Made by a program: the position numbers and the translations under genes
Origin: Aureococcus anophagefferens
Taxonomy: Eukaryota > Sar > Pelagophyceae > Pelagomonadales > Pelagomonadaceae
Direction of reading: 5' to 3'
Length of the DNA stretch: 64,000 nt
NCBI RefSeq assembly: GCF_000186865.1
Contig: NW_008705565.1
Location: 1,103,083-1,167,082 of the forward strand
Shown here: positions 1 to 64,000 of the stretch, one piece after another
Position numbering within the stretch: position 1 is the stretch's first letter
Layout of the letters: every line of letters starts with the position of its first letter
The notes under the pieces: model-generated
The model's database searches: none
Seen by the model: only the letters and a program-made list of their open reading frames with translations
What the model was told of the DNA's origin: nothing

Positions 1-324
1 GCGGCGCGCCTCGCCGAGGAACACGCGGACTCCGTCGCGTCGGGCGACGGCGACGACCGCGGCGTCGAGATGGGGGCCGTCGCGCCCGCGCCCGTCGAGC
101 CCGCGGCGCACCGGACGGGCGCGGCGGTGCTGTCGCCCCTCGGCGCCGCCGCGCCCGTGGTTTCCCCCGAGGCGCCCGCCGCCGCCGAGGAGGAGAAGCC
201 GGCCGAGCCCGCGGCCGCGGAGCCCGACGCCGACGGCCGGGCGACGCCGCCCGCGGACGACGACGCGAGCATCGTGCAGCTCCCCGCCGACGAGGAGGTA
301 GCTGGCGAAGCCTCGGCGGAGTAA
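1..324 (+). CDS. 3' end of an unrecognised acidic Ala/Pro/Glu-rich protein (partial)
   Basis: The reading frame is open from the first base of the window and ends at TAA, so this is the C-terminal 107 residues of a gene that starts outside. The ATG at base 70 is probably internal, because the same frame continues upstream without a stop. The visible part is low complexity: Ala/Pro-rich, then acidic (EEEKPAEPAA, PADDDAS), ending in EEVAGEASAE. No domain, membrane segment or Cys motif is seen. It looks like a disordered tail. The function cannot be told from this piece. Confidence 0.6.
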   Translation, partial: AARLAEEHADSVASGDGDDRGVEMGAVAPAPVEPAAHRTGAAVLSPLGAAAPVVSPEAPAAAEEEKPAEPAAAEPDADGRATPPADDDASIVQLPADEEVAGEASAE

Positions 325-464
325 GATGTGTTGGTTTCGACTTTGGGAGGGTCTAGGAACCGGATGCCCTCACGGCGAGGCAGCAGAAAGCCCGGCATGG
401 CAGAAGCCCGGGGACATGTGGTTTAGTCGCGCGCCGCTTCTTCTATGTGCAATGCGTGGGGCGC

Positions 465-1256
465 CTAGACCTGGTCCTGCTTCACGAGGCGGAGGTACTC
501 GATCTTCGACGGCACGTCGCACGTGTGGTAGCCCGGGTAGGAAGCGTCGGCCTCCTCCTTGGACACCGTCGGCAGGAGAAAGACGGAGCCCTTGAACTCG
601 TCGGTGGTCTTGCCATCGACGACGAGCTCCGCGTGGTTGTTGGGCCAGTTCGCGGGCGTCGCGATGGACTTCTCGTAGGAGAGCTTGAGCGCCTCGACGC
701 AGCGGACGATCTCGTCCATGTTGCGGCCGACGCAGGCCGGGTAGTTGAGCGCGAGCATGAGCTTGTTCTCCGGGTTGACGATGAAGACCGCGCGGATCGT
801 GAGCGGCAGGTCCTGCTCGTCGGACGTCGCGGGGTCGATCATGCCGTAGGCCGTCGAGATCGCGCGGTCCGCGTCGCCGATGATGGGGAACTTCACCTCG
901 ATCTTGTTCTCGCAGTGCGCGACGACGTCCGCGAGCCACTCCTCGTGCGACTTGACGGGGTCCACGGAGAGCGTCGCGACGAGGCAGTCCATGGCCTGCA
1001 GGTCGTCGTACTTGAGCGCGAGGCGCCCGATCTCCGTCGTGCAGACGGGCGTGAAGTCCGCCGGGTGGCTGAAGAGGATGGCCCACTTGCCCTTCTTCCA
1101 CTCGTGGAACGAGGGCATGTCGCCGTGCGTCGTCTCGGCGCTGAAGTCGGGCACGACGTTGCCGAGGCGGAGCGACGCGTCCGACGACGTCTCCGGGTAG
1201 AGGCTCATGTACAGCTCCGTGCCCGTCTTCATCTCCGACATGGCGCCCTTGCACAT
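465..1256 (-). CDS. PRDX6: 1-Cys peroxiredoxin (Prx6 type)
   Basis: This is a thiol peroxidase that reduces H2O2 and organic or lipid hydroperoxides. The block HPADFTPVCTTE (peroxidatic Cys about residue 72) is the Prx6 signature. It is followed by the Prx6 C-terminal domain with VDGKTTDEFKGSVFLLPTVS and HTCDVPSKIEYLR. The protein is 263 residues, roughly 25-40 longer than usual. The excess lies at the N-terminus (MCKGAMSEMKTGTELYMSLYP) and does not look like a clear plastid or mitochondrial presequence. A second ATG at 1241 would remove five residues. The gene is a single exon. Its promoter must lie in the lower-GC 330-bp gap to its right, shared with the 3' end of the DUF1989 gene. Family assignment is firm; cellular location is not. 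Confidence 0.95.
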   Translation of the reverse strand: MCKGAMSEMKTGTELYMSLYPETSSDASLRLGNVVPDFSAETTHGDMPSFHEWKKGKWAILFSHPADFTPVCTTEIGRLALKYDDLQAMDCLVATLSVDPVKSHEEWLADVVAHCENKIEVKFPIIGDADRAISTAYGMIDPATSDEQDLPLTIRAVFIVNPENKLMLALNYPACVGRNMDEIVRCVEALKLSYEKSIATPANWPNNHAELVVDGKTTDEFKGSVFLLPTVSKEEADASYPGYHTCDVPSKIEYLRLVKQDQV

Positions 1257-1585
1257 CTGGCGCTTCGCGAGCGCGACCGGCTGGACCTGCGAGTTGCGTT
1301 GCCGCGTTTTGGTCTCGATTTCCTTCCTCTGCTTCTCTCTTTTCCGAGACGCAATTCATGCCCTTCGCGCGGCATCGCGTTGCGCGAAACGATGGACGCC
1401 GAGCAAGACGCGACGGGCGGCGATGTTGAGAGCGCGTGAGAGCATATTTGCTTGCGAGTTGGTTGGCAGCGACGACGCTGGTGACTTCCTTTGCGGTGGA
1501 AAGCTTCCGTGGCTTCGCGGCCACTCGTGCTGTTTCCTCCTGTGGCAACTGCACTTCGAGAGAGCGGAAGTTCAACGAAATTAGA
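1257..1585. other. Intergenic: peroxiredoxin promoter side and DUF1989 3' side
   Basis: There is no coding signal on either strand. Base composition is visibly less GC-rich than in the genes. The segment should hold the peroxiredoxin 5'UTR and promoter and the DUF1989 3'UTR. No clear TATA box, repeat or RNA gene is seen. Confidence 0.5.
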
Positions 1586-2557
1586 TCACGGCGTGCGCAG
1601 CCCGTGCCCCCCAGCATAGGAGCTCACAGCTGGACTCCCGGTCCAGCGCGCGAGGTCGTCGGCGTGCGGCGCGAGCACGTCGACGCGGAGCGGGTAGCAC
1701 GCCGTCGCGTCGTCGGAGTGGGACGCGCTGCAGTCGCCGCCCGGGCACGCGGAGAGCGCGCCGAGGAGGTCGACCTCGGCGAAGAACTCGATGTAGTCGC
1801 CGGCGCGCGCGGGCGACGCCTTCATGAAGTAGCGGTGGTCTTTGTCGAAGCCCGTGGCCATGAAGACGTTGAGCACGTCGTGCACGTGGAGCTCCGCTTC
1901 CTCGGGCGCGAGGCCCTCGTGCGCCGCGAGCGCGCGCGTGAGGTTCGAGTGGCAGCAGTTGTCGTAGTCGACGCCGCGGAGCACGGCGTTCGTGTAGGGG
2001 TCGCAGCGCGTGCCGATGACGTCGTGGATCGACGCGCCGTCGTCGTCGACGCCGTACCACCCGAGCGTGTCGTGCGTGATCGTCGCCAGGGGCCGCATGT
2101 AGGGCATGCAGCTCCATAACCGGTCGCCCGTCGTCACGTGCGACGCGTGCAGCTGCCGCGTCTTCCCGCTGTAGAAGCGCTCCGCGAGGTGCCCGCGCCG
2201 CCAGAGGTTCAGGTCGCCGACCTGCGCGCCTTCGGCGCATACGACGCGGAAGAAGTGGCCCTTGGGCACCTCGAAGGCGCGGCCGTCGCGCGGCGGGACG
2301 ACGACGGAATCGACGACGTCCAGGCGCTCGCGCATCTCTGCGTAGAGCGCCGCGTCGTAGGACGGCAGGTTTTCCACCTGGTAGCAGATGACGGGCGGCG
2401 CCGCGCGCCGCGCCGCCGCGTCGGGCGGCGCCGTGAGTTGTCGATGCTGCTGCAGCGGCGCGCGGCGCAGCGTTGCACGGCCGAGCGGAGTACGGAGCAT
2501 CGTTGCTGCAGAGAAAGGCGTTCGGAGCATCGTTGCAGCAGAGAAAGGCGCCACCAT
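1586..2557 (-). CDS. DUF1989 (urea carboxylase-associated) family protein
   Basis: The body matches the DUF1989 / urea carboxylase-associated family (UAAP). Visible blocks are VPKGHFFRVVCAEGAQVGDLN, DRLWSCMPYMRPL, the metal-site-like GTRCDPYTNAVLRG, DYDNCCHSNLTRAL and LNVFMATGFD. In bacteria these proteins sit beside urea or guanidine carboxylase, and some act as carboxyguanidine deiminase subunits. The start used is ATG 2557; a GTG lies one codon upstream. The N-terminal ~45 residues are basic and Ser/Thr/Arg-rich with a duplicated 10-residue unit (AATMLRTPFS), as in an organelle presequence. It is divergent from the LamB/YcsF gene with 28 bp between start codons. The reaction is not proven by sequence. 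Confidence 0.85.
   Translation of the reverse strand: MVAPFSAATMLRTPFSAATMLRTPLGRATLRRAPLQQHRQLTAPPDAAARRAAPPVICYQVENLPSYDAALYAEMRERLDVVDSVVVPPRDGRAFEVPKGHFFRVVCAEGAQVGDLNLWRRGHLAERFYSGKTRQLHASHVTTGDRLWSCMPYMRPLATITHDTLGWYGVDDDGASIHDVIGTRCDPYTNAVLRGVDYDNCCHSNLTRALAAHEGLAPEEAELHVHDVLNVFMATGFDKDHRYFMKASPARAGDYIEFFAEVDLLGALSACPGGDCSASHSDDATACYPLRVDVLAPHADDLARWTGSPAVSSYAGGHGLRTP
2492..2550. repeat. Tandem duplication, 30 bp x2, in the DUF1989 presequence
   Basis: The unit CGGAGCATCGTTGC(T/A)GCAG continues into AGAAAGGCG and occurs twice in a row with one internal change. Its period is 30 bp, so the frame is kept and ten residues are duplicated in the N-terminal extension. Confidence 0.85.
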
Positions 2558-2585
2558 CACTCAAGGAAATGAGTTGTGGCAAATC
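2558..2585. promoter_or_regulatory. 28-bp divergent start region of DUF1989 and LamB/YcsF genes
   Basis: The two start codons face away from each other with 28 bp between them. If both starts are right, the core promoters overlap the opposite coding sequence. A later start for one gene (for example ATG 2604 for the right-hand gene) is possible. Co-regulation is an inference from the head-to-head layout. Confidence 0.45.
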
Positions 2586-3503
2586 ATGATGGCCGTGGCA
2601 AGAATGGCTGCGAGCTGCCGCACGGCGTCGCCTCATTGGCGCCGATGCGCAGCAGCGGTGCTCGCGCGGCGCTCCCTGTCGACGAGCGTTAAGCGCATCA
2701 ATCTCAACGCGGACCTCGCCGAGGGCTACGGCCCGTGGACCATGACCGCCGACGCGGAGCTCATGGACATCGTCACGAGCGCGAACGTGGCCTGCGGCGG
2801 CCACGCGGGCGACGAGAATATCATGGTCGCGGCCTGTGCGCTCGCGGCAGCGCGCGGCGTGTCCGTCGGCAGCCACCCGGGCTACGCGGACAAGCCCGGC
2901 TTCGGGCGCCGCGTCATCCCCATGGCCCTCGACGAGATCGAGACCTTGGTGGCGTCGCAGACGGGCGCGCTGCTCGGCGTCGCGGGCCTCGCGCGGTCGC
3001 GCGGCCACGACGTCGCCGTGACGCACTGCAAGCCCCACGGCGCCTTGAACAACGTCGCGTGCGTGGACGCCGACGTCGCGGCGGCGATCGCGCGCGCGGT
3101 CCGCGCCGTCGACCCGGGCCTCATCATGCTCGCGCCGGCGGCGTCGGAGCTCCTGAAGGCCGCGGAGGAAGCGGGGCTCGCGACGGCGTCGGAGGTCTTC
3201 GCGGATCGCGCGTACATGGCCGACGGGACCCTGGCGCCGCGGGCCATGGCGGGGTCGGTGATCCACGACGCCGACGCCGCCATCGAGCACGCCCTTCGTT
3301 TAGCGTCGGGCGCGCCGGTGAAGGCCTTCGACACGGGCGAGGACGTCGTCCTCCGCGCGGACAGCATCTGCGTCCACGGCGACAAGCCGTCGGCCGTCGC
3401 GCAGGCGCGCGGCGTCCGGGACGCGCTCCTCGCCGAGGGGTTCGTGCTCTGCACGCTGCCGGAGCTCGTCGCCGAAAACAAGGGGGGTTTTGGGAGTGTG
3501 TAA
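2586..3503 (+). CDS. pxpA: LamB/YcsF family, 5-oxoprolinase subunit A-like (PxpA)
   Basis: The family opens 5-oxoproline or lactam rings as the PxpA part of bacterial PxpABC; the fungal relative lamB acts in lactam use. Visible family blocks are NLNADLAEGYGPW, SANVACGGHAGDE, GSHPGYADKPGFGRR, HCKPHGALNN, FADRAYMADGTLAPR and the C-terminal ICVHGDKPSAV. The protein is 305 residues. The first ~37 (MMAVARMAASCRTASPHWRR and on to LSTSV) are Arg/Ser/Ala-rich without acidic residues, as in a mitochondrial presequence; the bacterial-type body starts at KRINLNADL. No PxpB or PxpC gene is in the window. Pairing with DUF1989 suggests a role in organic nitrogen salvage (inference). Confidence 0.93.
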   Translation: MMAVARMAASCRTASPHWRRCAAAVLARRSLSTSVKRINLNADLAEGYGPWTMTADAELMDIVTSANVACGGHAGDENIMVAACALAAARGVSVGSHPGYADKPGFGRRVIPMALDEIETLVASQTGALLGVAGLARSRGHDVAVTHCKPHGALNNVACVDADVAAAIARAVRAVDPGLIMLAPAASELLKAAEEAGLATASEVFADRAYMADGTLAPRAMAGSVIHDADAAIEHALRLASGAPVKAFDTGEDVVLRADSICVHGDKPSAVAQARGVRDALLAEGFVLCTLPELVAENKGGFGSV

Positions 3504-3592
3504 ACACGCGGGGTGGCTTAAGCTTGTAGCGGCTGGCAGCCTGAGTTTTGGGGCAACCTAGGGTCAACATCAAAAGTTCGTCGCTGTTGAAT
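3504..3592 (+). repeat. Dispersed repeat, copy A
   Basis: It starts directly after the pxpA stop codon. It aligns with 8034-8108: both begin ACACGCGGGGTGG, and both contain GCAAC(C/A)TAGGGTCAA followed by ATCAAAAG(T/C)TC(G/A)TCGC and then TGTTGAA. Copy A is longer in the middle. Its nature (old mobile element, promoter module or untranslated RNA) is unknown. Confidence 0.7.
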
Positions 3593-4630
3593 TCCACCTG
3601 ATGCTTTCGTGCCCACTCAAGTTTCCTCCTCGCAGTGTGGGACCTCCCACTGCGCGGGAGTGCATCACCCCAGCACGGTACCTTCATAGTTCGCCCCTCG
3701 GGGCGCCGGGGAAGCTGATCCTCCCCCCGTGGGCCTTCGGCCCCTGCTGGGGGGCAGCCCCCCACCTACTTCGGCTTCTTCCGTCCGAGACCTAAAGGCC
3801 GTGTGTGCTCTTGTGCATGCGGCTTCCACAGGCCTAAAGTTCTCTAGGGGCTCCAGTGCACTGGGAAGCCGATCCGATGGGCAGCGCCCGACTTTGACAG
3901 CCGCGTTCGGCGGCTCGGTCCGCCGGGCGCCCCGGCGGCCTTCGAGCCCGCGCCGCGCCGGTGGGCGGTCTTCGACGCGCCGCTCTCGATCTCGAGAGAC
4001 GAGCACGATTTCGGGGCGAACGGGGCCTCTGGATCCGGGCCATTTCGACGCGTCGAGGGGCGATATGTCGGTCCTGGTGCCAAAAAAACTGGGGCGCGCT
4101 CAGGGAATCGCGAAGGGATAGTGTCGCGATGGGATTCCCCGCGCGCCCCCCAGTTTTTATGTCCATCATCACGCGCGCGCGCGTGGCAGCCCCGGCGGTG
4201 CGCATCGAGCGCTCCGAGTGGTCGTGGCGGTCAGCGCCGGGCCCAGAGGACGATCTACGCAGCTGGGGCACTCGAGGGGTGTCTGAGAGGGCCTCGAAGC
4301 GGTCGCGGGTGTCTCCAATGCGCGTTTCTCGGGTCGTTGACCAGGTTTGAGCCGCGGCGCGCGTCGTGCTTGGCAGCCCGTCCAGAGCCGAGTTTCGGCA
4401 TGGATGGCTGCTTTTCAGCTTTGGTCCTCCAGAGGACATGTTGGACGGACCCCTGATGCGCTGGGGTCCAGCGGGAGGGTCGCCAGGGGGTGTTTTGGCG
4501 CCCACCATAATCACTGTTCATGACTACTCAGAGAGTCCAATCGATCAATGGTCTATCAGTTGACTCATGACCTGTTTAAGCACAGTTGATTCGACTGAGC
4601 GGAGGGGGAGGTCAAGCGGGGCCAGGGCGT
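3593..4630. other. Noncoding ~1 kb with hairpins
   Basis: No convincing gene is seen; the short open frames have no codon or domain character. Visible structures are a near-perfect hairpin at about 3631-3655 (CGCAGTGTGGG, loop, CCCACTGCG), GC-rich self-complementary runs at 3716-3766, and the long fold-back at 4083-4157. Around 4500-4600 the sequence is distinctly AT-richer and repeats TCATGAC twice. Confidence 0.5.
4083..4157. repeat. Long fold-back (imperfect inverted repeat)
   Basis: The left arm starts AAAAAACTGGGGCGCGC and runs through GGGAATC to GCGA. The right arm is its complement (TCGCGAT, GGGATTCCCC, then CGCGCGCCCCCCAGTTTTT). Arms are about 30-35 bp with a ~10-nt loop (AGGGATAGTG). 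A foldback MITE remnant, a strong RNA hairpin or a terminator-like structure are all possible. Confidence 0.75.
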
Positions 4631-4734
4631 GGTTTAAAAGGCCTGCCGTCGGCCCGGGGGGGGCGGCGTCTCCCTCGGCTCTCCCCCACCGACGAGTGCG
4701 TCCGTAGATGGCACATGCGTCGGTGTTTTAAGTC

Positions 4735-5190
4735 GAGGCCCGCGCGAGGCGCGCGGGACTGGACAGCGCGCGCCAGCTCTTCGGCGAAGGCGTAGGTACG
4801 GCAGATGATGTCGCCGGGGAAGGTCTGCTTGGGCTCGGCGTAGCCCACGCCGCAGAGGCTGGCGCCGTGGGTCTCGGACGTGCACGCGGTTGCCCTGAAA
4901 GCCCGCCGCGCGGCGGCGAGCGATTCGGGCGCCGCGGAGAGTCTCGAGCCAGCGCGCCTCCATGGAGCGCGGCACGGTCGTGCGCCCCCCTCGAACGCGG
5001 AAGTCGGCGGCCTCGAGGGTCCGAACCGAGAGATGCCCGGGGGCGCCGAACCAGCGTGCTCGCGCACGACCTGAAGTCGCCGCCGCCAACCGACACTGGA
5101 TGGGACGGGAGCCGGAATGCGCCACCGTCAAGCCGTGCACGGACAACGTCGCGCCGGACTCCCAGACGAGCAGCGGGCCCGCCATGGTCG
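4735..5190 (-). pseudogene. Possible gene remnant, two frames
   Basis: On the minus strand one frame begins MAGPLLVWESGATLSVHGLT (ATG near 5187), a pattern like a beta-helix rung. A different frame further on reads ASLCGVGYAEPKQTFPGDII and continues into an AFAEELARAVQ helix. The two parts cannot be joined by an obvious intron and no full domain is recognised. It is either a decayed gene or an intron-containing gene not resolved here. Support is weak, resting only on protein-like texture. Confidence 0.25.
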
Positions 5191-5285
5191 GGCTGGGGGG
5201 CAGCGACGACGGCGCGAGCTGCGGCACGGGCTGGCTCTTGGGCTGCTTCTAATGCGCTCTAGATTAGGCCTGTGTTCTCCGACGC

Positions 5286-5308
5286 TAAATAATAAATAAT
5301 AATAATAA
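5286..5308. repeat. AAT microsatellite
   Basis: This is an AT-only run of about seven AAT units just upstream of the glycosidase-like gene. It stands out against the GC-rich surroundings. Confidence 0.8.
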
Positions 5309-5411
5309 TAGTTATAGATACTATTCAACAGTATGGAATGCACCTTTCGGACCCCCATATTGATGTCAAGGCGCCACTGGGCAGCCCCTCGCCAACCTTC
5401 TCGGTGCCGCC

Positions 5412-7740
5412 ATGCTCCGCTGCCTCGTCGTCGTCGCCCTCGCCGCGGCGGCGGCCGCCCGGGTCCTGGTGGTCGGGCCCGACGCCAACGACGTCGTGCG
5501 CCTCCTCGCGGCTCACCCGAATGCGACGCGGTCCCCCGACGCCGCGGCGGCGCTCGGCGCCGCCGCGCCCGGCGACGCCGTCCTCCTGCTCGCGCCGGCG
5601 GCGCCCGCGCGGACGCCCGTCCCGCCGGGCCTCGCGGCCGCAGCGGCGGCCGGCGGCTTCCGCGCCTACGTCGAGTTCCCCGACGACGGGTTCCCCGCGG
5701 CGCCGCGGTCGTGGAAGGACCGCGTCGTCGTCGCGTCGTCGAACCTGTCGGCCGCCGGGCTCGACCCCCTGCGCATCCTCCAGCTCCAGGACCCCGTCGG
5801 CGTCGACTACTGCGCCGGCGGGAGCTGCGGCGCGGCGAACGCGTCGTCGGCCTGCGGCCGCGCGTGCGCCGCCGCCGCGGCCGTCTTCGCGCGGGTCGCC
5901 GGCGTCGACCGGGCGGCCTACGGCCTCGACGCCCACGCGCCCCTGCTCTTCGCCAACGGCTCGGGCGTCCTCGTCGCGGCCGCGGCGCTCTCGAACGTCA
6001 CGACCGGCCGGTCCGCGCCGGCGGACGCGTGGCGCGCGCTCTGGTCCTGGGTCCTGGGCTTCCCGCTGCCGGCCTGGCGCGCGAGCGTGGCCCCCGCCTA
6101 CGCCGCGGCCGCGCCCCTGCCGGCGTCGCACGCCGCCGACGCCGTCGCCCGGTCCGCGCGCTGGATCAGCGACGCCTCGGGGATGATGGCGCGGCAGGAC
6201 CGGGGCGCGAACGCGACCTACGGCTGCTGCCGGTCGACGAGCGGGACCATGGCGTGCGCGCTCGAGGCGTGCACCGTCGCCATGATCTGCCCCGCGCCCC
6301 ACGCGCCGCCGGGCGTGGCCAACGTCACGTGTCTCCAGGAGGGCTGGTCGTCGATCATCCACGCGGACGGCGCGCAGCACATGATGCCCCTCTTCGTCCG
6401 CACGGACGGCAACGCGGCCGCGGCCATGGCGCTGGCCGCCGCGGCGGGCGCGGCGGGCGGCTCGCCGGCGGAGCGCGCGGCGTGGCGCGACGCCGCCGCG
6501 CGGCTCCTCGACTACCTTTTTCGCTGGAGCGAGAGCCAGTCCTTCGTCGGCTCGAACGCGTCGGACCCGACGCACGGCCTCGTCTGGTGGAACCAGCGGG
6601 ACGCGGCGGCCGCGTCCGGCGGCGTCGCGAAGTGGGCGAGCGTGGACTACGGCTCGAACGCGGCCGTGATCCTCGTGGGCGCGACGGCGGCCGCGGGCCT
6701 GCTCGACGCGAGCTCGTGGCGCGAGCGCATGCTCTACGCGCTCTTCGCGGAGGCGCGCACGACGGGCCGCCTCGGGAACCGGCCGGGGGCCGTCAGCGCG
6801 GCGGACCTGCGCGCGAACGGCTGGCGCCACTACTTCGCCGACGCGGCGCTCCCGTCGGGCAAGACCTACAGCCCGCACTACGGCGCGCAGGCCGCGGCCT
6901 ACTTCCTGTTCGCGGGCGCGCACACGGGGTTCGAGGACCTCTTCTGGGGGCCCGCCAGGGGCTACGCGCGGGGCGCGATGGCCTCGCTCCGCGCGGGCGA
7001 CTGGACCTGGTGCGAGTCCATGACGAACGAGCTCGCGACGCTGCTCCTCACGCTCGCGTGGCTCGTCCGCGTCGACGGCACGGCCGAGCACCGGTCGTGG
7101 CTCGACGACGTCGCGGGGCGCCTCCTCGCGTACCAGACCGCGCACGGGGGCATCAAGCAGTTCTTCGGCGCGGGGCCGGAGGCGGGCAAGTGCTCCGCGT
7201 GCGTCCCCGCGTCGAACGCGGCCTACGGCGACGGCGAGGCGCCGCTCATGTTCGACGGCGACGAGCCGCTGACGGACAGCCTCTACGGCCTCAACTTCGC
7301 GCTGATCGGGCTCCGCGAGGCCTTCGGGGCGACGGGCGACGACGCCTACGGCGACGCGGAGGCCGCGCTCGCGGCCTACCTCGCGCGGATCCAGGCCTCG
7401 AGCGCCGCGCACCCGGAGCTCGACGGCGCGTGGTTCCGCGCGTTCGACTACGAGCGCTGGGAGTACTGGGCGAGCGACCGACTGGGGCTACGGGCCCTGG
7501 GTGACGGACAACGGCTGGACGAACGGCTGGATCCAGACGGCGCTCGCGCTGCGGAGCGAGGACCGGTTCCTCTGGGACGTCATGGCCGACGAGGGCCGCG
7601 CCTGGGACCCCGCGCAGCTCGCGCGCATCTGCGAGGACATGCTCTTGGACCAGGCCGCGACCTACTGCGTCCAGGCGGCGCGGGAGACGACCGCGGGGAT
7701 GGCGCAGCCCCGCTCGGGAGCCCGCGATGTGGGAAATTAG
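5412..7740 (+). CDS. Secreted six-hairpin glycosidase-like protein, broken by a one-base frame shift
   Basis: The gene begins with a signal peptide ([18 protein letters not shown]). About 690 residues follow without a stop, with many N-glycosylation sequons and Cys pairs. The second half has the Trp/Gly/Tyr-rich repeats of an alpha/alpha-toroid (six-hairpin) hydrolase: DPTHGLVWWNQRD, SVDYGSNAAVILVGA, GGIKQFFGAG, DSLYGLNFALIGLREAFG. After FRAFDYERWEYWASD the frame slips: base 7479 is extra, and the next frame carries on the same motif (DWGYGPWVTDNGWTNGWIQT) to the stop at 7740. This is a sequencing error, a polymorphism or a young pseudogene. The exact glycoside hydrolase family is not assigned. 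Substrate may be an extracellular glucan or mannan (inference). Confidence 0.75.
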
Positions 7741-7848
7741 GCGTGGCGCGCAGTCGTCGGGGTCGGGGGGCGGGGCCTCGGGTGGGGGGGGGGGGGGCTC
7801 GCGGCCGCGGCGGCCGCGCGCGCCGGGCGTCGTCGGGACCCGCCGCGC

Positions 7849-8032
7849 CTACGCGGCCTTGGCGGGGAGCATCTCCGTGCCCTCGTCGTCGTTGGACCGC
7901 GCGCCCGACTTCTGGGGCGGCGTGGTCTTCGGGCTGTCGAGGACGAGGACGAGGTTGATGAGGAACTGGAGCGGGGGCACGTCGACGGCGATGGCCGCGC
8001 AGAGGCCCAACTGGTGCGCCGTGAGGGGCCGG
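7849..8032 (-). pseudogene. C-terminal fragment of an unknown protein, cut by a repeat
   Basis: The minus frame reads LTAHQLGLCAAIAVDVPPLQ, then a hydrophobic FLINLVLVLD and a polar tail SPKTTPPQKSGARSNDDEGT before TAG. This has real protein texture. Its upstream side runs straight into the dispersed repeat at 8034-8108 and then the divergent CLPTM1 gene, so there is no room for a 5' part. It may be a stranded 3' exon. Confidence 0.4.
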
Positions 8033-8033
8033 A

Positions 8034-8108
8034 CACGCGGGGTGGTTAGCTGCTGGCGGTTTTGAAGCAACATAGGGTCAATTATCAAAAGCTCATCGCT
8101 GTTGAAGT
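8034..8108 (+). repeat. Dispersed repeat, copy B
   Basis: It is homologous to 3504-3592. This copy ends 42 bp before the CLPTM1 start codon, so it may form part of that gene's 5'UTR or promoter. The other copy follows a stop codon, so a conserved promoter role is doubtful. Confidence 0.7.
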
Positions 8109-8150
8109 CGAGTAGTCGCCGCCGCCGCCGTCCGTCGCGACCGGCTCACG

Positions 8151-10163
8151 ATGGTCAAGACGCGCAAGCAAAAGGCGGAGGCCAAGGAGGATGAAGCCGA
8201 AGCCGAGCCCGAGGTCGTCGTCGAGAAGAAGAAGAAGTCCAAGGATAAGAAGGAGGCGGCCCCCGCGAAGAAGAAGTCCAAGGGCCTGCTCGGCGGCTGG
8301 CTGAACATGTCGACGCTCGCGACGCTCGCGGCCTGCGCCTACGTCGGCGTCGCCTTCACGAACTTCAGCCGCCTGCTGGACCCGCTGAACAACCTGCCGC
8401 CCGACGTCTGGGCCCGGAGCGGCCGCGTGAAGCCCCTGTGGCCCGAGAACTCGACGCTCACCGTCGAGGTCGCGATCTCGACGCTCGCGGTGCTCTCCGC
8501 GGACGTCATGCGCAACGCGTCGCTCTACGAGCAGTCGACGGCCATCGCCTGGCGCGCGACGGGCGTCGAGCTCTCGACGGCGACGGAGCCGCAGAAGAAG
8601 CCGCTCCAGCTCTGCGCGCGCGGCTCCGACGCGGGCGCGTGCGGCCGCGAGGCCCTGGAGAGGCAGCGCACGGACGCCGGGCCCGGTTTTCTCGCGAAGC
8701 TCTTCGGCGCGGAGCGGGAGGCGCCGCGGGACCGCGTGGACCTGCCGCCCATGGCCTGGGAGGCGCTCCGGACCAACGGCACGCTCTACCTGCACAGCGC
8801 GATCACGAACGAGGCCGCCGGGGGCCGGTGGTCCGGTCTAGCCGACGCGGACCACCGGCGCACGGCGCGCGTGCCGTCGATCCCGCTCGTCAAGTACGAG
8901 CCGGAGCCGACGGGCTCCGCGGCGCAGAAGAAGCGGAAGCTTCTGGGCGACGTCGCGCCGCGGCTCGCGTCCCTGGGCCCGCCGGCGCCCTGGGCGCCGA
9001 CCTACAGCGGCGTGCCCGGCGCCATGTGCGGCAAATGGAAGCCCGAGGCGGCGGTGCGCGTCGTCGCGGAGTTCCGCGAGTGGCCCGACGCGCTGCAGAT
9101 GCCCGGCATGCAGCGGCTCCGCGAGCGGCAGCCCGGCGGCGGCAGCATCCTCAAGTACGCGCCGCCGACCTACGCGGACGAGATCGGGCTGACGAGCGAC
9201 AAGTACGTCCTCGTCAACGACACCATCGACGCGCTGCCGCTCGCCTTATCGTTCGCGCCGCTGAGCTTCGCGCGGTGGCAGCTCATCGCGCGCATGGAGG
9301 AGGGGTTGCAGGACCAGAAGGAGGACTTCGGGTTCACGGACAACGACATCGACGACGTGCGGCGCCTCATCGCGGACACGCAGACCTGGCTCCTCGCGGT
9401 GACGATGCTCGCGTCCGTGCTCCACCTCCTCTTCGAGTTCCTCGCGTTCAAGTCCGACGTCGAGTTCTGGCAGAAGAACACGAGCCTACGGGGGCTGAGC
9501 GCGCGGTCCGTCGTCGTCGACCTCTTCTCGCAGATCGTCGTGCTGGCGTACCTCGTGGACCAGGGCGCGTCGCTGCTCGTGTCCGTGCCCGCGTTCGGCG
9601 CGATCCTCATCCAGGCCTGGAAGGTCGAGAAGGCGACGGGCGTGCGCTTGAGCTGGAGCTCGCCCTACTGCCTCAAGTGCCACCGGCTCGACGCGCTCGC
9701 GGAGGCCGCGGCGGACTCGGGCGACGCCGCGGGCGACGCGCTCGACCGCGAGACGCTCCGCGTGGACCGGCTGACGACGTCCTACCTCGGGCTGGTGCTC
9801 GCCCCGCTCGTGCTGGGCTACGCCTGCAAGACGCTCGTCTACGACGCGCACCTGGGCTGGTACTCGTGGGCGCTCGGCGCGGCGACGTCCGCGGTCTACA
9901 CGGGCGGCTTCATCCTCATGACGCCCCAGCTCGCGCTGAACTACAGCCTCAAGTCCGTGAGCCACCTGCCCTGGAAGCTCCTCTGCTTCCGCTTCGTCAA
10001 CACGTTCATCGACGACCTGTTCGCGTTCGTCATCAAGATGCCCATGATGCACCGCGTCTCCTGCTTCCGCGACGACGTCGTCTTCGTCATCTACCTCTAC
10101 CAGCGGCGCATCTACAAGGTCGACGCGGCGCGGTCCACGGCCATGGAGGACGAGGCCCATTAA
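8151..10163 (+). CDS. CLPTM1: CLPTM1 family multipass membrane protein
   Basis: The protein has 670 residues. A Lys/Glu-rich cytosolic head (about 1-45) is followed by a first membrane segment (STLATLAACAYVGVAF). A large lumenal part carries sequons (ENSTL, RNASL). Then come several membrane segments and the family's hallmark C-terminus: FRFVNTFIDDLFAFVIKMP, then MMHRVSCFRDDVVFVIYLYQ and RRIYKVD. CLPTM1 relatives are ER/Golgi membrane proteins (lipid scrambling or receptor trafficking in animals). It is a single exon. IFT22 converges on its 3' end with 15 bp between stops. The family is certain; the role in an alga is not known. Confidence 0.95.
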   Translation: MVKTRKQKAEAKEDEAEAEPEVVVEKKKKSKDKKEAAPAKKKSKGLLGGWLNMSTLATLAACAYVGVAFTNFSRLLDPLNNLPPDVWARSGRVKPLWPENSTLTVEVAISTLAVLSADVMRNASLYEQSTAIAWRATGVELSTATEPQKKPLQLCARGSDAGACGREALERQRTDAGPGFLAKLFGAEREAPRDRVDLPPMAWEALRTNGTLYLHSAITNEAAGGRWSGLADADHRRTARVPSIPLVKYEPEPTGSAAQKKRKLLGDVAPRLASLGPPAPWAPTYSGVPGAMCGKWKPEAAVRVVAEFREWPDALQMPGMQRLRERQPGGGSILKYAPPTYADEIGLTSDKYVLVNDTIDALPLALSFAPLSFARWQLIARMEEGLQDQKEDFGFTDNDIDDVRRLIADTQTWLLAVTMLASVLHLLFEFLAFKSDVEFWQKNTSLRGLSARSVVVDLFSQIVVLAYLVDQGASLLVSVPAFGAILIQAWKVEKATGVRLSWSSPYCLKCHRLDALAEAAADSGDAAGDALDRETLRVDRLTTSYLGLVLAPLVLGYACKTLVYDAHLGWYSWALGAATSAVYTGGFILMTPQLALNYSLKSVSHLPWKLLCFRFVNTFIDDLFAFVIKMPMMHRVSCFRDDVVFVIYLYQRRIYKVDAARSTAMEDEAH

Positions 10164-10178
10164 GAGAAAGCACGCCCC

Positions 10179-10733
10179 CTACTTGTCCTCGCCGGCGCCG
10201 TCGCGCTTGTGCTTCACCGCGCGGAGGAAGCGGTCGAACTGCTGGAGGAGGAAGGGGCCGTCCTCCAGGGACGCGTTGATGACGTTGAGGTGCTGGAGCT
10301 TGGGGCTCGTGCGCTGCCGCGTGCCGCGCTGCGCGTTGGGGTCGAAGGCGAAGACGACGCACGCCTCGTCGGGGAGCTCGTTGTTCTTGACGAAGTAGTC
10401 GTACCAAGCGCCGCTCTCGCTGACGTGGCCCTCGTTGTCCGGGTTGTAGACGAGGATGACGCCCGCCGTGTCCTTCATGATCGCGGGCCAGCAGCTCTCG
10501 TAGTCCGTCGAGCCGCCCGTGTCCCAGAGCTCGACGGCGGACGCGGGGCCGCCGCCGACGGCCCGCTCGCACTCGAGGATGCGCACGCCCACCGTGGGCA
10601 CGTAGGCCGACGCGAGCTTGAACTGGGCCCGGTCGCTGTCCGCCGCGAGGAAGTTCGCGATCGTGCTCTTGCCCGCGCCGGAGGGGCCGACGACGCTGAT
10701 CTTCAGGCCCGTGGGCTTCTTCTCCTCGGCCAT
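10179..10733 (-). CDS. IFT22: IFT22/RABL5 small GTPase-like protein
   Basis: This 184-residue Ras-like protein has P-loop GPSGAGKST (about residues 16-24), VGVRILECE at the switch I side, and the IFT22-specific LWDTGGSTDYESCWPAIMKD followed by GVILVYNPD. In place of the usual NKxD it has AFDPNAQ, as IFT22 proteins often deviate there. IFT22 belongs to the IFT-B complex that builds cilia and flagella. The start chosen is ATG 10733; the frame is open 35 codons further upstream, but that stretch lacks conservation character. Its presence suggests the organism keeps intraflagellar transport at some life stage, which matters if the lineage is described as non-motile. Confidence 0.92.
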   Translation of the reverse strand: MAEEKKPTGLKISVVGPSGAGKSTIANFLAADSDRAQFKLASAYVPTVGVRILECERAVGGGPASAVELWDTGGSTDYESCWPAIMKDTAGVILVYNPDNEGHVSESGAWYDYFVKNNELPDEACVVFAFDPNAQRGTRQRTSPKLQHLNVINASLEDGPFLLQQFDRFLRAVKHKRDGAGEDK

Positions 10734-10970
10734 CTCAATGGGCAGGTAGCTCGACGGAGCCACGGAGCACCGTGCGCGGGCGGCCGAGACGGACCGCGCA
10801 CGCACACCGACGACGGCTCGCAGCGACGGCGGCGGCACGCGAGGCTGCCCGATTCGAACGAGCGGCGGTCTACTGGTGAGACGGTGCGGTAGATGTTGCC
10901 CCTAGCGCATAACTCCTTCAATGGGATTCTTCAAAACCACACACAGTTCAGTTCTGGTTGGCAGCGTGCG

Positions 10971-13900
10971 ATGCGCGTGCTCGTGGCCGTCGCGCTCGCG
11001 CGACTGGGGGCGTCCCAGACCTGCGACGTCCTCAGCGAGTCCTGCCTCATCTCCTGCGACGGCGACCACGTGAGCTGCGACTCGTTCCTCTTCGGTGGGG
11101 ATTGCGTGTGCGATCCCGGTAAGTTCCGACTTTGCCGCCGACGGTAAAACCAGCGTCTTCGTAGGCTACCCCTGCTTCTGCGCCGCGACGCACGAGTGCT
11201 ACGCGACGTCCTTCTGCCCGACGCCGAACCCGACGCCGCAGCCGACGCCCCATCCGACGTTCGCGCCCGTGACGTCCGAGCAGCACTGCGTCCCGGACGT
11301 GGAGGAATGCACCTTCTACTGCGACGGCGACGGCCGCGTCTGCGACAACAACATCTTCTCTGGCTCCTTCATGTGCGTCTGCGACACCGACGAGGGCTAC
11401 GACTGCTTCTGCGAGGACGGGAACTGCGCGATCCGGCGCCGCGGCGATCTTCGAGAGACTTGGACAGCCGTCATTGTTCGTAGGCTACCAGAACGGGTTC
11501 TGCCCCATGTCCGCGCAGACGCCGCGGCCGACGCCCTATCCGACCTTCGCGCCCGTCACGCCCGAGCAGCACTGCGTCGAGGACACGGAGGAGTGCTCGC
11601 TCTGGTGCGACGGCGAGGGACGCATCTGCGACTCGTTCCTCTTCGGCGGCCGCTGCGTCTGCGACGTCGACGAGGGCTACGATTGTTATTGCGAGGATGG
11701 CAACTGCTCGTGCGCCGGTGTCGTCGCACGCTCGCCGAGAAACTCGGAGACCTCCGCGTTTTCGCAGGCTACAAGAACGGCCACTGCCCCATGTCCGCGC
11801 AGACGCCGAACCCGACGCCGCACCCGACGTACGCGCCCGTCTTCCCCGAGTTCCACTGCATCGAGGACACGGAGGAGTGCTCCCTGTGGTGCGACGGCGA
11901 CCACCGCGAGTGCGACTCCTTCCTCTTCGGCGGCCGCTGCGTCGGCGAGGAGGGCTACGACTGCTTCTGCGAGGACGGCAACTACTACGCGGGCGGGTCG
12001 TGCCCCTCCGCGGCGCAGACGCCCATGCCGACGCCGCACCCGACGCCGGCCCCCGCGCCCGCGACGCACCAGTGCCGCGTCGACACGGAGGAGTGCTGGG
12101 TGTCCTGCGACGGCGAGAACCGGGGCTGCTCCGTCTTCGACGGCGTCTGCGAGTGCGACGAGGACCACCCGTGCTTCTGCGACGACGGCAACTGCTACGC
12201 GGGCACGTCCTGCCCGACGGCGTCGACGGACCACGGCGGCATGAACGTCATCGGCGACATGGTCCTCGAGGGCGTCACGGAGCTCGGCGCGTCGACCTAT
12301 GCGTCCGTCTGTGCCGAATGCAAATCTTCAACTCGAATTCAATGTGAGCGAACGCGACCGTTTCGACGCAACCTCTTCGGCTTTGCTTCGAGAACTCGAC
12401 GAGAGCAATCGATTCGTCCAAAATCAGCCGAATCGACTTCGATTTGACCGAGCTAGAGAATTCTGAAGTTTGGTCAGGACCACCCAAACCAGTGGTTGAA
12501 TTCGGCACAGGCCTCCGTCCTCCAGACCGCGCTCGCGGCCGTCGCGGGCCACGACGACGCGTCCGAGATCTCCTTCACCTTCCGCAGCTCCGACACGCAG
12601 CTCCTCGTGCTCTTCACGATCACGGGCTTCTACCACTACGACGACGCCGAGGCCGTCGCGGACCTCGCGGCGTCGACCGCGCCCGAGGACGTCACGAGCG
12701 CGATCGCCGCGGCGGTCGCGGACGACGACGGCGGCGCGGCGGCCGCGTGGGCCGCCGCGTCGGCCGTCGTCTACGAGAACGTCCAGGTCGCCCACTTCAC
12801 GCCGGCGCCCGTGCCCGGGCCCCAGCACTGCCTCGTGGACACGGAGGAGTGCTTCTTCGGGTGCGACGGCGAGGGCCGGTCGTGCAACGTCTGGGACGGC
12901 GTCTGCGAGTGCGACGTCGACGACGGTTATACTTGTTTTTGCGGCGACGGCAACTGCTACCAGGGCGAGGCCTGCCCGGCGGAGACGCTGCCGACGTACG
13001 CGCCCGTCCTCGAGGCGCGCGACTGCCTCCCGGACACGGAGGAGTGCTGGTTCTCCTGCGAGGGCGAGCACCGCGAGTGCGACATTTTAGGGGGCGGCGT
13101 CTGCGTCGGCGAGGAGGGCTACGACTGCTTCTGCGCCGACGGGAACTACTACGCGGGCGAGGCGTGCCCCTTCGACACGCCGTGGCCGACGCCCGTGCCC
13201 GAGACGTGCGAGGAGGCGCCGGGCGACAAGTGCCTCCTGTACTGCGGCGACCTCTTCGACACGATGCACATGTCCTGCGAGGACTCGCGCTGCGTCTGCG
13301 ACCCGGGCTACCCCTGCTTCTGCAGCGAGGGCGAGATCTACGACTGCTTCGCGGAGACGTGCGGCCGGACGTCGCCGCCGACGTCGTCCGTCGACTACAG
13401 CACGGTGTCGTCGGAGACGGGCGTCAAGGTCACGCACAACAACGTCGGGGGCATGATCCTGGCCTGCATCGGCGGCCTCGCCTGCTTCTGCTGCTGCTCG
13501 AGCTGCTTCCAGATGCTCATCCGCACGTGCCGCCGGTCCCTGGGCCACAAGAAGCAGAAGAAGGCCCACCTCGGCTTCTGGGCCGTGCTCAACGGCACGC
13601 TCGTGCTCTGCTGCGCCTGCGTCGCCCTCTACCCGACGGAGCCCGAGGTCTGGTTCGGCGCGGAGCACATCTGGATCGAGGAGACGAACGTCGACTGGGT
13701 CGACTGGCTCGACGTCGACATGACGATGACCGTCGCGGGCTACCTCGACGTGACCATCGTCGACCACAACTACCTCTGGGCCGTGGACTTCGACGGGGGC
13801 CTCCAGTTCTCCGTGGAGACGGAGGACGGCTTCGAGCTCGCGACGGTCAACGTCGACCCGTTCGAGATCCACGCGGGCGACACGAAGGAGATCCGCGTCG

Positions 13901-14526
13901 AGGTCGTCGCGAAGCACAACGTCGACGTCGAGTCCATATCGAACCTCGCGGCGCTGGGCTGGGGCTGCTTCGACGACGATTTGAACGAGATCAATTTAGT
14001 TATAAGGGGCTCGGTGCACGTCGTCATCGGCTTCTACGAGTACGACAACGTCGGCGAGCTCGACGGCCTCGTCGTCCCCATCGGCTGCTTCTCCGAGGAC
14101 GACGCCGACTTCTACAACGTCTACGAGGGGTCCACGGGCCTCCTGGGCTCCCTCAACTCGGGCGAGGTCGTCGCGGTCTTCGCGGCCGCGGGCTACGTGC
14201 TGTTCCTCGGTCTGTGGATCTACGTCAAGCACATGGCCACCGTCGCCGCGGGGGGCGAGGACGAGACGGAGGAGGACCGCCAGGTCGAGATGAGCGACGG
14301 CTTCGCGAAGCGGAAGACCCAGTTCGCGGGCTCCGCGGGCCGCGCCGCGCCGCGGCGCGCGTCGGGCTTCGCGAACTTCACCTACGGCGCCGCGCGCCGC
14401 GCGTCGGCGCTCTTCGGCGTCGAGAGCCGCGACTCCATCGGCGACCCCTACGGAGGCCGGTCCTCGGAGGTCGAAGGCACGAGCCCCATGCACACCCAGA
14501 AGGCCAAGCCCAAGGCCGACGAGTGA
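10971..14526 (+). CDS. Cys-rich repeat membrane protein, paralogue 1 (5 exons, one introner)
   Basis: Exons by reading frame are 10971-11118, 11165-11425, 11484-11705, 11768-12300 and 12511-14526, giving about 1059 residues. A signal peptide (MRVLVAVALARLGASQ) is followed by many ~45-residue units of the type C.VDTEECW.SCDGE..C, C.CD.D.PCFCDDGNCYAG, CP, joined by Pro/Thr linkers (TPNPTPQPTPHP). Near the end of the repeats is CGRTSPPTSSVDYS, then membrane segment MILACIGGLACFCCCSSCFQ, a second at AVLNGTLVLCCACVALYP, a beta-rich lumenal or extracellular domain (EPEVWFGAEHIWIEE, VAGYLDVTIVDHNYLWAV) and a last segment AAAGYVLFLGLWIYV before a basic tail. Introns 2, 3 and 4 are GC-AG and restore the repeat sequence exactly. 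The family is not recognised. A homologue lies at 21220-24231. A surface or endomembrane role is likely. Confidence 0.85.
12301..12510 (+). mobile_element. Introner element copy 1, acting as intron 4 (GC-AG, 210 bp)
   Basis: The 8-bp target copies are GCGTCCGT (12301-12308) and GCCTCCGT (12511-12518). Perfect 11-bp terminal inverted repeats CTGTGCCGAAT / ATTCGGCACAG follow. The family core TCGTCCAAAATCAGCCGA is at 12414-12431, sense to the gene. Splicing GC(target) to CAG(element end) joins TAT to GCC TCC GTC in frame. Confidence 0.93.
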
Positions 14527-14600
14527 GCCGAGCCCCCCCGCGGCGGCGCCTGCCCTCCCCCCGGGCCGCCCCGCCCTCCCCTTTTAACGACGAGCTGCCC

Positions 14601-16730
14601 TTAGAACGACGCGCGCCGCCCCTCGGGCGTCATGGACCGCGACGGGTAGTCGCCGTAGGCGCCCGGCGGCGCCGTGTCGATGGACGCGTGGCCCGCGGTG
14701 CTCAGGGACGGGTCGTCCGGCGCGCGGCGCCCGCGGCGCTTCCGTCGGCTCCGGCCCCGGTTGCTCTGCTGGAGGGGCGCGAGCGCCGCGGCGCCGACGC
14801 GCCGCGCGTCGTCGAGCATGCTCTCGAGCTTCGCCTGCGCCGCGAGCTGCCGCGGGTCGTGCGTGCCGTGGCCGAAGGGCGTCGCCGTGAAGTGCTGGTT
14901 CGGCAGCGGCTCGAGCTTCGCCGGCTGCGCGCGGTCCGCGCCCCGCCGGAGCACCTGGTCGCCGAGCACGGAGTTCTGGCGGAACTCCTGGCGCTCGTGG
15001 ACCATGACGGTCTGCAGCACGGTGTAGCGCTCGTCGGCGCCCGCGACCTTGTGGCTCATGGGCCGCGGCGGCGCGCGGCGGCGGACGACGGGCAGCACGC
15101 CCGGCGCGACGGCCCGCTTCTCCGGCTGCGGCGGCGGCGCGTCGACCTCGGGCTTCGGCGCCTTCGCCGCCGGCGGCGGCGCGTCGACCTTCGGCGGCTT
15201 CTTGCCGCGGTCGGGCCGGTCCGCGGACTTGGGCACGCGGACGACGAGCTTGGGCTTCTCGTCGCCGGGGAGCACGCCCTCGAGGACGCCCTTGGGCAGC
15301 TTGGGCTTGGGGGGCGCGGGCGGCTCGGGCCGCGGCGGCCGCGCGCCGGAGCCCGGGTTCGACTGGTAGAGGCCGCCGCGGTCCGCGCCGGACCAGTCGA
15401 GCGCGTGGTTCTCGATGGCCCGGACCTCGCGCTTCGCGCGCGCGGCGACGACGACGACGTTCGGGCCCTTCTCCTCCTCGACGGCGGCGGCCTTCTTCTT
15501 GCGCAGGCGCCGCTCGCGCTCGACCTTGGTCTCGACGACCTTCTCCTCCTTGGGCGTGAGCTTGGCGACGACCCGGGCGCCCGCGGCGAGCGCGCGGTCC
15601 GCGGCCTGCGCGTCGTCGAATTTTAAGGGCGGCAGCGCCGCGAGCCAGTCGTCGACGCGGTCGTCGTCCCAGCGGAAGACGGGGTCGCCCGCGGCGTTGG
15701 GGACGGCGAGGCGGTGGACGAAATACCGTAAAAATCGCAGGAACTCCTCGACGCTCAGGCCGACGCGCGGCGGGCCGACGCGCTCCTGCGGGATGAACGC
15801 GTCGACGAGCTGGAAGAAGCTCAGGCGGAACTTGTTCTTGTCCATGAGCTCGACGCCCTGGCTGTCCATCTGCCACTCGCGCTCGGCGATGCGCAGCGCC
15901 TTGGCCTCGAGCTTTTTTCGTTTTCTCGGCGGTAAATTCAGTAATTCCTGGGGGTTCATCGCGCCGTAGAGGTGGCTGTGGAGCGCGAGGTACTCGTCGC
16001 GGTCGACGGCGCCCGAGCCGTCGGCGTCGACGAGGACCCAGATGGCGTCCAGCGCCTCGATGACCGACGGGTCGAAGCGCGCCGACTCGCGGAGCAGCAG
16101 CGCGAGGTCGTTGTGGTCGTCGTCGGGCGCCGCGCGGCGCTTCCGCTCCATCCACGAGTCGTCCGTCGACAGGAGCCAGTGGTAGAAGACCTCCTGCGTG
16201 ACGAGCCCGGACTTGTCCTCGTCGATGGCCTCCATGAGCGCGTCGATCTCCATGGACGACGTCTCGACGCCCGCCTCCGTGATCGCGTTCGCCAACTCCT
16301 GCCGGTCGAGCGCGCCGGAGCCGTCCGCGTCGATGGCGTTCCAGTAGGCGTTGAGGCCCATGTCGTTGCGGTGCATGGAGTCCCGCAGGGCGCACCGCAG
16401 CATGTGGAGCCGGTACTCCTGGCTGTAGAACGCGCGCAGCTCCGTGAAGAGGTCCGCGCCGCGGTTCGCCTTCTTCCGCCGCCGGAGCCGCGGCAGCGCG
16501 CCGAGGTCGAGGGACCGGGCGCGCGACCGGTTGCCGCTCTTCATGTTGAACCCGGGCAGGTAGGGCTTCGCCGCGAGCTTCTTCGTCGGGAACTTCTCCC
16601 GGATCCACTTGGGCGGGTGCTGGACCTTGTCGATGTTGTCGCTCGACAGGGACCGCTTCAGGCGCCAGACGGGGCGCTCCGGCCGGTCGCCGTCGGCGGG
16701 CGCCGGCGCCGGCGCGGCGGCGTCCGCCAT
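14601..16730 (-). CDS. EF-hand calcium-binding protein with long disordered C-terminus
   Basis: The protein has 709 residues and is a single exon. At least three EF-hand loops are visible: DADGSGALDRQEL, DEDKSGLVTQEVF and DADGSGAVDRDEY (about residues 133-260), with acidic residues in the right places. A basic N-terminal region precedes them (PKWIREKFPTKKLAAKPYLP, then many Arg/Lys). The second half is Pro/Lys/Glu-rich, with VVVVAARAKREVRAIENHAL and proline-rich stretches, and no catalytic domain. It is probably a calcium sensor or scaffold, possibly cytoskeletal or flagellar. No better-defined family is recognised. Confidence 0.85.
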   Translation of the reverse strand: MADAAAPAPAPADGDRPERPVWRLKRSLSSDNIDKVQHPPKWIREKFPTKKLAAKPYLPGFNMKSGNRSRARSLDLGALPRLRRRKKANRGADLFTELRAFYSQEYRLHMLRCALRDSMHRNDMGLNAYWNAIDADGSGALDRQELANAITEAGVETSSMEIDALMEAIDEDKSGLVTQEVFYHWLLSTDDSWMERKRRAAPDDDHNDLALLLRESARFDPSVIEALDAIWVLVDADGSGAVDRDEYLALHSHLYGAMNPQELLNLPPRKRKKLEAKALRIAEREWQMDSQGVELMDKNKFRLSFFQLVDAFIPQERVGPPRVGLSVEEFLRFLRYFVHRLAVPNAAGDPVFRWDDDRVDDWLAALPPLKFDDAQAADRALAAGARVVAKLTPKEEKVVETKVERERRLRKKKAAAVEEEKGPNVVVVAARAKREVRAIENHALDWSGADRGGLYQSNPGSGARPPRPEPPAPPKPKLPKGVLEGVLPGDEKPKLVVRVPKSADRPDRGKKPPKVDAPPPAAKAPKPEVDAPPPQPEKRAVAPGVLPVVRRRAPPRPMSHKVAGADERYTVLQTVMVHERQEFRQNSVLGDQVLRRGADRAQPAKLEPLPNQHFTATPFGHGTHDPRQLAAQAKLESMLDDARRVGAAALAPLQQSNRGRSRRKRRGRRAPDDPSLSTAGHASIDTAPPGAYGDYPSRSMTPEGRRASF

Positions 16731-17013
16731 GGGTGCGAGGTTTGTCCGGCGGGGCTGCCTACGAACGCTGGGACAACACGATGTCCATCGTCGCGCGCTG
16801 ATTCTTAGGCCAATATGTGCCTCTTTGTCAACGTTGACGGTGCACTTCGTGTTGCCGCACGAGGGCGTGGCTAGCTAGCCCCACCAGCGAGCACTTCGGC
16901 GCCAGGTGCTGTTGGTGGCCGTGCGCGGCTCGCGCACCGCCGTCTCGCAGCGCTAGAAGCTCGCGGACGCTTCCAAGCCCTCCCGGCCGCGCCGCACCGC
17001 GCGCTTCCGCGCC

Positions 17014-17535
17014 ATGGGCGACTTCTCCGGGCGCGAGCCCTGCCCGTACCGCATTTTGGACGACATCGGCGGCGCCTACGCCATGGGCGCCGTCGGGGGC
17101 TCGATCTGGCACTTCGTCAAGGGCTGGCGCAACGCGCCGAAGAACCAGGGCTTCAGCGGCGCCATCGAGCAGGTCAAGGTCCGCGCGCCCGTCGTCGGCG
17201 GCAACTTCGCCGTCTGGGGCGGGCTCTTCGCGTGCTTCGACTGCTCCCTCGTGGCCGTGCGGCACAAGGAGGACCCCTGGAACTCGATCCTCGCCGGCGC
17301 GGCGACGGGCGGCGTCCTCGCGGCCCGCGCGGGGCCCAAGGCCGCGGGCAAGAACGCGCTGGTCGGGGGCGTGTTGCTCGCGCTCATCGAGGGCCTCGGC
17401 ATCCTCATCACGAAGATGATGGCGCCGCCTTTGGCGTCCAAGGACGACCTGAAGCACAGCGCCGACCCGACGGCGCCGCCGACGGCGCCGGGCCTCGCGC
17501 CGCCCGTCGCGTTCCCCCAGGGGTTCTCGCAATAG
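17014..17535 (+). CDS. TIM17: TIM17 mitochondrial inner-membrane translocase subunit
   Basis: This is the channel-side component of the TIM23 presequence translocase. The 173-residue protein begins [19 protein letters not shown] and continues [17 protein letters not shown], the Tim17 N-terminal signature. Four hydrophobic segments follow, with [18 protein letters not shown] and the conserved [17 protein letters not shown] (Tim17 form [10 protein letters not shown]...GG). The tail after about residue 135 is Pro-rich and variable. A single exon. The neighbours are not functionally related. Confidence 0.97.
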
Positions 17536-17581
17536 GCCCCGGGGCGCGCGCTTAACCGCGACTTTGAGCTTGCCGACGTGC

Positions 17582-19237
17582 TTACTGCATCGGGATGAGC
17601 CCCCCCGCGGCGGCGCCGGGGGCGGCGTCCTCCGCGGGCGCGGGCGCGGCGGCGACGGCCTCGACGACGTCGCCCGTCGCGGCCTGGACGAGGTCCCGGA
17701 GCGTCTCCTTGGACACGACGCTGGACTCGTCGGGCAGCGTCGAGTTCATGCCGCTCGCCGTCGACTGCTCGTCGCGCGCCTCGAGCCACCAGTCCGTCTC
17801 GACCTTGTTCACGTAGGCCTCGCGCGCGTCCGCGTCGAAGAGCGCCGCGGTCTCCCGAAGGTTCGTACTGAGCACGGGCGTGTGGGGCCGCGCCGTCGCC
17901 TGGGCGTCGGCGCGCTGGGCCGCCATGGCGCGCTGGTAGTCGCGCCCGAGGCTCAGCCGCTCCGTGTTCTCGATGGCCTCCGCCGGCGTCTCCGGCGGGC
18001 CGAGCTGGAGCACGTCGTCGAGCGTGAGGAGGCAGTAGAGCAGGTTCTCGACGGCGGCGGCGCAGCGCTCGTGGACCGCCGGGTCCACGCGGAGCGCGAG
18101 GAAGGGGCTCACGGAGAGGCCCGCGGACGGCGGCGGCCGCTGCGCGAGCTGCGGCGTCGTCGGCCGCAGGCGCCCGAGGTCGTCGTCCTCGCCCGAGTGG
18201 ACCGTGCCGTCGCCGTCGAGGCGGAAGAGGGGCGCCGGCGACGGCGGCGCCGAGGGGTCCGGCGGCGGCACGGCCGACGGCGGCCGCGCGCGGTCCGATA
18301 GCGGCGCCGCGGACGCCGCGGACGGCGCCGCGGCCGCGGGCGCGGGCGCCGCGGAGGCGAGGGACGAGGCGCTCGGCCGCTCCGCGGCGGGCGCCCTCCC
18401 CGGGCTCTCGACGCGGTCCGCGCCGACGATCGCGCCGAGCAGGATGTCGTCGAGCGGCAGCTCGAGGCGCCTGCGTGGACATCAAATCTTGGACCCGACT
18501 TCAATGTGCGCGTATGCGACCGTTTCGACGCAGGGCTTTCTGCTGTGCTTCGAGAACTCGATGAGAGCCATCGATTCGTCCAAAAATCAGCCGAATCGAC
18601 TTCGATGTGGCCGAGCTAGAGAGTTCCGAAGTTTGGCGGGGACCCCCGAACCGGCGGTTGAGTTCCACGCGGCGAGGCGCCGCGCCGCGCGCACGGTCTC
18701 GAAGAGCGCGTCGGCGATCGTCGGCCGCGCCAGCTCGACGATCGTGAAGAGCTCGCCGCCGATGTCGGCGACGACCTTCGTCGCGGTCCGCGCGCAGCAG
18801 TCGTGCGCGGTGACGGCGCACGCGCGGAGGAGGTAGCACGCGTCCGTCTCCGACAGGCGGTAGTCGCTGCTCGGCGGCAGCGACAGGCGGTCGCGCACGC
18901 TCCGGAAGGTCTCGAGCGCGTGGCAGATGCCGCCGACGAAGCGCTCGCCCTCGAAGCGCGCGAAGTCGCAGAGCGCGTGCTTCCTCGTCTCCGCGTCGAG
19001 CTGCGCGCGCGGGTCGTCGGGCCGGTGCCAGCCGCTGGAGACCCGGACGTAGCGGAAGGTCTCGTCGTCGCTGCCCCGGCGCATCCAGTGCCACGAGTCG
19101 GGGCCGCAGCGCAGCAGCCGGTTCGGCCGCCCGTCGGCGTAGCGCGGCGGGATCTCGAACTCGAGGCGCCGCAGGCGCTCGAGCTCCTCGGCGCTCCGCG
19201 TCACCGGGCCCATGAGCTTCTCGAGGTGGACGCTCAT
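17582..19237 (-). CDS. Unrecognised protein, two exons split by an introner
   Basis: The exons are 19237-18681 and 18470-17582 (481 residues). The N-terminal exon is globular (FRYVRVSSGWHRPDD, CYLLRACAVTAHDCCARTAT). The junction reads AARRLELPLDDILLGAIVGA across the splice. A long Ala/Pro/Ser linker follows, then a helical region (AAVENLLYCLLTLDDVLQLG, PETPAEAIENTERLSLGRDY) and a low-complexity Ala tail. No known domain is seen. The frame is restored exactly by removing the 210-bp element, which supports it being a live gene. Confidence 0.75.
18471..18680 (-). mobile_element. Introner element copy 2 (GC-AG intron, antisense)
   Basis: The 8-bp target GCGCCTCG (gene strand) is perfect on both sides: plus strand 18673-18680 and 18463-18470. 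Inverted ends are CCGCGTGGAAC / GTCCACGCAG with mismatches. The core is at 18576-18594 on the plus strand, opposite to the gene, so here the element splices in its reverse orientation. Length is 210 bp, as in copy 1. Confidence 0.93.
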
Positions 19238-19348
19238 CTTCGAAGGGGTACCGCCGGGCTCGCGTTCAAAGCCTGGGAATTCACGAGCTAACCATCACCA
19301 TAGCGCGGCCGAAGATGTTGAACTTTTACGTGAAGCGGCAACGATGTG

Positions 19349-21202
19349 ATGGCCCGGCGGCGGCACGAGGCCATCGTCGCGGCGCTCGTCGTCGCGGCGT
19401 GCTGCAAGTTCCTCTGGCAGCCGCCGCCGCGGCCGGCGCCGGCGCCCCGGAGCGCTTCGAAGCGACCGACCGCCGTCGAGGTCGCGGCGCCGGGACCGCA
19501 TGACTTCGAGGCCGTGGCGCTGCCCGCGACGCCCTTCGCGGCCCACGACCAGACCTGGGCGCTCTACGACGCCTTCGCCAGTGCGCGCGACGGCTGCGCG
19601 ACGGCGACGCTCGTCGCGCAGTTCGAGGGCGACGAGACCTGGCGCCTCGCGGTGCTGAAAGACGCGGGCATCGACGGCTGGGCCGCGAGGCGCGCCGCGC
19701 TGCGCGCCGAGCACAAGGCCTGCGAGGTCTGCATCGCCGGCGCGCTCAACATCCGCCGGGGCACGCGCGACGCGGCGGCGCGGGCCTTCGAGCGCCGCGG
19801 CGGCGCGCCGCGCGCCGTCGAGTGCGCGTTCGGCGAACCGGGGCGGCCGCCGGGCCCGTGGGTCCCCGCCGCGGCCCTCGACGGCGCCTGGGCGAGGCAC
19901 AAGTCGACGCTCGTCGTCGAGTGCGCCGTGCCGCCCGAGCACCGCGCCGCGGCCTGCCGCCGCGGCGGCGCCGTCGAGGTCCGCGCGCGCGACGCGGGCG
20001 ACGCCGCGAAGCGGCCGCACCCGGCCGTGCCGCTGCTCCTCCAGCGGCCCCTCTTCGCCGACGGCGACGCCCGGAGACTCGGCGCCTGCGCCTGGACGCG
20101 CGGCGACGCCTTCCTCGAGCGCGCGCTCGGCCGCGCCGTCGGCGGCCGCGGCGGCGAGCCGTCCGCGGCGCGAAAGCTCGCCGAGTGGCTCGCGTTCCAC
20201 CGCGCCGCGGGCGTCGGCGCCTTCCGCGTCTACGACAACTCCGCCGGCGTCCACGGCGCGGGCCTCGCCGGCGGCCTCGGCGCCGCGGCCGCCGCGTCGC
20301 CGCTCCGGCCCGCGACGGCGCCGCTCGCGGCGGTCGGCGCGCTCGAGGTCCACCCGTGGCCCGAGGACCAGGCCCTGGACCGCGCCGTCGCCGCGGCCAC
20401 GGAGGGCAACCTGACGGCCCAGTCCTTCTTCGGCCGGCCGAGCCAGTACGCGGCCATGAACTCCTGCCACCGCCGCATGCGCGCGGCCGGCGCGGCGTGG
20501 GTCCTCCACGCGGACGTCGACGAGTACGCGGTCCCCGCGCGCGGCGGCGAGGACCTCGCGGACGTCGTCGCGCGCCGCGGCCGAAACGACGGGGGCATTG
20601 TCGACGCCTACGCCATGCCGTCGCTCTTCTACGCGCGCTGCCCCGGCGACGACCGCGCGGCCGCGACGCTCCTCGGCGCCGCGACGTGCGCGGGCAAGGC
20701 GACGATGCACCGGCGCAAGCTCCTCGCGAGCGCGGACCGCGTCCACTACGTCTGGGCCCACTACGTCTACCTCTCCGCGTCCCCCAAGAAGAAGGACGCC
20801 GTCGCCGTGCTCGACCCGGGCGACGACGCGCGCCTCGTCCACGTCCGCGCGGGCTACGACCTCGGCGACCCCTTCGCGGCGCGCGCGGTGTTGGGGGGGC
20901 AGTACGGCGCGGCGTCGGCGGAGGACCGGGACCGCTACGCCGCCACGGTGACGCCGCGGCTTTCGGGGGCGACGGGCGTTTCGTGCGACGACGCGCCGAC
21001 GGCGCCGCCCGTCGCCGTGCCCAAGGCCAGGAGCATGCGCGACCGCATCCGCAACGAGGCGCTGCTGCCGCTGACGCGCTGCGACGACGAGGCGCCGTCC
21101 TGGCTCTGGTGCTGGTGCCGCGACGCGCGCGCGAGCGCGGTCTGGGGGCCGCGGGTGGCGGCGATGCTCGGGGACGTGTGGGGGGCGGCGGGGGTCACCT
21201 AA
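19349..21202 (+). CDS. Golgi-type glycosyltransferase, family 92-like
   Basis: The 617-residue protein has type II topology: a short basic head, a signal anchor (IVAALVVAACCKFLW) and a Pro-rich stem. The catalytic half has the GT92/DUF23 pattern: KLAEWLAFHRAAGVGAFRVY ending DN, then QYAAMNSCHRRMRAAGAAWV and the metal-binding LHADVDEYAVP, followed by GKATMHRRKLLASADRVHYV. Such enzymes add galactose or related sugars to glycans. Start ATG 19349 follows an upstream GTG codon. The acceptor is unknown. It converges on the Cys-rich paralogue 2 with 17 bp between stops. Confidence 0.82.
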   Translation: MARRRHEAIVAALVVAACCKFLWQPPPRPAPAPRSASKRPTAVEVAAPGPHDFEAVALPATPFAAHDQTWALYDAFASARDGCATATLVAQFEGDETWRLAVLKDAGIDGWAARRAALRAEHKACEVCIAGALNIRRGTRDAAARAFERRGGAPRAVECAFGEPGRPPGPWVPAAALDGAWARHKSTLVVECAVPPEHRAAACRRGGAVEVRARDAGDAAKRPHPAVPLLLQRPLFADGDARRLGACAWTRGDAFLERALGRAVGGRGGEPSAARKLAEWLAFHRAAGVGAFRVYDNSAGVHGAGLAGGLGAAAAASPLRPATAPLAAVGALEVHPWPEDQALDRAVAAATEGNLTAQSFFGRPSQYAAMNSCHRRMRAAGAAWVLHADVDEYAVPARGGEDLADVVARRGRNDGGIVDAYAMPSLFYARCPGDDRAAATLLGAATCAGKATMHRRKLLASADRVHYVWAHYVYLSASPKKKDAVAVLDPGDDARLVHVRAGYDLGDPFAARAVLGGQYGAASAEDRDRYAATVTPRLSGATGVSCDDAPTAPPVAVPKARSMRDRIRNEALLPLTRCDDEAPSWLWCWCRDARASAVWGPRVAAMLGDVWGAAGVT

Positions 21203-21219
21203 AACCGAGTTACGCGGGC

Positions 21220-24200
21220 CTAGAAGTCCGTGTTGGGCTTCGGGAACATGTCGTCGAAGCCCCCGAAGTCGTCGTCGTCGCCGCCGCCCCGGCTCTTCCG
21301 CGGGTAGTCCTTCGACTGGCTCATCTTGAACGCGTGCTTCTGCTTGCTGTGCGTCGCGCTCATGGGGTTGACGCCCTCGAGCGCGGAGTCGCTCCGTTGG
21401 AACCCCCGCGCTTCGGACATCTCGTAGCCCGCCATGGGATTGTTCCCCGCGAAGCTCGAGTCGCGCTCGCCGTAGCCCGCGGCGCCGCTGACGCCCGCGC
21501 CGCCCTGGAGCTGGGCCTCGGCGCGCATCTTCACGCCCGCCATCGGGTTCGCGCCGGCGACCGTCGACTCGCTCTTGCCGTAGCCCGCGGCTTTGCTGAC
21601 GTTGTAGGACTCGCTGTCCCGCGCGCGATTCGCGCCCATGGGGTTGCTGCCGCCGACGACGCTCCCGCGCGCGTCGAAGCCCGCGTCCTCGCCGACGTTG
21701 TAGTCCTGCGCGCCGCGCGCCCGCGCCTTCGCCATGGGCGATTCGGCCCCGAACGTCGACCCGCGGCCGCCGGCGAAGCCGTCCGCGCCGCCGAGCTCGG
21801 GCTCGTCGTCCGCGCCCCGCGCGACCATGACGACGCGCTTCACGTAGCAGTAGACGACGAGGAGCAGCACGTAAGCCAGCGCCCCGAAGAGCGCGACGAC
21901 CTCGCCGCCGTTCATGTTCCCGAGCAGCGTGTCCTCGGGCTCGTAGACGATGTAGAAGTCGTCGTCGCCGTCGTCGTCGGAGAAGCACCCGACGGGCACG
22001 ACCATGTTGTCGAGGTCGCCGATGTTGTCGTACGAATAAAAACCGATGTCCGCGTGGATGTTCCCCCGCACGACGATGTCGATCTCGCCCGCGTCGTCGA
22101 AGCACGACATGCCCAGGTCCCAGAGCGACGACGCGCCGTCCCACGACGACTCGTGCTTCGCGATGACCTCGACGCGGATCTTCTTCTCGTCGCCCGGGTC
22201 GATCTTGAAGGGGTCGACGACGACGATGCCGAGCTCGTAGCCGTCGACGGTCTCCACGGAGAACTCGAGACCGTCGGAGAAGTAGACGCTCCAGAGGAAG
22301 TTGTGGTCGATGAGCGTGACGTCGAGGTAGCCCGCGACCGTCATCTGCGCGTCCCAGACGGACACGTCCTCGAGCCAGATCTCCGACGCGCCGAACCAGA
22401 CCTCGGGCTCCGAGGGGTACATGGCGGCGCAGGTCACGCACAACAAGGTCGCCAGGTTGAAGGACAGCCAGAACCCCAGATGGGCCTTTTTTTGCTTCTT
22501 CTTCGTCATCGACTTGCGGACCGTCCGGAAGCACATCTGGCTGCACGTGCCGCAGCAGCAGCACAGCGACAGGCAGCCGATGGCCGCCAGGATCATGCCG
22601 CCGACGTTCGTGTGGCCCATGGTCACGGCCGTCTCCGAGCTGTGCGCGCTGTAGTCGACGGACGACGTCGGCGGCGACGTCCGGCCGCACGTCTCCGCGA
22701 AACAACCAAAATCCTCGCCGCAGAAGCACGGATAGCCCGCGTCGCAGACGCAGCGCGAGTCCTCGCAGGAGTAGTGGTCCTCCTCCGTCGCCGACCCGCA
22801 GTAGAGCATGCACGTCTCGCCCGGCGCCTCGGCGCACGTCTCCGGCACGGGCGTCGGCCACGGCGTGTCGTAGGGGCACGCGCTGAGGTCGTAGTAGTCG
22901 CCGTCGCCGCAGTAGCAGTCGAAGCCGTCCTCGCCGACGCAGACGCCGGCGAGGTAGTCGCACGTCGAATGCTCGCCGTCGCAGCCGCTGAGCAGCGAGC
23001 ACGTCCGCGCGTCCGCCTGGCAATTCCGCGACGCGACGGCCGGCGCGAAGGTCGGGAGCGTGAAGCTCGGGCAGGAGCTCGCCGCGTGGCAGTTGCCGTC
23101 GCCGCAGAAGCACGGGTGGTCCTCGTCGCATTCGCACTTCTGCTCGAGGACGTCGCAGCTCCGGTACGCGCCGTCGCAGCTCATGAAGCACTCCTCCGTG
23201 TCCACCAGGCACTGGTTGTTGAGGAAGACGGGCGCGATGGACGGCGCGGGCGTCGTCGGCGCGGGCGTCGGGCAGTGGGGGCCCGCGAAGCAGGCCATCT
23301 GCTCCTCGCAGAAGCAGGGTGTTTCCTCCTCGCAGTAGCACTTGTAGTCGCCCGAGATGATGTTGTTGCTGCAGTAGGCGTTCTCCGCGTCGCAGTAGAA
23401 CGTGCAGTCCTCGACGTAGAGGTCGCACATGTGGTGGTTCGGCGCGCCCGTCGGCGTCAGCGTCGACGGCGACGGCGTCGGCTGGGGCGTCGGCGTCGGC
23501 GTCGGCGCGGGCGTCGGGCAGAAGGGCCCCGCGACGCACGACATCGTCTCGGGGCAAAAACAGGGGAATTCTTCCTCACAATGGCACTCCCAATCCCATC
23601 CGCAGTCGGCGTTCTCCGCGTTGCAGTACAGCGTGCAGCTCTCGACGTAGTCCTCGCACCCGTGCGCGTTCGGCGCCGGCGTCGGCGCCGGGCCGTCCGA
23701 CGTCGGGTACTTGGTCGGGTCGCGCGTCGGCTCCGGCGTCGGCTCCGGCGTCGGGCAGAAGTCCGCCGCGGTGCACGCCATGAGCGACGAGCAGAAGCAG
23801 GGAAATTCCTCGTCGCAGTGGCACATCCAGTCCGCGTCCGAGAACACGTTGTTGCTGCACCAGGAATTCTCCGCGTCGCAGTACACCGTGCAGTCCTCGA
23901 CGTAGTCCTCGCACATGTGCTTGTTCGGCGCCCACGTCGGCGCCGCCGTCGAGGGCGCGGGCGTCGGCGCGGGCGTCGGCCGCGGCGTCGGCGCGGGCGT
24001 CGGGCAGTAGGGCTCGACGTGGCACGACATCGTCTCGGAGCAGAAGCAGGGGAACTCCTCCTCGCAGTAGCACTTGTAGTCGCCCGAGAAGATGTTGTTG
24101 CTGCAGTAGCTGTTCTCCGCGTTGCAGTAGAACGTGCAGTCCTCGACGTAGACGTCGCAGGTCGCCGGGATGCCGTCGCTCTGGGCCCGGACGACGGCGA

Positions 24201-24231
24201 CGGCCGTCGCGAGGGCGATGGAGCGGAGCAT
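21220..24231 (-). CDS. Cys-rich repeat membrane protein, paralogue 2 (intronless)
   Basis: This is one uninterrupted exon of 1003 residues. A signal peptide (MLRSIALATAVAVVRAQ) precedes at least six Cys-rich units (DVYVEDCTFYCNAEN, CYCEEEFPCFC), Pro-Thr linkers (CPTPAPTPRPTPAP), and the same CGRTSPPTSSVDYS block, membrane segments and C-terminal domain (EPEVWFGASEIWLED, VAGYLDVTLIDHNFLWSV) as the gene at 10971. It adds a tail with five S/NPM-centred repeats (SPMAKA, NPMGAN, NPMAGV, NPMAGY, NPMSAT) spaced about 30-40 residues apart. It lacks every intron of paralogue 1, which makes it a useful outgroup for dating them. Function unknown; likely a surface or endomembrane glycoprotein. Confidence 0.88.
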   Translation of the reverse strand: MLRSIALATAVAVVRAQSDGIPATCDVYVEDCTFYCNAENSYCSNNIFSGDYKCYCEEEFPCFCSETMSCHVEPYCPTPAPTPRPTPAPTPAPSTAAPTWAPNKHMCEDYVEDCTVYCDAENSWCSNNVFSDADWMCHCDEEFPCFCSSLMACTAADFCPTPEPTPEPTRDPTKYPTSDGPAPTPAPNAHGCEDYVESCTLYCNAENADCGWDWECHCEEEFPCFCPETMSCVAGPFCPTPAPTPTPTPQPTPSPSTLTPTGAPNHHMCDLYVEDCTFYCDAENAYCSNNIISGDYKCYCEEETPCFCEEQMACFAGPHCPTPAPTTPAPSIAPVFLNNQCLVDTEECFMSCDGAYRSCDVLEQKCECDEDHPCFCGDGNCHAASSCPSFTLPTFAPAVASRNCQADARTCSLLSGCDGEHSTCDYLAGVCVGEDGFDCYCGDGDYYDLSACPYDTPWPTPVPETCAEAPGETCMLYCGSATEEDHYSCEDSRCVCDAGYPCFCGEDFGCFAETCGRTSPPTSSVDYSAHSSETAVTMGHTNVGGMILAAIGCLSLCCCCGTCSQMCFRTVRKSMTKKKQKKAHLGFWLSFNLATLLCVTCAAMYPSEPEVWFGASEIWLEDVSVWDAQMTVAGYLDVTLIDHNFLWSVYFSDGLEFSVETVDGYELGIVVVDPFKIDPGDEKKIRVEVIAKHESSWDGASSLWDLGMSCFDDAGEIDIVVRGNIHADIGFYSYDNIGDLDNMVVPVGCFSDDDGDDDFYIVYEPEDTLLGNMNGGEVVALFGALAYVLLLVVYCYVKRVVMVARGADDEPELGGADGFAGGRGSTFGAESPMAKARARGAQDYNVGEDAGFDARGSVVGGSNPMGANRARDSESYNVSKAAGYGKSESTVAGANPMAGVKMRAEAQLQGGAGVSGAAGYGERDSSFAGNNPMAGYEMSEARGFQRSDSALEGVNPMSATHSKQKHAFKMSQSKDYPRKSRGGGDDDDFGGFDDMFPKPNTDF

Positions 24232-24825
24232 CTCCGACGTTCCCTGTCGAGGCTGAGCCGCGGCGGGGGCTTCCGGTGGACCTGGCTGTGAGCACGAGGC
24301 AGCCCGACGGCAGAGCGAGACCAGAAGCTCGCCTCACCCCAAGGGCAGGCCAAGACCGCAGCCAGCCGCCCAGGGCCGACCCAGCCAGCCAGCCAGGGAC
24401 GTCCAGTCCACGAAACGGCCCCTCGCTACAACCTCTACAACGCGCGCCTACGGCGCGCCGCGCCGTCCTGGGGCGGCTGCGGCGACCGGCTGGCCGCCGG
24501 CCACGCGCGTCGGCGCTCGCGCTTCCGTCACCCCCGGCGGGCCACTCCGGGCGCCTAATTAGATTTTGACATGATTCCCGCGCGAAAATCGCAAGATTTG
24601 CACATGCAACGTCTACATTGAAGAAATGGGTGGCTGCCAGCGACCGAGCCAGCCAGCCAGCCAACATTTACCTTGCGGTCTGCCAAACCGGCCCTGGGTC
24701 GAGGATTGTTATTGTGGACTGCCCTTGCCTCACCCGTGAGCACGGCGCACGAAACGCGGTATCGGCTGATGGTGCACTGACGCTGCAGCACACCCAAACG
24801 AGCGATTAAAAGCTCGCACAGCAGT
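24232..24825. other. Intergenic up to the gap, with CCAG repeats
   Basis: It holds the promoter side of the Cys-rich paralogue 2. CCAG tetranucleotide runs occur twice (about 24382-24400 and 24649-24664). The 24545-24720 part is clearly AT-richer. No gene, tRNA or rRNA is recognised. Confidence 0.5.
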
Positions 24826-24875
24826 NNNNNNNNNNNNNNNNNNNNNNNNNNNNNNNNNNNNNNNNNNNNNNNNNN
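24826..24875. other. Assembly gap (50 N)
   Basis: Exactly 50 undetermined bases, probably a placeholder of unknown real size. It removes the 5' end of the zuotin gene. Confidence 0.99.
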
Positions 24876-26556
24876 CGGGTTGCGGTGCTCGAGCATCGAC
24901 GTCGCGCCCATCGGGCGCGGCCAGGCGCTGTACGCCGAGGAGCTGCGCCAGGCGACGACGGAGTGCGCCGCGCGGCCCACGCCCCTCGCCGCGGCGGCGA
25001 AGAAGAAGAGCAAGGGCAGCCTCGCCGGCGACGACGTGGGCCCGACGGTGGCCATCACGGAGAAGCAGCTCAAGAAGACGAACTACTACCAGCTCCTGGG
25101 CCTCGAGAAGAGCGGCGTCGGCGTCGACACGGACCTCGTGAAGCGGGCCTACCACAAGGCGCTGCTCATCTACCACCCCGACAAGGCCGGCGCCGACGCC
25201 AACGGCAAGAAGAAGGCCAAGGAGGGCGACGCCGTCTTCCTCGCCGTCCAGAAGGCCTACGACATCCTCAGCGACAAGACGAAGCGCCGCGCGTACGACT
25301 CGACGAACGCGTTCGACGAGACCATCCCCTCGGGCAAGGAGGCGTCGGAGCAGGGCGAGGCCTTCGACTTCTTCGCGACCTACGGCCCCGTCTTCGCGTC
25401 CAACGCGCGCTTCGCCGAGAAGCTGCCCGCGCCCGAGCTCGGCGGCGCCGACGCTCTGGAGGCCGACGTCGACGCGTTCTACGCGTACTGGGTGCGCTTC
25501 GAGTCCTGGCGCGACTTCGGCCTCGAGGCGCGGGAGCACGACCCCGACGCCGCCGAGGACCGCTACGAGAAGCGCTGGATGGCCAAGGAGAACGAGAAGC
25601 TCGCGAAGAAGCGGAAGCGCGAGGAGATGAACCGCATCGTCAGCCTCGTGGACCGCGCGCGGGCCAACGACCCGCGCCTCAAGCGCTTCGCCGAGGAGAA
25701 GAAGGCGGCGAAGCAGGCCTTCAAGGAGAAGCGCCAGCGCGAGGTCATGGACAAGCAGCTCGCGAAGGACGCGTCGGACGCCGCGCTCGCCGCGGAGCGG
25801 GAGCGCGAGGAGAAGGCGAAGCAGGCCGCGGCCAAGGACGCCAAGGGCGACAAGGTCAAGCTCAAGAAGGCGAAGCGCCGCGCCGAGAAGCTGCTCAAGG
25901 CCGCGAACGCGGCCGCGCGCGACGCGGGCCACGGCGCCGCGCTCTCGGACCTCGACCTCATCAACTCGTGCGAGCTCCTCGACGTCGACACCTGCGCGCG
26001 CCTCGCCGAGGAGGCGGGGGGCGCCGACCCGGGCCCGGCGCTCGCCGAGCTCAAGGCCATCCTGGCCAAGGGCGAGCCGACGGTGCCGGCGCCGAAGAAG
26101 AAGGTCATCTCGCTCGGCTCGGGCGAGAAGGCCAAGCTCCCCTGGTCCGAGGCCGAGCTCGCCATGCTCGACAAGGCCTGCAAGCGCTTCAAGGCGGGGG
26201 CCATGCAGCGCTGGGAGCAGATCGCCGACTACGTCAACGCGCAGTGCAAGCTCGACAGCCCGCGGACGAAGGAGGAGTGCATCGCCAAGTTCCAGGAGCC
26301 CCTCGTCCCCGTCGGCACCTACAAGGCCGCGAGCGGCATCCAGTCCAACGGCTCCGCCAACAACACGCCGCCGCCGCCGCCCGGCGACTGGTCCGACGCG
26401 CAGCAGAAGCAGCTCGAGGCCGCGCTGGAGAAATTTCCCGCGTCGATGGACAAGAACGCCCGCTGGGACAGCATCGCCAAGGCCGTCGCCGGGAAGAACA
26501 AGAAGGAGTGCGTCGAGCGCTTCAAGGCCCTCCGGGAGGCCCTCGGCGCCAAGTAA
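24876..26556 (+). CDS. DNAJC2: Zuotin/DNAJC2 (MPP11/ZRF1) ribosome-associated J protein, 5' end in gap
   Basis: This is the Hsp40 partner of ribosome-bound Hsp70, acting on nascent chains; animal and plant homologues also act in chromatin. From the gap edge it reads SIDVAPIGRGQALYAEELRQ. The zuotin J domain follows (NYYQLLGLEKSG, YHPDKAG with HPD, AYDILSDKTKRRAYDS). Next are the zuotin homology region (FASNARFAEKLPAPELGG, FYAYWVRFESWRDFG), a long charged ribosome-binding helix (KRWMAKENEKLAKKRKREEM), and two SANT/Myb domains near the C-terminus (LPWSEAELAMLDKACKRFKA and DWSDAQQKQLEAALEKFP). The 559+ residues visible cover nearly the whole protein; only the start codon is missing. Confidence 0.95.
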
Positions 26557-26581
26557 GGTCGGCTCACTAGTAGTTCGAACG

Positions 26582-27814
26582 TCAGAGCACGGCGCAGGTC
26601 ACGCGCGGGGCGGCGTCGTTGCCGTGGACGCGCGACTCGGGCGCGTACTGGTCGACGCAGCCGCCGTACGCGGCGAAAAGGCGGGCCTTGAGCGCGTCCG
26701 TCGCCGCGTCGACCTTGGCGAGCGCGGCCGCGGGCGCGCGGGCCGCGGCGTTGAGCCGCGCCTGGTCCGGCGACGACGCGCCGACGAGCACGCAGGCGAC
26801 GCCGCGGCGCGCGAGGAGCCACGCGACGCTGAGCTCGGCGACGGAGAGCCCCGCGTCGGCCGCGACGGCGGCGAGGGCTCTGAGGACGCCCGCCTCGCCG
26901 AAGAGCAAGCTCTCGGCGCCCGGGCCGCCGTGGCGCGAGAGCGGCGCCGCGTCGCTCGCGTAGAGCCGCGTGCGCTTCCGGCCGTCGGCGACGTCCGCGG
27001 CCGCGAAGACCTTCCCCGAGAGCAGGCCCTGCTGGAGCGGCGAGTAGCAGAGCAGCGGCAGGTCGGAGGCCGACTGGATGCCGTGCTCGATCTGGCGCCA
27101 GAGCGGGTTGTAGGGCAGCTGGTTCGTCGCCGGCGGCCCCGCGCCGGCCTCGCGCGCGGCCGCGGCGAGCGCGGCGAGGTCCTCGGTGCCGAAGTTGCAG
27201 ACGCCGTAGTAGCGGATCTTGCCGCCGCGCTTCGCGTCGTCGAGGGCGCGCACGGCCGAGACGACGACGTCCCAGGTCCCCGCGGCGCGGCACGCCTGCT
27301 CGCCGCCGACGATCCCGACGTTGCCCGGCCAGTGGATTTGAAATAAATCTAAATAATCGAGCTGGAGCGCTTCGAGGGACGCGGCGAGCGCGCGCGCCAC
27401 GGCGTCGCCGTCGTAGACCGCCTGCGCGCCCGTGGGCGAGTCCGTCTCCCAGAGCGGCGCGTGCACGCCGAACTTCGACGTGACGACGATCTCGTCGCGC
27501 TTCGCGCCGCACGCGCGGAGCGCCGCGCCGAACGCGCGCTCCGCCCGGCGGTCCTTGCCGTACGCCTCCGCGCAGTCGAAGAAATTTAAGCCGGCGTCGA
27601 GCGCGGCGCGCACGGTCTCGTCGACCTGCGCTTGCTCACAGGAGCCCCACGTGGCGTCGGAGGCGTCGCTGGAACCGCTGAACTGCATCGTGCCCAAGCA
27701 GACCCGCGAGACGACGAGGTCCGTGCCAGCCAAGGTGATCTTTTCCATGGTGCGAGCGGGCTGCCGGCCTGCCGAGACGACGAGGTCCGCGCCAGCCAAG
27801 GTGATCTTTTCCAT
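26582..27814 (-). CDS. Aldo/keto reductase
   Basis: This is an NADPH-dependent oxidoreductase with a TIM barrel. Family blocks are VSRVCLGTMQF, LDAGLNFFDCAEAYG (catalytic Asp and Tyr), DEIVVTSKFG (catalytic Lys), DYLDLFQIHWPG (catalytic His), KIRYYGVCNFG, YNPLWRQIEHG and the cofactor-site VLVGASSPDQARLN. The start at ATG 27814 gives 410 residues. An in-frame ATG at 27748 inside a 66-bp duplication gives 388 and begins with the same MEKITLAG peptide. Either start makes a full barrel. Substrate is not predictable. It converges on zuotin with 25 bp between stops. Confidence 0.92.
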   Translation of the reverse strand: MEKITLAGADLVVSAGRQPARTMEKITLAGTDLVVSRVCLGTMQFSGSSDASDATWGSCEQAQVDETVRAALDAGLNFFDCAEAYGKDRRAERAFGAALRACGAKRDEIVVTSKFGVHAPLWETDSPTGAQAVYDGDAVARALAASLEALQLDYLDLFQIHWPGNVGIVGGEQACRAAGTWDVVVSAVRALDDAKRGGKIRYYGVCNFGTEDLAALAAAAREAGAGPPATNQLPYNPLWRQIEHGIQSASDLPLLCYSPLQQGLLSGKVFAAADVADGRKRTRLYASDAAPLSRHGGPGAESLLFGEAGVLRALAAVAADAGLSVAELSVAWLLARRGVACVLVGASSPDQARLNAAARAPAAALAKVDAATDALKARLFAAYGGCVDQYAPESRVHGNDAAPRVTCAVL

Positions 27815-27825
27815 CGTGCGAGCGG
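27708..27825. repeat. 66-bp tandem duplication over the aldo/keto reductase start
   Basis: The segment GAGACGACGAGGTCCG..CC, AGCCAAGGTGATCTTTTCCA, then GTGCGAGCGG occurs at 27708 and again 66 bp later with few changes. It duplicates the start codon and the first ~14 residues, and keeps the frame. Confidence 0.9.
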
Positions 27826-27983
27826 CGAGTGACGAGATTTTGCGAGAGACTCGGCCGGCGAGCACGTCGAAGCCGACAGGCTGCCTGCCTGCCTGGCCCG
27901 CACCAGGGCGGCGGCGGTCGGTGCGGGCAACTCTCAGCGAGAGGAATACGTCAATGACCGAAAGGTGTAGTTCAATAGAAACA

Positions 27984-30900
27984 TTACGACACGACGCAGG
28001 CCCCGGACGACCGCTGGTCCTGGGTCCCGGCGTCGCTCTCCTTCAGCCGCGCCTTGAACGCCTTCGCCGCGCCGCGCTTCGCCTTGGCGTCCTGGAGGGC
28101 CCTCTCGACGTCGTTCTTCGCCGCGGCCGCCTGGCCCGCGGCCTCCTTCGCGCCCGCCTCGACGGCCTCCCGCGCGGCGTGCCCCGCCCGCTCGACGGAC
28201 TTCTTGACCTTGGCCGCGGCCTCGTCGGCGCCCGCGTCCCGGAGCGAGTCGCGCGCCTTGGCCTTGAGGGCCTTGGCCGAGCCCGTCGCCGTCGCCGCGG
28301 CGCCGCGCGCCGCGGACGACGCGCGGCGCCGCAGCCGCTGGCGCGTCCAGGTCCGCAGCGCCTTCTCCGGGCCGAGGCGCTGCACGAGGCGCCGGCCCTC
28401 GCGCGTCGCCGCGAAGTCCTCCCAGCGGCGCCGGAGGTCGTCCGCGGCGCCGCGGTCGTCGCCGCCCACGGAGTCGGCGTCGCTGTCGTCGTCGTCCGTG
28501 TCGGCGCCGTCGTCGGCGTGCTTCCAGCCCGCGCCGGGCACGCCGTAGCCCGCGCCGAACGTCGCCACATTGGCCCAGTCGGCTAAGTCCGGCGCGAGCG
28601 GCCGCGCGGCCCGTTCGTCGCCGGGCCGCGGCGGGAAGCACGTCGCGAGCGCCTGTTTGGCGTCGCGCCGATCGGTTGGGTCGAGGGGCGCGGCGTCGAG
28701 GAGCGCCGCGGCCGTGGTCACCGTCGCGTCGCGGAGCCAGACGGACGCGTCGCCCGCGGCGGCCGCGGCCGCGCGGCGCGTCGCGTCGCGGCTCCGGACC
28801 CGCAGCGCGCGCGCGAAGGCCAGCATCCAGAGCCGCCGCAGCAGCGCCGCGGCCGCGCCGTCGCCGGCCAGCGGCGGCTTCGCGGCGTCGGGCAACACGC
28901 ACGTGTCCGCGCCGCCGCAGGCCAGGGCCTCGTGGAGGCCCGGGCCGCCGGCCGCCGCGTCGCCCGCGCGGCGGAGCACGACCGCGAGCGCGCAGCGGGG
29001 CAGCAGGGGCCGCGCGGCCAGGAGCGCCGACGCGTCGACGCGCACGTCGCCGTCGTGGAGCGCGGCGCCGTCGGATGCGAAGGACTCCCAGTACACCGCC
29101 GTCGCGTCGTGGAGATCCTGCGCCGCGTCCTCCGACCCTCGGAGGCGCTCGTCGTCCGCGAGGGCGAGCACGGGCACGAGCGACCCGTCCACGGTCGCCA
29201 CGGGCGCGGCCCAGGCCGCCGCCGTCGCGCCGCTCGCGCGATCCGCGACGACGGCCAGCAACGGCGCGGCGCCGCCGAAGTCGTTCAGGTCCCGCCGCCG
29301 CGCCGCGCGCCGCTCCAGCGCCGCCAGGACCGCCAGGGACGGGCCGTAGCGCACGGAGACGCGGTCCAAAACGCGGCCCGCGCGGAGCGGCAGGGCGTGG
29401 AAGGGCACGCGGAGCACGTCGTCCTCCGCGACGACCGCCAGATCGGTCGCGCGGTCGCCGAACCCCGCGACGAGCGCGTCGACGGCGAAGAACGCGGCGA
29501 GGTGCGCCGCGGCGGCGTCGGCCTTGGGGCCCCGCGTGCGCCGCGCGGCCTCGGCGTACTTGCCCATCTTCGCGCGCGTCTCCGAAGCCCAGGGCGCGAA
29601 GAAGACGCGCGCCGCGGCGCCGCCGTGGCCCAGTGCGACGCCGACGAGCGACTCGCCGGCGGCAAAGAAGGCGACGAGCGCGTCGCCGTCGCCGGCGAGC
29701 GTCGCCTTCGCCTGGACGAGCGCGTCGTCATCGCAGACCCGGAGGCCGAGGTCGCAGACCGCGGAGTCGCTCTCCGGCACGGCCTCGACGGCGGCCGTCG
29801 CGGCGGACAGGTCGGGGTCCGCGAAGAGCGCCGACGGCGCGTCGCGGAGGATGGACGCGCCGCCCTCCAAGACCGCGAGGCGCGAGAAGCCCTTCGCCGC
29901 CGCGACGTCGCCGGGGCTCCGGAGCGAAGGCGCGCGCGGCGCGTCCGTCGCGCGCTCCGCGGCCTCGAGAGGCGCGCGCCGCGCCGCGTCCGCGGCCCGC
30001 AGCGCCCGCCGCGCCGCCTCGAGGGCCTTCGCGACGCGCGCCGGCGCGTGGCCCCGCGCCTCCAGGGCCGCGAGCGCCGGCGCGTACGCCGCTGCGCGGC
30101 GACACGCGCGCGGCGCGTCGAAGAGCCGGAGCAGCGCGCCGGCGTCGCCGTTGCCCCGGAGCGGCAGCCAGGCGCCGCAGTGCGCCAGCTCCGTGGCGTA
30201 CTCGCGGCGCAGGGCCGCCATGAGCGCCCGGACGCCCGCGTCGCGCGCGGCCGCGGCGACGGCCGCCGCCGCGGCGCACGCGGCGTCGCGCGCCTCGGCG
30301 TCGCCGACGGCCGCCAGCGCCGCGACGCGCGCGGCGGCCGTGCAGCTCAGCGCCGCGGCCTCGGCGGCGCCGCGGAAGTCGCCGCAGGCGTGGCGCGCGC
30401 GCGCGAGGTCCCGATGCACCGCCGCGGCCGCGTCGGGCGTCCTCGCGGCGACGTCGCGGCTCGCGCCGTCGGCGCAGCCCGCGGCGACCTCGAGCGCCGC
30501 CCTCGCCGCGGCGTCGTCGCCGTCCTGCGTCGCGAGCTCGGCGATGGCCCGGTGGACCTCGCGCCAGAGCGTCGCGTCGTCGCGCGCGCCGCCCTTGCGC
30601 TTCTTCGCTTTGGCGCGCGCCGCGGCGCCGAGCGCGCGCTTCGCCAGGGTCTCCCGCGCGGCCTCGAGCGCCTCGCGCGCCTTCCGCCGGTCGACGGGCC
30701 GCGTCGCGAGCCAGCCCCGGGCTTCCAGGCACGGGCCGTCGACCGCGGGGAGCCCGACGAGCGTAAGGTGGGGCGCCTCCGACGCGCACCGCGCCGTCGA
30801 CGCCGCGAGCTCGGCGACGCGCTCCGCGTGGGCCCGCGCGCCGCCGCCGTAGGTCGTGTCTCGCTGCGTGAAGCCGAGGAGCTTCGCGGTCGCCCGCGCC

Positions 30901-31937
30901 GCCTCGAGCCTCGTCGCGGCGCGGCGGTCGCCGTCGCGGTCGCCGACGCCGAGGCCGCCGTCGCTCCGCGCGAGCGCCTCGGCCGCGAGCGCCAGCTGCT
31001 TGGCGTCGAAGGGCGCGCCCTCGGGCCGGATGGCGACGGCGAGCGCCGCGAGCGCGTCGCCGAGCCGCGCGAGGCTCTCGGCGCTCGACCGCGCGGGATC
31101 GCGGCAGGCCTCGCCGAGGGCGGCGACGGCCGCGTCGAGGGACGCGAGGGCGCCCTCCGGCAGCCGCCCCGCGGCCAGCACCGGCGCCGCCGACGGCGCC
31201 GCGCAGGCGACCTCGCACTCGCGGAGCCGCGCGGCGCCGAGCGCCTCGAGCGCCGCCGTCCGCGCGGCGTCCGCGGTCGCGTGCAGGATCGCGAGCTCGC
31301 AGAGCTCGACGTCCTTGCCCGCGATGGCGGCGCGCTGCTTGAGCGGCGCGCCGGCCCTCTCCATGGACGCCGCGAGCGCGCCGCAGGCCCGCGCCGCCGC
31401 GAGCTCGACGGCGCCGCGCGCGTCGTCGAGCGGCGACGCGCCCGCGCGCTGCACGCCGACGAGCGCCTGCTCGTAGTGGTAGAGCGCGCTGCGGTAGGCC
31501 GCGCCCTTGTCCCGGCTCCGCCCCAGGCGCGCGAGCGCGTCGAAGCTCGCGCCGAGCCGCGCGTGGACCGCGAACCACGCCGCGGGCGAGCCGCCGACGT
31601 CGGCGTCGCGCCGGAGCACCGCGCTCAGGTGGCGGATGGCCTCCTCGGGCTCGTCCGCGTCCGGGCAGCCCGCCGTGGCGCTCGCGAAGAGCGCGCGCTC
31701 GGCCTCGGGCGAGTTCCGCGGCCGCGCGACGACGAGCCGCGCGCGGAGCCTCGCTTCCTCGTCGCTCGAGAAGCGCGACGAGGCCGCGTCGTCCTCCGCC
31801 GCCGCGGGCGCCGCCTCTTGGGGCGTCGCCGCCTTGCCGAAGAAGGACCAGCGACCCTTCTTCTTCGGCGCCTCCGCCGCCTTCGCGGCCGTCGGCGGCT
31901 CCTTCTCGGGTTCCGCCTTCGCGTCCGGCGGTGCCTC

Positions 31938-31974
<37 letters not shown>

Positions 31975-32351
31975 CGCTTCGCCTCCTCCGCCGGCGCGGA
32001 CGCGGAGGCGCGCCGCGACTCGCGCGCGGCCCTTTGGTTGGCCTCGCGCGCGCGCGCCGCGGCGACCTTCTCCGCCTTGGCCCTGGCCTTGGCGTCGCGC
32101 GCGGCCGCGCGCTCCGCGCGCTCCCGGGCCGCGACGGCGGCGTTGCCGTCCTTCGCCGCGAGGTCGGAGAAGAACGCCTGAAATTTGGGCGTCTGCAGGC
32201 CCGCGCCGTTCGCCGGGGCCAGCGGCGCGGCGTACTTCTTCGCCTGGCCGCGGGGCGGCGGGCCCGGCGGCGGCTTCGCGCGCTTCGCCTTCGCCGGCGT
32301 GTCCATGTCGAGGTTGCCGAGCGCGGCGCCGACGCCGCCGTCGTACTCCAT
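27984..32351 (-). CDS. Large helical-repeat protein with degenerate CHAT-like domain and CaaX tail
   Basis: The protein has 1455 residues in one exon. It begins with a Pro/Lys-rich head, a coiled Ala/Arg/Lys stretch and a Glu-Pro repeat (EPEPEPEPEPEPEAPP). About 700 residues of TPR-like alpha-helical repeats follow (ALYHYEQALVGVQRAG and many Ala-rich pairs). From about residue 900 the sequence has a CHAT-like fold signature: FFAAGESLVGVALGHGG, TDLAVVAEDDVLRVPFHALP, then LDRVSVRYGPSLAVLAALE. The segment that normally carries the catalytic Cys (LSACETG) reads AVVLRRAGDAAAGGPG, so a peptidase role is unlikely. The C-terminal ~130 residues are LEA-like amphipathic helices and the protein ends CVVS, a classic farnesylation box. 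Probably a membrane-anchored scaffold (inference). Confidence 0.8.
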
Positions 32352-32483
32352 CGTCCTCGGATCAGGCACTGCGTGGACGACGATGAGCGCCCATCGGGGC
32401 AGCCAACGATTTCAAGAACAACCCCGAGGTCGACGTTGCACTCGTGCCGTCCGAAAACACACCCGGAGGTCGCCCATACGTGG

Positions 32484-33374
32484 TTAGTCCGTGCTGCCGA
32501 GGGGCCAGGTCTTCGAGAGCTCCTCCTCGAAGTAGGCGACCTGCTCGGGCGTGCCCGTGTTGACGAGGATGCCGCGCGCCTCGATGGCGATCTGGCGGCA
32601 CTGCTCGATGTTCGCGCGGATGAGGTCGCCGTCGGCGTCGAGGCCGCGGAGCTGGGCGACCGTGTCGTCGATGGCGCCGGCGAAGGCCTCGGGCGTCACG
32701 CGCGGCGGGATCGGCTTGTCGAGCGGGATGACCGTCGCGTCCGGCGTGATGAGCTCCGTCTGGGGCGCGAGGTAGTGGTGGAGCACGTTGTCGCGGATGG
32801 CCTTGTCCGGCGTGCGGTTGAGCTTGTGGAGCACGGCCTTGGCCGGGTCCGCCTTCTTCTCGAGCTCCTCCTGCGCTCGCGTGTAGAGATGCTCGAGGAC
32901 CATGCGCTTGTCGGAGCCCTCGTCCGCGGCGTTGGCGTTGGCGTTGAGGCACATGAGGAAGGGCACGTCGGCGCCGCCGCGCTTGAAGAGGCTCATGAGC
33001 CGCCGGTCCATCTCCAGCAACTCGCCCGCGTCCAAAATCTCCTCGAGCTTGTCCTTCGCCGCGGCCATGCGCCGCTCCGTCTCCGCGTTGATCGCACCGA
33101 AGACGCGGTCCGCGGCGTCGGCGTCCCCGCCCTGGAGCTTCTCCATCGTCGGGGCGTCCAGGGCGTCGAAGTTGTCCGCCACGAGCTCCGCGAGTCTGTC
33201 CTCGTCGGCGCCGAGCAGGGACGTCGCGAGGTCGAGCATGAACAGCGGCGACGCGCGCCGGTGGAGGGCGGGGGTCCGGTGGAGGGCGGGGGTCGGCGGG
33301 ACTAATGCGAGCGCGCCGGGCGCGATGCACGCCAGAGCGAGCGCCAGGAAGCACTGCATCCGCAGGCCCTCCAT
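32484..33374 (-). CDS. Secreted or plastid-targeted alpha-helical protein, unknown
   Basis: The protein has 296 residues. The start is hydrophobic (MEGLRMQCFLALALACIAPG, ALALVPP) with a duplicated TPALHR unit after it. In heterokont algae such a bipartite start often targets the plastid, but the usual Phe after the cleavage site is not evident. The mature part is helical and charged (VADNFDALDAPTMEKLQGGD, EMDRRLMSLFKRGG, FLMCLNANANAADEG, VLHHYLAPQTELITPDATVI) and ends KTWPLGSTD. No known domain is recognised. The strong amphipathic pattern and complete single-exon frame support a real gene. Confidence 0.75.
   Translation of the reverse strand: MEGLRMQCFLALALACIAPGALALVPPTPALHRTPALHRRASPLFMLDLATSLLGADEDRLAELVADNFDALDAPTMEKLQGGDADAADRVFGAINAETERRMAAAKDKLEEILDAGELLEMDRRLMSLFKRGGADVPFLMCLNANANAADEGSDKRMVLEHLYTRAQEELEKKADPAKAVLHKLNRTPDKAIRDNVLHHYLAPQTELITPDATVIPLDKPIPPRVTPEAFAGAIDDTVAQLRGLDADGDLIRANIEQCRQIAIEARGILVNTGTPEQVAYFEEELSKTWPLGSTD
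33260..33295. repeat. 18-bp tandem repeat in a targeting peptide
   Basis: GGTGGAGGGCGGGGGTC(C/G) occurs twice in a row with an 18-bp period, giving TPALHR twice on the minus strand. Confidence 0.85.
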
Positions 33375-33473
33375 GGCGCGGAGTTCAACATCAAGTCGAG
33401 CCTTTAAAGTTGAAGTCGAACAGCAGCCCATCGTGCACTCCTCGACGTTGCGAAAAGTGCCAAGAAAGCCACG

Positions 33474-35033
33474 ATGATGCTCACGTCGCGCTCCGCGTCG
33501 CGCTCCCGGCGCCGCGATGCGGAGCACTGGGGCGCCCCGCCGAACTCGCCGCCCCCGCCGCCGGCGCCGGACGTCGAAGACGTCGCCGAGGCGCGGAGCT
33601 CGGAGCGGGAGGAGGACCGCACGGTCGAGGCCGTGGACATCGCGTTGGCGGCGGCGTGCGCCGTGGCGTCGGCGGAGCCGCGGCCGCGCATCGCCCTGCG
33701 CCTGCGGACGTCGGCGGGCGTCGAGGTCTGGGTGCTCTCGACGGAGGACGGCGCGGCGGCGGTGCACCGCGCGGCCGGCGGCGACGCGGACGCGGACGTC
33801 GCGGCGGCGCTGGAGTGCTCCCTCGGCACGTTCCTCCGCCTCGCGTCGAACCGCCTGAAGATGTCGCGGGCCGTGCTCTCGGGCCTCGCGAAGGTGACGC
33901 GCGCCGCGTCCCCCGGAGCGAAGGGACACCGACGCGCGCGCGCCGCCCGCAGGTCTCGGGCCACCGGCGGTCGCTGGAGCGCTGGGGCCCCGTGCTCCGC
34001 GAGGCGAAGCGCGCCGTCGCGGCGTCCCTGGGCCTCCGGCGCCCCTCCGCGGACGCGCGCGAGGCCGCGTTCGCGTCGGCCGCCGCGCGCGAGACCGTCG
34101 GCGCGGCCGCGCTCGCGAACGAGGAGCGCGCGGGCCCGCTCTACCGGCGCGGCGGCTGGCGCGCGGCCGTGAGCGCCATCAAGGGCGAGGCCGCCGGCGG
34201 CCGCTGGCGCCTGCGGGTCCAGGTGTCGCCGGGGCCCGACGCGCGCGTGCCGTCGCGCGCAGTGTGGATTCCAACCACTGGTTTGGGGGGTCCCCACCAA
34301 ACTTCAGAACTCTCTATCTCGATCAAATCGACGTCGATTCGGCTGATTTTTGGACGAATCGATTGCTCTCGTCGAGTTCTCGAAGCACGGCGGAAAGCCC
34401 CTCGTCGAAATTGTCGATTACGCGCACATTGAAGTCGGGTTGAAGATTTGGAATCCACACAGGTCGCGCGACGTCCGCGCGGACCTCGCGGCCGCGTCCG
34501 AGGCCGCGTGCGCCGTCGAGCTCCGGCGCGAGCTCGCCACGCTCCTCGGCGGCGTCGCGCGCGCCTTGGGCCTCGAGGCGGACGACCGCATCGAGCGGGC
34601 GCTGCCCGCGGCGGCGGCGTTCTCGGGCGGGCGCGTGCTCCGCGTGGCCGTCTCCGAGGCCGACGGCGCGGTGCGCGTGGAGGTCCTCGCGGCCGCGCCC
34701 GGCGCGTCGCGCGGCGCCGTCGCGCGGTCGCTGCTGGACCTCGCGGACTGCTACGGCGACCTGACCAAGGCCCTCGACTTCGTCGTCGGCGAGGTCGCCA
34801 AGGCCTGGACGCAGCTCACGCGGCCGGAGACGCGGGACCGCGCGGCGCTCGGCGACGTCGCGAACGCGCGGAGCGACTCGGAGCGGCAGGTCGACGACTA
34901 CCACCAGGGCAAGTGGGTCCCCGAGGCGGAGCGGAAGAAGCACCGGAAGACGGCCCTGGAACGCGCGTCCCTCGCGAAGCTCCACCGCGGCCGGCCCGCC
35001 TACCTCAAGGCCCTCGTCGCGTCGGCCTTCTAG
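33474..35033 (+). CDS. SCP2-like domain protein, three exons, one introner
   Basis: The exons are 33474-33893, 33953-34251 and 34463-35033 (429 residues). After a Ser/Arg start and acidic linker, residues ~75-165 read GVEVWVLSTEDGAAAVHRAA, then SLGTFLRLASNRLKMSRAVL followed by SGLAKVSGHRRSL. This is the pattern of an SCP-2 sterol-carrier fold (a beta edge and hydrophobic pocket helix leading to a SG.L...G turn). The 59-bp GT-AG intron 1 falls exactly in that turn. The C-terminal half is helical (RSLLDLADCYGDLTKALDFV) with a basic end. The lipid-binding role is tentative. The intact frame across both introns supports expression. Confidence 0.72.
34252..34462 (+). mobile_element. Introner element copy 3 (GT-AG intron, antisense)
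   Basis: Target copies GTCGCGCG are perfect at 34252-34259 and 34463-34470. Inverted ends are CAGTGTGGATTCCAA and TTGGAATCCACACAG. The core is on the minus strand (34339-34357), so the element is reversed relative to the gene. Splicing joins CC to GTCGCGCGAC in frame. Length is 211 bp. Confidence 0.94.
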
Positions 35034-35332
35034 GGGGCGCATTCCTAAGTCCGCGGAGCCGGACTTGGAGCCGGCGCGCGCGACCATGGGCATGCCTTCT
35101 AGTTAGCCGGGGTCTCGCCGTAGTTAGCGCGTGTACTAGTTAGAATCCGGCAGTCGGGGCAAGCAGCTCATCACCACGCCGTCCAGGGGCTGCCCGCCGC
35201 CGTCCAGTCGGGGCTCGCCTTGGCCGCCGCCCAGGGTCTGCCCGCGCCGCCGCGCGGTTCCCGAGGGGGCGGCCCGCGCCGTCGCGCGCCTCCGCGGGTC
35301 CCGCCGGTGGCGCCGGCGACCCGGGTCGGACC

Positions 35333-36457
35333 ATGCAGGGCTGGACGGAGAAGGGCACGGGCCACGGCATGAGCCTGGGCGCCATGCACTCGCCGGAGGC
35401 GCAGAAGATCTGGGCGGACCTCAAGCCCATGGCGCCGGAGGCGGAGCGCGAGGTGCTGGAGCCCACGCCCGCCGCCGCGCCCGCGGCGCCGCTGGCCGCC
35501 GCGCCGCCGCCGAGCGCGGCGCTCGCGCGGCGCGCGGCGGACTTCGACGACGTGCCGCCCCGGGCCGAGGCCAAGGAGGCACCCGCGCGCGACGCGCCGG
35601 CGACGCTGCCGCCGCCGCCCAAGGTCGTCCAGCAGATCAAGAAGCCGCCGGCGGCGGAGCCCGCGGTCGTCATCCGCGGCCAGCTCTCGAGCCAGCTCGG
35701 CAAGGGCTCCTTCATGTTCGGGAAGCGCTGGGCCAAGGGCCACTGGACCTTCAACCGCCAGCACCGCGAGCTCGTGCAGTACGCCGACGGCGGCGAGCGC
35801 GAGGTGCTCGGCCAGTACGCGCTCGCGCCCGACTGCGAGCTCCGGCTCTCCAAGGCCGACCCGCGGCTCGCCGTCGAGCTGACGGCCGTCATCAAGCGCA
35901 ACGTTTCGCCGGGCCTCTTCTCGAGCGGCGGCGACGACCCGCCCCAGCCCCTCACCCTCAAGGCGGCGACCGTCGCCGAGTGCTCCGCGTGGAAACTCGC
36001 GCTCGAGGCGGTCCTCCGCGTGCGCCAGACGGCCGAGGCGCGACGGCAGGCCGCGGCGGGCTTCGACGCGGCGGCGGCGCCACCCGCCGCGGCGCCGCCG
36101 CCGGCCGCGCCAGCGAAGGCGCCCGGCGCGCCGCGGTCGCCCAAGTCGGGCGCGCTCGAGAAGCTGCTCGCGCTCCGCGCGACCTTCGACGACCTCGAGC
36201 GCGCCGTCGGCGAGGTCGAGTTCGGGTTGCGGAGCGGCAACGACGCCGCCTGGAAGGCCGAGGCCAAGGCCGACGTCGCCCAGATCAACGGCCGCCTCGA
36301 CAAGCTCCAGTTCGCGGGCATCGACGCCGTCGTCACGACGGACATCAAGGACGACGCGAAGAAGAGCGAGTGCAAGACCAAGCGCAAGGCCCTCAACCAG
36401 GACGTCGAGTCCCTCCGCACGCGCATCGGCGCGGCCTACTCGCAGCTCAAGGGCTAG
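35333..36457 (+). CDS. PH-domain protein with possible BAG-like helical C-terminus
   Basis: The protein has 374 residues in one exon. A short N-terminal helix and a Pro/Ala linker precede residues ~110-235, which follow a pleckstrin-homology order: VVIRGQLSSQLGKGSFMFGK, RWAKGHWTFNRQHRELVQYA, then RLAVELTAVIK and a closing helix VAECSAWKLALEAVLRVRQT. After another Pro/Ala linker, residues ~275-374 form a three-helix pattern ending KTKRKALNQDVESLRTRIGA, reminiscent of BAG domains, though this is weak. Likely a membrane or phosphoinositide adaptor. Confidence 0.75.
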   Translation: MQGWTEKGTGHGMSLGAMHSPEAQKIWADLKPMAPEAEREVLEPTPAAAPAAPLAAAPPPSAALARRAADFDDVPPRAEAKEAPARDAPATLPPPPKVVQQIKKPPAAEPAVVIRGQLSSQLGKGSFMFGKRWAKGHWTFNRQHRELVQYADGGEREVLGQYALAPDCELRLSKADPRLAVELTAVIKRNVSPGLFSSGGDDPPQPLTLKAATVAECSAWKLALEAVLRVRQTAEARRQAAAGFDAAAAPPAAAPPPAAPAKAPGAPRSPKSGALEKLLALRATFDDLERAVGEVEFGLRSGNDAAWKAEAKADVAQINGRLDKLQFAGIDAVVTTDIKDDAKKSECKTKRKALNQDVESLRTRIGAAYSQLKG

Positions 36458-36520
36458 GCGCGGCCTGTTCCGCCCGCGCGCCCGCGGGGCCCGTACTTGT
36501 ACTCCCTCCGAGAGCGGTCC

Positions 36521-37783
36521 TTAATCGCTTGGGGTGGGCGCTTCGCAGCCCAGGGCCTCGGCCGCCTGGGCCACCAGCTGCATGCACTCCTCGTAGTGGC
36601 CGTCCTCGCAGGGCGCGCGTCGCAGCGCGGCGGTGGACGCGCCGGCCTCGACGAGCTCGAACAGGAGCCGCGCGCGATAGCCCTCGTCCGTCCGCTCGTC
36701 CATCTCAATGCCAATGTTCGAGGCCATCATGAACTGCAGGAAGGTCGCGACCCCGTCGTAGCTGCTGTCTGGCGCTTCGATCGCGCTTTCCAAATCCACC
36801 GCGGGCAGGAGCGAGAGGATTTCGTCGATCGTAAGCGGATCGGTGTGGTAAGGTTCTGAGAGCACGAACCACAATGTGGCGGTGGGCGGCAAGTTCCGTT
36901 GCAGCACCCTCGACACGAAATTATTGTCTTCGTGAAAGCCAAAGCTATTGTCTTGGATGGTCGAATCAAGTTTTGCCAAATAGCATCCGACGAGATCCAG
37001 GTCTTCACTCTGCCGGAACGAAATAGACTTGAGCGTGGGTGAGAAGATCGAGCGCCCCCCCCCGAATCCTTCGATCTTGCATCCGCGTGCAAAGCGTAGC
37101 ATCAACGGTCGAAGCCGTTTCTTCGCCGCGTCGAACGCTTCTTCCGCGATCGGCCTGAGTAAACGTTTATTCTCCTCCGAAACAGGTACCTCATTATGCG
37201 AAGGCAGTAATGATTCTCCTGAAATTCCAACCAGCTGTTGCACGAAATTGACCATGGTCTGTTCCTTTGGTGCGAACGCGAAGGAGAGGTGAAGCTGTTC
37301 AAGCTTCGGTAGACAGGACGCGGCCCGCAGCACGCAGTCGACGCCCTGCTCGCTAAAGAGGCCGTCGACTTCCAGCTCTCGGATGTTTGGAAACGGACGA
37401 AAGTCGAGTCGCGTCGTATTCGGATCGAACACATCGAGAAACGTACGTTGGCCGCGGCGACAGTCTGTGCAGGCATATTTCCGATGGCCCATCCAATACG
37501 TAGTCTGCGTCTCTTCGAGCCCGATTAGCAGGTACGTGAGGCGTTGGACCTCCAGCCGGAGCGATTTGGAGACCCTTGCGAGAGTCACGAGGCAGCAGAG
37601 TTTCGTGTTCTCGATGTTCAAATCGCAAGAGTGGTCGTCATAACGCGATTCGGTCGCGCAGCAGTAGTAGGTCGCGACCGCGCGCAGCGCCGCGGCGCCG
37701 CGGGACGTCGCGCCCCCGGCTTCGGGAGACGGCGCCGCGCTGCTCGCACCGGCGTTCATGGGAGGTTGCCCGCTGCCCGCCAT
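36521..37783 (-). CDS. Unrecognised LRR/F-box-like protein with foreign-looking base composition
   Basis: The protein has 420 residues. The middle is clearly less GC-rich than every neighbour, and codons end often in A or T. The protein reads LEVQRLTYLLIGLEETQTTY, NIRELEVDGLFSEQGVDCVL, then LRAASCLPKLEQLHLSFAFA, a leucine-rich pattern as in F-box/LRR proteins, but without a certain F-box. A two-Cys turn (YACTDCRRGQ) may bind metal. Start ATG 37783 follows a GTG and CTG. The first ~35 codons and the last ~40 are GC-rich like the locality. It may be a recent arrival or a lineage-specific family member. Confidence 0.7.
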   Translation of the reverse strand: MAGSGQPPMNAGASSAAPSPEAGGATSRGAAALRAVATYYCCATESRYDDHSCDLNIENTKLCCLVTLARVSKSLRLEVQRLTYLLIGLEETQTTYWMGHRKYACTDCRRGQRTFLDVFDPNTTRLDFRPFPNIRELEVDGLFSEQGVDCVLRAASCLPKLEQLHLSFAFAPKEQTMVNFVQQLVGISGESLLPSHNEVPVSEENKRLLRPIAEEAFDAAKKRLRPLMLRFARGCKIEGFGGGRSIFSPTLKSISFRQSEDLDLVGCYLAKLDSTIQDNSFGFHEDNNFVSRVLQRNLPPTATLWFVLSEPYHTDPLTIDEILSLLPAVDLESAIEAPDSSYDGVATFLQFMMASNIGIEMDERTDEGYRARLLFELVEAGASTAALRRAPCEDGHYEECMQLVAQAAEALGCEAPTPSD

Positions 37784-37818
37784 CAGCACTCGGTTTAGGC
37801 CGCAGCAAGTTGACCAAG

Positions 37819-37848
37819 CAACAACTTAATTGAAGCTGATGATGATTT
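37819..37848 (-). promoter_or_regulatory. Shared upstream motif, copy 1
   Basis: The minus strand reads ATCATCAGCTTCAATTAAGT about 36-65 bp before the ATG at 37783. Nearly the same block lies at 38731-38760, 42-71 bp before the next minus-strand gene. Similar position and strand suggest a promoter element. Confidence 0.45.
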
Positions 37849-37866
37849 ACAAAGCAAAAAGAACCC

Positions 37867-38689
37867 CTAGCAGCCCGCGTCGGCCTCGCAGGAGCAGGCG
37901 CAGATGGAGCAGGCGCCGTCGTCGGCGCAGTAGCCCTCGTTGTCCTCGCCGGGCTGGTAGGTCTTGCAGTCGCCGTAGGACGACTCCCAGTCCGGGTCGT
38001 CGGTCAGCGTCGACGACGCGCAGGACTGGGCCTGGTCCATGCAGATGCCGCACTCGTGGGGGCACATGCCGTAGGCGTCGATGTAGTCGAAGGTGCCCCA
38101 GTTCGTGCACATGACGTCCGTGCACTCGTCGCGCGCGACGAGGTTGTTGCAGTCGCGGTTCGGCCCGACCTCCGGGAACTGCTCGTCGTACAGGTCGAAG
38201 TACTCCGTCAGGAGCCAGCAGCCCTTGTCGGACGACGAGATCAGGCCGTTGCCGGCCATGGCCGACATGGTGCTGTCCGTGTACTCGCAGGAGTAGCCCG
38301 CGTCGTCCCAGGAGTAGATCCGACCGGACTCGCGGTCAAGAGCACGAGGCCGTTGGCCGCCGTGTAGCCCATGATCGCGCCGTGAGGACGAAGGTGAACG
38401 GCATCCAGAAGCCCAGGACGGGGCCGAAGGTCTGGTAGTACGTGAGCTTCTGGCGCGGGCTCTTCGCCTCCGCCTTGGCGACGACGGTCTTGGCGGGGTC
38501 GGCCACCGGATCCTTGACCGCATCCGGCGCCGCGGGCGCCTCCTTCGTCGGCTCCGACGTCACCGGCGGCGCCTCGGTCGCGGAGGCCTCGGGCTCCGGC
38601 GGCGCCTCGTCGGCCACGGGCGTCGGCGCCGGCGGCGTCCGGGCGATGTCCAGCGGCGGGAGCACGCGCGGGCTGCGCATCGGCCCCAT
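37867..38689 (-). CDS. Single-pass membrane protein with Cys-rich C-terminal domain
   Basis: The N-terminal part is Pro/Ala/Glu-rich and disordered, then TYYQTFGPVLGFWMPFTFVL enters a membrane segment. After a break the frame continues SGRIYSWDDAGYSCEYTDST, DCNNLVARDECTDVMCTNWG and many Cys pairs to the end (CSICACSCEADAGC). The break fits a 52-bp GC-AG intron (38329-38380) or a 61-bp GT-AG intron (38329-38389), both keeping frame. However, the skipped bases would also encode a good hydrophobic stretch (IMGYTAANGLVLL) if two single-base errors are assumed. The Cys spacing resembles small ShK-like extracellular modules. Function unknown. Confidence 0.65.
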
Positions 38690-38730
38690 CTTCTGCCCTG
38701 TTAGCGCCGAGGAGCCAAAGGGGCCACCTT

Positions 38731-38760
38731 CAACGACTTATTGAAGCTGCTGATGATTAT
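38731..38760 (-). promoter_or_regulatory. Shared upstream motif, copy 2
   Basis: This copy reads ATCATCAGCAGCTTCAATAA on the minus strand, 42-71 bp before ATG 38689. It matches the copy at 37819-37848. An ATT/TTA microsatellite overlaps its outer edge. Confidence 0.45.
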
Positions 38761-39050
38761 TATTATTATGGGTGACTCCTAGATCAGCCCAGCCAACCCA
38801 AACCAAGTAGCAGGAGCGGTCCCCGGACGCCGGTTCCTGGCGGACTGAGCGTCACGATTAAGCTGGGAGGGCCCTAGGAGCAGATCAGAGTGAGACTGCG
38901 TTACGGGTATCCTAGGCGTATCCTGGCTCCTCTGCTCCCCCGCCGCGGCCGGAAAGGCGGAGCGGGGACTGCGAAGCCAGGCCGGGGAATGAGAGTGTGC
39001 ACGCCGCAGCGCGCAGGGAGGCGGGCGGGTGCCACGGCACCGCGCCGGGG
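38761..39050. other. Intergenic left of a broken introner
   Basis: No coding exon is recognised although one would be expected here for the downstream exon. Short complementary blocks occur (CTCCTAGATCA near 38777 and CTAGGAGCAGATCA near 38873). Sequence abruptly becomes introner-like at about 39051. Confidence 0.4.
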
Positions 39051-39211
39051 ATATGCGACCGTTTCGACGCGAGATCTTCTGCTGTGCTTCGAGAACTCGA
39101 CAAGAGCAATCGATTCGTCCAAAAATCAGCCGAATCGACGTCGATTTGGCCGAGATAGAGAGTTCTGAAGTTGGTTGGGATAACCCAGCTCACTGTTTGA
39201 TTTCCACACAG
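39051..39211 (+). mobile_element. Introner element copy 4, 5'-truncated
   Basis: From ATATGCGACCGTTTCGACGC onward it matches copy 2. The core is at 39115-39133, and it ends TTTCCACACAG directly before an open exon. The expected left inverted end and the first copy of an 8-bp target (GTTCGCGG) are not found upstream. Confidence 0.82.
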
Positions 39212-39572
39212 GTTCGCGGAATACTACCCGGGCACCGACGACCAGCTCCTCGAGCTCGACGCGCTGAGCGACAAGGAGTTCGCCCGGCTGTGGCACGCGA
39301 CCTTCGACGACGATGTGAGATACCAGACGTGCGCGCACAAGGAGTGCACGTTCATGAGCTGCAAACCTTTGAGTCCTAGAAATTTCCCCCACCACTACTT
39401 CGACGAGACCCGGGGCGAGCCGGTCCGCCGCCCTGGTGTGAAGAAGAACGCCCGGCCCTCCAAGCGCTGCCGCCGGGCCGCCGGACACAAGGACGCCGGG
39501 GCGGGCCACCGGCGCTGGCTCAAGATGGCGGACAAGTTGGACGTCCAGGAGGACGACGACGAAGACGACTAG
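39212..39572 (+). CDS. 3' exon of an unknown gene; 5' part missing
   Basis: After the introner CAG the frame reads FAEYYPGTDDQLLELDALSD, continues KEFARLWHATFDDDV, contains a Cys/His stretch (YQTCAHKECTFMSC), and ends in a basic then acidic tail (DKLDVQEDDDEDD). The exon begins in phase 2. No upstream exon was identified. Either the 5' exon is very short or diverged, or the locus was rearranged and this is a gene fragment. No domain assigned. Confidence 0.5.
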
Positions 39573-39659
39573 CTGCGCGCGCGTCGCATCAACCACGACC
39601 CCCCCCCGCCCTGTTGCGCGAGTTCCGTAAGTACACTCGCTAGAAGGCCGGCGCGCTCC

Positions 39660-39895
39660 GCGAGTCGCCCCGCGGGTGGCGGTGGCCCGGCGGAGGCCCT
39701 GGACCGCGAGGGACCCGCCGAAGGCGCCGAGGAGGAAGCCGGGGAGCATGGCGAGGGTGAGAATCGTCGCCCAGTCGCGGTCGGCGAGTACCACCCGCGC
39801 AGCCTCCAGCTCGACATCTTCTGCCGCGCCTTCTTCATCCCGATCACGGCCGTCCTCGTCTACGTCGCCATCGTCATGACCGACGCCAGCGATTA
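39660..39895 (+). other. Possible small membrane-protein exon
   Basis: An open plus frame carries an acidic linker (EGAEEEAGEHGEGE), then YHPRSLQLDIFCRAFFIPIT and AVLVYVAIVMTDASD before TAA, a believable C-terminal membrane anchor. A GTAAGT donor-like site at 39627 and a CCCAG at 39771-39775 suggest introns nearby. The minus strand also has a hydrophobic stretch here (TILTLAMLPGFLLGAFGG), so the coding strand is uncertain. Confidence 0.3.
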
Positions 39896-39916
39896 AGAGG
39901 CCGCGGGCGCGCGCGC

Positions 39917-41569
39917 CTATCGCTCGGGCAGGGTCCACGTGGTCTCGCCCGTGGGCGGGAAGAAGTAGTACGTGTGGCCGGAGCGGGCGTCGACGCGCGC
40001 GGCCCAGCCCGAGGACGACGAGGCCCAGCCCGGCGGCAGGTCCCACTGCGTCGCGCCCGTCGGCCGGTGCACGAAGTAGACGCGCGCCCGGTCGTCCGCG
40101 CACGAGATCCACTCCGGCCCCGCGGCGCCGGCCGGCGGCGGCGGCGGGGCGTCCTCGAGGGCCGTGCGCCCGAGGGCCACGGCGTTCTCGGCCATGAGGT
40201 CCCGGTCCGACGGCGGCCGCGCGGGGGGCGGCGCGCCGGGCGTCGCCGGCGACGGCGGCGACGCGGGCGACGACTCGCCCGCGGACGTGCTCGGCCGCGC
40301 GCCCGAGCTGCGGCTCCCGCTGCGCAGGCGCCGGCCCGGCGCGTCGTCGTCGTCGGCGTCGAAGTCGTCGCCCGCGCCGGGGCGGGCCGGCGGCGGCGCG
40401 GCGCCGCGGCGCGCCTCGGGCGACGCCGGCGGCGCGGCGGCGATGGCCTTCTCGATGGCGGCCATCCAGGCCCGGGCCTCGTTGGCGCTCGACGCCTTGA
40501 GCCGGAGCTTGCCCTTGGAGCCGTCGAAGTTGGCGCAGCGCTCGACCTTGAAGGCCGTCGCGTCCGCGCCGGGCCGGATGCCCGAGTCGGCCGTGAGCCG
40601 CGTCGCGTTCGTGAGCTCGCCGTGGACCTCGGCCTTGGCCCAGGCGGCGGCGTCGGCCTTGGCCGCCGCGGGCGACGCCTGGACGCCGGGCCGGTCGCCG
40701 ACGGGCTTGAACCAGGCGACGACGTCGCCCCGGAGCACGAAGTGGCGCCGCTTCCATTTCGACACCTTCCGCGACGTCACGAGGCCGGACACGGGCAGCT
40801 TCTCGAGGGCGCCGCTCCGCGCCGGCGCGGTCGCGCCCCAGCCGTGGGGGGCCAGCTTCAGGCCCTTGGCCAAACCGTCGTGGCCGCAGGGGGGCCGCGG
40901 GTCCACGGCCCCGCGCACGTAGCGCGCCGCGGGCCCGTCGCCGGCCGCGCGCTCGAGCGCGGCCCGGAGGTCGGCGACGGCCTCCTTGCGCACGGCGTTG
41001 AAGTCCATGTAGGACGCCCGCTTCGAGTCGAAGGACCGGTCGAGCAACCGGAAGCCCACCGCGTAGGCCGCGTCCCACGCGGCGCCGTCGCCCGCGAGGA
41101 GCGGCCAGAAGCTCAGCTCGGGCCGCGCCGCGGGCTTGGGCGCGCCGCCGGGGCCCCGCAGGCCCGCGAACTCGCAGAGCGCGAGCGTCACGTTGATGCC
41201 CGCGCAGGCGAAGGGGTAGAAGCCCGGCTGCTCGGGGTCGAACGCCGCCGCCGCGGGCCGCCGGCTCGCCATGATGGGCCGCGCGAAGAAGGGGGACCGC
41301 TCGAGGAACGCCACGAGGTTCGCCAGGCCCAGGACGCCGCCGCCCCGCAGGTCCGAGATGGGATCCTCCTGCTGGAACCCGAACTGGGTCCAGGCCTCCC
41401 CGGTCCGCTCGAAGGGCACGGCCTCGTCGCCCTGGGCCGCGACCCAGAGCCGCTTGAGCAGCGGCAGGTCCGACGCCTCGTCGAAGCTCCGGTTCAGCTC
41501 GCCCTCGACGGCCGCGAGCACGCGCGCCTCGTCGGCGCTCGCCTCGCGCGGGGCGCCGCGGCCGCCCAT
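39917..41569 (-). CDS. ELMO - PH - WW - WW protein
   Basis: The 550-residue, single-exon protein has three module types in order. An ELMO/CED-12 domain comes first (LPLLKRLWVAAQGDEAVPFE, FGFQQEDPISDLRGGGVLGL, then a conserved INVTLALCEF), at about residues 35-210. A PH domain spans ~255-365 (VSKWKRRHFVLRGDVVAWFK, closing helix SANEARAWMAAIEKAI). Two WW domains lie at the end (WISCADDRARVYFVHRPTGA..W and WAARVDARSGHTYYFFPPTG..TW). ELMO domains act as GAPs or GEF partners for Arf/Rac-type GTPases, and WW domains bind Pro-rich ligands. Likely a cytoskeletal or trafficking regulator. The ELMO plus twin-WW order is uncommon. Confidence 0.88.
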   Translation of the reverse strand: MGGRGAPREASADEARVLAAVEGELNRSFDEASDLPLLKRLWVAAQGDEAVPFERTGEAWTQFGFQQEDPISDLRGGGVLGLANLVAFLERSPFFARPIMASRRPAAAAFDPEQPGFYPFACAGINVTLALCEFAGLRGPGGAPKPAARPELSFWPLLAGDGAAWDAAYAVGFRLLDRSFDSKRASYMDFNAVRKEAVADLRAALERAAGDGPAARYVRGAVDPRPPCGHDGLAKGLKLAPHGWGATAPARSGALEKLPVSGLVTSRKVSKWKRRHFVLRGDVVAWFKPVGDRPGVQASPAAAKADAAAWAKAEVHGELTNATRLTADSGIRPGADATAFKVERCANFDGSKGKLRLKASSANEARAWMAAIEKAIAAAPPASPEARRGAAPPPARPGAGDDFDADDDDAPGRRLRSGSRSSGARPSTSAGESSPASPPSPATPGAPPPARPPSDRDLMAENAVALGRTALEDAPPPPPAGAAGPEWISCADDRARVYFVHRPTGATQWDLPPGWASSSSGWAARVDARSGHTYYFFPPTGETTWTLPER

Positions 41570-41651
41570 GGTCGCAGTGCGCAACAGCGTGAAAGCGGGC
41601 AGCCTTTTTTGGGGGGTTCAATCGCAAGTTCAAGCAAATGCTTCGGACGCG

Positions 41652-42725
41652 ATGGGCGGCTTCCTGAACGGGCAGTTACTCCTCGCCGCCGCGGCGGCCG
41701 CCGATACGCCGCTCCACGAGATAACGTTCCCCGTGCGCGACTTCCAGAATCTCCACGCTCCGGCGCAAGAACGCAAGCAGCCCGCCCACCCGCACACCAA
41801 GCTCAAGTTCCTGCAGCGCGACGGCCGCGTCTTTGCCATCGCGTCTCCGACACGAATGACACCCATCCGTGTAGCATTCCCAAGAACGCCGGCGCGACGG
41901 TGGAGCACTTCTTCCCGCGGTACCACCCGAACGCGAAGTTCGCCAAGTGCGAGACGGCCAAGTGGCACTGCCCGCCGCGCTACATGGAGCCGAACAGGTA
42001 CCCGGCAGCGTCCTGCGGCCGTGACGATCTTCGAGAGCGTTTGACCGGGATAACGACGAGAGATCGTCACCGACGCACTCGGTAGGTACCCGGCGAACGA
42101 CACGTTCTGCGTCGTTCGCGACCCCGTGGACCGGTTCCTCTCCGAGTACAAGATGATCCACCGCGCGTCGCGCCTCGACAGCGCCGCGGACATGGCGCAC
42201 ATGAACGACATGATGCTGCGCACGTCGCGGAACATGGCGCGCGCCTTCGACGCGGACCCGGACTTCGCGGCCGTCAAGGACTGCCACATGATCCCGCAGC
42301 GGCTCTACGTCTGGGACGCGGCGGGCGCGTGCACCTGCGGCCACGTGCTCCGCTTCGCCAGCGTCCAGGACGACTTCGACGCGCTCATGGCCGCCTACGA
42401 CCTGCCCTACCGCCTCGAGAGCACGAAGCCGACGACGCACCACGAGCCCACGCCCGTGACCGTCGCGAACATCTCGCGGGATGTCACGCGGCTCCTGAGG
42501 CACGCGTACGCCGACGACTACCGCCTCCTCTTCGACGCGCCCTGCGCGCTCGACTCGACGCGCTGCCGGCCCCTGGGCGCGGCCTGCCAGCCGTCCCCGA
42601 AGAAGCCGCCGGCGCCGGCGTCGGAGCCGCCCTGCGTGGCCTTCGCCTGCGAGGACCAGACGCAAAGCATGCCGAAGTGCAAGCGGCGGGTGAAGGTCCC
42701 CTGCACCAACGAGACGCGACCGTAG
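41652..42725 (+). CDS. Carbohydrate sulfotransferase (PAPS-dependent), three exons
   Basis: The exons are 41652-41812, 41875-41997 and 42086-42725 (307 residues). A hydrophobic start (LNGQLLLAAAAAAD) suggests secretion or Golgi anchoring. The 5'-phosphosulfate loop is formed across intron 1 (KLKFL joined to IPKNAGATVEHFF), and the 3'-phosphate motif follows intron 2 (FCVVRDPVDRFLSEY). A conserved HMIPQRLYVWDA segment and Cys-rich tail end it. Intron 1 is a 62-bp GC-AG intron; intron 2 is an 88-bp introner. The family sulfates sugars of glycans or polysaccharides in the Golgi. It ends 4 bp from the convergent glycosyltransferase-like gene. Confidence 0.85.
41998..42085 (+). mobile_element. Short introner (88 bp), second family
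   Basis: The target copies GTACCCGG are perfect (41998-42005 and 42086-42093; ninth base C also shared). The element has ~25-bp inverted ends with mismatches, sharing an exact GTGACGATCT block 15 nt in from each end, and terminates in TAG. It is unlike the ~200-bp family. It splices GT-AG in phase 2. Confidence 0.88.
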
Positions 42726-42729
42726 TAGG

Positions 42730-43686
42730 TTAGCCCGGCTTCGGGGGCGGCGTCGTCGTGTAGGGCGTCGCGCCGGCGCAGCGCACGGACGTGAGCCCCA
42801 CATGCGCGGCGGCCGCGTCCGCGGACCGCGGCCAGACGAGCGATCGGCCGCCGCCGCGCGCTAGAAGCGTCTCGCAGAGGCGGTGCTCCGCGCGGTCCTC
42901 GCCCGCGAAGACCTGGAGCGGCGCCGCGTGGCCGTCCATGGCGTCGAGGACCCGCTTCGTCGTCAGGAACGCCCAGTCGGAGAGGATTCCGCGGCCCTCG
43001 GGGTGGCAGCACGTCGCCGTCTCGTAGTCCACGCCTCCGGGCGACGTCCGTCGATCCAAGCACCGCGGGGGGATGAGCTTCGTCTTCCCCGTGGGCAGGA
43101 TGCAGACGCCGCCGGGCACGTCCGGGAGCAACCGCGCGCAGTCCGTGAGGAAGACGCCGAGCGCGCCCCGGTCCGCGACGGTCGTGTCCGTGCGCCAGCG
43201 GACGACGAGCGCGTCGCCCGGCGCCTCCGGGAGGCCCGCGCCCCGCAGGAGCGCGTCGGCGCGCCGGTTCAGGTTGTAGATGTGGAAGAGCTGCCCGACG
43301 AACGCCGACGCGCGCGTCCGCTCCGGCGAGTGCGGCGGCTCCCGCGACACCAGGCGCTGCAGCGGCCCGTCGACGTCGTCCATCGTGAAATTCGACAGGC
43401 CCGCGGCGAAGAACGGCCGCGGGACGGCGATGTCGGAGCCGTCGCAGCTCGATCTCGCCCAGGTGTGCAGGAGCGGCACGACGTAGCGCCCGCCGGCCCA
43501 GGCCGCGTCCTCGCAGAAGAGCCGCGCGAGGTCGTCGACCTCCGCCGCCAGCGTTCGCGCGGCGCCGACGACGTAGACGAGCACGCCGGGCGTACGGTTG
43601 CCGCCCGGCGGCGCGCACGTCGCCGCGGCGGCCGCCGCGAGGGCCGCCGAGGCGACGAGGCGCATCATCGAGACATGTGAGAGCAT
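42730..43686 (-). CDS. Secreted glycosyltransferase-like protein
   Basis: The 318-residue protein has a signal peptide after the second Met ([18 protein letters not shown]). It has GVLVYVVGAARTLAAEVDDL at the N-terminal edge, then FHIYNLNRRADALLRG, the acidic DALVVRWRTDTTVADRG and GILSDWAFLTTKRVLDAMDG. The R.RTDT and SDW pair recall WavE/DUF-type glycosyltransferases, with even Cys number typical of secreted enzymes. Substrate unknown. Its convergent partner is a sulfotransferase, so both may act on the same secreted polysaccharide (inference). Confidence 0.65.
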   Translation of the reverse strand: MLSHVSMMRLVASAALAAAAAATCAPPGGNRTPGVLVYVVGAARTLAAEVDDLARLFCEDAAWAGGRYVVPLLHTWARSSCDGSDIAVPRPFFAAGLSNFTMDDVDGPLQRLVSREPPHSPERTRASAFVGQLFHIYNLNRRADALLRGAGLPEAPGDALVVRWRTDTTVADRGALGVFLTDCARLLPDVPGGVCILPTGKTKLIPPRCLDRRTSPGGVDYETATCCHPEGRGILSDWAFLTTKRVLDAMDGHAAPLQVFAGEDRAEHRLCETLLARGGGRSLVWPRSADAAAAHVGLTSVRCAGATPYTTTPPPKPG

Positions 43687-44631
43687 CTAAATGAGCAGCC
43701 CATCGGGTTTGATCTCGCCAGCAACACCACCGGCTACGGCTGCGAATGAGCCGTCGTTGAACAAGCACATCTATGAAGCAATGATGCAGTAATCCGTAGC
43801 TAAGAGACGGTGTATCGTGCGAGCATTTCAGCGGCCGATGATGGAATCTCCACCTTAGAGGACCCCGCGCTCCTCGAATATGCAGCGACGTGCAACGATC
43901 CCAGTGGATTTGAGGTCCGCAAACATGTGGGTGAGGCACATGAAAAGACGCGACATCCGGACGATTGCGAGGCGACGCAAACGGGCAGCCCCAGGGGGTG
44001 GAATGGGGCGGGGCAGCTTCCCCCGACCCGATTTTCGTTCCCCTTCGAGTCACAGAGCGTCGGGAATCGTTCGTTATGAGGGCGATCAGATGCCCTCGCG
44101 GCAGCTCTTCGGCTCGAGCGGATTTGATCGAGATCACCTGACCGCCTCCGGGAGGCGCGCGGCGCCGCCGGCGACACGGTGCTCACCGCGCAATGCATGA
44201 GGCGTTCGGTGCGTTAGGACCGAGACAGTGCCCTCGGGAACATCATTCCAGGGGGTGTCTCTTCGAAGTCTAACGCACAGCTCGACCCCTGGAACTAAGT
44301 TGGGCCCCTCGTCGGTCGCCCCCCACCGTTAATGGCCGTTCTCGTCATCCACGGGCTGTCCCGACGCGAACTAAGTTGCTCGCCTTCGACCGATGGTCTT
44401 TCCCGAGCGACTCGCAGCCGGGCCCGAGGCGCGGCAAGGTCCACAGACCGAGCGCCGCGCCAAGTCCTGGAACCGCTGCATCGCGCGTCCGAGCCCGGAG
44501 CGAGGCGATGCCGTGACGTAAAAACTTCACGGCTTCGCTGCTCTTTGAACCGGTCAACTTTAGCTTAGCCGGCAGTGACGCAGCAGCAACGGCAGTGCAT
44601 CTTTGCTTCAACCAAAATTAGACATTAGATA
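43687..44631. other. Noncoding ~0.95 kb, moderate GC, with inverted repeats
   Basis: No convincing ORF on either strand. Inverted repeat GTGCGTTAG / CTAACGCAC lies at about 44208-44278, and GAACTAAGTTG is repeated directly at about 44297 and 44367. The composition is AT-richer than the flanks. It could hold a regulatory region, an ncRNA or decayed element; none is recognised. Confidence 0.45.
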
Positions 44632-47600
44632 CTAGACGGACGAGAGGCGCCGGGGCGGCCCCGGCGGCGCCGGCCGGAGGACGAGGGGCCGGCCGTCGGC
44701 GAAGAGGTCCGCGTTGGCCGCGAGCTGGCCCGCGGTGTCGCGCGCGGCCGGGTCCCGGCGCAGGGCCGTCTGGAGCAGGTCCAGGAGCGCCGGTTTGCAC
44801 GCGAGGTGGGTGAGCGGCTCCAGCGCGGCCTCATGCGGGAGCGGCGCGGCCTCGTTCGAGAGCGTGACGAAGAAGAGGGGCCAGTCCGACGCGACGGCGT
44901 CCTCGAAGAGCTTCCGGCCCGCGACGAGCTCGTAGAGCAGGCAGCCCAGCGCCCAGACGTCCGCCGGGGGCCCGACGGGCGCGGCCTGGCCCGTTCCGGA
45001 CTGCTGGACGCCGAGCAGGACCTCGGGCGCCGCCACGGCCTCCGTGCCGTGCGCGCGCGTGATCCGCGCGTCGCCTGCCGCGCCCAGCAGCCGCGCCTCG
45101 CCGAAGTCGCAGACGCAGAGCGCGTCGTCGGGCCCGTCGAGGGGGTCGCCCCGCAGCAGCACGTTCTCGAGCTTGAGGTCGAGGTGGACGACGCGGCGCT
45201 CCGCGCACGCGGCGACGCGGCGCGCGACCTTGGCGAAGACGCGCGCGTACGCCACACAGTCGCCGTCCGTCGGCGGACCGGACCGCTTCCGGGCCTCGCG
45301 CCAGTCGAAGAGCGTCCCGTGCGCGCACCGCTCGAGCACGAGCACGTAGCAGTCGTCGACGACGCCGAAATCCAGCAGCCGCGGCGCCGCGGCGGTTTCG
45401 CCGAGCCGCGCGAGCGCCGACACCTCCGCGAAGACGCCGTGGGCCACGGACCGGTCCCGGTGGGACCGCTCGCGCCGCAGGAGCTTCGCGCAGGTCGCGC
45501 CGTCGAGGGCCACGACGACGCCGAAGCGGCCGCGGCCGAGGACCGCGTCCGCGGTCTCGCGGCCGAGCGCGACCCGCAGCGCGGCGCCGGCGTCGCCCCG
45601 CGCCTCCCGGAGCAGCCGCAGGAGCCGCAGGCACCCCGCGGGCCGCCCGGAGCCCGGCGCCGCGGCCCCCCAGGCCTCCAAGCGCCGCGCGACGCCCGCG
45701 AGGCACCGGTCCACGGCCGCGGCGCGGTCGTCGCCGTTGCAGTGGCGGTGGAGCGCGTCCAGGAGGTGGAAGCCGAGCGCGGACCCCTCCGTGCCGACCT
45801 CGAGGAGCTGGGCGTTGCCCTCCGCCGACGCGCCGTCGGGCGAGCCCCGCGCGGACACGAGCGCGGACCGCGCGGACAGAGACCGCGCCGTGAGCGACTG
45901 CGAGCGCCCCGTCAGCGCGCCGTGCGACCGCCGGTGCTCCGGCCGCAGCCCCGTGGGCGTCATCGGCGACTCGTTGAGGCTCCGGAGGGCCGACGCCGAC
46001 AGGCGGCGGTCCGGGTGGCTCCGGATGCCCGTGCCCGTGTCGCTCAACGGGTGCGCGGTGCAGAACGCGGGCTCGAGCTCCCCCCCTTCCGACGACCGGC
46101 CGACGGCCAGCACCAGGAGCAGCGTCACGACGAGCTCGTGGAGCTCGTCGTCGTCGAGCGCCGGCGGCGCCCGCCGTCGCCGCGACGCGGCGCGCGGCGT
46201 CGCGTCGCCCGGGAGCAGCGGCGGCACGTCGAACTCGAGGAGCGGGTCCCCGGGCGTCCGCGGCGACGGCGACGGCGCGCCGCCGGTGATGCAGCTCAGG
46301 GACGGCGTCGGCTCGTCGCCGCCGCCGATGGACAGGGACCGCGTCATGCGCCGCGCGGACGCGACGTCGAGGCTGAGGCCCGCGCCGCTCCGGTCCGTCG
46401 CGGGCCGCGACGACTCCGCGCCGACGGGCACGTCCAGGCACCACAGGTCGTCGACGCCGTCCGGTGGCGCCGGCCCCGCGGGCGAGAGCCGCAGGGCCGG
46501 CACGCGCTGGGCCCCCGGCGGCGCCCGCGGCGAGCAGAGGCCGCCGTCGAGGACGCGCGCGAACGCCGGCGTCGTCGGCCGCGGCCGCGGCGGCGCGCCG
46601 GACGGCGGCCGCCGCCGGTCGCCGCGGGGCGCGCGGACGCGCTCGGCGGGCACGCCTAGTTCACCGCCGCCCGACTTCCATAAAATGTCGTAGGCGTCGC
46701 CGTCGCGCCTGTCCACCGTCGCCTTGAACCAGCGCTCCCTGCCGTTCCTCGCCTCCGCGCGCACCAAAACGCCGTCGCCGGCCTCGAAGGACGCGGCGAG
46801 CGGCTCGAGTGCGACGGGCGTCGACGGCTCGCGGCTCGACGCCGCCAGCGACCGCGAGCAGTCCGGCGGCCCCAGGAGCTCCAAAAGCCAGGGCACCGCG
46901 TCGCAGAATCGGAACGCGTCGACGCAGTCGCCCGGCTGCGCGCGCGCCGCGAGCAGCAACAGGCTCCGCAGCTGGGCGATCGACGCCTCCCGCGCGCCGC
47001 CCAACAAATGGCCCGCCCCGTCGGCGTCCCGCAGCGCCTCGACGTGCAGCGGCACGAAGGCCGGCGCGCAGTCGGCGACGTCGCCGTCGGCCGCGGCGAG
47101 GAGCGCGAGCGTCGACGGGCGCAGCGCGGCGGCGACGACGGCGTCGCTCCCGCGCCGGGGGTCGTCGAGGCGGCTCGCGACGACGGCCAACGGGCCGCCT
47201 AAACCCCAGCCGCCGCGCAGCGCGAGCGACGCCACGGCCGAGAGCGCGGCGGCGTGGCCGTCGGTCTTCCGCGCCGCGTCGAGGAGCACGTGGACCGCGT
47301 CGAGGCCGTGGAGCACGACGTGGTCCGGCTGGGCCTCGTCGAGGCAGTACTCGACGTGGCGCCGCAGGGCCGTGAGGCACGACGCCTCCTCGCCGAAGAA
47401 GTCGTCGCGCTCCGCGTCGCCGCCGAGGAGCTTCGACACGAAGTCCGCCGCGGCGGCCCCGCCCGCGGCCGCGGCGTGGAGCGCGTCGGGCCGCACGAGC
47501 ACCAAAGCCTCCCGCGTCGCCGGCGCGCAGTGCGGGGACCGCGCCGCGCTCCGGGCCGCGGCCCGGAGCGCGGCGACGCCGACGTCGCCCGCGTCGCGGC

Positions 47601-49209
47601 GGCCCCGCGCGAAGCGGAGCGCGAGCGCGCGCTCCCCGGCGCAGCGCTTCGCGAACTCGACGTCGCCGGGCCGCGCGCGCTCGCCGTCGTCGAGGAGGCG
47701 GCAGCGGCGCCGGGCCTCGCTCGCCGCGGACGTCCCGAGCGCGCGCGCGGCGTCGGCCGCGAGCGCGGCCGCCGCGGCCGGCGCCGCGCCCCCGAGGACC
47801 AGCGCGCCAAAGGCCTCGTAGGCGAATGCCAGCGCGGCGTCGGCCGTGGCTTTCGACAGCGACGCCGCGAGGAGGCGGCAGGCCGCGGCGACCGCGTCCG
47901 CCGCGGCGCCGGACGCGGGCGCGAGCGCGCTCCCCGTGGGCAGCGCGCCGTCGCCCCGGTCCAGGAGCGCCGCGGCCTCGGCGATGGCCCAGGCATCGAG
48001 CTTCGACAGCGTGTCGTCGTCGAGGGCCGGGGGCGCGTCGTCGAGCGCCTTGCCCGCGAAGGCCGCGAGCTTGGCCGCGTCGCACGGCGCGGCCGCGAAG
48101 GCCTCGACGGGCGGCAGGCGCTCCGCGCGGCCGCGGTGCGTCGACCCGTCGGCCGTGCTCAGCCGCGCGGACCGCGCGGACCGGTGCGTCGCCCGCCGCG
48201 CGCTGTCGCCGACGCGGCGCGCGCTGTGGTCCCGCGCGGAGCCGACGCCCGCGCGCGCGGAGCTCTGGAAGGTTCGTAGACCTTCGCCCTGGGGGCTCAA
48301 CCGCCCGAGCCGCAGGTTCGGCAGCGCCAGGCTCCGCGCCGGCGCGTCCTCGGCGGCGCCGGAGCTCGACCGCCGCTGCGCGCCCAGCTCGGCGACGTCG
48401 TCGTACTCGGCGACGTCGGCCTCGTCGAGGGACGCGCGCGACGGCGGCTCCCGGGGCTGCCGGACGGCGCAGCGCGCGGCCCAGGCGCGGATCAACGGTA
48501 CGTCGTCGCAGGCGGCGCGGTCCGCGACGGCGGCCGCGGCCCACGCGACCTCCGGGCCGCCCGTCGCCAGCGCCGTCGCGAGCGCGGCCGCGGCCGCGGC
48601 CGGCGGCGCCTTGCGGAGCGCGCGCGCGGCCGACGCGGTCTCGCCGCCGGCCATCAACGCGCGGAGCGACGCGACGGCGGCGTCGTCGACGGCGGGGGGC
48701 GGCGCGACGGCCGGCGCGACGGCCGCGCCCGGGCCCGCGCGGATGAGTCCGAGCCGCTCGCCGAGCCGCCGGAACGCGGACGCGCGCCGCTCGTTCTTGG
48801 CGGCGAGCCGCAGCGTCTGCGTCTCCTCCCGCCGGTGCTCCAGCGCCTCGACGGCGGCGGCGAGCGCCCCGGCGTCCCGCGCCGACGCCTCGCACGCGAC
48901 GCCGGCGCCGTCGCCGACGACCGCGACGGCGACGGACCGCAGCGCGTCGAAGCCCACGGACCCGTCGGGCTGCCGGAAGAGGACGAGCACGTGCGCGCGG
49001 CGGCCGCGCCGCCGCTTGAGCAGGCGCCGCGTCTGCGCGGGCTGCGGCACGGCGCAGACGGCGCAGGCGAGCTCCGGGGCTGCCCGGAAGCAGCCCAAGG
49101 CCTCGTCCTCGTCGTGGCACACGTAGACGGGCACGGGCGACGGGGAGGCGTAGGCATCGCCGCGGGTGCCGGTCGCCGGGCGGAGATCCGCCCGGACCCA
49201 CTGCCCCAT
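44632..49209 (-). CDS. Giant protein kinase with helical N-terminal region
   Basis: The protein has 1525 residues in one exon. The kinase domain is C-terminal (~1220-1490): GRGRFGVVVA glycine loop, ATCAKLLRR lysine, RVVHLDLKLENVLLRG catalytic loop with HLD for HRD, VCDFGEARL magnesium loop, EAVAAPEVLL and PADVWALGCLLYELVAG. The N-terminal ~800 residues are Ala/Arg/Asp-rich helices with armadillo- or HEAT-like texture. A short Tudor/Agenet-like segment follows at ~810-865 (GDGVLVRAEARNGRERWFKA, YDILWKSGGGELGVPAERV). A Ser/Arg-rich linker with many SARS-type repeats may be regulatory. Substrate unknown. Confidence 0.88.
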   Translation of the reverse strand: MGQWVRADLRPATGTRGDAYASPSPVPVYVCHDEDEALGCFRAAPELACAVCAVPQPAQTRRLLKRRRGRRAHVLVLFRQPDGSVGFDALRSVAVAVVGDGAGVACEASARDAGALAAAVEALEHRREETQTLRLAAKNERRASAFRRLGERLGLIRAGPGAAVAPAVAPPPAVDDAAVASLRALMAGGETASAARALRKAPPAAAAAALATALATGGPEVAWAAAAVADRAACDDVPLIRAWAARCAVRQPREPPSRASLDEADVAEYDDVAELGAQRRSSSGAAEDAPARSLALPNLRLGRLSPQGEGLRTFQSSARAGVGSARDHSARRVGDSARRATHRSARSARLSTADGSTHRGRAERLPPVEAFAAAPCDAAKLAAFAGKALDDAPPALDDDTLSKLDAWAIAEAAALLDRGDGALPTGSALAPASGAAADAVAAACRLLAASLSKATADAALAFAYEAFGALVLGGAAPAAAAALAADAARALGTSAASEARRRCRLLDDGERARPGDVEFAKRCAGERALALRFARGRRDAGDVGVAALRAAARSAARSPHCAPATREALVLVRPDALHAAAAGGAAAADFVSKLLGGDAERDDFFGEEASCLTALRRHVEYCLDEAQPDHVVLHGLDAVHVLLDAARKTDGHAAALSAVASLALRGGWGLGGPLAVVASRLDDPRRGSDAVVAAALRPSTLALLAAADGDVADCAPAFVPLHVEALRDADGAGHLLGGAREASIAQLRSLLLLAARAQPGDCVDAFRFCDAVPWLLELLGPPDCSRSLAASSREPSTPVALEPLAASFEAGDGVLVRAEARNGRERWFKATVDRRDGDAYDILWKSGGGELGVPAERVRAPRGDRRRPPSGAPPRPRPTTPAFARVLDGGLCSPRAPPGAQRVPALRLSPAGPAPPDGVDDLWCLDVPVGAESSRPATDRSGAGLSLDVASARRMTRSLSIGGGDEPTPSLSCITGGAPSPSPRTPGDPLLEFDVPPLLPGDATPRAASRRRRAPPALDDDELHELVVTLLLVLAVGRSSEGGELEPAFCTAHPLSDTGTGIRSHPDRRLSASALRSLNESPMTPTGLRPEHRRSHGALTGRSQSLTARSLSARSALVSARGSPDGASAEGNAQLLEVGTEGSALGFHLLDALHRHCNGDDRAAAVDRCLAGVARRLEAWGAAAPGSGRPAGCLRLLRLLREARGDAGAALRVALGRETADAVLGRGRFGVVVALDGATCAKLLRRERSHRDRSVAHGVFAEVSALARLGETAAAPRLLDFGVVDDCYVLVLERCAHGTLFDWREARKRSGPPTDGDCVAYARVFAKVARRVAACAERRVVHLDLKLENVLLRGDPLDGPDDALCVCDFGEARLLGAAGDARITRAHGTEAVAAPEVLLGVQQSGTGQAAPVGPPADVWALGCLLYELVAGRKLFEDAVASDWPLFFVTLSNEAAPLPHEAALEPLTHLACKPALLDLLQTALRRDPAARDTAGQLAANADLFADGRPLVLRPAPPGPPRRLSSV

Positions 49210-49869
49210 CTTGCAGGCAGCGGCTGACCGCCGGCGTGCGTTGTTAACTTGATTTCACTTCGCGTGCACCATTGCGGCACTATGAATCTATGAGCCGTAG
49301 TTATTGGCGAAGCGCTCACTGGCCTACTGCGTGGCTAGCTCCTCGACCGGCGACTCGACGTCGAAGCGGGTCGAACTCGCCTAGCGCAACCGCCGTCACG
49401 CGGACTAAATAGGCGCGCACCCGGCGTCGCCTACGCGCTTTCGGGGCACGCGCGCGTCGCGCCCGGGGTTCGGCCGTCGCCGGTATTGCTCGGGTCGCTT
49501 CGTCACCCGGTGGTTTGCTGGCGGCGTTGGGCCCAGCGGGGGGCCGTCGGTCGCGGCACCGCAGCGCCGCCGCGCGCCCCGACGGCGCCCGGGCGCGAGC
49601 GCTGGCGCCGGGCACGCGCGCGGCGGGGCGCTCGGCGGCGCTCGGCGGCCGCGACGCGCCCGCTTCCGGCGGAACTCCGCCGTTCGAACCGGACCGGGCG
49701 CCGCTGGGAGCCGCCGACCCGCCGGCCCGCGCCGCCGGCGCGCCGCGCGGGGCCGTCGCTTCGCCGCGGGCCATCGCCTCGACGCGCCCCCCCCCGACCC
49801 GAGCGCGGCCTCTCACCGCGTCCCCGCTTTTCAGGTACCGCAGCGTCCACCGCGTCGGAGGAAGAGACC
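49210..49869. other. Intergenic between divergent kinase and DnaJ genes
   Basis: About 660 bp with no convincing gene; the open frames are GC artefacts. It should contain both promoters. The first ~110 bp next to the kinase are AT-richer (GTTAACTTGATTTCACTTCG). Confidence 0.45.
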
Positions 49870-51326
49870 ATGTTCTTCGGTGGTCCGGGAGGCATCCCGT
49901 TCGGCATGGACGACAGCGGCATGCCCGGGGGCATGGGGGGCATGGGCCGCCAGCGCGAGCCCGCGGACACGACGGCGCTCTACGAGGTGCTCGGCGGGGC
50001 GGGACAAGGGTGATTCAACGTCGCTTCAACGTGAGTGTTCCGCGCGCGCGCGTTTCGGAAACAGCACCCACGCGTCGAGAGCGCTCCGAGAGATGATCGC
50101 TCGTCCAAAAATCAGCCGAAACGAGCGGAAAACGGCCGAGAGAGGAGCCTCTGACGTTGGGAATGTCGCACCCTTTTCCCGCCCAGGTGCTCGGCATCCA
50201 GAAGTCGGCGTCGGCGACGGAGATCAAGAAGGCGTTCCGCAAGCTGGCCCTGAAGAAGCACCCCGACAAGGGCGGCGACCCCGAGGAGTTCAAGAAGATC
50301 CAGGCGGCCTACGAGGTCCTCGGCGACGAGGAGAAGCGCGAGAAGTACGACAAGTACGGCCTCGAGGGCCTCGAGGCCGGCGACATGCCCGAGGGCGGCA
50401 TGGACGTCTTCGACCTCTTCTTCGGCGGCGGCCGGCGGCGCCGCGGCGGCGGCGGCGGCAAGCGCAAGGCCGAGGACACGGTCTACCCGCTCAAGGTGTC
50501 CCTCGAAGACCTCTACAACGGCAAGACGGCCAAGCTCGCGATCACGCGCAGCGTGATGAAGGGCGAGCCCAAGAAGTGCACGACCTGCAAGGGCCAGGGC
50601 GTCGTCGTCCAGATGCGCCAGATCGGCCCGGGCATGGTCCAGCAGCTCCAGACGCGCTGCCCCGACTGCCCGCCGGGCAGCGGCGGCTACCGCGTGAACA
50701 TGAAGAAGGAGCGCCAGGTCCTCGAGGTCAACGTCGACAAGGGCGCGTCCCACAACACGAAGCTCCGCTTCTCCGGCATGGGCAACGAGTCGCCCAACGC
50801 CGAGCCCGGCGACGTCGTCTTCGTGCTCCAGCAGAAGGAGCACGCGTCGTTCAAGCGCAAGGGCGCGGACCTCCTCATCCAGAAGGACATCTCCCTGTCG
50901 GAAGCCCTCTGCGGCTTCAAGTTCGTCGTCCGCCAGCTCGACGGCCGCCAGCTCCTCATCCAGTCCAAGCCGGGCCAGATCGTCCGCCCCGAGGTCCAGC
51001 AGGGCGTGCCCTACGTCATGTGCGTCGACGGCGAGGGCATGCCCAAGCACGGCAACCCCTTCGACAAGGGGCGCCTCTTCGTGCTCTTCACCATCATCTT
51101 CCCGCCGAACTACTCCCTCGGCGAGGACCAGGTCGCGCTGCTCAAGCAGGCGCTGCCCAAGGCGCTCAACGACGAGCCCTACGACGAGAACGAGATCGAG
51201 GACGCCATTCTCGAGGAGATCAACCTCGACGAGCTCGGCAAGGGCCAGGGGGCCACGGGCGAGGAGGAGGAGGACGACGACGAGGCCGGCGGCAACGGCC
51301 AGCGCGTCCAGTGCGCCCAGTCCTAG
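49870..51326 (+). CDS. Type I DnaJ co-chaperone with half the zinc domain and a CaaX end
   Basis: The exons are 49870-49986 and 50187-51326 (418 residues). The start is [22 protein letters not shown]. The J domain spans about 35-100 and is split by an introner right after TALYE (ALYE joined to [17 protein letters not shown]). HPD lies in [10 protein letters not shown] Gly-rich linker and client domain follow. Only two zinc motifs are present: CTTCKGQG and [10 protein letters not shown]. These correspond to motifs 2 and 3 (zinc site II) of Ydj1, while motifs 1 and 4 are absent. The acidic C-terminus ends CAQS, a farnesylation box as in cytosolic DNAJA proteins. Partner is cytosolic Hsp70. Confidence 0.93.
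49987..50186 (+). mobile_element. Introner element copy 5, divergent subfamily (GT-AG, 200 bp)
   Basis: Target GTGCTCGG is perfect at 49987-49994 and 50187-50194. Inverted ends of ~18 bp are CGGGGCGGGACAAGGGTG and CACCCTTTTCCCGCCCAG. The core TCGTCCAAAAATCAGCCGA (50101-50119) is identical to other copies although the rest has diverged. Sense orientation. Confidence 0.94.
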
Positions 51327-51464
51327 GGCGCGCGGCCCGCGCGCGCGGCCGCCCCGCGCCCGAACCCCCGACCCCCGCCCGCGGGGGCCCGCGAGGGCCC
51401 GCGCGGGTCCCCCCCGCCTTTAACACACACTCTCCGCCCGAACGCGGCTTACGCAGGGGGGGGC

Positions 51465-52828
51465 TCAGGCCTCGAGCGCGAGGGGCGGCACGGACACGTC
51501 GTCGCTGAGCGGCGGGAGGCTCGACGCGGACGCGGACGGCGAGACGACGGGCGCGCGGCCGCCGTGGGGCGACGTCTTCCGCGCGCTGTCCGCGAGGAAG
51601 ACGTGCGTCCCGCCGCCGGCGGAGACGATGGTGATCGCGTCGTCGCAGCGGCGCGGGCCCGTCTCGACGCCGACGACGACGCCGCCCGTCCAGACGACCC
51701 TGGCCGCGTCGGGCGCGAAGACGTAGTCGCCGACGTTGAACTTCGTCTTGCCCGACCGCGGCCGGCCCACGGGCCGCTTGCCCGCCGGCCGCGGCGCCGC
51801 GGCCGCCGCGGCCTCGCCCGCGGGCGACACGGGCCTCGCGCGCTTCTTCCGCGGCGCGGCCGCGTCGTCGTCGTCGCGCAGCTTGCGGGGCTTGCGCGTC
51901 ACGCGGCCCGCGCGGCTCGTGCGCGGCGCGGCGCCACCGTCGTCGTCGTCGCCGGGCTCGGACGTCGCCGGCGTGACCTCGCCCTGCTTGGACCCCGAGC
52001 TCAGCGACGACCCGTCGCGGTCGTCGTCGACGTCCGCGGCGCGCGGCGACTTGGCGCGCGTCGCGCGCTTCGCCGGGGCGAGGGGGCCGGCCGTCGCCGG
52101 CAGCACGGGCGGCGGCGCGGCGCCCGCGGGCACCGTCGCGCCGAAGAGGGGCGAGAAAAAATCGTTCTGCCGCGGCTTCGCCTTGGGCTCGCGCGGGCCC
52201 CGGTAGCCGCCGCGCTTCTTCTTCCCGCGGTAGCCGCCGCGCTGGGGCGCGGGCTCGGCGTAGCGGTCCTCGTCGTCGGGCGCGGCGCGCGCGCCGCCGC
52301 GCGAGATGCGGACGAGCCGCTTGCCGTCGCGGATCGCCTTCTTGAGGTTCTTCCGGCTCGGGTCGCCGCCCAGCTCCTCGAGGATCGCCTCGGGCGTGAT
52401 GTAGTCCCAGTCCTGGATCGAGTTCGAGTGCTTGTCGAAGACCGTGAACTCGTAGTCGTCGAGGAAGATGCCGATCGCCTATCGTTGAACGTTCCGCGCG
52501 CGCGCGCCCGGCGGGGGTCGCGGAACGCGGGGCGGCGTGCCTGGTCCTCGCCGAGCTCGGCGACGCCCTCCATCGGCACGGGCAGGTTCCAGCGCCGCAC
52601 GGCGGCCCATGAGTTGAACATGACGCACGGCCACCAGGGCCGGTCGTAGACCTTGGCCCACCTGCGCGCGTCCCCGGATCCGCGCGCCTGCTCGGCGCCC
52701 CCCGCGCGCCCCCGCCCCCCGACGCGTCCCCGCCGTCCGCCCCGCGCCGGGGGCGCAAGACGCCGTTGGGCGTACACGACGTTCCCGCTGCGGAAGAGCG
52801 CGGGGTCAGGGTCGTCGTAGTCCGCCAT
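51465..52828 (-). CDS. PWWP-domain chromatin protein, three exons
   Basis: The exons are 52828-52776, 52661-52541 and 52478-51465 (395 residues). Intron 1 (114 bp, GT-AG) separates FRSGNVV from WAKVYDRPWWPCVMFNSWAA, rebuilding the PWWP core; intron 2 (62 bp) is GC-AG. The domain continues AIGIFLDDYEFTVFDKHSNS. PWWP domains bind methylated histone tails and DNA. Downstream are basic Gly/Arg/Lys stretches (RGGYRGKKKRGGYRG), an AT-hook-like KRPVGRPRSGK, and a C-terminal Tudor-like segment (KFNVGDYVFAPDAARVVWTG). Likely a nuclear reader protein; no catalytic domain is seen. Confidence 0.87.
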
Positions 52829-53059
52829 GGCCGAAACCGGTTGCGCAGAAAGCGGCGCCGCAAATTTGATGCGCGAGGCCCCCGGGGGCGGGGGCCGCGT
52901 CCTCCGGGGCGCCGGGGTGCCCGCAAAGGGGTGCCCGGGCTTCCCGCCTTAAGTACGCTCCCAGGCGAGGCGCCGAGTGCGAAGCGTGAGGCGCCGCGTC
53001 CTCCGGCGAGGGCCAGGCCTGTCGTGCCGACCTCAACGAGCCCCTTGACGCCTGTGGCA

Positions 53060-53803
53060 ATGGCCCAAGCTTTGCCGCGCTGCCTGCTCCTGAGCCTCGT
53101 CGTCCGCTCCTCGAGCTTCCTTAACCCCGCGCCGCGGCACGCCACACTACGCCTGCGCGCCGCCGTCGACAAGCGGAGATCCGACGAGGAGTGGCGCGCG
53201 ACGCTGTCGGAGGACGCCTACTACGTGCTCCGAGAGGAGGGCACGGAGCCGCCGCGGTCGTCGCCGCTCAACGACGTGACGGATCCCGGCACCTTCCTCT
53301 GCAAGGCGTGCGGCGAGCCGCTCTTCACGACCGCGACGAAATTCGACAGCGGCACGGGCTGGCCGTCCTTCTTCGACCCCGTCGACGGCGACGCCGTGGA
53401 GCTGCGCGCGGACTTCAAGCTCGTGCTCCCGCGGACGGAGGTGCGCTGCGCGGCCTGCGACGGCCACCTGGGCCACGTCTTCGACGACGGGCCCCGGCCG
53501 ACGGGCTGCCGCTACTGCCTCAACGGCGTGGCTCTGAACTTCGTCGCCGACGCCGACGACGCGGACCTGGCGGCCGCCGTCGTCGCGCGCGAGGCGGCCG
53601 CCGCGCCCGTGGCGAAGCCGCTGTCCACGACGCTGCCGTCGCTCGCGTTCAACGTCGCCCTGGCCGGCGCGTTCTTCGCGTCCTTCGCCGCCCGCAGCGA
53701 CGAGCTGCCCGCCGACGCGCCGGTCCTGCAGCAGGCCTTCGCCTTCTTCCCGCTCGCCGCGGGCGTCTTCTACGCGTACCAGGCGGCTAAGACGCTCCGG
53801 TAG
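53060..53803 (+). CDS. MSRB: Peptide-methionine (R)-S-oxide reductase MsrB with extra membrane segment
   Basis: The enzyme repairs oxidised methionine using thioredoxin. After a Ser/Leu/Arg-rich presequence (LLLSLVVRSSSFLNPAPRHA), the MsrB domain shows FLCKACGEPLF, FDSGTGWPSF, EVRCAACDGHLGHVF and the catalytic GCRYCLNGVALNF, with both CxxC zinc pairs intact. The C-terminal ~75 residues are unusual, with hydrophobic stretches LPSLAFNVALAGAFFASFAA and AFAFFPLAAGVFYAYQAA that could anchor the enzyme in an organelle membrane. 247 residues; plastid location is likely but unproven. Confidence 0.94.
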   Translation: MAQALPRCLLLSLVVRSSSFLNPAPRHATLRLRAAVDKRRSDEEWRATLSEDAYYVLREEGTEPPRSSPLNDVTDPGTFLCKACGEPLFTTATKFDSGTGWPSFFDPVDGDAVELRADFKLVLPRTEVRCAACDGHLGHVFDDGPRPTGCRYCLNGVALNFVADADDADLAAAVVAREAAAAPVAKPLSTTLPSLAFNVALAGAFFASFAARSDELPADAPVLQQAFAFFPLAAGVFYAYQAAKTLR

Positions 53804-53844
53804 TTGTTACGCGGGCGTCCAGTGTTGTTACGCGGGCGTCCAGT
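53803..53844. repeat. 21-bp tandem repeat across two convergent gene ends
   Basis: GTTGTTACGCGGGCGTCCAG(T) occurs twice without change. It carries the stop codon of the minus-strand gene in each unit and begins in the MsrB stop codon. Confidence 0.92.
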
Positions 53845-54250
53845 CCGCCGGGATCGCGAGCTTCGGCGGCGGCAGGCCCTGGCGCGCGAAGGCGCCGCGG
53901 AAGCGCCTCCTCAGGCACGCGCGCGCGTCGCGGACCGCGCGCGGCGCGTCGGCCGCGGCCTCGACGGCGCTGAGCGCGGCGTAGCAGCGGCCGCTCGCGG
54001 CGCCGACGCCGGCGCGCGCGGCTTCCGCGCAGCGCTTCGGCACGCCGTCGCCGCAGGCGCCGTCGGCGCAGCGCGCGGCGACGTCCTTGCAGAGCGGTCG
54101 CTCGCGGAGCCAGGCGGCGAGGAAGTCGGGCACGACGAGGCCGCGCAGCGACCGCGGCGCGGGCGTCGTGAAGTAGTTCGCCAGGAGGAGGAGGTAGACG
54201 GCCAAGAGCGCGAAGAGCTTCGCGCCTTCCTTGAGCGGCAGCGCGGCCAT
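53828..54250 (-). CDS. Small single-pass membrane protein
   Basis: The protein has 140 residues. An N-terminal membrane anchor (KLFALLAVYLLLLANYF) is followed by a Cys-containing segment (RPLCKDVAARCADGACGDGV, PKRCAEAARAGVGAASGRCY) and an Arg-rich end. No known domain. The ORF is complete with a good hydrophobic anchor, so it is probably real. Head-to-head with the next gene; tail-to-tail with MsrB. Confidence 0.65.
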   Translation of the reverse strand: MAALPLKEGAKLFALLAVYLLLLANYFTTPAPRSLRGLVVPDFLAAWLRERPLCKDVAARCADGACGDGVPKRCAEAARAGVGAASGRCYAALSAVEAAADAPRAVRDARACLRRRFRGAFARQGLPPPKLAIPADWTPA

Positions 54251-54405
54251 CGATCGATGAGCGCTGCGTCGACGCTACGTGCGCACCGACGCGCGCAGGC
54301 GCTTGCCAAGGCCTTGTGGTGAAAAATGTGAAAATCGAGTTTGGTGCAAATTTGCCTCGCCGGCCGACGCCTATCGACAGTTGTCGCACCGCGCCGCGCC
54401 CGAGC

Positions 54406-55290
54406 ATGATGGAGAACACGACCGACACGTCGCAGGGTTATGCCTTGGTGCTGGAGAACGTCGCGCGCCAGATCCGCGGCTCCTTCACGTCCGCCCCCCC
54501 GATCGAGCCGACGGCGTCGGAGGTCGCGGCGATCCAGAGCGCCATGGAGGACGTCGCCATCTGGGACGCGGAGAAGCCGTCGGAGGCCTCGGCGGAGGTC
54601 TCGCCGGCGTCGCGCGCCGTCTCCGCGCGCCTCGCGGCGGCGCGGGCCCGGCGCACGCGAGCCGTCTGGCCGCGGACCGAGGTGTCGACGACGACCGCGA
54701 CGGGCCCCGCGCGCGACTTCGTCGTCTCGGACCTCGTCGACCGCATCTTCGGCCTCCTGCCCCTCGAGAGCGCCGAGGACGTGCGCCTCTTCGCGCGGCG
54801 CCTGGAGGCCTTTGCGGCGCTCGTCGGTCGCGACGCCTTGTACGCGACGCGCGACGGCGACGACCGCACGATCCTCTGGCACTGCGTCGACGCCGAGGAC
54901 GCGCGCGCGACGCGCGCCGTCTGCCGCGTCTTCTCCAAGAGCCTCACGAAGGTCGTCGCCGAGGCGCCGGACGCTTCGAACCCGTTGGCGGAAGCGAAGC
55001 GCCGCGACGCCGAACAGCCGGAGACGTCCGAGACCAAGTCCCTCGCGGAGGTCATCTCCGAGGCGCTCTACGAGTACGCGGAGTCGGACGAGACGCCCAA
55101 GAAAGTGACGAAGCGCCGGAGCTACGTCGCGGCGGACTTCAACCGGCCCGTCGTGCCGCCGAGCCCGCGCAGCGTCGCCCAGGACTCCGAGGCCGCGGCC
55201 GCGGCCGCGGCGGCGAAGCGCAAGCGGCCCCTGAGCTTCTGGGCCTGCTTCTGCGAGGGCGGCGCCGAGGAGAAGAAGGCCGACACCTGA
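54406..55290 (+). CDS. Unrecognised 294-residue protein
   Basis: It starts at ATG 54406 (two consecutive ATGs). The central part is ordered (FVVSDLVDRIFGLLPLESAE, DVRLFARRLEAFAALVGRDA, then RTILWHCVDAEDARATRAVC), which has the feel of a helical-repeat or ankyrin-like unit. The C-terminus has a basic Ala run and ends RPLSFWACFCEGGAEEKKAD. No domain assigned. Single exon, codon use like neighbours. Confidence 0.6.
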   Translation: MMENTTDTSQGYALVLENVARQIRGSFTSAPPIEPTASEVAAIQSAMEDVAIWDAEKPSEASAEVSPASRAVSARLAAARARRTRAVWPRTEVSTTTATGPARDFVVSDLVDRIFGLLPLESAEDVRLFARRLEAFAALVGRDALYATRDGDDRTILWHCVDAEDARATRAVCRVFSKSLTKVVAEAPDASNPLAEAKRRDAEQPETSETKSLAEVISEALYEYAESDETPKKVTKRRSYVAADFNRPVVPPSPRSVAQDSEAAAAAAAAKRKRPLSFWACFCEGGAEEKKADT

Positions 55291-55443
55291 ACCGCCGGCG
55301 CGCGCCTTCCTGTAATACCACTGCCCGCCGGACGCGCGGAGGCGTCCCATAGGCTATTTTTTGCCGCAATCGATTTTGGGCGCGAAGCGACCCGAGAGCC
55401 TGCGCGAATCCGCTCTGGTTGGACGACTCGAGCGTCAAAACTC

Positions 55444-56610
55444 ATGGACCCCGCCATCGTCATCGAGGGCCAGGGCTCGGCCCACCCCAAGCTCGGCGTC
55501 GCGAAGAAGAAGAGCGTCGACGAAAACCTCAAGATCCTCCAGCAGATGATCGAGAGCGGCAAGCTGTCCCTGGACCACGCGATCAACAAGACGCGCCCCG
55601 GCGGCACGCTCCGCGGCGTCTTCAACACGAACGCGGACCCGGACATGCTCGCCCACGTCGAGGAATTGTACAACTTCGTCGTCGCCTGGAAGAAGCGGCT
55701 CGTGCCCGGCTACGACCCCGCGGCGCCCGTGCCGAAGGTCGCCAAGCCCTTCGAGCCGAACCCGCCGGTCGTCGAGGCCGCCAAGTCCGGCCGGGCCACG
55801 TGCAAGTACTCGGGCGAGCTCATCGACAAGGGCGAGATGCGCTGCGGCCTGCCGACGTACGCGCGGGGCAACCTCGTCACGGCCTGGTTCCACGCCAAGT
55901 ACTTCCCGAAGGCGCTCCGCTTCGAGGCCACGCCGGACAACCGCACCAAGTGCAAGGCGTCCGGCGCGAAGATCCCCAAGGACGCGGTGCGCCTCTGCGC
56001 GCGCATCGGCTCCGCGGCGGAGCTCGAGAGCGGAGAGGGCCTCAAGGCGAAGCTCTACTACCTGCCGTCGGCCGTGGCGCCCTTCTTCAAGGACCTCCTC
56101 GTCATGGCGCGCGTCGCGCCCTTCGCCATCGAGGGCTACGAGCTCCTGAGCCCGAGCGCGCGCGCGGCGCTCGCGGCGGGCGCCGCGAAGCCCGCCGACG
56201 CCGCCGACGTCGAGATCACGGGCTCGAAGACCGCGGAGGAGCGCGACGCGGAGCTCCGGAAGGACGCGGTCGACGTCGCCATGGACGACGCGGCGCCCGC
56301 CGAGGTCGAGCCCGTGGTCAAGTCCGAGGTCAAGCCCAAGGTGGAGCCCAAGGCGGAGCCGACGATCGAGCTGGAGTGCACGCCGAAGCGCGGCGGCACG
56401 AGCGCCGCCGCGCCCGAGACCGCCGCGGCGCTCGCGAGCCTCGCCGAGGACGTCAAGCCCAAGGTCGAGCCCGCCGCCGCGCCGAAGACGGCCATGGATC
56501 CGGCGCTCGTCCAGGCGCTGCGCGACGCGAAGGCGCTCTGCGACGACGGCGTCCTCACCATGGACGAGTACCAGGCGAAGAAGCAGGAGCTTCTCAAGCC
56601 CGCCGCCTAG
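55444..56610 (+). CDS. PARP-finger-like and SHOCT-like protein
   Basis: The protein has 388 residues in one exon. Two successive segments resemble zf-PARP modules: GRATCKYSGELIDKGEMRCG followed by WFHAKYF, and RTKCKASGAKIPKDAVRLCA. In each, only part of the zinc-ligand set (C, C, H, C) remains, so they may not bind zinc. A Lys/Glu/Pro linker (VKSEVKPKVEPKAEP) leads to a C-terminal SHOCT-like helix pair (ALVQALRDAKALCDDGVLTM, DEYQAKKQELL). This suggests a DNA- or nucleic-acid-associated protein, but with degenerate fingers. Confidence in the finger relation is moderate. Confidence 0.65.
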   Translation: MDPAIVIEGQGSAHPKLGVAKKKSVDENLKILQQMIESGKLSLDHAINKTRPGGTLRGVFNTNADPDMLAHVEELYNFVVAWKKRLVPGYDPAAPVPKVAKPFEPNPPVVEAAKSGRATCKYSGELIDKGEMRCGLPTYARGNLVTAWFHAKYFPKALRFEATPDNRTKCKASGAKIPKDAVRLCARIGSAAELESGEGLKAKLYYLPSAVAPFFKDLLVMARVAPFAIEGYELLSPSARAALAAGAAKPADAADVEITGSKTAEERDAELRKDAVDVAMDDAAPAEVEPVVKSEVKPKVEPKAEPTIELECTPKRGGTSAAAPETAAALASLAEDVKPKVEPAAAPKTAMDPALVQALRDAKALCDDGVLTMDEYQAKKQELLKPAA

Positions 56611-56631
56611 GTCCCCCCAGATCCCAAGATC

Positions 56632-58737
56632 CTAATGAGGCACGTCCGGACACGCGGCCTCGCCGAGCGGGCGGCACGCGCGCCAGAGCCAGTCCCGCGT
56701 CCGCGCCTCGTCCGGCGTGCCCTTGAGCATCGGCGCGATCTGGGCCCAGCACGTGTTGGCGTGGAAGTCGTCGATCCAGGAGATCTCGTCGGGGCTCAGC
56801 AGCGCGTCCTCGATGAGCGCCCGCGCCATGGGCAGCGGCGTGAGGTAGTCGAACTTGAGCCACTTCCGCGCGCCGTAGCCGAACCGCGTGTCCGCGGCGA
56901 CGGACACCAAGTCGCTCTCGATGCGGAACCCGAAGGCGCCGTCCTTGTAGAAGCCCGGCTCGTCGGAGACGTAGTAGCCCTCGCGGATCTCGTGGAGGTA
57001 CTTCTGCCGCGCGTTCGCGGACGCGAGGCCCTTGTCCGCGCCGACGGCGCCCCCCCCGACGCCGAAGGGCCCCTCGTGGACGTTCAGCAGCGAGCCCATG
57101 CCGTGGCCCGTGCCGTGGAGGTAGTTGAGCCCGTCCTTCCAGAGCGGGCCGCGCGCCAGGGCGTCGAGCATCAAGCCCGGCGTGCCCTCGGGGAAGACCG
57201 CGGACGCCATGGCGACGTGGCCCTGGAGCACGCGCGTGTAGCACCGCTTCTCCTCGGCCGTCGGCGTCCCGTGGTGCGTCGTCCGCGTGATGTCCGTCGT
57301 GCCGTCGGCGTACTGGGCGCCCGTGTCGCAGAGGTAGACGGCGTCCTTGGCGACGGGCGCGCAGTGTTCGTGCGACGGCTGGTAGTGGATCACGGACGCG
57401 TTCGCGCCCGCGGACGAAATCGTCGGGAAGGAGTCGCCCTTGTAGAGCTCGCCGGCGAAGGCCGCGCGGCGCCGCGAGATCTCGTCCGCGGCCTCGGCCT
57501 CGTTCACCGGCTCGCCGCGGTCGAGCCGGTTTTCGAGCCACGCGAAGAACCCCGCGAGCGCCGCGCAGTCGCGCGCGCCCGCGGACCGCAGGCCCGCGAT
57601 CTCGACGGCGTTCTTCGAGGCCTTGAAGGTCTCGACGGGCGACGCGGCGACGCGGCGGAGCCGCGACGGGTCCAGCGCCGAGGCCATCGCGAGCGTCGCG
57701 GTCGACCGCTCGAGGACCACGGCGCCGGCCCCGCCGCAGTCCGCGAGGCACGCCTCGGGGCCGAAGGCCGCGTAGGGCCGCAGGATCACGCGCGGCCCGC
57801 CGGCGCCGCCGCAGCCCTCGGCCTCCTCGAAGTGGCGCCGGAGCGCGCCCGCGTCGCCGGCGTCGCCGTCGAGGCGCCGGAGGTAGAGGGTCAGCGCGAC
57901 GCCGTCGCGCAGGGACAGGACCGCGTAGGCGAAGAAGACGGGGTTGCAGGCGATGTCGGAGCCCCTTAAGTTCGTGAGCCAGCAGATCTGGTCCAGCGCG
58001 TTGAGGCAGAGGGCCTTCGCGTCGCCCAACGCGGCCGCGACGCGCGCGATCTTGCTCGCGACGGTCTCGCCCGTGCGCGCCAGGGGCTGCGCGTAGATGG
58101 GATGGCGCGGCACGGCCGGCCGCCGCCGGCCCCAGATCAGGTCGACGAAGTTCGCGGAGGTCACGGGCGCGAGCTCGAGCTCGCCCGCGGTCTTCGCGGC
58201 GAAGTCCGCCGCGAAGCCCAGCGGCGCGAGCGCGGCGTCGACGCCGACCTTGGCGCCCGGGGCGCAGTTCTCCAAAAGCCAGGTCGGCAGGTCGGGCACG
58301 CCGGGCTCGTGCGTCCGCATGAGCGTCCACGGCGACCCGGCGAGCTGCGTCGCGGCCTGGTTGAAGTAGCGACCGTCGGTCCACAGCAGCGCGGCCTTCC
58401 GCGCGACGAGCGCCGTGCCGGCGGACCCCGTGAAGCCCGTGAGCCACGCGCGCCGCTCGTCGCAGGCGGCGACGTATTCGCTCGAGTGCGCGTCGCCGCT
58501 CGGGACGACGTACGCGTCCAGGCCGTGCGACACCATGAGCACGCGCAGCCCTTCCAGCTTCATCTGCGCTTCTTCCGGTGCGAAGCTCTCGCAGAGCCGC
58601 CCGGGCCGGAAGCAGCAGGGGCACGCCAGGTCCTCGGGAGGTGCGGCCAAGGCGTCGGTGCTGCCCGCGGCGGCGGGCCGCGGCCGCGGCATGGCGAAGC
58701 CGCCGGGCCGCGCGTCGGGCTCGCGCTGGCGCTTCAT
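56632..58737 (-). CDS. XPNPEP1: Xaa-Pro aminopeptidase (aminopeptidase P, M24B)
   Basis: It removes an N-terminal residue preceding proline; a cytosolic dimetal enzyme. The protein has 701 residues. It follows the three-domain order of XPNPEP1 (creatinase-like N domains: MVSHGLDAYVVPSGDAHSSE and DERRAWLTGFTGSAGTALV). Metal ligands are visible: DTGAQYADGTTDITRTTHHG (two Asp), YLHGTGHGMGSLLNVHEGP (His), EPGFYKDGAFGFRIESD (two Glu). An N-terminal extension of ~55 residues includes CPCCFRPGRLC, a small Cys-rich patch not typical of the family. Start ATG 58737. Convergent with the PARP-finger-like gene. Confidence 0.96.
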   Translation of the reverse strand: MKRQREPDARPGGFAMPRPRPAAAGSTDALAAPPEDLACPCCFRPGRLCESFAPEEAQMKLEGLRVLMVSHGLDAYVVPSGDAHSSEYVAACDERRAWLTGFTGSAGTALVARKAALLWTDGRYFNQAATQLAGSPWTLMRTHEPGVPDLPTWLLENCAPGAKVGVDAALAPLGFAADFAAKTAGELELAPVTSANFVDLIWGRRRPAVPRHPIYAQPLARTGETVASKIARVAAALGDAKALCLNALDQICWLTNLRGSDIACNPVFFAYAVLSLRDGVALTLYLRRLDGDAGDAGALRRHFEEAEGCGGAGGPRVILRPYAAFGPEACLADCGGAGAVVLERSTATLAMASALDPSRLRRVAASPVETFKASKNAVEIAGLRSAGARDCAALAGFFAWLENRLDRGEPVNEAEAADEISRRRAAFAGELYKGDSFPTISSAGANASVIHYQPSHEHCAPVAKDAVYLCDTGAQYADGTTDITRTTHHGTPTAEEKRCYTRVLQGHVAMASAVFPEGTPGLMLDALARGPLWKDGLNYLHGTGHGMGSLLNVHEGPFGVGGGAVGADKGLASANARQKYLHEIREGYYVSDEPGFYKDGAFGFRIESDLVSVAADTRFGYGARKWLKFDYLTPLPMARALIEDALLSPDEISWIDDFHANTCWAQIAPMLKGTPDEARTRDWLWRACRPLGEAACPDVPH

Positions 58738-58996
58738 GCGAGCGTTGTTGCTGGCGTTGCTGTCGCTCGCTGCGACGCCGCGAGTCGCGCGTCTGGCACC
58801 GCGGCTGGCGCTCTTGCCGCAAGCGCCGAGGTCGGCGAGGACGGCACCAAGCGGGTTGTTGAGCCGCGCGTCGAGCGAGCATAGACTGCGCGTCGCGCCG
58901 ACCGAGCCGCCCCGCCGCCGCCGCTCGGCGCCCCCGCACGTTAGTGGTCGCAGCGCTCCTCGCCCGTGACCGCGCCGGCGCGCGCCCGCGACCGCC
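58738..58996. promoter_or_regulatory. Divergent promoter of aminopeptidase P and SRP54
   Basis: The 259 bp between the two start codons must contain both promoters. No TATA-like box stands out; the sequence is GC-rich with several CGC/GCG runs. Confidence 0.5.
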
Positions 58997-60490
58997 ATGG
59001 TGCTCCAGGAGCTGGGGTCGAAGCTGACGGCGGCGCTGCACAAGATGCAGAGCGTGACGGTCATCAGCGAGGAGGTGCTGGACAAGATGCTCAAGGACAT
59101 CGCCGCGGCCCTGCTGGAGGCGGACGTGAACGTGCGCGTCGTCATGGAGCTGCGCAAGGCCATCAAGACGCGCGCGAACCTCGAGGAGGAGTCCGCGGGC
59201 ACGAACCGGCGGAAGATGATCCAGAAGGCCGTCGTCGAGGAGCTCGCGGGCATGCTCGACCCCGGCGTCAAGGCCCACGAGATGAAGAAGGGGTCGCCGA
59301 ACGTCATCATGTTCGTCGGCCTCCAGGGCGCGGGCAAGACGACGACGATCGCGAAATTCGCGAACCACTACCTCCGCAAGGGCTTCAAGTGCTGCATGGT
59401 CTGCGCGGACACGTTCCGCGCGGGCGCCTACGACCAGCTCCGGCAGAACGCGACGAAGCTGCGCTGCCCCTTCTACGGGTCCTACACGGAGGCCGACCCC
59501 GTGCGCATCGCGCAAGAGGGCGTCGACCAGTTCAAGGCCGAGAAGTACGAGGTGATCATCGTGGACACGTCGGGCCGCCACAAGCAGGAGACGGCCCTCT
59601 TCGAGGAGATGCAGGAGATCCGCGCGGCCATCGAGCCCCAGAACGTCATCTTCGTGCTCGACGCGACGCAGGGCCAGGCCGTCCACGAGCAGGCGAGCAG
59701 CTTCCACGAGGCCATCGACATCGGCTCCGTCGTCATCACGAAGCTCGACGGCCACGCCAAGGGCGGCGGCGCGCTGAGCGCCGTGGCGGCGACGGGCGCG
59801 CCCATCCTCTTCCTCGGGTCGGGCGAGCACTTCGACGACTTCGAGCCCTTCAACGCGCACTCCTTCGTGAGCCGGCTGCTGGGCATGGGCGACATGCGGG
59901 GGCTCGTGGAGCAGATCAAGGACACGATCGGCGACGACAAGCAGCCCGAGCTCATGGAGAAGTTTAGCAAGGGCCAGTTCACGCTCCGCGACATGTACGA
60001 GCAGTTCGAGAACGTCATGAAGCTCGGGCCCCTGTCGAAGGTCATGGCCATGATCCCGGGCATCCCCTCCATGATGGGCGGCGAGGGCGACGAGTCGAAC
60101 AACCGCCTCAAGCGCTTCATGTACATGATGGACTCCATGACGGACGACGAGCTCGACGCCAAGGTCGACCTGAACAAGTCGGCCTCGCGCATCGAGCGCG
60201 TCGCGCGCGGCTCGGGCTGCCACCCCATGGAGGTCCAGATGCTCCTCAAGTGCCACAAGCAGTTCGAGAGCGTCGTGTCCAAGATGGGCAAGTCGGGCCT
60301 CATGAAGGGCGGCGACGCGGCCATGGCCAAGCAGATGCAGCGGAACCCGAACCAGGTCATGCAGCAGCTCCACAAGGCCATGGACCCGCGCATGCTCCAG
60401 CAGATGGGCGGCGCCCAGAACCTCATGTCCATGATGCAGGAGATGTCCAAGCTCGAGGGCGAGGGCGGCATGAAGGGCCTCGGCTTCTAG
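58997..60490 (+). CDS. SRP54: SRP54, signal recognition particle GTPase
   Basis: The protein recognises signal peptides and binds SRP RNA and receptor in the cytosol. The 497 residues contain an N domain (MVLQELGSKLTAALHKMQSV), then a G domain with GLQGAGKTTT P-loop, CADTFRAGAYDQL, VDTSGRHKQE, TKLDGHAKGGG and GSGEHFDDFEPF. The Met-rich M domain follows (MIPGIPSMMGGEGDES, MQRNPNQVMQQLHKAMDPRM), ending GGMKGLGF. Cytosolic eukaryote-type, not the chloroplast cpSRP54, judging by the intact MVLQELG start without a transit peptide. Single exon. Confidence 0.98.
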   Translation: MVLQELGSKLTAALHKMQSVTVISEEVLDKMLKDIAAALLEADVNVRVVMELRKAIKTRANLEEESAGTNRRKMIQKAVVEELAGMLDPGVKAHEMKKGSPNVIMFVGLQGAGKTTTIAKFANHYLRKGFKCCMVCADTFRAGAYDQLRQNATKLRCPFYGSYTEADPVRIAQEGVDQFKAEKYEVIIVDTSGRHKQETALFEEMQEIRAAIEPQNVIFVLDATQGQAVHEQASSFHEAIDIGSVVITKLDGHAKGGGALSAVAATGAPILFLGSGEHFDDFEPFNAHSFVSRLLGMGDMRGLVEQIKDTIGDDKQPELMEKFSKGQFTLRDMYEQFENVMKLGPLSKVMAMIPGIPSMMGGEGDESNNRLKRFMYMMDSMTDDELDAKVDLNKSASRIERVARGSGCHPMEVQMLLKCHKQFESVVSKMGKSGLMKGGDAAMAKQMQRNPNQVMQQLHKAMDPRMLQQMGGAQNLMSMMQEMSKLEGEGGMKGLGF

Positions 60491-60677
60491 GGCCGGGCGC
60501 GGCGCGCCGTCGTAAAAAGCCCTCTCGCATCGTGCGTTGGCGCCTCTCAAACCGTGGTGCACAGGAACTCGGGGTTAGGACGACTCCGCGCGGCGCGCCG
60601 TCCCGCGCGCGCCCCGCCGAGCGGCGGACGGGCCCCGGCGCCGCGGCTCGCGCCGGCGCCGGAGCCTCCGGCCGCCG

Positions 60678-61094
60678 CTAGTAGGGGTCGTCCGTCTCCT
60701 TGACCTCTTCGCCCTTCTCCACGAGCTCGAACTCGACGACCTGGGGGTCCAGGTGCTGTTTGGGAGGCAGCGGCGGGTAGTAGTAGTTCCGATAGGTGAG
60801 CATGGCGATGTAGGTCAGGCCGATGGCGAGGATCGTGCCGAAGACGATGAGGCAGAGCACCATGATGAGCTCCTCCTCGGCCTCGCCGTCGTCGTCGTAG
60901 TAGGTGTAGTTACTTCGGAGCCCCCGTCGCATGTCGCTGTAGACGAGGTCCGCGTCGCAGTGGCACCCGGGGCAGTCGCAGCCGTACTCGTTCTGGACGA
61001 GGCTGCAGCTCTCCTTCGTGTACATGTCGCACGTGAAGCCGAGGCACACGGCGGCGCACTCCTCCAGGGTCGCGTTCACTCTGTCGAAGCCCAT
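60678..61094 (-). CDS. Small Cys-rich single-pass membrane protein
   Basis: The protein has 138 residues. A short Cys-rich outer part (EECAAVCLGFTCDMYTKESC, CDCPGCHCDADLV) is followed by a sequon (SNYTY), one membrane span (ELIMVLCLIVFGTILAIGLT) and a cytosolic tail with an acidic end (VVEFELVEKGEEVKETDDPY). No signal peptide is visible before the Cys region, so a 5' exon may be missing upstream. Unknown family. Confidence 0.6.
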   Translation of the reverse strand: MGFDRVNATLEECAAVCLGFTCDMYTKESCSLVQNEYGCDCPGCHCDADLVYSDMRRGLRSNYTYYDDDGEAEEELIMVLCLIVFGTILAIGLTYIAMLTYRNYYYPPLPPKQHLDPQVVEFELVEKGEEVKETDDPY

Positions 61095-61420
61095 GGCGCG
61101 GAAACGGGAGCGCCGGGCGCCCGCGGGGTCCGCGGCGCCGGCGCCTTCGGGGTCCGCGGCGCCCGCACCGGGGGCGGTGGAGAGAGACGGCGCCCGCCCG
61201 AGCCTAGCGCCGCATCGCCCCCCGGGGGGCTCGGAAAGGGCGGCTTTTCACCGGGGGCAGCCTCGCCTTGCGGTCGGGCACCGAACAGTTAAATTTTGTT
61301 GCCCTCGGTATCCATGCTCGGCTCGTCACCTCCGATAAAATTCACTTGAAACTACTCCGAAATGCCATTGCAGTGCCCGAGGCGGACCTTGACGACGATG
61401 GGCAGCCCCGAAACTTGAGT
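61095..61420. other. Intergenic before WD40 gene
   Basis: About 325 bp with no gene recognised. The right-hand ~110 bp are AT-richer (AGTTAAATTTTGTTGCCC, AAAATTCACTTGAAAC), consistent with a promoter or 5'UTR of the WD40 gene. Confidence 0.45.
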
Positions 61421-62440
61421 ATGGGCGGCGGTGCGAGCTCCGAGGCGTCGTCCGAGGTGAGCCTCGTCGGCCACTCCGGCCCGATCCTCGCCGTCGCCTT
61501 CTCCGCGTCCGGCGAGGTCGTCGCCACGGGCAGCAAGGACTGCACGGCGCGGCTCTACGACGCGGCGTCCGGCGCGCTGAAGATCACGCTCTCGGGCCAC
61601 GGCGAGTCCGTCCTGAGCTGCGCCTTCTCCGGCGACGGCGGCCGCGTCGTCACCGGCGGCGGCGACGCCGCGGCGCGCGTCTGGGACGCCGCGTCGGGCG
61701 AGACGGCCGTCGAGCTCGAGCACCCCGCGGCCGTGCGCGCCGCCGTCTTCTCCAAGGACGACCGGCGCGTGCTCACGGGCTGCACCGACGGCGTGGCGCG
61801 CATCTTCGACCTCGCGGCGCCCGCGGCGCCGCCGACGCGGCTCGAGGGCCACGCGGGCGCGGTCTACGACGTCCGCTTCGCGCCCGACGAAGCCGCCATC
61901 GCGACGGCGGGCCACGACGCGACGGTGCGGCTCTGGGACGCCGCGGGCGCGGCGATCCGGACGCTGACGGGCCACGGGTCCTGCGTCTACGCCGTCGCGT
62001 TTGCTCCCCGCGGCGCCAGGGTCGTCTCCGGCTCCGAGGACAGGACGGCCCGGGTCTGGGACGTCGCGACGGGCGCCGCGCTCCTCACGCTGGCCGGCCA
62101 CCTCGGCGACGTGTCGAGCGTCGCCTACTCCGGCGACGGCGCCGTGATCTTGACGGGCTCCGAGGACCGGACGCTGCGGCTCTGGGACGCGGAGAGCGGC
62201 GCGCTGCGCCGGACGTGCGCGAAGCACCGCGCCGAGGTCAACGCGGCGGCGTTCTCCGCCGATCGGATCGTCACGGGGTCGAAGGACCGCACCGCGCGCA
62301 TCGTCGATCTCCAGGCGACGCTCGACGAAAAGCCGCGCCGCTCCTTCTTCCGGAGGAAGGAGGCCGGCGTGGACCCGTTCCCCGACGAGCCGGAGCTCGA
62401 CCTCGACGGGTCCGGCGACGACGAGAGCCACGGGAGCTAA
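61421..62440 (+). CDS. Seven-blade WD40 protein with N-myristoylation-type start
   Basis: The protein has 339 residues. It begins MGGGASSE, matching a myristoylation consensus (Gly2, Ser6). Seven WD repeats follow; each ends with a WD- or D-like strand (VVATGSKDCTARLYDAASG, ARVVSGSEDRTARVWDVATG, ILTGSEDRTLRLWDAESG). A basic patch RRSFFRRKE and an acidic tail DEPELDLDGSGDDESHGS end it. Likely a membrane-associated scaffold. Partners cannot be inferred from position. In-frame sequence upstream of the ATG is open but lacks codon character, so ATG 61421 is preferred. Confidence 0.9.
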   Translation: MGGGASSEASSEVSLVGHSGPILAVAFSASGEVVATGSKDCTARLYDAASGALKITLSGHGESVLSCAFSGDGGRVVTGGGDAAARVWDAASGETAVELEHPAAVRAAVFSKDDRRVLTGCTDGVARIFDLAAPAAPPTRLEGHAGAVYDVRFAPDEAAIATAGHDATVRLWDAAGAAIRTLTGHGSCVYAVAFAPRGARVVSGSEDRTARVWDVATGAALLTLAGHLGDVSSVAYSGDGAVILTGSEDRTLRLWDAESGALRRTCAKHRAEVNAAAFSADRIVTGSKDRTARIVDLQATLDEKPRRSFFRRKEAGVDPFPDEPELDLDGSGDDESHGS

Positions 62441-62477
62441 CGCGTGCGTCAAGAGTCACGGGAGCTAACGCGTGCGT
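62429..62477. repeat. 28-bp-period tandem repeat at the WD40 gene end
   Basis: CACGGGAGCTAACGCGTGCG(T) occurs at 62429 and again at 62457. The stop codon lies in the first unit, so the second unit is a duplicated end. Confidence 0.92.
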
Positions 62478-62565
62478 TAGTCGGGGGCGCGCGCGGCGCG
62501 CGGGAATGGTGGTCCCGCGGCGGCTCGCGCGTCGCCGGGGGCGCGCAAAACGGGGGAGCAGAACC

Positions 62566-64000
62566 CTAGACGTTCTTCATCTTGGGCTGGTTCTTGGGCT
62601 CGATCCTTCGCATCATGGACGTGAGCTGGCGGCCCGGCGCGGGCTCGTAGAAGTTGTCGACGTCCGGGAACCGCTTCGCCATGTCGTTGATCGTGTCCTC
62701 CCATAACACGCCGGCCATGAGCTGCTCGCACATCTTCGCCTTGATGGACTCGACGTCCTTGTCGTGGGGCTTGGCCGTGACGTTGGAGTAGACGACGCGC
62801 GCGGGCGCCGCGAGGCGCGCGGTGGAGAGCGCCTCCTTGAGCTTGTCCGCGGCCGTCGACATGTAGGGCGAGTGGAACGCGCCGGACACGGGCTGGACGA
62901 TGGTCTTGGACCCGGCGATGCCCGCGGCCTTGACCTCGGCCTCGACCTTGGCCAGCCCCTCCTTGGAGCCGCTGAGCACGCGGCCTTTCGGGAAGAGCTG
63001 GTTCGCGATGGACACGCCTTCCGGCATCATCTTCTTGAGCGCGTCGTCGTCCAAGCCGACGACGGTCATCATGCCCGACGGCGCGAGGTCGCAGGCCGCG
63101 CCCATGGCGTCGCCGCGGATCTTCAGCAGCGTGAGCGCGGTGTCGAGCTCCATGACGCCCGCGAACGTGAGCGCGCTGTACTCGCCGAGCGAGAAGCCCG
63201 CGGTCGCGGCGCACTTGTTCACGGCCTTGGGGTCCTCGCGCTGGAGCTTCTTCACGGCGGCCATGGACGTGAGGAAGACGCAGACCTGGGAGAAGCGCGT
63301 GTCGTTGAGCTTCTCGACGGGGCCCTTCTCGACGAGCTCGAGCAGGTCGCAGCCGAAGATCTTCGACGCCTCCTTGAACATGGCCTTGACGCCCGGCGTG
63401 TCCGCGTAGGGCGCGAGCATGCCCACCTTCTGGGCGCCCTGGCCCGGGAAGAGCATGACGTTGCCCGAGTCCGTCGGCCGCGCGAAGACGGCGGCGAAGG
63501 GCTTACTGCCCGCCTCGGGGATGGGCACCTTGGTCTTGTCGACGACCGTGAGGAACTTGGCCGTGCACCAGCCGTCGATGGCCGCGTAGGGCGAGCCGTT
63601 GGCCGTGTAGCAGACGATGCGCGACCGCAGCGAGCCCTTGGCGTTCTTCGCCTCCTCGACGACGTAGCACTCCGTGCCCTGCTCGAGCGTGACGCCGAGC
63701 TCGGGCGTGTCGAGCTCGCAGCCCGCGCGCATCATGGCGCCGTTCTTGCCCGTCACCGTGTGCATGGTCGCCGTCGTGCCGGCGAAGGCCGTGACCGCGT
63801 CCGCGGCCGGCGCCGTCGCCGCGGGCGTCTCCGGCGCGGGCGCCTTCGGCGGCTCCGCGGCCGCGGCGGCCGGCGCGGGCGGCGCGGCGGCGGGCGCGGC
63901 CTCGACCGTGCCCTTGAACTCGAAGAGCTTCTTCGAGCCCCAGCAGTCGCAGGCCGTCTTCGCGCCGTCGGCCTTGGTGTACGCGACGATGTGGAGGCGC
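62566..64000 (-). CDS. Acyltransferase (malonyl-CoA:ACP transacylase-like) with SH3-like segment, 5' end outside window
   Basis: The C-terminal ~290 residues are a FabD/PKS-type acyltransferase: GNVMLFPGQGAQKVGMLAPY, the nucleophile elbow AGFSLGEYSALTFAG (GFSLG where GHSLG is usual), VSGAFHSPYMSTAADKLKEA with the catalytic His, and YSNVTAKPH. Before it lies an SH3-like or SH3b-type stretch (TMHTVTGKNGAMMRAGCELD, ELGVTLEQGTECYVVEEAKN, AIDGWCTAKFL), then an Ala/Pro linker and, at the window edge, KTACDCWGSKKLFEFKGTVE. The N-terminus is cut off at 64000. It works in fatty acid or polyketide synthesis by loading malonyl groups. The added SH3-like module is unusual for this enzyme. Confidence 0.88.
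   Translation of the reverse strand, partial: RLHIVAYTKADGAKTACDCWGSKKLFEFKGTVEAAPAAAPPAPAAAAAEPPKAPAPETPAATAPAADAVTAFAGTTATMHTVTGKNGAMMRAGCELDTPELGVTLEQGTECYVVEEAKNAKGSLRSRIVCYTANGSPYAAIDGWCTAKFLTVVDKTKVPIPEAGSKPFAAVFARPTDSGNVMLFPGQGAQKVGMLAPYADTPGVKAMFKEASKIFGCDLLELVEKGPVEKLNDTRFSQVCVFLTSMAAVKKLQREDPKAVNKCAATAGFSLGEYSALTFAGVMELDTALTLLKIRGDAMGAACDLAPSGMMTVVGLDDDALKKMMPEGVSIANQLFPKGRVLSGSKEGLAKVEAEVKAAGIAGSKTIVQPVSGAFHSPYMSTAADKLKEALSTARLAAPARVVYSNVTAKPHDKDVESIKAKMCEQLMAGVLWEDTINDMAKRFPDVDNFYEPAPGRQLTSMMRRIEPKNQPKMKNV

Follow-up and report, generated by a model that had tools for sequence, protein, structure and literature searches.

The window analysed here is a stretch of 64,000 nucleotides from the brown-tide alga Aureococcus anophagefferens. 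On its forward strand it harbours, at positions 10971 to 14526, a gene for which a script-built model gives five exons, four introns and a Cys-rich repeat protein of 1059 amino acids. Three of the introns are short: one of 46 nt with GT-AG borders (11119-11164) and two with GC-AG borders, of 58 nt (11426-11483) and 62 nt (11706-11767). Their borders are inferred, having been set such that translation continues through the repeated Cys-rich module. The 58- and 62-nt introns occupy the same position in adjacent modules of the repeat and are not obviously introners.

The fourth intron is the subject of this study. It is predicted to span 210 nt (12301-12510, forward strand), begins with GC and ends with CAG. 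Most of it is made up by a nonautonomous element, an introner, of 202 bp (12309-12510, forward strand), which has matches elsewhere in the genome at 92-100% identity. On the left the element is preceded by an 8-bp target copy (GCGTCCGT, 12301-12308), the source of the GC at the predicted 5' splice site. On the right it is followed by the second target copy (GCCTCCGT, 12511-12518), which would be retained in the exon; the two copies agree at 7 of 8 positions, the duplication with one mismatch that the initial annotation had described. The perfect inverted ends of 11 bp reported there are likewise present: the left terminal inverted repeat (CTGTGCCGAAT, 12309-12319) and the right one (ATTCGGCACAG, 12500-12510) are identical at 11/11 bp and, over a longer stretch, at 14/15. 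The right repeat contains the acceptor CAG, and at its inner edge lies a branch-site-like TTGAA (12496-12500), a putative branch site. The annotation had further equated the mobile element with the intron. Its 210-bp intron borders hold, but element and intron do not coincide, because the 210-nt intron consists of the 202-bp element plus one 8-bp target copy. When 12301-12510 is excised, TAT is joined to GCC TCC GTC and the frame is open across the junction, in agreement with the claim that excision restores the frame; when the segment is left in place, stop codons enter the host frame.

A single distant paralogue was identified for the exon at the focal junction, and it is uninterrupted at the same point (33% identity, E 5.8e-4). 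Splicing of the focal copy and the existence of an empty allele are predicted, with this paralogue and the evidence from the family as stand-ins. Among the 7991 top word-sharing candidates that were scored, the spliced host protein had one match, A. anophagefferens SO694_00059149 (48% identity over 67% of the query). This protein is encoded on the same contig, 9 kb from the focal intron, where residues 1-720 are found at 100% and residues 719-925 at 99% identity, which identifies the 49-Mb genome as that of A. anophagefferens. This 48%-identical paralogue occupies about 21223-24231, some 7 kb from the host gene and on the opposite strand, and its annotated protein has no match to the introner-bearing domain of the host. 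For the focal junction itself none of 7366 candidates among public proteins reached E <= 10, a Pfam search with the 150 amino acids around it matched no family, and in viral contigs 25 stretches fitted a pattern, but no relative of the exon peptide was encoded in them.

The genome does contain the additional copies with these ends that the initial annotation expected. In the similarity search 40 of 1706 first-look candidates were scored, and these 40 matches, the focal copy among them, aligned at 92-100% identity. A 15-bp end motif occurs 152 times (63 + 89) and its commoner variant 774 times (380 + 394). The reversed control patterns gave 0 + 0 in both cases, and the end motif is therefore no chance pattern. 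The family numbers hundreds of copies. For a detailed comparison we sampled 68 loci, eight through the similarity search and 60 through 100 end-motif places listed of the 152. These loci yielded 103 BLAST pieces, of which 24, many of them fragments, were discarded because their duplication fell below 7/8, and 4 for short flanks. This leaves 75 copies with a good duplication, including the focal one, so that highly similar sequence is found at many unrelated intron positions. Terminal inverted repeats and a duplication of constant length hold across the sample. In the 68 copies whose strand is clear (see below) the predicted intron length is 211 nt in 55, 212 nt in five and 210 nt in four.

Four more copies or relatives lie in the window. 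The second copy (34252-34462, forward strand; element 34260-34462) is inserted in the other orientation and has predicted borders GT...CAG; the third (18471-18680, reverse strand; element 18471-18672) has GC...CAG. Both have an 8/8 duplication, as does a distant relative (49987-50186, forward strand) with a 192-bp element and borders GT...CAG, which is 81% similar over a short stretch (46 bits). In a further copy (39007-39211, forward strand) the acceptor end is intact, and its left end and duplication (5/8) could not be made out.

The initial annotation derived the GC donor from the duplicated target and the CAG acceptor from the end of the element, a pattern that recurs in the sampled copies of the family. 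The coding strand was called from codon usage, with a model that had been trained on 105 long open frames and gave a clear answer for 68 of the 75 copies. In all 68 the target copy starts with GY on the coding strand (45 GC, 23 GT) and the downstream end of the element reads CAG. GY has a background frequency of 0.198 in the coding sequence nearby, and on the opposite strand the target copy starts with GY in 22/68. Particularly informative are the 46 copies with GY on one strand only, since in every one of them (46/46) this is the coding strand. With a bare sign rule for the strand, applied to all 75 copies, GY is found on the called strand in 73, and both exceptions belong to the seven copies with an unclear call. 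GY on the non-coding strand is also above background (22/68, p 0.014), so a mild target preference is possible. A transposase, however, cannot know which strand is coding, so the rule indicates selection that acts once a copy has inserted. It is this restriction to one strand which separates selection from a preference of the transposase.

The same rule bears on the question whether the element itself could carry both splice sites, with part of the duplication retained in the mRNA. Such a case has been published for the same genus, according to the part of Gozashti et al. (2022, Fig. 2F; PMC9860276) that deals with it, and the element end CTGTG does hold an internal GT. Against it, in all 68 clearly stranded copies the target copy opens precisely with GY on the coding strand, and a donor at the internal GT would lengthen the focal mRNA by 10 nt and thereby break the frame. 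On these two grounds we ruled out a donor inside the element, and we regard this explanation as highly improbable for the present family.

Because both ends of the element start out alike, the donor-side end serves as an internal control for the acceptor-side end, and the near-identical ends thus allow selection on the acceptor side to be examined within each copy. A change of the base that provides the A of the acceptor AG is seen in none of 68 acceptor-side ends vs 10 of 68 donor-side ends (two-sided p 0.002), and at the remaining 14 end positions the two sides differ by at most 2. Mismatches summed over all 15 end positions amount to 39 on the donor side and 26 on the acceptor side, with a clear difference at position 2 alone (10 vs 0). 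We therefore claim a constraint for the acceptor AG only and not for the whole end, and the idea that the donor-side end generally decays faster was dropped for the same totals. A count of matches over the whole end gives a weak signal and was set aside, the acceptor side being better in 24 copies, the donor side in 15 and both equal in 29. Most copies were found through at least one intact end, a condition which treats both sides alike. In the ten copies in which neither end equals the search motif the A is changed twice on the donor side and never on the acceptor side. The three further window copies with an 8/8 duplication likewise have a changed donor-side end and an intact acceptor AG.

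Open frames flank both sides of the spliced junctions in the sampled copies. We scanned 20 spliced host proteins against Pfam, chosen by eye in two batches of 10, and in 10/20 a domain above the cut-off spans the junction, so that domains are uninterrupted at several junctions. Nine of these belong to the first batch (kinase, GTPase, cyclophilin, M41 peptidase, UCH, aminotransferase, sulfatase, GH3 and HAD); in the tenth protein of this batch a WW domain ends at the junction. The second batch consisted of less obvious proteins, and here only one junction in ten was spanned, by a RING finger model (residues 45-95) that only just exceeded the cut-off. Two proteins had matches across the junction below the cut-off (sulfotransferase, NACHT), one had a match beside the junction (SAM), and six, the focal protein among them, were without a family. 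For the aminotransferase host a public protein of 528 amino acids is identical at 518/528 positions and runs without a gap across the GC-AG junction. It comes from a 2746-bp contig and may represent either a transcript after splicing or an allele that lacks the insertion, as both fit. Among the 120 aminotransferase relatives listed of 5753 found, 110 align without interruption in the 8 residues next to the junction and 10 have a gap there.

A plain MITE insertion that breaks the gene, is not spliced and has GY...AG borders by chance would explain why the element in place puts stop codons into the focal frame. It does not account for GY on the coding strand in 68/68 copies against a background of 0.198, nor for an AG that is unchanged on the acceptor side and changed in 10/68 on the other end. 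Frames that are open on both sides of the spliced junctions, Pfam domains across half of the chosen junctions and the gapless public protein across one of them also speak against it, and we consider it very unlikely.

Relative to the gene the elements of the 68 clearly stranded copies are inserted in both orientations (35 vs 33). Copying at the RNA level, by which a spliceosomal intron is reverse-spliced into other transcripts and then reverse-transcribed into the genome, has been proposed for fungal introner-like elements and would place highly similar introns at many new positions as seen here, but it predicts one orientation relative to the gene, is strongly disfavoured by the even split, has the cut-and-paste signatures of inverted ends and 8-bp duplication against it, and is hardly credible for this family.

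The interpretation of 12301-12510 as an introner is thus supported. We are highly confident that it is a copy of a nonautonomous cut-and-paste transposon that lies in an exon and is predicted to be spliced out together with one target copy. The course of events that best explains the data is as follows. A MITE-like nonautonomous DNA transposon of 202-203 bp, probably mobilised by a transposase encoded elsewhere, inserted into an exon and duplicated 8 bp of the target. Both near-identical ends read ...CACAG outward, and since they are alike the downstream end offers a 3' splice site in either orientation, with a branch-site-like TTGAA or TTGAT about 12 nt upstream of the acceptor as the presumable branch site. 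The first dinucleotide of the upstream target copy, GC or GT, would serve as the 5' splice site. With one target copy and the element spliced out, the mRNA would equal the exon before insertion and the protein would be unchanged. Insertions into exons would then be retained only at targets whose coding strand starts with GY.

These donor counts also touch on an older question. Iwata and Gotoh (2011, PMC3033335) give for A. anophagefferens, in the portion of the paper on this species, 39.6% GC-AG introns together with a canonical U1 5' end, and call the origin of these introns an enigma. The donor is GC in 45 of the 68 copies, an observed share of 0.66, while the background share of GC among GY dinucleotides is 0.784 (p 0.018), and GT is therefore favoured only mildly. 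Taking the background frequencies in coding sequence into account (GC 0.155, GT 0.043), a GC site is used as donor at about 0.54 of the rate of a GT site. In this sample donor positions +3 to +8 show little beyond base composition. Because introners draw their donors from GC-rich exons, an excess of GC-AG introns would follow, provided that the spliceosome tolerates GC, and the use of GC at about half the rate of GT may help to explain the excess. A stronger version, to which we give about even credence, is that the spliceosome accepts GC nearly like GT and needs little beyond GY, and that the GC-AG excess is mainly a by-product of introners. The two putative short GC-AG introns of the focal gene suggest that tolerance of GC extends beyond the introner family. 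A search for U1 RNA with Rfam had no match in this genome, but as the control genomes gave no match either, this negative carries no weight. In the excerpts of the introner, Aureococcus and GC-AG literature that we examined the GC-AG excess is nowhere attributed to introners. However, where one paper (PMC7789003) mentions how frequent non-canonical introns are in Aureococcus and Micromonas, it refers to several works, with Huff et al. at that place, and the link between introners and GC-AG introns may well already be in print. What the counts add is that, for abundant GC-AG introns, the strength with which the spliceosome prefers GT over GC becomes measurable.

Introner elements of A. anophagefferens were described by Huff, Zilberman and Roy (2016, Nature), whose work is considered here through other papers, and since they have been in print since 2016 the focal copy is not new in kind. 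A passage of PMC10228655 credits Huff et al. (2016) with describing co-opted splice sites and transposition as DNA in either orientation. The present copies, from the same species, have both features in common with these introners as far as sequence can tell (predicted co-opted donors with GY at the target start in 68/68, insertion in either orientation in 35 and 33 of 68), their predicted intron length agrees with the roughly 210 bp of these introners, and as far as this secondary account goes no difference was established. According to the relevant part of Gozashti et al. (2022, Fig. 2B; PMC9860276), introners of Symbiodinium microadriaticum, an unrelated host, likewise take the 3' splice site from the element and the 5' site from the duplication and have terminal inverted repeats, but their target duplications are 4 bp instead of 8 bp. 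Another Aureococcus isolate has, in the portion of the same paper around Fig. 2F, introners with an 8-bp duplication that carry both splice sites and add 12 nt to the mRNA, whereas the focal family is predicted to add none. With MITEs, the nonautonomous transposons with terminal inverted repeats, the family shares short length, inverted ends, a duplication of fixed length and many copies; unlike plain MITEs it is predicted to work as an intron. The focal copy is therefore one ordinary member of a large family of intron-making transposons that is already in the literature. It makes a clean textbook example, the family is a natural test bench, and the donor-use ratio, with GC at about half of GT, is one incremental point beyond the known introners.

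We also looked for a source of transposase. No element with the ends of the family and a transposase gene was found by domain searches and inspection of the end motifs, and end motifs about 745 bp apart at one locus (L076) belong to separate copies or fragments. Family searches found no MULE or IS1595 domain in the genome. Searches for KDZ, hAT dimer and P-type RNase H C domains gave no match in the genome, but none in the control genomes either, and so do not demonstrate that these domains are absent. A P-element-like RNase H transposase domain had a single match in the genome (E 1.4e-9). The P-element superfamily makes an 8-bp duplication. The reading frame of this P-like domain contains seven TAG and one TAA in about 1.1 kb of otherwise readable sequence. 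On its one readable flank no introner end was found at up to 3 mismatches. Some 54 bp that resemble the introner core (81%, E 1.4e-10) and have no recognisable ends are found about 0.4 kb downstream of the domain; they may be a remnant of either a source element or an inserted introner. About 5 kb downstream of the domain lies a partial copy of another introner subfamily. The locus neither supports nor excludes a P-type source and is the sole lead worth following.

Two irregular types of copies were seen in the sample. One copy (L035) has normal ends around an inverted middle part (about 54-144), and its duplication is not recognisable. Five others (L036, which is the aminotransferase host, L015, L025, L034 and L040) combine a CTGTGCCG-type end with a TGTGG-type end, and look as if two subfamilies had recombined or converted.
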